Shown here: one piece after another, positions 1-21,266 of the stretch
Numbering within the stretch: the first letter of the stretch is position 1
Layout of the letters: each line of letters begins with the position of its first letter
Source of the DNA: a virus
IMG/VR virus record: IMGVR_UViG_3300029787_000395
Location: 1-21,266 of that record
Direction: 5' to 3' (one strand)
Length of the DNA stretch: 21,266 nucleotides
Notes under the pieces: generated by a model
What the model was told of the DNA's origin: nothing
Databases searched by the model: none
The model's input: only the letters and a program-made list of their open reading frames with translations
Made by a program: the position numbers and the translations under genes

Positions 1-106
1 ATATACCATAACCATGTAAAAATCTACAGTGTGTATCTTCTGCTTTCCATTGACGAAACACTGTACTAAATCCGTCAAAAACTTTACTTGATTGATGTTT
101 TCCCAT
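1..106 (-). CDS. queD: QueD / 6-pyruvoyl-tetrahydropterin synthase-like protein, N-terminal part
   Basis: Only the first 35 codons are in the window; the gene continues off the left edge. The visible protein begins MGKHQSSKVFDGFSTVFRQW and goes on with THCRFLHGYG. An F-G-F/Y-S...R-Q-W stretch followed by H-C-R-F-x-H-G-Y is the N-terminal signature of the 6-pyruvoyl-tetrahydropterin synthase (QueD) family, where the Cys is catalytic and the His residues bind zinc. The HGY form, instead of HGH, is the variant I associate with phage and some bacterial members. QueD converts dihydroneopterin triphosphate, the FolE product, to 6-carboxytetrahydropterin on the way to preQ0. The start overlaps the stop of the upstream small ORF (TAATG), so translation is probably coupled. 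With folE 155 bases upstream on the same strand, the context supports the call. The C-terminal catalytic residues cannot be checked here. Confidence 0.72.
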   Translation of the reverse strand, partial: MGKHQSSKVFDGFSTVFRQWKAEDTHCRFLHGYGI

Positions 107-261
107 TATACTAATTCTTCTAAAATTCCTATTCCTTCACTTATTATTAAAGTAGTAGTTGCTATAACTATATCAAATGGTAACATGATATATCCTAATA
201 TTCTAACAAATGATTTTATAAAACTTACTACTTGATGTTTTTTTGCGTCTGGATATTTCAT
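106..261 (-). CDS. 51-residue small membrane protein between folE and queD
   Basis: This short ORF reads MKYPDAKKHQ, then a basic stretch (VVSFIKSFVR), then a hydrophobic segment of about 25 residues (ILGYIMLPFDIVIATTTLII) and an acidic tail SEGIGILEELV. It looks like a single-span or hairpin inner-membrane peptide with a positive N-terminus. The ATG overlaps the folE stop codon (TTAATG), and its own TAA overlaps the queD ATG (TAATG). It therefore fills exactly the gap between the two pterin genes, which argues that it is translated. I cannot assign a function. Membrane association, a holin-like role, or anchoring of an enzyme complex are all possible, and none is shown by the sequence. Confidence 0.62.
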   Translation of the reverse strand: MKYPDAKKHQVVSFIKSFVRILGYIMLPFDIVIATTTLIISEGIGILEELV

Positions 262-920
262 TAATAACTTCTTATAAATTCATAAAATTCATTTCTTGTT
301 GCTGGATCATCCTTAAATGCTCCAGTTAATTTACTAGTTTTCATTGATGCTCCTCCATGTTTAACTCCTCTACAAGATACACAATTATGAGTAGCATCAA
401 TCATAACAGCAACTCCTTTATTATCATTGATAATTGTATCAATTGAATTATGAATAGCAACTGTTAATTGTTCTTGTATAGCTCCTCTTCTACCAAAATG
501 TTCTACTAATCGATTTAATTTTGATAATCCTATTACCTTACTATCTTCTCCAGGAATATAAGCTACATGAACTTTACCCATTATAGTTTGATGATGATGT
601 GAACACATTGAAGTTAATGGGATACCTCCTTCAAATACCATGCCGTCATATCCATCAGATGGAAATGCTGTAATATTAGGAGCTCCATTATATCTTCCAG
701 CCCATAAATCATTAACATATGCTTTTGCTACTCTTCTAGGGGTATCATTTGAATTTGGATCATTTCTCCAATCACATTTTAACGCATCTAAAAATTCACC
801 AAATTTTTCAGCTGCTTTTTCAATCATCCAATCCTTATCATCTTCAGTTAAAGGTTCTTCAGAAGCTACCCCATTTGCAAAACCTTTTTTAACTAGTTCA
901 ATACTCTTTTTTGTTGTCAT
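261..920 (-). CDS. folE: GTP cyclohydrolase I (FolE)
   Basis: This 219-residue protein carries the type I GTP cyclohydrolase signatures. These are MCSHHH (Cys106, His108, His109, matching the zinc and catalytic C-x-H-H of the family), then KVHVAYIPG, VIGLSKLNRLVEHFGRR, Q-E-Q-L-T, and H-N-C followed by CRGVKHGG, where Cys180 corresponds to the third zinc ligand. The length is close to that of bacterial FolE (about 220). The enzyme opens the imidazole ring of GTP to give 7,8-dihydroneopterin triphosphate, the shared precursor of folate and of 7-deazaguanines (queuosine, preQ0). Because queD follows, the 7-deazaguanine branch is more likely than folate. The start at 920 lies inside the end of the 107-residue upstream gene (23-base overlap). 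No strong Shine-Dalgarno is visible, so expression may be coupled to that gene. Confidence 0.95.
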   Translation of the reverse strand: MTTKKSIELVKKGFANGVASEEPLTEDDKDWMIEKAAEKFGEFLDALKCDWRNDPNSNDTPRRVAKAYVNDLWAGRYNGAPNITAFPSDGYDGMVFEGGIPLTSMCSHHHQTIMGKVHVAYIPGEDSKVIGLSKLNRLVEHFGRRGAIQEQLTVAIHNSIDTIINDNKGVAVMIDATHNCVSCRGVKHGGASMKTSKLTGAFKDDPATRNEFYEFIRSY

Positions 921-1221
921 ACTTAAATTTTAAATCTTTTAATAAATTTGCAATTGATTTTACTGTTTCTAGATTAACATCTAGCCATTTTTTATATTTT
1001 TTTTGTTGAATAATTAGTTGACTACATTTTTCATATTCTTCTAAATGCTCTCCAACCTTAATTAGATACAATAAAAACTTGTTAATATTTTTTCCATATT
1101 GTGTAAGAACTACATCGTTTAACATATGCAGTTCTATTCCGTTTTTATCTGATAAAATTGATACGCATCGTAAAAACATCTTACGATCTATTTCGCTAGG
1201 ATCTAAAAAGCTAAAACTCAT
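898..1221 (-). CDS. hypothetical protein, 107 residues, possibly helical
   Basis: I do not recognise this protein. It begins MSFSFLDPSEIDRKMFLRCV and ends in a lysine-rich tail (DLKFKYDNKKEY). Leucine, isoleucine and lysine are spaced as in amphipathic helices over most of its length (residues about 35-100), with no signal peptide, membrane span or metal-binding motif. It lies between the ribonucleotide reductase gene and folE, and its last 23 bases overlap the start of folE. The same orientation and tight packing support it being a real gene. No good Shine-Dalgarno precedes the ATG at 1221, but the upstream base run is very AT-rich and open. The function is unknown. Confidence 0.7.
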   Translation of the reverse strand: MSFSFLDPSEIDRKMFLRCVSILSDKNGIELHMLNDVVLTQYGKNINKFLLYLIKVGEHLEEYEKCSQLIIQQKKYKKWLDVNLETVKSIANLLKDLKFKYDNKKEY

Positions 1222-1245
1222 TTAATATATTATAATAAAATTCTA

Positions 1246-1296
1246 TTAAATATCCAAACCATAATATAGTCTTGTTATCCAATCATCTGGTCTCAT
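1246..1296 (-). CDS. possible 16-residue peptide coupled to the ribonucleotide reductase stop
   Basis: An ATG overlaps the TAA of the ribonucleotide reductase gene (TAATG) and opens a very short frame, MRPDDWITRLYYGLDI, ending at a TAA 51 bases on. Such stop/start overlaps elsewhere in this window mark real genes. Without one here the 74-base gap would hold nothing else. The peptide is too short to recognise, and the overlap may be chance in AT-rich DNA. The main support is the overlap itself. Confidence 0.22.
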   Translation of the reverse strand: MRPDDWITRLYYGLDI

Positions 1297-3155
1297 TATT
1301 GTATCTCACATGCTCCACCAGCACAAGCTAATTCGCCTGCTAGATCTGTTTCATCAGAAGTTTCTACAATTTTTGTTAAATCCACATCTGTTAATGTTTT
1401 CATTAATTCGTTGTATTTATCTTCATCTATATCTTCGAATGGAGCTTGAGTGTAACTACCTCCATCATAAGGTAAAACAGATAAACCATTGTAATGTTCT
1501 CTATTATCCCACATCCATTCACCAGCAGTTTCCCATTCTTCTTGTTTTAAACTAACTGTAGCTGAAACATTATGAGTGTTTGAACCATTTCTGTGTCCTG
1601 GAGATACCCATTGTGTAGCTATCTTTTTTATTCTTTCCAATAATTGAAATGGTGATTCTGTTCTTAATATTGCACCTTCTGGTGCTTTTTGTGGTATACT
1701 TATTACAGCAGTGTCATGTGGTCTAAAATATTCATCTTCTATTAGTTCTGGATGATGTACACTTAAGTGCTTATACATTGATTCATTTTTACCAACTCTA
1801 ACTCTTCTAATGTAATAATCATTATGCCATGCATGAATACCAGATGATGTTCCTAATGCTAAAGATGTTGTTCCTGCAGGTTTTACGGTTGTACATCGTG
1901 CCGCATGATTAATTCCAATTAACTTTGCAACTCTTGTATTTTCTCTTTTTACTAATAAAGCTGCTTTTCTTAAATCATATCCTAACACTGTACCTGATCC
2001 TATTCCTGTCATGCTTACGCCTATAAGAGCATCTTTTTCTGTAGTTTCTCTCCATATATCTCGTAAATAATGAAAATCAGTGTAACCTGCTTGTAACGTA
2101 CCTATAAATGTAGCAGCTTTTACACGTTCATTTAAATCTTCTTGTGATTCAATATCACTAGCATTTACTTCACATAGGTTACAAAACTGATATGGTCGTA
2201 AAGCTATTTCACAACAAGGATTTGTACCCCAATCTTTATCATTGTTTAAATATATACCAGGCTCTCCTGCTCCAGATAGCTCAACACGTTTCCAAAGATC
2301 CATAAAAAATTCTTTAGTTACTCTATGTCTCATTAGTACCGCAGAATTATTAGCTCTACCTCTTTGTGGTGATTCTTCCCACCAATGTCCAGATTTACAT
2401 CCAATCATAGCATCGTCATTTGCTGAAAATAAACTAATTAATGCTGCTCTTCTTATTCCTCCAGCTAATACTGCGTCCGCTATATGGCATACTATGTCAT
2501 GTGTTTCCAACGTTGTAAGTTTATCTCCATCTTCTTTTGATTCTAATATTCCTCTAATTTTAAGAATACATTCTTTTAAAGGTTGCGGACCTGGAGCTTT
2601 GCCACCAGATGTTACTAGTTGTGCTCCTTTTGGTCTTATATCTGAAAAATCAAATTCAATTCTAGAACTTTTTCCATTTAAATACGATTTTATTAAGACT
2701 TTGATAGCATCTGCCCAGCCTTCAATTGAATCGCCTATTAAAAATCTTCTTTTTCTTTTTGGATATGGTTTATTAACTGGTGGTAATTTTGCAACGTGAT
2801 GATTTTGTACTGAATATCCTACTCCCGTCCCACCAAGAAGTAGAAACATGATCTCACTAAATGAATCAATATGATCAATGGGTAAATAAGCACAATTATA
2901 CACACGGTTGGGAGAGATCTCAATAGGCTTCCCGCCAAATTGTAGAGATCGCATAGATGGTAAAATTTTCTTTTCATATACTAATTTATAAACATTTTCA
3001 ATTTCATCTTTCAATACAGGATATCGTTTAATATGCATATTTTTATTTCTTGTAACTAACTCTTCCCATGTTTCCCTTCTATTTAATTCTGGTATAAATT
3101 TTGCATACTTCATATACACTGTAATATCTGATAAAATTTTATTTGAAATGTTCAT
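1296..3155 (-). CDS. nrdJ: adenosylcobalamin-dependent (class II) ribonucleotide reductase, monomeric type
   Basis: This 619-residue protein resembles the monomeric B12-dependent ribonucleoside-triphosphate reductase of Lactobacillus leichmannii. Cys88 (VYNCAYLP) fits the first redox cysteine. NPCCEI (Cys314, Glu316) and Cys325 fit Cys408, Glu410 and Cys419, with identical spacing. The C-terminal CAGGAC (Cys611, Cys616) matches the Cys731/Cys736 shuttle pair. The Gly-rich LLLGGTGVGYS near residue 105-115 is typical. The gap between the first and second active-site cysteines is 226 residues against 289 in the Lactobacillus enzyme, which fits a loss in the allosteric insertion. It makes deoxynucleotides for phage replication without a small subunit or oxygen, provided the host supplies cobalamin. 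An AGGAG sits 6 bases before the ATG at 3155. A hairpin and a promoter-like element lie upstream. Confidence 0.93.
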   Translation of the reverse strand: MNISNKILSDITVYMKYAKFIPELNRRETWEELVTRNKNMHIKRYPVLKDEIENVYKLVYEKKILPSMRSLQFGGKPIEISPNRVYNCAYLPIDHIDSFSEIMFLLLGGTGVGYSVQNHHVAKLPPVNKPYPKRKRRFLIGDSIEGWADAIKVLIKSYLNGKSSRIEFDFSDIRPKGAQLVTSGGKAPGPQPLKECILKIRGILESKEDGDKLTTLETHDIVCHIADAVLAGGIRRAALISLFSANDDAMIGCKSGHWWEESPQRGRANNSAVLMRHRVTKEFFMDLWKRVELSGAGEPGIYLNNDKDWGTNPCCEIALRPYQFCNLCEVNASDIESQEDLNERVKAATFIGTLQAGYTDFHYLRDIWRETTEKDALIGVSMTGIGSGTVLGYDLRKAALLVKRENTRVAKLIGINHAARCTTVKPAGTTSLALGTSSGIHAWHNDYYIRRVRVGKNESMYKHLSVHHPELIEDEYFRPHDTAVISIPQKAPEGAILRTESPFQLLERIKKIATQWVSPGHRNGSNTHNVSATVSLKQEEWETAGEWMWDNREHYNGLSVLPYDGGSYTQAPFEDIDEDKYNELMKTLTDVDLTKIVETSDETDLAGELACAGGACEIQ

Positions 3156-3183
3156 TTGTGACTCCTATTTTTATTTTTTTAGA

Positions 3184-3209
3184 CAAAAATAGGCCTTCGA
3201 AAAGGCCTA
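3184..3209 (-). terminator. UUCG-loop hairpin with T-rich tail, between helicase and nrdJ
   Basis: Positions 3190-3209 form a perfect 8-bp inverted repeat. On the minus strand it is TAGGCCTT, loop TTCG, AAGGCCTA, followed by TTTTTGTCT. This is the shape of an intrinsic terminator for transcripts coming through the helicase gene. Because a promoter-like element lies between the helicase stop and this hairpin, it could instead form a 5' leader structure of the nrdJ message. Confidence 0.8.
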
Positions 3210-3215
3210 ACATTA

Positions 3216-3230
3216 ATTTTATATAAATAT
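3216..3230 (-). promoter_or_regulatory. candidate promoter element upstream of nrdJ (copy E)
   Basis: The coding-strand sequence ATATTTATATAAAAT differs by one base from the element in front of the tail tube gene. It lies 60 bases before the nrdJ ATG, just after the helicase stop and immediately before the hairpin, so its link to nrdJ is less certain than for the close copies. Confidence 0.4.
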
Positions 3231-3235
3231 AATTA

Positions 3236-4588
3236 CTAACCTAAACTTCCGCCAAGATCTTTAAATTTTTGTGCTAAATTTTTCTTTATTAATGATTCTC
3301 CGGTCTTCATTGTTTGAGTAGTTTGTCTTCCTTGAGTTGTTTGTGGTTCAAAGAAATTAAACTGACCGTTATTTGTATTTATTTTACTTGGTAACGTTAT
3401 GCCATCAGGACCAAATCTATTCTTAATAACATGTCCTCTTCCTGTACCTGATAGTTTGTCTTCTACTTTTCTTGACAATGACATTAAAAAGTCCGATACC
3501 ATAACTTTACCATATGATGAAGCTATTTTGTCTGCTTCTATTATATCATCTTCTAATGCAGATCGATTTGCTTGAGTGGCAGTCCAAACAGGAACTCCAT
3601 ATTCTCCAGCCATACCACGAAGATCTTCATATAACTCTTCCAATGCTTCATGCTTATCTTTGTTAGATACTTTTAATAAGTCTGCATAATCTACTACTAT
3701 TAGATCTGGTGTTTGTCCTAGCATAATAGTTTTTTCTATATGAGCTTTTATACCCATTACACCAGTAGATTTAGTTGGATAATATTTTATAATTAATTCG
3801 CCAGATATATCTTTTAGTTTGTCTTCAATATCATCTGTATAATTTTTTAAATTTTGTGCTGCAATACCTGTTATAACAGAATCATATCTTTGTCCAACAT
3901 AATTTTCATTTAACTCCAATGTGTAATGTATAACTGTTTTATTTTGTTTTATTGCATTTGCTCCAATATTAATTAACATCCAAGACTTACCAATACCAGC
4001 TGGAGCCATTACGACTCCTAATTCTCCAGGAGCTAATCCGCCATCCATTAAATCATCAATAACATCCCATCCTGTTGTAACAGTATGTCTTGCTGCTTCA
4101 TTGTATCTTGCAACAACATCTTTTTTATATTCATGACCAATATCTGTGTCTGCTCCTGCTTTCATTGCAGAATCTATTTTGCTTTTAATTTCATCATAAC
4201 TACCCATTTTGAGTAATCCAACTGAATCCATTATAGCTCGTTTTATTTCTTGATTCTTACAAAATTTAAGTATTTCATCTTTTACAAACGTTAGATCGTC
4301 TGACTCCATGTATCGAAATACTTCTTTTAATTGTTCTAATACAGATGTTTTAAGAATATCGTTATCTATTTCAGTAACTTTAACTTTTAATACGTCTTTA
4401 GATGGTGGTGTTTTATATTCACGAAAATGATCTAATAATACTTCTAACAACCAACTATTTGCATCAGATTCAAAGTAATCAGCTTGAATAATATCTGCAA
4501 TTTGTTGAAGAAATGTTCTATCAACAAACATTGATGCTAACACTTTTATTTGAAACGACCAGCCGTACTCACTTAGTTTATCTGTCAT
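3236..4588 (-). CDS. DnaB-type replicative DNA helicase (T4 gp41-like)
   Basis: This 450-residue protein has an N-terminal helical domain (about 1-150) and a RecA-like motor domain. The motor shows GGLAPGELGVVMAPAGIGKS (Walker A, 195-202), HYTLELNEN (helicase motif H1a with the catalytic Glu, about 221-228), LIVVDYADLL (Walker B, 296-305) and WTATQANR (H3, about 335-342). This order is typical of DnaB and phage gp41 replicative helicases. It should form a hexameric ring that unwinds DNA ahead of the phage polymerase. The C-terminal 50 residues are Gln/Thr/Lys-rich and probably flexible, and may contact primase or loader. It is close to gp41 in length (475). It follows the exonuclease gene after a 34-base gap without a clear Shine-Dalgarno, in a cluster with uvsX and gp32. 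A loader (gp59) or primase is not in the window. Confidence 0.9.
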   Translation of the reverse strand: MTDKLSEYGWSFQIKVLASMFVDRTFLQQIADIIQADYFESDANSWLLEVLLDHFREYKTPPSKDVLKVKVTEIDNDILKTSVLEQLKEVFRYMESDDLTFVKDEILKFCKNQEIKRAIMDSVGLLKMGSYDEIKSKIDSAMKAGADTDIGHEYKKDVVARYNEAARHTVTTGWDVIDDLMDGGLAPGELGVVMAPAGIGKSWMLINIGANAIKQNKTVIHYTLELNENYVGQRYDSVITGIAAQNLKNYTDDIEDKLKDISGELIIKYYPTKSTGVMGIKAHIEKTIMLGQTPDLIVVDYADLLKVSNKDKHEALEELYEDLRGMAGEYGVPVWTATQANRSALEDDIIEADKIASSYGKVMVSDFLMSLSRKVEDKLSGTGRGHVIKNRFGPDGITLPSKINTNNGQFNFFEPQTTQGRQTTQTMKTGESLIKKNLAQKFKDLGGSLG

Positions 4589-4622
4589 AAATTATTATAT
4601 AAAAAATAATTAGTAAATCCAA

Positions 4623-5672
4623 TTATTTTGTTTTTTGTGCGAATGCACTTAATGATAGCCATGTATTGTTTAACCAATCTGGCATATTTTTCATAACAGA
4701 CCACATTTTATCTTCCATAAATAATTTTCTGAATTCTATTTTATTTAATTCTGATATTTTTGATTCCATTATTCTTCTAATATTACTTTTTGTTTGTGCT
4801 GGAATATCTAATAGTTTTAGATTCATTAGCCTCCAATTATCAGAAATAACATTCTGATTATCTAATATTTTTTGATATGTTTTAGACTCATCCAATTTAT
4901 CGTTACATGTTTCCCATAATGTGTCTAATTCATATTCTTGTTCTAAATTTAGTTTAGGAACATGTTTTAACAATGTTTTTGGTCCTATACCATGCACTCC
5001 TGGTATATTGTCTGACTTATCACCTGTAAAAGATCTATACATTACATAATTTTTAGGATGTACTCCAAATTCAGTTAATATACGTTCTGTATCATACATT
5101 TTCTTTTTAATTGGTGACCATATTTCAATTTGCTCATTAACTAATTGATAAAAGTCTCTATCTGTAGATACAATTGTAATTTTTTTACTTTTCTTTTCAT
5201 ACATTTGAGTAATATATGCAATAGTATCATCTGCTTCAATACCATCCATTGATAAGAATGTAACAGGCAAAGCATCTAAGTATGATACTAATCTGCTAAA
5301 TTGATATCGCATAGCTTCTTGCTCTTGTTCAATATTAGCAAAATGATGATCATGTCTTCGTAATCTTGTTTTATTAGCTCGATTACCTTTATAATCTTTA
5401 TAAATCTTTTTTCTTCGTTTAGATCCACCAACTCCATCAAATACAATGATACATCTCGAAGGCTTAAAATCTCTAACACATTTTCCAATGCTATATAAAA
5501 ATCCTGTAATACCTCCTATATGTTCTCCATCTTCGTTAGTTGAAGGAGTTGCTGAAAATGATCTAATGAAAGTATTGAGTCCGTCAAAAATCATAATATG
5601 ATCATCAGGACTCTGATTTATACTTTCTTTTTCTTTTTGAAGTTGCTTAAATAATTCTTGATACTTATTCAT
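4623..5672 (-). CDS. 5'-3' exonuclease / flap endonuclease (T4 RNase H-like)
   Basis: This 349-residue protein carries the conserved acidic metal-binding residues of the FEN/5'-nuclease family. These are Asp30 (MIFDG), Asp79 (IVFDG), Glu146, Asp148 and Asp149 (GIEADD), Asp171 and Asp173 (STDRD), and Asp218 and Asp221 (FTGDKSDNIPG). The last block leads into the helix-three-turn-helix GVHGIGPKTLL that holds the DNA. A Lys/Arg-rich stretch at about 85-107 (KRRKKIYKDYKG...TRLRR) fits the helical arch region. In T4 the equivalent enzyme (305 residues) removes RNA primers and flaps from lagging-strand fragments. Its ATG overlaps the uvsX stop codon (TAATG), so the two are probably translationally coupled. 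The N-terminal 20 residues are an extra charged, coiled stretch. All key residues are present, so it should be active. Confidence 0.92.
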   Translation of the reverse strand: MNKYQELFKQLQKEKESINQSPDDHIMIFDGLNTFIRSFSATPSTNEDGEHIGGITGFLYSIGKCVRDFKPSRCIIVFDGVGGSKRRKKIYKDYKGNRANKTRLRRHDHHFANIEQEQEAMRYQFSRLVSYLDALPVTFLSMDGIEADDTIAYITQMYEKKSKKITIVSTDRDFYQLVNEQIEIWSPIKKKMYDTERILTEFGVHPKNYVMYRSFTGDKSDNIPGVHGIGPKTLLKHVPKLNLEQEYELDTLWETCNDKLDESKTYQKILDNQNVISDNWRLMNLKLLDIPAQTKSNIRRIMESKISELNKIEFRKLFMEDKMWSVMKNMPDWLNNTWLSLSAFAQKTK

Positions 5673-6829
5673 TATGCTTCTTCATTTACGACTTCTTCGT
5701 CGACAACAACATCATCGATACCACCGTCGATGCCAGCTCGATATTTAAAGATATATGCTTCACAAATTCTGTTATACAGTCTATCTTTCATTTCTATATT
5801 TTGTATTACTTTTTCTACAAAATCTTTGCTTTGAAATTTGACAGTATCTAGAACTTCTCCAGTTTCTGGATCAACATCATCTAACGAATACCAAGCTCCT
5901 GATTGAGAAACCAATTTAAAATTTTTCATGATATTTAACCAACCACCAAAGTTGTCAATTCCACTATCATAATATATTTCATAATCAATTTTTCTATTAG
6001 GAGGACCCATTCTATTTTTTACAACATGAACATTGGTTTTATTTCCAACTACTTGATCTGTTCCATTTACTCTAGCTTTAATCATTCCGGTGTTTTTCAA
6101 ACGAAGTCTAACTGATGAATGAAATGGTAATGCTTTACCACCTGCTGTTGTCCATGGATCTCCAAAAGATACGCCTAATTTAGTTCTTAACTGATTAGTA
6201 AAGATTAAACATATTCTTTCTCTAGCTATCCAATTAGTAACTTTTCTCATAGCTTTACTTAATATAATAGATTTGGATGTTGCATATCCATCCTTATCAT
6301 ATTCCATAGCCATTTCTATTTTAGTGGATGCGCCCATTACTGAGTCTACTACTATTGTTACTAATCTATCTTTATCGGACTTTCTAACATTTTCAACAAT
6401 AGTTTCAATAGTTTCAAATATTTCTTCTATCGTTTCCAATGGAACATATAACATAGTTTTTAAATCTACGCCAATTGCTGTTAAAAATTCTGCGCTACTC
6501 GCTGACTCTGTATCAATGTATACTGCTAATCCGCCTTTCTTTTGTGTCTCTGATAAGGTATGAGCTGCTAACAAGGATTTACCTGAAGCCTCAAGTCCTG
6601 TTATTTCGGTAATTCTACCAACAGGAAAACCTCCATTAGGACGATTTGAAATAGCTAGATCTAACATTGAACATCCGGTGGATATCCACTCATTAACATT
6701 TGTAGGAGCATCGTCATCACCATCAAGAAAAAATGCTGACTTGTAATTTTGTCCTTTAAATTGTTTATTAATACTGTCTGCTAGAGTTGCAGCCAACGAA
6801 TCTTCCAGTTCGCTCTTTTTCTTTGCCAT
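5672..6829 (-). CDS. uvsX: UvsX/RecA-family recombinase
   Basis: This 385-residue protein has the RecA core. Walker A GLEASGKS is at 78-85, YIDTES carries the probable catalytic Glu108, Walker B LVTIVVDS is at 156-163, and FTNQLRTKLG then TTAGGKALPFHSS lie in the region of the DNA-binding loop 2. The length is like T4 UvsX (391). The C-terminal tail is acidic (DDVVVDEEVVNEEA), as in other recombinases where it tunes DNA binding. The protein should form filaments on single-stranded DNA and drive strand exchange for recombination-dependent replication and repair, working with the gp32-like protein encoded 13 bases upstream. The downstream exonuclease start overlaps its stop. A UvsY mediator is not recognised in the window. 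Confidence 0.93.
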   Translation of the reverse strand: MAKKKSELEDSLAATLADSINKQFKGQNYKSAFFLDGDDDAPTNVNEWISTGCSMLDLAISNRPNGGFPVGRITEITGLEASGKSLLAAHTLSETQKKGGLAVYIDTESASSAEFLTAIGVDLKTMLYVPLETIEEIFETIETIVENVRKSDKDRLVTIVVDSVMGASTKIEMAMEYDKDGYATSKSIILSKAMRKVTNWIARERICLIFTNQLRTKLGVSFGDPWTTAGGKALPFHSSVRLRLKNTGMIKARVNGTDQVVGNKTNVHVVKNRMGPPNRKIDYEIYYDSGIDNFGGWLNIMKNFKLVSQSGAWYSLDDVDPETGEVLDTVKFQSKDFVEKVIQNIEMKDRLYNRICEAYIFKYRAGIDGGIDDVVVDEEVVNEEA

Positions 6830-6842
6830 ATAACTGTCTTTC

Positions 6843-7610
6843 TTAATCGTTAAATAAATCGTTGAATGCTTCTGCTACATCAGTTTTTTTAGTAACAGTT
6901 TCTTGACTTTTTGTTTCAGACTTTTTCTCTTTAGAATCAGATGAAGTATCTGAATCAGCATTTTCTGGATTCATCCATTCTTGTAATGCTGTTTGTAATT
7001 CTTCATATGTTGGCTCTGGAAATAAGTCAGTAATCTTAGGTTGATCCAATATTGCTTTTGCAATTGCTTTATCTTCTGTTGCAGCCGATGTATTTGGCTT
7101 AACTCTAATAGCTGTTTTTGGATATTGACCAGGTCCTTCAGATGGTGTAAATTCAACATCTACATCTCTACCATTCATTAAATCAGTTATGTCACCATAA
7201 TCAGGATCTGCAATAATAGATAATAATTCAGAATAAATAGTTTTTCCAAACCCCCAAAATTTAACTCCTTCTGATTCTTTACCTCTTACGATAACAGGAA
7301 CATAAGTTCTCATTTTAGGTTCAATTTTTCTGCCCATTAACCAGTCGTCTTTGTCACCTGTCTTTTTCAACTTTTCTGCAAACTCTACAACTGGATCTGC
7401 ATTGCCAAATGTTATTGGAGAAAGCATAGTTCTCTTTGCAATATCATAATGGAAATACATTTCTAGGAAAGGGTTTTCTTTTCGGTGAACGTAAGGGACA
7501 ATTCTTACTCTTTGTTTGCCAGGCTCTGGTCTGAAATAATTATTTTTTCTGTCGCTGGTTGTGTTTAATTGGTTAAGTTTCGCTCTAATAGCGTCTAAGT
7601 CTAAACTCAT
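6843..7610 (-). CDS. single-stranded DNA-binding protein (T4 gp32-like)
   Basis: This 255-residue protein begins MSLDLDAIRAKLNQL. It continues with RPEPGKQRVRIVPY and residues such as FHYDIAKRTMLSP and KFWGFGKTIYSELLSI, which match the gp32 core of T4-like phages. The C-terminal third is a flexible acidic Ser/Glu/Lys tail ending AEAFNDLFND, the usual protein-recruitment tail. T4 gp32 (301 residues) holds a zinc through a His and three Cys. This protein has no cysteine at all, so the zinc site is lost. It covers single-stranded DNA during replication and recombination and precedes uvsX, as expected for a replication cluster. An ideal ribosome site (AAAGGAG, 6 bases before the ATG) is present, and the upstream leader has a repeated 8-base motif that may be an autogenous operator. 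Confidence 0.87.
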   Translation of the reverse strand: MSLDLDAIRAKLNQLNTTSDRKNNYFRPEPGKQRVRIVPYVHRKENPFLEMYFHYDIAKRTMLSPITFGNADPVVEFAEKLKKTGDKDDWLMGRKIEPKMRTYVPVIVRGKESEGVKFWGFGKTIYSELLSIIADPDYGDITDLMNGRDVDVEFTPSEGPGQYPKTAIRVKPNTSAATEDKAIAKAILDQPKITDLFPEPTYEELQTALQEWMNPENADSDTSSDSKEKKSETKSQETVTKKTDVAEAFNDLFND

Positions 7611-7616
7611 AGTTTA

Positions 7617-7715
7617 CTCCTTTAATTGTTTAATTGTTAATTTATGTTTATTTATTAATTATATTATAAGTAATTAATTGGTTAATTCAAAGTTAATTGT
7701 GTAATTGTTTAATTT
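7617..7715 (-). promoter_or_regulatory. repeat-rich AT leader of the gp32-like gene, possible translational operator
   Basis: The 108-base gap before the gp32-like gene is built from degenerate copies of an 8-base unit (coding strand CAATTAAA). Two exact tandem copies lie at 7621-7636, directly abutting the Shine-Dalgarno. Variants in 8-base phase lie at 7673-7688 and 7692-7715. In T4, gp32 represses its own message by cooperative binding to an unstructured A/U-rich, repeat-containing leader that covers the ribosome site. This leader has the same character. A pseudoknot could not be confirmed by eye. Confidence 0.45.
7663..7690 (-). promoter_or_regulatory. possible sigma70-type promoter for the gp32-like gene
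   Basis: On the coding strand TTGAAT (7690-7685), a 16-base spacer and TATAAT (7668-7663) resemble a host sigma70 promoter about 55 bases before the gp32-like start. The -10 is perfect and the -35 matches four of six positions. The region is extremely AT-rich, so a chance match is possible. Confidence 0.4.
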
Positions 7716-7718
7716 TTT

Positions 7719-8066
7719 TTATTCTTCCATTTCTAATGTGTCAATATCATAATCAGTTATATCTCCATGGTATGCTACTGATCCTTGCATAACCCACTCG
7801 TTACCGCCTTCATCTCCTCCTAGAAGCACAACCTCTCTTTCATATCCATGATTATCAATTTCATCACCAATTTCATCAAATTCAATATCAAATGGTTTTC
7901 CTCCATCAATTTTAACTGTTATAGTAGGATATCCATTTCCATCATTTTTGGCATTTACTAATTCGATTCTAGGTTGATAATTTTTATTATCTGTGTATTT
8001 AAGATCAGTACGTATATTTCCGTCTTTGTCTTTTAATACTTCCAACAAACTTTTTAATTTAATCAT
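7719..8066 (-). CDS. hypothetical acidic protein, about 115 residues
   Basis: I do not recognise this protein. The frame is open up to 8117, but the ATG at 8066 (MIKLKSLLEVLKDKDGNIRT) is the better start. A copy of the recurring promoter-like element sits at 8078-8092, 11 bases upstream of it, and inside the longer reading the extra residues would be encoded by that element. The protein has a short basic N-terminal helix, then a strand-rich and very acidic body (FDEIGDEID, GGDEGGNEW, DYDIDTLEMEE), with no cysteine and no membrane segment. It lies between the tail and replication modules with its own probable promoter. Such acidic small proteins can be DNA mimics or minor virion proteins, but nothing here decides that. 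Confidence 0.7.
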   Translation of the reverse strand: MIKLKSLLEVLKDKDGNIRTDLKYTDNKNYQPRIELVNAKNDGNGYPTITVKIDGGKPFDIEFDEIGDEIDNHGYEREVVLLGGDEGGNEWVMQGSVAYHGDITDYDIDTLEMEE

Positions 8067-8077
8067 GGCGTTATTCT

Positions 8078-8092
8078 CTTTTATATAAATAT
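8078..8092 (-). promoter_or_regulatory. candidate promoter element (copy D)
   Basis: The coding-strand sequence ATATTTATATAAAAG is identical to the copy before the tail tube gene. It lies just after the stop of the 127-residue gene and 11 bases before the ATG of the 115-residue gene, and it supports that start. Confidence 0.58.
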
Positions 8093-8094
8093 AG

Positions 8095-8478
8095 TTAAAA
8101 ATCAATTCTTCGCACAAATACTAAATCTATTCTTCTATATCCAGTATCCTCAGTTAGTATAAAAGAATTTTCAAACGCTTCCCATGGTATAATCATTGTT
8201 TTATCTAGTATGCCATTGTTTAAGTCCTTGATAACTTCATTTAAAGCATTAACCGTATACAATGTATTTGTTTCTTTTTTTCTATGTATAGAAATTGTAT
8301 TTTTTCCACGATACCCGTTATCTTCTGCATTAAATGTGCAATACAATTCACTTCTTCGATCATAGTTAGAAAAAATAAAGATTCTTTTTTCTGGAATGAT
8401 AAAATTTTGTTTGATATAGTCTGTAACAATATCTAAATTACTTTTATGTGCAAATGTACACAATAGTTGCGTCCTCAC
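8095..8478 (-). CDS. hypothetical protein, 127 residues, GTG start
   Basis: I do not recognise this protein. It starts at a GTG (8478) preceded by AAAGGA at a spacing of 5 bases. That ribosome site overlaps the stop codon of the preceding gene, so the two are likely co-translated. The protein reads as a compact alpha/beta domain. An N-terminal strand-helix (MRTQLLCTFAHKSNLDIVTD) is followed by strands around RIFIFSNYD and ELYCTFNAED. A polar loop with HRKKETNTLYTVNALNEVI comes next, and a C-terminal pair of strands (FILTEDTGY, RIDLVFVRRIDF) closes it. No catalytic motif is obvious. It sits between the putative nuclease-like gene and the 115-residue gene. Confidence 0.78.
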   Translation of the reverse strand: MRTQLLCTFAHKSNLDIVTDYIKQNFIIPEKRIFIFSNYDRRSELYCTFNAEDNGYRGKNTISIHRKKETNTLYTVNALNEVIKDLNNGILDKTMIIPWEAFENSFILTEDTGYRRIDLVFVRRIDF

Positions 8479-8487
8479 AATTATCCT

Positions 8488-9651
8488 TTATTCTTTATCA
8501 TACCAAACTTTTGATATATTGTAACTACCGCCATTAACAAATAATTTGCCTCCTTTAAAATTAGCAATACCAGGACCTAATAAATATGTGCCAGGACTTT
8601 TTGGATTATCAATATGTGTGCTAGCTTTTATCATTGCTGCAGTGTCTCGTAAATATAAAATATTTTTTCCTTTGATTATAAATGCCCACCAATTAACCAT
8701 TGACAATTTTTGTTTAACAAATTCATCAACTCTCAAACAAAACAAATTAGCATATTTATCTAGCTGGTCTGCAGTATCAATTCCTATACCACCTCTCAAT
8801 GTATTGGTTATATCTTGTTGAAGCCTTTGTATTATTCTAACGTCTGATTTTAAATTTAATAATTGATCTAGATCAGACTGAATATCCTCTTGATCTAGTA
8901 ACATTAATACTTCATTAACATCTGGCCGAGTCATGCTAGCTGTTTTAGGTTCTCTTTCTGTTATTAATGCAGCCAACTGTTCAAACTTTTTCAAAAATTT
9001 ACTCGCTTCGCCTGGTAATGTACCTAAGTCAAATGTTGTTTCTTTGTAATTTTTTAATGATATAGTGTCGCCACCTTTTTTAATAATAATGTCAGATTCA
9101 ATATCATCTTCACCTGATACTGCTCCTGCTACGTCTCCTTTAAATACAATTGCAAACCATAATTCTGATGGTTCTCCGTTTGTAACGTTAATAGTTGACA
9201 TTATAATATCATACAATGTTAATAATATTCCTGAAATTTGATATCTTGTTGTTTGTAATTGTAATTCTGGAATATCTGACTGTAAAATACGTTTAATTTC
9301 TAATTGTGATGATTCATCTAATTTTAATATTGCCTCATAAAATTGTTGAATATTTTTTATTTCTTGACCTTCTACTTTGTAGTCATCGATTGCTCTATTG
9401 AATTCTTCTAGCGAATAAAAAGAAGCTGGTCTACCAACATCATCAGGCTCAAATGTTAAATCACGTCCCAATTCTGATGGTAGTTGTTGTTCATTAACTC
9501 CTTTTGCTTGTAGTATTGTTTGATCAATTTCTTGTTCAGAAAGTATATTGGTTTCTTGTAACACAGAACGAAGAATTTCATAATCTGATTCTTTGGTTGG
9601 ATACCCAGCATCTAATTGATATGTCCATTCATTTATAATTTTATCTATCAT
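8488..9651 (-). CDS. unknown protein with a possible PD-(D/E)XK-type nuclease core, 387 residues
   Basis: I cannot name the family. The N-terminus (INEWTYQLDAGYPTKESDYE, residues 7-26) looks like a small helical module, followed by a Gln/Glu-rich helical region to about residue 145. The segment at 163-200 contains Glu163, then ESDIII with Asp187, then a turn and ISLK with Lys200. An acidic residue on one strand and (S/E)-x-K on the next is the layout of restriction-endonuclease-like folds. This is inference from pattern only. The C-terminal part is helical, ending with a Gly-rich strand region (GPGIANFKGGKLFVNGG). Its ATG overlaps the stop of the polymerase-like gene (ATGA, 4 bases), so the two genes are coupled. 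A copy of the recurring promoter-like element lies 16 bases upstream. It could alternatively be a virion protein. Confidence 0.8.
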   Translation of the reverse strand: MIDKIINEWTYQLDAGYPTKESDYEILRSVLQETNILSEQEIDQTILQAKGVNEQQLPSELGRDLTFEPDDVGRPASFYSLEEFNRAIDDYKVEGQEIKNIQQFYEAILKLDESSQLEIKRILQSDIPELQLQTTRYQISGILLTLYDIIMSTINVTNGEPSELWFAIVFKGDVAGAVSGEDDIESDIIIKKGGDTISLKNYKETTFDLGTLPGEASKFLKKFEQLAALITEREPKTASMTRPDVNEVLMLLDQEDIQSDLDQLLNLKSDVRIIQRLQQDITNTLRGGIGIDTADQLDKYANLFCLRVDEFVKQKLSMVNWWAFIIKGKNILYLRDTAAMIKASTHIDNPKSPGTYLLGPGIANFKGGKLFVNGGSYNISKVWYDKE

Positions 9652-11003
9652 AACTTGATGTCATTCATTTTACTATAAATATTGCCTACTTTACATTTAA
9701 CAGGGAAATTATCGCCTTCTAAACATGATTTTATCTTTGGTAATATTTCTTTAGCATTATGAATTGGGACATCAAATAACACAGAATCATATGTATATAA
9801 TACTATACATGTTTTATATCCTTGCAGCAAATATGATAATTGATTTAGTCGATTTGCAGTAAATTCTGTTTCATATGCTTGAAGATAATAATTAAATAAT
9901 TTGTTTTGATTCATATCAGACAAACTATCTTTACACATTCTTCTTTTTAGTAATGGAGTTTCTATACACCCATTCTTTTTCCATGTATTCCATAATGAAT
10001 ATACAAAATTGTTTACTTTATCAAAAAATGGAATCTTTAAAAACTCTTTTTCAATATGACCATATAACAGTCTGAATGTTATTTGTTTGCTTTGTTCATA
10101 TTGTTCTTCAATTAAAGTGTCAGTACCAAAATAAAATTTACCAAAATATGTATGTACTGATCCTTTGGGTAATTCATATCCAATCAGTTTTGCAATCAGT
10201 CTAACATGATATGCATCAAAGTCAAATTCAACTAATGCCCCTTTTTCAAATCTACTGCAAAATGCATCTCTTGTTCCATCTTGTTTATTCATTGCTGCAA
10301 AATTAAATCCACGGAATGCATTTGAGGGACGACCTGTTGTTGTATGATAATGATAATTTGAGTAGACTCGTCCGTCTGTAATTAATTCTTTCATTTTAAA
10401 TGAATCATTAACTTGCATTCCGTTGGATTCAATGTCAGCAAATATTTTTGGATAAATCATATTGAATCGAATATATGATCCATATCCACTTTCTGTTGAT
10501 CTAGTTTCTGATAATTTTTGATTAACAATCATTGGCATTGCATACTTGCGTATTTTTTGACACATTTCTACATGTTTCATTAACGGAACAATTGTGTTAA
10601 CATGTTGTAAATTAGTATGTCTTCTCCAATAAAATCGATGTGCATCTGTAAAATAATGATTGTCATCATATGCTTCATTATATGTATACCACCACAAACT
10701 TTTTACATCATAAACTTTGTTATTTCCGCCCATTTGTAACCATAACTTTTTGTCATGAACAAATATAGATTCCAATTGGAGTAGTTCATTTAAATGTTCT
10801 TTAAAGCCGGTTATTTGTTCTGTATGATGTATAGGAACAATGAATTCAATTTCATTGCTTGAATACACGTAAATACATGATATTTTATTGATTGAAGGAT
10901 GAAGTTGATGATCTGTTAGTATGGGAATAACTAACACTACTTCTTCTTTTTTAATATCTTGTAATAATGAGTCTAGTTCTTTCGGATCATCTATTATTAT
11001 CAT
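9648..11003 (-). CDS. divergent family A DNA polymerase-like protein
   Basis: This 451-residue protein shows the three polymerase motifs of the Pol I family in order. TTTGRPSNAFRGFNFAAM (221-238) matches the TGR block and VEFDFDAYHVRLIAKL (258-273) is motif A, with Asp261 at the Asp705 position of E. coli Pol I. SKQITFRLLYG (305-315) is motif B, with Lys306, Phe310 and Tyr314 at Lys758, Phe762 and Tyr766. LYTYDSVLFDVP (402-413) is motif C, with Asp406 at Asp882. Both catalytic Asp residues are kept. The usual Glu710 is His266, HDE of motif C is YDS, and Arg754 is lost. Residues 1-150 occupy the place of a 3'-5' exonuclease domain, but I see no DxE motif. The gene starts at 11003 without a clear ribosome site, between baseplate genes and the replication genes. 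It could be the phage replicative polymerase or a specialised one. Confidence 0.82.
   Translation of the reverse strand: MIIIDDPKELDSLLQDIKKEEVVLVIPILTDHQLHPSINKISCIYVYSSNEIEFIVPIHHTEQITGFKEHLNELLQLESIFVHDKKLWLQMGGNNKVYDVKSLWWYTYNEAYDDNHYFTDAHRFYWRRHTNLQHVNTIVPLMKHVEMCQKIRKYAMPMIVNQKLSETRSTESGYGSYIRFNMIYPKIFADIESNGMQVNDSFKMKELITDGRVYSNYHYHTTTGRPSNAFRGFNFAAMNKQDGTRDAFCSRFEKGALVEFDFDAYHVRLIAKLIGYELPKGSVHTYFGKFYFGTDTLIEEQYEQSKQITFRLLYGHIEKEFLKIPFFDKVNNFVYSLWNTWKKNGCIETPLLKRRMCKDSLSDMNQNKLFNYYLQAYETEFTANRLNQLSYLLQGYKTCIVLYTYDSVLFDVPIHNAKEILPKIKSCLEGDNFPVKCKVGNIYSKMNDIKL
9668..9682 (-). promoter_or_regulatory. candidate promoter element inside the polymerase-like gene (copy F)
   Basis: The coding-strand sequence ATATTTATAGTAAAA lies 16 bases before the start of the 387-residue gene, the same spacing as copy B before the gp26-like gene. 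It is within the last codons of the polymerase-like gene, so codon use alone could explain it. Confidence 0.33.
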
Positions 11004-11028
11004 ACATTAATATAATAATAAATTTTTT

Positions 11029-11655
11029 TTAATTTTCCAATTCGTTAAGATCTTTTGGAATAATAAATGTAGTATCAGAATAAAATTCAATTAAATTATT
11101 TAAATATACTGATATACCTTGTATTGTTTGTGAGGCAATTTGAATTTCATCTTTATTTTTTGTTCGCACTCCTGGGATAAGTACCCCGTTAATAGTTTCA
11201 TCTTCCAAGTTTCCAGTAATATACCATTGTAATTCTACACTTGTATATAAATTTGGATCTATAATATCTTTTTGTAAATCGTCATATGTTGTATTTGATA
11301 CTTCCTGTATATTATTTGATACAACATTATATAAAAAATATCGATCTACATAACCATCAATCCTATTTTTTTCATTTATCTTTAAAACAAACGACTTTGT
11401 AGATTGATAATCAGTTTGAATTAAAGGTTTAAGTATTTGATACTGTTTTTCTGACTCGGATAATTCTTTATATGGTATTAATTTGATTGATTTTCTTGCA
11501 TTCCATTTTGATAATGAAAAAATTTCACCGGTTGAATATGTATGATACAACCCAACATATTCTTGATTATTAATAGTCATGTATTCACCACCTGATGTAT
11601 ATAAATCATTAGTTATTTCATCAATAGTATATCTTATTTTTAATCTTCGGCTCAT
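11029..11655 (-). CDS. unknown protein of the baseplate gene cluster, 208 residues
   Basis: I do not recognise a named family. The protein is rich in predicted strands, with a conserved-looking core GGEYMTINNQEYVGLYHTYS (22-41), then a helix around KELSESEKQYQILKPL, and a second strand-rich part from about 90 to 190 (VLKINEKNRIDGYVDRYFLY and ELQWYITGNLED). No signal peptide or membrane segment is present. Its ATG overlaps the stop of the large hub-like gene (ATGA), which ties it to the baseplate operon, so a baseplate or other minor virion role is the best guess from context. It is the last gene of the structural run before the polymerase-like gene. Confidence 0.75.
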   Translation of the reverse strand: MSRRLKIRYTIDEITNDLYTSGGEYMTINNQEYVGLYHTYSTGEIFSLSKWNARKSIKLIPYKELSESEKQYQILKPLIQTDYQSTKSFVLKINEKNRIDGYVDRYFLYNVVSNNIQEVSNTTYDDLQKDIIDPNLYTSVELQWYITGNLEDETINGVLIPGVRTKNKDEIQIASQTIQGISVYLNNLIEFYSDTTFIIPKDLNELEN

Positions 11656-14060
11656 ATGCTATATTGTTGATATTCTGTCATATCTACTTTTGGTCTCATT
11701 AAACATGTTATTTTGGTTTGCCATTGGCCATCATTTGATACTGTATCTGAAATTGAAATAACACTAAATACTGTTTGTTGTCGATATCGTTTAGGTATTG
11801 CATCAAATACTAACACATCTCCGTATCTAAATCCGCTGATTCCATCAATTGTAAAATCAACTTCAAATGGGAAAATAGGTGAATTTAATAAATTTGCCTG
11901 TTTAATGTCAGGTAATGGATATTGCAAATATTTTCGTAATGCTCCTTTTAATTTTAATTTATTTTTATCACTTTGTGTATCATTTATAAATTCAGCTTTA
12001 GTTTGTTCTAATTGATCCAAATATTTAAAATGAGTATCTCGATATCGTTGTAAAGATTGTCTTACTTGATCATCCCCTCCTTCTAAATACATGAATCTTA
12101 AATATGGAGCAACATCTGCTTCAGAAACATCTCCTCCTCCATTTAATAGATACGCCAATTGTTTTGCTCTACCGCCTAATTTAGCTTTAATGTTAAATTC
12201 TTTGACAATTGTTCCATTTGGATGATTTGCAAACATTGGGACATTGAATGGTTTTACTTCTTGTTTTTGTATAGGAGTTCCAATATATTTAGAGTCATAA
12301 AAAATTAGTACTGATTCATGTAATGGGTGTGTAACTAATTTCATACTAACTGCCCCACCTGTAGCAACATTTATTTGTGCAGAAATTTTCACAAGAAAGT
12401 CTTTTATTTGTACACCCTTTTCCGATGTATCTGTTCCGTCATCAGATTCTCCTTCTATATCAATATCATCAAGCTCTAATAATGCTTTTTTAATAATAGG
12501 CAATGAAATAAATATTCTCGAAGGGTATGCTTTATTAGATTCTTGGTATGATGGTATAGTTGTTTTCTTAAACGCTTTTTCAAAGAATATTGTTGGATTA
12601 ACACTTTGATCCTGATCAACAGTTGGGCCTGCAACTTGTGTAGGAGATGGATTAATAAAATCAAAAGCTGAGGTTGATGAAGTTTGAGTATTGAATTGTT
12701 CTGGGGTTGGAGGTCCAGGAACTGGTACAGCAATTTTTATTGTTTCTATATTTTTAGGATATTTCGAAGTTGAATCGTTTCCATGTAAAAGCACACGATA
12801 TGGATCAGCAGAAACTATATTTTCATAATAATTACTAAAACATGTTTTATCATCACATATTATTTTAGCATTTGGAACTGATTTTTGTTTAGATGAAACT
12901 AATTTATCATTTATAAAATTAATTAAATAACCTAATGTTACAAATTTATACTGATCTATTTGTTGATTTTCTTTAGCTTTATTTGTTTGAGAAAAATCTT
13001 CACCCCACATTATCCATTGATCGGTTACAGTATTATCTACTCCAGGATTTTTTGAAACACCATTACTAGTGTCTCCAATTGCAGCATCTACTGTTTTTTG
13101 TATTTCATCAAAAAAGTCATTGGATACGTTTTCTTGTTTGATTGAAGTTCGTTCTTCTTTAGTTGCAGTTCGTGGATTGGTATTTTGAGCTGCTTTAGTA
13201 TTAACAGCATATGCAAATTCTGTGTTTTCTGTTTTTGCTTTTTCTTCTTCTGTTTTTTCTGTTTCTTTTGGTATATACATGCTTACATCTGTATATACAT
13301 TACTTGTACCTGTTAAATTTACTGTTGCGTCTATAGATCCATCTTGTTGATATGAAAATTCAAACGATGTAATTACACCTTCAAAATCTTTTCGATTCAT
13401 TTTTTTTAATTTTTCATAATCTAGATCTGGATAGCTAGCTTTTATAGTTTCTGATGGTGGTAAACTGGTTGGATCCAATCGGTTTCCTGTTATAACTGCG
13501 GAGTCAGGATGCTCAAATATTACTTGTGCAAATCTTCCTGGCCTAAACCAATATCTTTCAATTCTGTCCAAATCTAATTCTGGATTAGGAATTACTATTT
13601 GAATTGTTGCTTTGTTTAATAAACCTCTTGAATTGTCAGCTATTGATATATTAGCTTGTTTTATTATAGGAGGAATACGACGAGATTTATTTTTTACGGT
13701 GTTTTCTGCTATTCCTAAATCAACAGATTTAATTACTCGTTCAGATGAATCGGTATATTCATTTCTATCATTTAATATATCAATTCTATCAATTACAGTT
13801 ACAGATCGTTCAGTATTTAAATAACCATTTTCTCCAGATGGTAAATACGCATCTCCAATTGTACTACGACCCCCAATTAATGAATCAAGAATTTGTGTTT
13901 TTCTATCTGTTCCTTCATAGCATATCATTGAAACATTGGCAATTTTGCCTAACATAAAATCTAAATCTTTTTTGGATCTACCAAAACCAGATCTACCTCG
14001 TGCTTCTAATTCTTCTCGAAGTGAAGGATCTACTTGTGTATAAAAAATATCTCCAGCCAT
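11652..14060 (-). CDS. large baseplate hub-like protein (gp27/gpD-type)
   Basis: This 802-residue protein lies directly after a LysM/gp53-like gene. The N-terminal third is strand-rich and contains IIKQANISIADNSRGLLNKA and WFRPGRFAQVIFEHPDSAVI, typical of the barrel part of hub proteins, where a polar field is set out as P-G-R-x-x-x-V. Residues about 270-480 are Thr/Asn/Glu/Lys-rich and probably flexible linkers or inserts. The C-terminus has GISGFRYGDVLVFDAIPKRY and then TVFSVISISDTVSNDGQW, ending with a C-L-M-R-P motif. An I-x-G-x-x-Y-G-D-x-F...P-x-x-Y segment followed by V...W...K-I-T is what I know from the last barrel of gp27-like hubs. It is about twice the length of T4 gp27 (391). No lysozyme or spike domain is seen. 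The start is 6 bases after the LysM-like gene. Confidence 0.68.
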   Translation of the reverse strand: MAGDIFYTQVDPSLREELEARGRSGFGRSKKDLDFMLGKIANVSMICYEGTDRKTQILDSLIGGRSTIGDAYLPSGENGYLNTERSVTVIDRIDILNDRNEYTDSSERVIKSVDLGIAENTVKNKSRRIPPIIKQANISIADNSRGLLNKATIQIVIPNPELDLDRIERYWFRPGRFAQVIFEHPDSAVITGNRLDPTSLPPSETIKASYPDLDYEKLKKMNRKDFEGVITSFEFSYQQDGSIDATVNLTGTSNVYTDVSMYIPKETEKTEEEKAKTENTEFAYAVNTKAAQNTNPRTATKEERTSIKQENVSNDFFDEIQKTVDAAIGDTSNGVSKNPGVDNTVTDQWIMWGEDFSQTNKAKENQQIDQYKFVTLGYLINFINDKLVSSKQKSVPNAKIICDDKTCFSNYYENIVSADPYRVLLHGNDSTSKYPKNIETIKIAVPVPGPPTPEQFNTQTSSTSAFDFINPSPTQVAGPTVDQDQSVNPTIFFEKAFKKTTIPSYQESNKAYPSRIFISLPIIKKALLELDDIDIEGESDDGTDTSEKGVQIKDFLVKISAQINVATGGAVSMKLVTHPLHESVLIFYDSKYIGTPIQKQEVKPFNVPMFANHPNGTIVKEFNIKAKLGGRAKQLAYLLNGGGDVSEADVAPYLRFMYLEGGDDQVRQSLQRYRDTHFKYLDQLEQTKAEFINDTQSDKNKLKLKGALRKYLQYPLPDIKQANLLNSPIFPFEVDFTIDGISGFRYGDVLVFDAIPKRYRQQTVFSVISISDTVSNDGQWQTKITCLMRPKVDMTEYQQYSI

Positions 14061-14066
14061 TATAAC

Positions 14067-14366
14067 TTATCTTGAATTGTTTGTTTGTTCTATGTTATCT
14101 TGAATTCGTTCATCTATAGGTATACGAACAGTTGTGTTTTCTGGAACAAACAATGTTCCTTTACCTAATCCATTTGCTGATGCTATGATCCACCATTTTG
14201 ATGCATCTCCATAAAAACGATATGCCAATAAATCTAATCTTTCTGGAGATGTAATTTTAATAAATATATCTCTATTAGATGGTGGAGCTACCGGAAGAAT
14301 AGTTGTTGACGCTTTTCTTTTACCAGATGCATCTTTAATTTGTCTTGTGGTTGTATATCTGCTCAT
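14067..14366 (-). CDS. LysM-like baseplate protein (T4 gp53 / tail protein X type)
   Basis: This 99-residue protein has a disordered basic N-terminus (MSRYTTTRQIKDASGKRKAS). A single domain of about 55 residues follows, reading ITSPERLDLLAYRFYGDASK and then WWIIASANG, with a proline-containing strand VPENTTVRIP. The pattern of LDxLAxRxYGD, WWxIAxxNG and I-P at the end is that of phage LysM-type baseplate proteins such as tail protein X and T4 gp53. In these systems the small protein clamps the baseplate around the hub. It is encoded between two large baseplate proteins, with an AAGGA six bases before the ATG, so it is very likely part of the baseplate inner ring. It is shorter than T4 gp53 (196 residues). 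Confidence 0.86.
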   Translation of the reverse strand: MSRYTTTRQIKDASGKRKASTTILPVAPPSNRDIFIKITSPERLDLLAYRFYGDASKWWIIASANGLGKGTLFVPENTTVRIPIDERIQDNIEQTNNSR

Positions 14367-14375
14367 ATATTATCC

Positions 14376-16196
14376 TTATTTAAAATTTTCTCCGCCTACA
14401 CCGCCTGGGCCAATAAGATCATCTATAGATGGTTTTACAGGTGTTTCTTCTTCAGCTGTTGCAGGAGTTATTCGTTTTTTAATATCAACATCAAAATCAC
14501 TCAACCAATTGGTTTCACCTGGTTTATGATATCTTGGTGAATCATCTGCTTCTTTTGCTAGTGTATAGAATCTTCCTCCTTTTTCTGGCAGGTAGTCTGT
14601 AATTATAGTGAAGCCCATTGAAACTGATATTTTATTTGAAACTTGCATTCTTGTGTTGTCTCCTTCAATATTAATATCCCATGTTGTGTCTGAGTCTGCT
14701 AGTGTCAATGTTAAACTTTGAATTAGTATTGGCTGTTGCACAAGTATATCACCTATAGTTATTCTCATGTAAGGAGCAATTAATGCTATAGTTTCTTTGT
14801 CATATGTTGGGGCAGTATATCCTGCTAACGCATTAAGCTTACGCCATATTGGTTTTAATTCATCTCGATCATTTGCATGTATATCGAAGTCTAGATTCAT
14901 ATCTCTAGAAAATTGAGTGTAATGATAATTTGGATCTGCTCTTCCTATCATTTGTACTGGAGTATATCCTGGATTATATGAATCAAATAAATTTGTTATA
15001 ACAGCTCTAAATGTAATAATATCATCAATTGAATCAGTATCTCCAAATCCTATATTCGGACCAGTAAAGAAAAATTTAATATAATCCTGCGTTACTCCTG
15101 GATCGTTTAATACAGATCCCAATACTTTTCCTATTTTTTTTCTAAAATCGCCTTGATCACTTTCTAATTTACCTAGCCATCTATATGCATCCCCATATGT
15201 TGATTTTTTAAAATCTATAACATTAACTTTGTCTCCACGAAAAGCATTTACCAAAGCTAGTGCTTCTTTGGTTTTTATCCATTTTTCGGTAGTTGTATCC
15301 CATTGTGTTGATGCAACTGTTTTTGCAGTAAAGTCATTGCGTAAAGCAAATGAATTACCAGCATCTCCTTCACCATATAATGATTCTTTGTTAAATACTT
15401 TATATGATCCTCCTGGAGTAATACTTGCTGCTAAATATGCAGCTGCACGAGCTTTACCAGATTTTTTTCTCGCAACTGCAGCAGTTCCATCAATACGTTT
15501 TCCTAAAACATCAGCTGCAGATGATGGTAGAGCATCACTTTTATATGATCTAAAATCTTGATATGGAAATGGTATTCCTTCTATACCTCCTCTTTTTAAA
15601 CTTAGAAACGGTACTGTTGTATAACTTGGTTCTGTTTTTGCTCCTGCAAAACTTGTTCCAGCTTGACCTAATAACGGAACTCCTAGATTTTGCGTTCCGC
15701 CTAATGCTAAACTAGCTCCTAATGATTTCAATGCATTTCCATCTGTTTGATTTGTGTGATTTGAAATTATTCTATCTAATGGAGATATTACATCAGAATT
15801 CAAAGACTTTGTCATTTTTTCTCTTGAACCTACATTTGCAAATAATGTTTCTCTTCCAAAATTTACAGGCTTTCTAACGGTAGCTTCACGATATTCTTCT
15901 TGTGTTAACTCAGATAATTTTTTGTCTGGAGGTCCAGGTTTAGGTAATGGTGCAGCTAGATTAACATTTGCGGTTGATGATATACTTGGACCGCCACCTA
16001 TACCATTTCTTAAATTGAAACTATCTGCTTTATTTTGTTGAGTTGTACTAAATATACTGTAACTGCCTTGGTAATAAGGAGGGGTTGTTTGTATGTTAAT
16101 ATAAGGCTTTAGTGTGTTTGTAACAAACTGTGAGTATTTATTGATATGGGTCCATTTGCTTGAATTTTGAAAATTATGTGGATTTGTTAATGGCAT
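14376..16196 (-). CDS. baseplate protein, probable tail-tube initiator (gp48/gp54-like), 606 residues
   Basis: The first 400 residues are Gly/Ala/Ser/Thr-rich and may form an extended or alpha-beta mixed region (for example SLKRGGIEGIPFPYQDFRSY). The C-terminal domain at about 415-510 reads QFSRDMNLDFDIHANDRDEL, then WRKLNALAGYTAPTY, APYMRITIGDILVQQPIL and LTLADSDTTWDI. An F-S-R-x-x...DF-x-x-x-A-x-x-R-x-E-L...K-L-N-x-L-A-G-Y-x-x-P...P-Y-M-R-x-T-I-G-D signature is shared by proteins at the baseplate-tube junction in contractile systems, which is the basis for the suggestion. It could be a different inner-baseplate component. It starts 7 bases after the tape-measure stop with AAGGA upstream and ends 9 bases before the LysM-like gene, in one operon. 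Confidence 0.6.
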   Translation of the reverse strand: MPLTNPHNFQNSSKWTHINKYSQFVTNTLKPYINIQTTPPYYQGSYSIFSTTQQNKADSFNLRNGIGGGPSISSTANVNLAAPLPKPGPPDKKLSELTQEEYREATVRKPVNFGRETLFANVGSREKMTKSLNSDVISPLDRIISNHTNQTDGNALKSLGASLALGGTQNLGVPLLGQAGTSFAGAKTEPSYTTVPFLSLKRGGIEGIPFPYQDFRSYKSDALPSSAADVLGKRIDGTAAVARKKSGKARAAAYLAASITPGGSYKVFNKESLYGEGDAGNSFALRNDFTAKTVASTQWDTTTEKWIKTKEALALVNAFRGDKVNVIDFKKSTYGDAYRWLGKLESDQGDFRKKIGKVLGSVLNDPGVTQDYIKFFFTGPNIGFGDTDSIDDIITFRAVITNLFDSYNPGYTPVQMIGRADPNYHYTQFSRDMNLDFDIHANDRDELKPIWRKLNALAGYTAPTYDKETIALIAPYMRITIGDILVQQPILIQSLTLTLADSDTTWDINIEGDNTRMQVSNKISVSMGFTIITDYLPEKGGRFYTLAKEADDSPRYHKPGETNWLSDFDVDIKKRITPATAEEETPVKPSIDDLIGPGGVGGENFK

Positions 16197-16203
16197 ATCT
16201 TCC

Positions 16204-18096
16204 TTATGTTATTGCATTAATGCTATAATTATTTCTTGCTTGTGCTTCATTGATATCATCTATTCTTGTTACAATTTGTATACCTGATATTGCATCTGCT
16301 ACAGCACTTGCTATTTCTTGTGCCGTTGGTCCGCCTCCTCCAGCAACATTTGTTGTTGCTTTGTCTAAACTGCCTTGGCTTGTTGATGCCAATATATTGA
16401 ATCTATCATTTGGATCAAATAATATAGCATCATTGAGTTGAACTAGTGAGTCTTTGTTGTTATTTGTGGAAGTGGATGTTTCTGCTCCTACATTTGAGGT
16501 AACAGTTACAGGGCCGTTCACTACTAAATTTCCTGGTCCATTAATTGATGCTTGTATACTTGTAACTGCGTTTACTCCTGTAAGTTTATCGATAAAGCTT
16601 ACTAATTTATTAACTGCAGTACCTATTCCAGGAATAACGGCTGCTAAGTCGTTTATAGGTTTTCTCAATGTTACAAAATTTTGTGCTTGTAGAAATACTT
16701 CTCCGGCTTGTTGAGCAATTCCATCAGCTGACATAATATATGCATCTGCGGATTCTTTTATGCTTTCTAATAAGTTTGTTCGAGCTTCGGTAATTTGGGT
16801 TATTTGATCAGCATCTACTAAGTTATTTAGAATTTGTTCAGTTAGTAATGCCTCACTTTGTTCTGCTCGTAATTGTTCTGTTGATCTTATGTCTTGATCA
16901 GAGCCCATTTGACCTAAATTTTGTCCAGCTAATTGTCCTAGTGATGTAGGATCAGATTCTGCAATACTTACAAGTCCGTCTGGTAATTGAATCTGGCCCA
17001 TTAATCTGTTTTGTTGAACCATTTTCATTAAGTTACCTTCCGATATACCTGTAAGTTGTGCCATTTCTTGTCTTGCAAAAACATTTGTTTCTAGCGTTTC
17101 ACCAGTTTCTTCAATTATTTTTTGCATAGCTTCTGTTGCTGCAGCTGCATCTCCACGTACTGTTGCTTCACGTAATGCTGCTGTTAAACTATTTCCTTGG
17201 GCATCTACTAATCGTTGGCCTGATAATAATTGAAATTCAAGTTCACTGTTTATTGATGATTCAATATCAAGTAATTTTGTTCCTACTTTTGCAATAGTAT
17301 TAAAATCAGTTCCTAACATACGAGCTTGAAGTACTGCTTTTTCTAATGATCCAGGAACACGACTAAACTGCATTTGTATATCTGCGCCAAGACTTCCTAT
17401 GTCTTCAAATATTGTTTTTGCTGCGCCAGCTAAGCCGGTTTGTTTTTCTAATGCTAATGCAACTTGCATCATGTTTGTTACATTATCTTCAGTCGACTCT
17501 CCAAATGAAGCTCCATATAATTGAATAGCATTAGCTGCTTCAGGGGCTATACCTAATTGTTCTGTTAATGATCGTTGAACACGAAATAATTGTTCTGCAA
17601 GACCACGATTTGCTAGTAAATTTTTTGTTTGTAATGGAGCAATTTGTTTGAATTGTTGTACATATGCTCTTGCTTGACCTCCACCAATTTTTAATTCTTG
17701 AGCTATCTCATCTAATGTTTGACCAAACCCAGCTGATACTTTTGTAGAAACTCCCAATGTTTTGTTTAACGATAAATTTCTTCGTTCAAGAAATGTTAAA
17801 TTCCGTACAGATGTCTGTATTGCTTGTGAAAAGTCTTGTGCTAAGGCAATTCGTTTTTCAGTAACTAGATTTTGTTTTAAAGTTTCAGTTGTTAATGCTT
17901 CGTATAACGTGTTATATCTATCTAATATATCTCCACCGGAATCAAACTTATCATTCAAGCCTTGTTGATTAGTATTTCTTGCGTCTGCAGCTTCAGCTGC
18001 TTTTATTTCTGCAGGTGTTAGTGTGCCGTCAGCATTAGGCTGGCCATTTCTTGGTAACGTTTTTAAAATTTTAATATAGTTGTATAGAATATTCAT
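16204..18096 (-). CDS. probable tape measure protein (gp29-like), 630 residues
   Basis: The protein is long, with an extended helical N-terminal half. Residues 60-230 are rich in Leu, Gln, Ala, Glu and Lys, with stretches such as ALTTETLKQNLVTEKRIALA and QTLDEIAQELKIGGGQARAY. Helices and low-complexity Ala/Thr regions follow, then a Gly/Asn/Val-rich C-terminus (GNLVVNGPVTVTSN, NVAGGGGPTAQEIASAVAD). The length (T4 gp29 is 590) and the place directly after the gp26/gp51 chaperone pair and before baseplate genes are those of the tape measure gene. It should run inside the tail tube and set its length. No hydrophobic membrane segment or peptidase motif is seen. The ATG at 18096 has no clear Shine-Dalgarno, but the candidate promoter element C lies 8 bases upstream, so the message leader would be very short. 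Confidence 0.7.
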   Translation of the reverse strand: MNILYNYIKILKTLPRNGQPNADGTLTPAEIKAAEAADARNTNQQGLNDKFDSGGDILDRYNTLYEALTTETLKQNLVTEKRIALAQDFSQAIQTSVRNLTFLERRNLSLNKTLGVSTKVSAGFGQTLDEIAQELKIGGGQARAYVQQFKQIAPLQTKNLLANRGLAEQLFRVQRSLTEQLGIAPEAANAIQLYGASFGESTEDNVTNMMQVALALEKQTGLAGAAKTIFEDIGSLGADIQMQFSRVPGSLEKAVLQARMLGTDFNTIAKVGTKLLDIESSINSELEFQLLSGQRLVDAQGNSLTAALREATVRGDAAAATEAMQKIIEETGETLETNVFARQEMAQLTGISEGNLMKMVQQNRLMGQIQLPDGLVSIAESDPTSLGQLAGQNLGQMGSDQDIRSTEQLRAEQSEALLTEQILNNLVDADQITQITEARTNLLESIKESADAYIMSADGIAQQAGEVFLQAQNFVTLRKPINDLAAVIPGIGTAVNKLVSFIDKLTGVNAVTSIQASINGPGNLVVNGPVTVTSNVGAETSTSTNNNKDSLVQLNDAILFDPNDRFNILASTSQGSLDKATTNVAGGGGPTAQEIASAVADAISGIQIVTRIDDINEAQARNNYSINAIT

Positions 18097-18104
18097 GTAG
18101 ATAT

Positions 18105-18119
18105 CTTTATTATAAATAT
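18105..18119 (-). promoter_or_regulatory. candidate promoter element upstream of the tape-measure gene (copy C)
   Basis: The coding-strand sequence ATATTTATAATAAAG is identical to copy B before the gp26-like gene. It begins at the stop of the gp51-like ORF and ends 8 bases before the tape-measure ATG. TATAAT within it resembles a -10 box. Confidence 0.58.
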
Positions 18120-18410
18120 TTACATAGGAGGTTTTCCGATTTTATCTTTTGGAGATTGTTTGGTTCTTTGTTTTTCTATAGCTTTTTTCTTTTCATTAAA
18201 AAGTTTATTTATTTTTTTAATGTAAAACGTTCTTAGAAATATTGGCATATGATATATGTCTTGCCAAGTCCATCTGCCTTCACCTACCCAAAGTAAATCA
18301 AATAATTGTTCGTGAAATTTAACACGGTCAGATTGTTTAAAACCAAAAAAGGTTTGCTCCAAGTTGAAACATGGCTTTGAAGGTGCCTCCATCTTCACCT
18401 TCGAATTCAT
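18120..18410 (-). CDS. gp51-like tail chaperone extension, probably expressed by frameshift from the gp26-like gene
   Basis: The open frame from ATG 18410 encodes 96 residues. The first 22 or so lie inside the upstream gene and look random. The likely functional part begins near the T6 run and reads DRVKFHEQLFDLLWVGEGRW, then WQDIYHMPIFLRTFYIKKIN, with a basic tail. A phage chaperone motif with MPI-x-L-R-x-F-Y is what I expect in gp51-type proteins, which help tail assembly. T4 gene 51 also directly follows gene 26. No ribosome site precedes ATG 18410; an internal ATG at 18392 has a GAAGG nearby and is an alternative start. The better explanation is a frameshift at the T6 run (18345-18350) giving a 322-323 residue fusion, as in lambda G/GT. 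Confidence 0.68.
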   Translation of the reverse strand: MNSKVKMEAPSKPCFNLEQTFFGFKQSDRVKFHEQLFDLLWVGEGRWTWQDIYHMPIFLRTFYIKKINKLFNEKKKAIEKQRTKQSPKDKIGKPPM

Positions 18411-19089
18411 AATTATAATCTAATCTTGGAGAATTTGAATTATAATATTCTCGAAATGTTTTAGAGTCTTTTGCTAGAAAATTAAATTTAATAAAATTTT
18501 CAATGTCTTGTTGTTTTCTTGAATCATTGATCTGTGTTATTGTGGATGATAAAAATTTTGATACTGATTCTGTATCTGCATTTGTATATGCAAATTTCAA
18601 TGTGTATTCATCGTTTATTTTATAAGTAAATTCGCCATTATCATCAGATTCCAATTCAAATGGTATAGACTTTATTTTAGATAAGTCTACTGTTCTGTTT
18701 AATAAAGTTTTAGTTTCAGGATCTGTTACTGTAACTTCATATTCTTTACCATAACTTACAATTCTTGCGTATATAATTAATTTGTCTTTGTCAACATCTG
18801 CAATATCTTTTATATTGATATCTGTAATAATTAATGATTCCAACAATTTATCAAAAACTACCCCTTCGTTCATATATGTTTGATTGGTTAAAATATCTTC
18901 ATCATATGCAGTCATGTATCGCATTTCAACAGTTCCAGAACTTAAAGGATGTGATTTTGGATATATTTTTCCTTGGGATGTAAGTTCAACTATTTCTGTT
19001 GGTAAAGTGTTTCTTTTTGTTTTTTCGTATTTATCTGTCGCTAAATTTATCAGATTTTCATTTGTATAACGATCTGTATGTTTTGCCAT
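18337..19089 (-). CDS. gp26-like tail assembly chaperone / baseplate protein, 250 residues
   Basis: The stretch from about residue 30 (PTEIVELTSQGKIYPKSHPL) through SSGTVEMRYMTAYDEDILTN is the conserved start of the T4 gp26 (T4_baseplate) family. The central part (TKTLLNRTVDLSKIKSIPFE and ESDDNGEFTYKINDEYTLKF) is strand-rich. Family members precede the tape measure gene and are thought to act as tail chaperones. Two features stand out at the 3' end. The last residues LFWF overlap the gp51-like frame by 74 bases, and a T6 run with an upstream GGAG sits just before the UAA, consistent with a programmed frameshift. The ATG at 19089 has AAAGGA upstream. Candidate promoter B sits 16 bases before it, after a terminator hairpin that follows the tube gene, so this gene opens a new transcription unit. 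Confidence 0.8.
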   Translation of the reverse strand: MAKHTDRYTNENLINLATDKYEKTKRNTLPTEIVELTSQGKIYPKSHPLSSGTVEMRYMTAYDEDILTNQTYMNEGVVFDKLLESLIITDINIKDIADVDKDKLIIYARIVSYGKEYEVTVTDPETKTLLNRTVDLSKIKSIPFELESDDNGEFTYKINDEYTLKFAYTNADTESVSKFLSSTITQINDSRKQQDIENFIKFNFLAKDSKTFREYYNSNSPRLDYNYEFEGEDGGTFKAMFQLGANLFWF

Positions 19090-19105
19090 AACTTTCCTTT
19101 TAAAA

Positions 19106-19120
19106 CTTTATTATAAATAT
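19106..19120 (-). promoter_or_regulatory. candidate promoter element upstream of the gp26-like gene (copy B)
   Basis: The coding-strand sequence ATATTTATAATAAAG lies 16 bases before the ATG and about 11 bases past the end of the tube terminator tail. It is identical to copy C. The terminator-then-element order supports a transcription start here. Confidence 0.62.
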
Positions 19121-19130
19121 TGTAAACAGT

Positions 19131-19166
19131 AAAAATGGGAGTAATATATTAATATTTCTCCCATTT
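19131..19166 (-). terminator. intrinsic terminator after the tail tube gene
   Basis: On the minus strand AAATGGGAG (19166-19158) pairs with CTCCCATTT (19141-19133), a 9-bp perfect stem. It is followed by two more T residues, giving a T5 run before ACTG. The 16-base loop is itself partly self-complementary. The hairpin begins 7 bases after the tube stop codon. Confidence 0.8.
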
Positions 19167-19172
19167 CTAATT

Positions 19173-19682
19173 TTAAAATTCTAATACTGCGTAATCATAT
19201 TTCAATGTTAATTCAATTTGAACTGACTCTTCTGTGGTCCAATCCATTGTTCCAAAATTTGAATCTGCGATAAAGGCACCTTTTAACAACCACTCTTCAA
19301 TTATTTCTCCGGTTGGTGATAATGAATTAAATCTAATATCTTTTTTGTATTGTGTGCTATATCCATCTCTACCTGTTAATGATTCATGATGTAATCTTAC
19401 CCATTCCATTACTGACTGAGCTCCTGATGGTACTATAGGGTCATACAATGTAATTGATAAATCTTGCCATCTTGTTTTACCTTTTAACTTTCTTTCAACA
19501 TTGATATGATCTAACAATACTTCTCCGTTGGTTAAAGAAGGTCTTCCGGCAGCTTTTATAATATATGTAGGAATATCACTGATATACATGATGAATCGAT
19601 TGGTATACTTTGGTTCCCAATCAAACGCTCTATCAAATAATTCGTTTTGATCTATTCCTGGTAATTCTTGTTCTAATGCCAT
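19173..19682 (-). CDS. tail tube protein (T4 gp19-like)
   Basis: This 169-residue protein (T4 gp19 is 163) begins with an acidic N-terminus (ELPGIDQNELFDRAFDWEPK). It shows RFIMYISDIPTYIIKAAGRP and a C-terminal beta-rich half with TRWQDLSITLYDPIVPSGAQ, then GEIIEEWLLKGAFIADSNFG and LTLKYDYAVLEF. A tube fold of a curved sheet with a G-x-F...W...Y-D segment near the end is typical of contractile-tail tube proteins. Position directly after the sheath gene is diagnostic. It should stack as hexamers to form the inner channel through which DNA passes. The candidate promoter A is 14 bases upstream and AGGA six bases before the start. A terminator follows its stop. Confidence 0.88.
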   Translation of the reverse strand: MALEQELPGIDQNELFDRAFDWEPKYTNRFIMYISDIPTYIIKAAGRPSLTNGEVLLDHINVERKLKGKTRWQDLSITLYDPIVPSGAQSVMEWVRLHHESLTGRDGYSTQYKKDIRFNSLSPTGEIIEEWLLKGAFIADSNFGTMDWTTEESVQIELTLKYDYAVLEF

Positions 19683-19696
19683 TTTTTATCCTATTT

Positions 19697-19711
19697 CTTT
19701 TATATAAATAT
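19697..19711 (-). promoter_or_regulatory. candidate promoter element upstream of the tail tube gene (copy A)
   Basis: The coding-strand sequence ATATTTATATAAAAG is followed by AAATAGGATAAAAA and the tube ATG. It is identical to copy D before the 115-residue gene, more than 11 kb away. An extra promoter before the tube gene would let tube be made in excess of sheath. Confidence 0.58.
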
Positions 19712-19726
19712 ACATTCCTAAAATTT

Positions 19727-21266
19727 TTATTCTGGGAATGAAGCACCAGTTGGTTGAATATTAAAGTCTAATACTATAAATTCTGCGGTTCTGGTTGGTT
19801 GCAAAAATATTTGTCCGTATAATATATTTTGATCAATCAAATCTGGAGTGTTATTTGAGGCATCCATTACCACTCTAAATGCTGATAATCCTTGTTGTGT
19901 TCTTACACTTTCTAAATATGGATTTGCAATTGCTAAAAATTTATTTCTTGTTTCCGTTGTATTTTGTTCAAATACTAAAAACTTGGTAGCCGATGCAATA
20001 AATTTCTTAACAGTTATTAATAATCTTCTAACATTAACTCTATCTAATGCAGATGGTCTTGCTTGAAGAGTCTTTTGACCCCATATACAAATTCCGGTAT
20101 TTGGGAAGTTTGCTATAGGATTAACTCTATCTTCATATAATTCATCTCTATCTGCTTGAGTTAATTTTTCATATGTGTTAATTACAGATGTTAAACTACC
20201 CCTATTTAATCCTGCAGGTGCATACCATGGTGCAGCTACTGCATCATTAAATGACAATGCTCCAGGAACAACAACTGATGGTGGTACAAATATTGGTTTA
20301 TTTTTACCTGCGTCTACTATTCTTACCCATGGGAAATATGTTGCTGTATAATTTGAATCAATTGAAGTAACTTGATTGGTTACGGTTGATATTGAATCTG
20401 TTAATGCTCCAGCATCCATTATATAGAATGTGTCTTGTCTATCTTCTGCTAATTGTCTTGCTTCTGCAGTTACATTGGAATGTAATCTATCAATTATCCC
20501 AGGTATTACTAACATGTTAATATCAAAGAAATCTGTGTTGCTTAATGCTGCAAACGCTTTTCTATATGCTTTTGTACCACTAGTATTAGCAGCGCTGCAA
20601 TCGAATCCCAAAGTATTAGTTGATTTTATATTAGTACCTTTTAATTTTGGTAGATTTGGTCTTGTTCCATCAAATGCTCCTTGAAATGGTATCATAAACT
20701 TTCTAGTTCCAATTGCAACATTTGTTCCAAATGTTCCTCCTGTCAATGCTGTTTGCAATGATCCAGAATATGGTGATGCTATACTTGGAAAATTTGATCC
20801 GCTAGACTGTAATATGTCTCCTAAATAAAAATCTGTATTAGCTCCTGTATTTGATCCTGATGTTGGTAATGGAGCTAAATAATTCAAGTTATTTAAATTT
20901 GTAAAATCAAATCCATGATAATTTTTTGAATTATATGTTCCGCCTACTACTTGTGAAGTTGCATATGATGTAGCTGTTAAATTTAAATTACCAGCTGAAC
21001 CAGATGCATCAGGTATTGGTGAATTTAAAGCTTTAAATCCAAATGGAACTAAAGAAGGATCTATTGCTCCTTCGTTAACATTTGTTGTTACTTCAACTCT
21101 TATGTAATTTGATAAGTTAGGATACTCTCCGTTATCAAATATTTTTCCATTAGAATCAATAGTTCGATATTGATCACCAATTCTTCTAACAATATAATTA
21201 GGTGAATCTGGATCTAAATTAATATTACTATATGTTTCTAATATTTCTGGAGTTGGATCTGTGTCA
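19727..21266 (-). CDS. tail sheath protein (T4 gp18-like), N-terminus beyond the window
   Basis: The frame is open from the right edge of the window to the TAA at 19727, 513 codons, so the gene is cut at its 5' end. Near the upstream end it reads NYIVRRIGDQYRTIDSNGKI and continues GEYPNLSNYIRVEV, a segment characteristic of phage tail sheaths. The C-terminal part has NVRRLLITVKKFIASATKFL and FQPTRTAEFIVLDF-like strands (residues IFLQPTRTAEFIVLDFNIQP), the conserved sheath C-terminal domain. T4 gp18 is 659 residues, so perhaps 130-150 are missing here. In the virion, sheath subunits surround the tube and contract to drive it into the cell. The TTG at 20887 is not the start, because the frame upstream is open and reads as sheath sequence. 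Confidence 0.92.
   Translation of the reverse strand, partial: DTDPTPEILETYSNINLDPDSPNYIVRRIGDQYRTIDSNGKIFDNGEYPNLSNYIRVEVTTNVNEGAIDPSLVPFGFKALNSPIPDASGSAGNLNLTATSYATSQVVGGTYNSKNYHGFDFTNLNNLNYLAPLPTSGSNTGANTDFYLGDILQSSGSNFPSIASPYSGSLQTALTGGTFGTNVAIGTRKFMIPFQGAFDGTRPNLPKLKGTNIKSTNTLGFDCSAANTSGTKAYRKAFAALSNTDFFDINMLVIPGIIDRLHSNVTAEARQLAEDRQDTFYIMDAGALTDSISTVTNQVTSIDSNYTATYFPWVRIVDAGKNKPIFVPPSVVVPGALSFNDAVAAPWYAPAGLNRGSLTSVINTYEKLTQADRDELYEDRVNPIANFPNTGICIWGQKTLQARPSALDRVNVRRLLITVKKFIASATKFLVFEQNTTETRNKFLAIANPYLESVRTQQGLSAFRVVMDASNNTPDLIDQNILYGQIFLQPTRTAEFIVLDFNIQPTGASFPE

Follow-up and report, generated by a model that had tools for sequence, protein, structure and literature searches.

The tail-chaperone frameshift of lambda, gpG/gpGT, is reportedly the subject of a 2004 study by Xu, Hendrix and Duda. 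Like the locus described here, the lambda pair consists of overlapping frames directly before the tape-measure gene that give a short chaperone and a C-terminally extended form, and little sequence similarity between such pairs across phage families is usual. The lambda genes are a tail-chaperone frameshift pair, and T4 has been named as an exception to the G/GT rule (PMC5009743). The T4 proteins gp26 and gp51 appear in a list of hub assembly chaperones; assembly needs gp51, which is absent from the particle (PMC3004832). CUU-U is the shift site of the RF2 gene, with UUU-U as a minority variant, and SD stimulators are known at 3 nt (+1 shifts) or 9-14 nt (-1 shifts) (PMC5009743).

The window, the whole stretch of 21,266 nucleotides analysed here (IMG/VR virus record IMGVR_UViG_3300029787_000395, positions 1-21,266), is a single metagenomic record, and its source is a T4-type contractile-tailed phage of bacteria. 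Read along the minus strand, the genes run from sheath and tube through gene 1 and the second frame to a tape-measure-like gene (Table 1). The pair thus lies between the major tail protein and the tape measure, and the order of sheath, tube, G, GT and tape measure is the lambda-type place. The tape-measure-like gene matched the annotated tape measure protein of Flavobacterium phage immuto (BLASTP E 3e-13) and its counterpart in Microcystis phage Mel-JY01 (E 3e-9); gene order and these matches bore out the claim of the first-pass annotation that the pair adjoins a tape-measure gene.

Gene 1 was placed in the PF12322 family (T4_baseplate) with an E of 4.2e-10 and 40.1 bits, the curated cut-off being 24.5, and also matched phrog_150 (baseplate hub, E 2e-14). 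Gene 1 and the T domain were folded separately, each as a protein of its own. The AlphaFold model of gene 1 (pLDDT 88) matched T4-like gp26/baseplate hub proteins in BFVD, and the T domain was modelled as helical (pLDDT 81); a PDB search by sequence and by fold gave no significant match. Compared directly by profile with individual T4 proteins, gene 1 and ORF2 gave weak matches. Among 47 sequences the invariant columns of the T domain included F1, G2, R8, H12, W20, P35 and R39. The conserved domain starts with the F-G codons at the slip site, in agreement with the earlier statement that the gp51-like domain begins just past it.

Table 1. Features of the gene pair and its surroundings, in window coordinates.
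Feature	Position	Strand	Basis or remark
Tail sheath gene (upstream context)	19727..20887	-	PF04984 E 1.5e-12
Tail tube gene (upstream context)	19173..19682	-	phrog_4542 tail tube E 1.9e-21
Gene 1, gp26-family tail chaperone / baseplate-hub protein (predicted short product)	18337..19089	-	250 aa ORF
Second ORF (ORF2)	18120..18410	-	96 aa, +1 frame relative to gene 1
ATG of ORF2, without SD, not conserved	18408..18410	-	sequence and alignment
Second in-frame ATG of ORF2, possible internal start, not conserved	18392..18394	-	AAGGTGA upstream
Hairpin of clade A, GAAGGTG...CACCTTC, with GGAGG in the loop	18379..18402	-	pairing and covariation
SD-like GGAGG, 41-45 nt upstream of the T of TGG	18386..18390	-	conserved peak, z about -11 against synonymous shuffles
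Slip site CTT TTT TGG (T of TGG = 18345)	18343..18351	-	conservation and re-pairing
Zero-frame stop TAA, one codon past TGG	18337..18339	-	sequence
T domain predicted to be read after the shift (GFKQSD... to stop)	18120..18344	-	conserved domain starting at the slip
Tape-measure-like gene, directly downstream of the pair	16204..18096	-	BLASTP

Gene 1 and ORF2 overlap by 74 bases, with the second frame in +1, and the coding strand at the overlap reads GGA GCA AAC CTT TTT TGG TTT TAA, the T run at the slip being T6 (18345-18350). The first-pass description of overlap, frame and slip sequence was accurate on each of these points. Relatives were collected by scanning viral contigs with gene 1 and its homologues from Mel-JY01 and immuto, and fell into three clades, A (window-like), B and C. 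At all 318 loci where both profiles were detected the second frame was +1 and overlapped gene 1, an arrangement far beyond chance. Seven loci lacked a match for the second part; one was L085, and the short ones examined (e.g. L014) end at a contig edge. When the junctions were aligned as the first-pass annotation had proposed, slip run and frame relation proved conserved, whereas ORF2 varied in its N-terminal codons and in its possible starts. The slip codons among relatives were YTT TTT TGG, TTT CTT TGG and rarer forms, many relatives carrying T7. Synonymous constraint peaked at these codons in all three clades, the codons being in effect frozen; synonymous identity at the codon before TGG was 1.00 in clades A and B and 0.90 in C. 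The wobble position was that of frame 0 ahead of the slip site and that of frame +1 past it. Upstream, substitutions fell at the zero-frame wobble position; this was clear in B and C, whereas A showed it farther out than -30 and was mixed nearer the slip. From +9 onward they fell at the +1 wobble position in all three groups.

On this comparative evidence a programmed +1 ribosomal frameshift very probably makes a fusion protein at the locus, and two products that share an N-terminus by way of a frameshift are predicted with strong comparative support. A frameshift, +1 or -2, had been put forward as a candidate from the window sequence, and overlap, frame, slip site, T domain and missing starts among the relatives now speak for it. 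Ordinary internal or coupled initiation, by which the second ORF would be a separate protein begun at ATG 18392 or 18410, was considered improbable. No SD precedes the ATG at 18410, as originally noted, but the second in-frame ATG, whose start base lies at -47 from the T of TGG, had been overlooked; the AAGGTGA just before it can pair with 16S rRNA. An ATG at -47 with an SD (AGGTGA) occurred in 39 of the 80 clade-A junctions and in none of B or C. Every clade-A junction also keeps at least one ATG, GTG or TTG in the second frame, so that access by the shift alone is not strict there and internal initiation in the window is rated unlikely, with a small probability left to it. A separate second gene was found in two distant relatives (L428 and L433), in which the T domain is an ORF with its own ATG just past the gene 1 stop; a separate second gene with a strong ribosome site of its own had been named as counting against a shift, but in both the overlap with gene 1 has been lost, and in L428 the slip site as well. 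Against initiation stands the lack of any common start position: in 87 of 202 distinct junctions the stretch of second frame that runs from the last stop to the slip site has no ATG, and in 35, all in B and C, it has no ATG, GTG or TTG. The +1-frame stop lies at most 9 nt from the slip site in 14 junctions, and 8 nt before it in several. Separate initiation would moreover leave unexplained both the frozen slip codons and a domain that begins exactly at the slip.

A -2 frameshift would reach the same frame with one residue more (GANLFFGFK). Phage Mu uses such a shift, and the T runs permit it at 200 of 213 distinct sites. It was nevertheless judged very improbable, since the other 13 (of the forms TTC TTT TGG, TTT CTA TGG and TTT CTA TTC) forbid -2 re-pairing at both codons and allow +1, and +1 re-pairing is allowed at one of the two codons in 213/213; the earlier choice between +1 and -2 is thereby narrowed to +1. 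Transcriptional slippage on the T run might be suggested by the T6 of the window and the T7 of many relatives. Sites such as CTTCTTTGG, TTCTTTTGG and TTTCTATGG, however, have T runs of only 3-4, which are too short for slippage, and this explanation has next to no probability. Neither has a sequencing error or gene decay, conceivable in so far as the window is one metagenomic record: frame and site are shared by the 318 loci and by the sequenced isolates Mel-JY01 and immuto, which refutes it.

For the +1 frameshift, we infer the following course, from the occurrence and rate of the shift and the events in the P site to the function of the products. Most ribosomes would end at the zero-frame stop and release the 250-aa gp26-family protein. 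In the remainder, TTT or CTT would be paired with a Phe or Leu tRNA in the P site while TGG is slow to fill the A site; the mRNA would slip by one base and the P-site tRNA re-pair on the overlapping +1 triplet. This fraction of ribosomes would read on in +1 and add about 74 residues, mostly helical, to give a fusion of 322 aa with the junction ...GANLF-GFKQ..., the lower of the two lengths (322-323) first predicted. By analogy with lambda gpG/gpGT, and with gp26 and gp51 of T4, the short and long products may serve, in a fixed ratio, as chaperones of the tape measure. The proposed site resembles that of RF2 (CUU UGA) in that a CTT T or TTT T slip is followed by a TG- codon. It differs in having a sense codon, TGG, in the A site and in the distance of the SD-like element, which is 35-45 nt as against 3 nt in RF2.

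The first-pass annotation had singled out a GGAG 5 nt before CTT as a possible stimulator. The motif is present in the window; it occurred exactly there in only 9/80 clade-A junctions and near the slip in 25/202, and is therefore not a conserved stimulator. No conserved stimulator was found at the classical 3-nt +1 spacing among the 202 junctions, and the site has no RF2-like SD; an SD about 3 nt upstream, as in RF2, is not required of all +1 sites. An SD-like stretch was conserved farther upstream, beginning at about -48 in clade A, -42 in B and -39 in C (comparison with synonymous shuffles gave z of about -7 to -13). In the interval -55..-29 an SD-like 5-mer was present in 187/202 junctions, compared with 5-49 in control windows of gene 1. 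At 35-45 nt upstream the element lies outside the known frameshift-stimulating spacings, and its part in the shift, if any, may be of another kind. In the clade-A hairpin 97.7% of cells were paired (slid controls 41-58%) and three pairs showed two-sided changes; the clade-A region -60..-30 folded 5.7 kcal/mol below synonymous shuffles. Between the SD-like element and the slip a modest folding excess was seen in all groups. At +3 to +90 downstream, clade A had no excess folding and clades B and C a weak one. Single folds of B and C allowed the SD-like element to pair with the pyrimidines of the slip; this pairing was set aside after the RNAalifold consensus of B came out empty. An Rfam search gave no match.

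A different form of the pair was found in distant relatives. At the position that matches the slip site, L085 and its three relatives L415-L417 have T TTT TTC, and their T domain lies in -1 relative to gene 1; for all four, a start at an ATG on or close to the stop of gene 1 is a possible alternative. The gp26/gp51 genes of cyanophages (S-PM2 and relatives, Kyanoviridae) resemble the +1 pair in that G and T are related (profile probability 89% and 86%) and in their order before a large gene. They differ in frame, in slip sequence, in an SD-like sequence close to the slip and in a strong downstream hairpin. The deposited S-PM2 sequence has two genes here, gp26 and, behind it in the -1 frame, a 'gp51' of 57 aa. 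T TTT TTC stood in frame just before the gp26 stop in 59/59 distinct cyanophage-type junctions (L334:16177-16195, L335-L414), with the SD-like sequence 8-9 nt upstream in 51/59, and downstream folding averaged -12.4 kcal/mol compared with -6.0 in composition-keeping shuffles. Judged by these features, the cyanophage pair carries a textbook -1 signal.

T4 gp26 and gp51 both matched PF12322, the family of gene 1, as well as phrog_150. Profile comparison makes them paralogues (99.4%), gp51 having the form of gp26 with about 50 extra C-terminal residues (T4 pair at L086:3803-5229). Unlike the overlapping frames of the window, genes 26 and 51 are separate and show no frameshift, being divergent in T4 and tandem in RB43 (L328:2501-3794), where the order is as after duplication. 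The T domain of the +1 groups matched the cyanophage T domain (profile 85.8%, E 5e-6), and this in turn matched the gp51 C-terminus, to which it is homologous (97.6%, E 5e-12); reversed controls were null, and the direct match between the +1 T domain and gp51 was weak (E 0.012). The label "gp51-like" given to the second frame would accordingly hold for the C-terminal domain of gp51, reached by way of cyanophage gp51, and not for the whole protein. This chain of profiles points to the same pair in three states, as a +1 shift, as a -1 shift and as two genes in T4; the T4 state may have arisen by duplication and loss of the shift.

Compared with lambda, the shift proposed here is +1 and not -1, and it would act on T4 gp26-family proteins in a contractile-tailed phage of the T4 type. 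T4-type phages would then gain a G/GT pair, T4 gp26 and gp51 would be predicted to be its split form, and two poorly understood assembly proteins would be given a concrete role. A +1 shift, a -1 shift and, by inference, a duplication become comparable within one gene pair, which could explain the listing of T4 as an exception to the lambda G/GT pattern. A wider proposal is advanced tentatively, its chances being somewhat short of even: the T4 superfamily was never an exception. Its ancestral gene would have made short and long gp26-type chaperones by frameshift, with different lineages switching the direction between -1 and +1; the two products would have become, in T4 itself, the separate paralogues gp26 (short) and gp51 (long). 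As part of the same proposal, the +1 sites may use a new kind of stimulator, in that the SD-like element, 35-45 nt away on the 5' side, would work by way of a fold in the intervening mRNA.

Current annotations overlook the pair, the second domain being called a separate gene in two isolates and in the cyanophage checked. The records of the two isolates (L083:3348-3458 and L082:3321-3557) begin the T domain at an internal start, and in immuto it is truncated; the predicted frameshift was thus missed. A literature search for gp26/gp51 together with frameshifting found no paper describing it; few subscription journals were covered, and an earlier description is possible.

Two sequences were considered as late promoters. 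The candidate TATAAATA was rejected, its frequency not being above chance. An exact 16-base repeat, AATATTTATAATAAAG, was found on the minus strand at 18105-18120 and 19106-19121, in the gaps before the tape-measure gene and gene 1. Weaker copies occur elsewhere (with as many as 3 mismatches allowed, 7 matches as against 3.4 expected), and the repeat is a possible late promoter.
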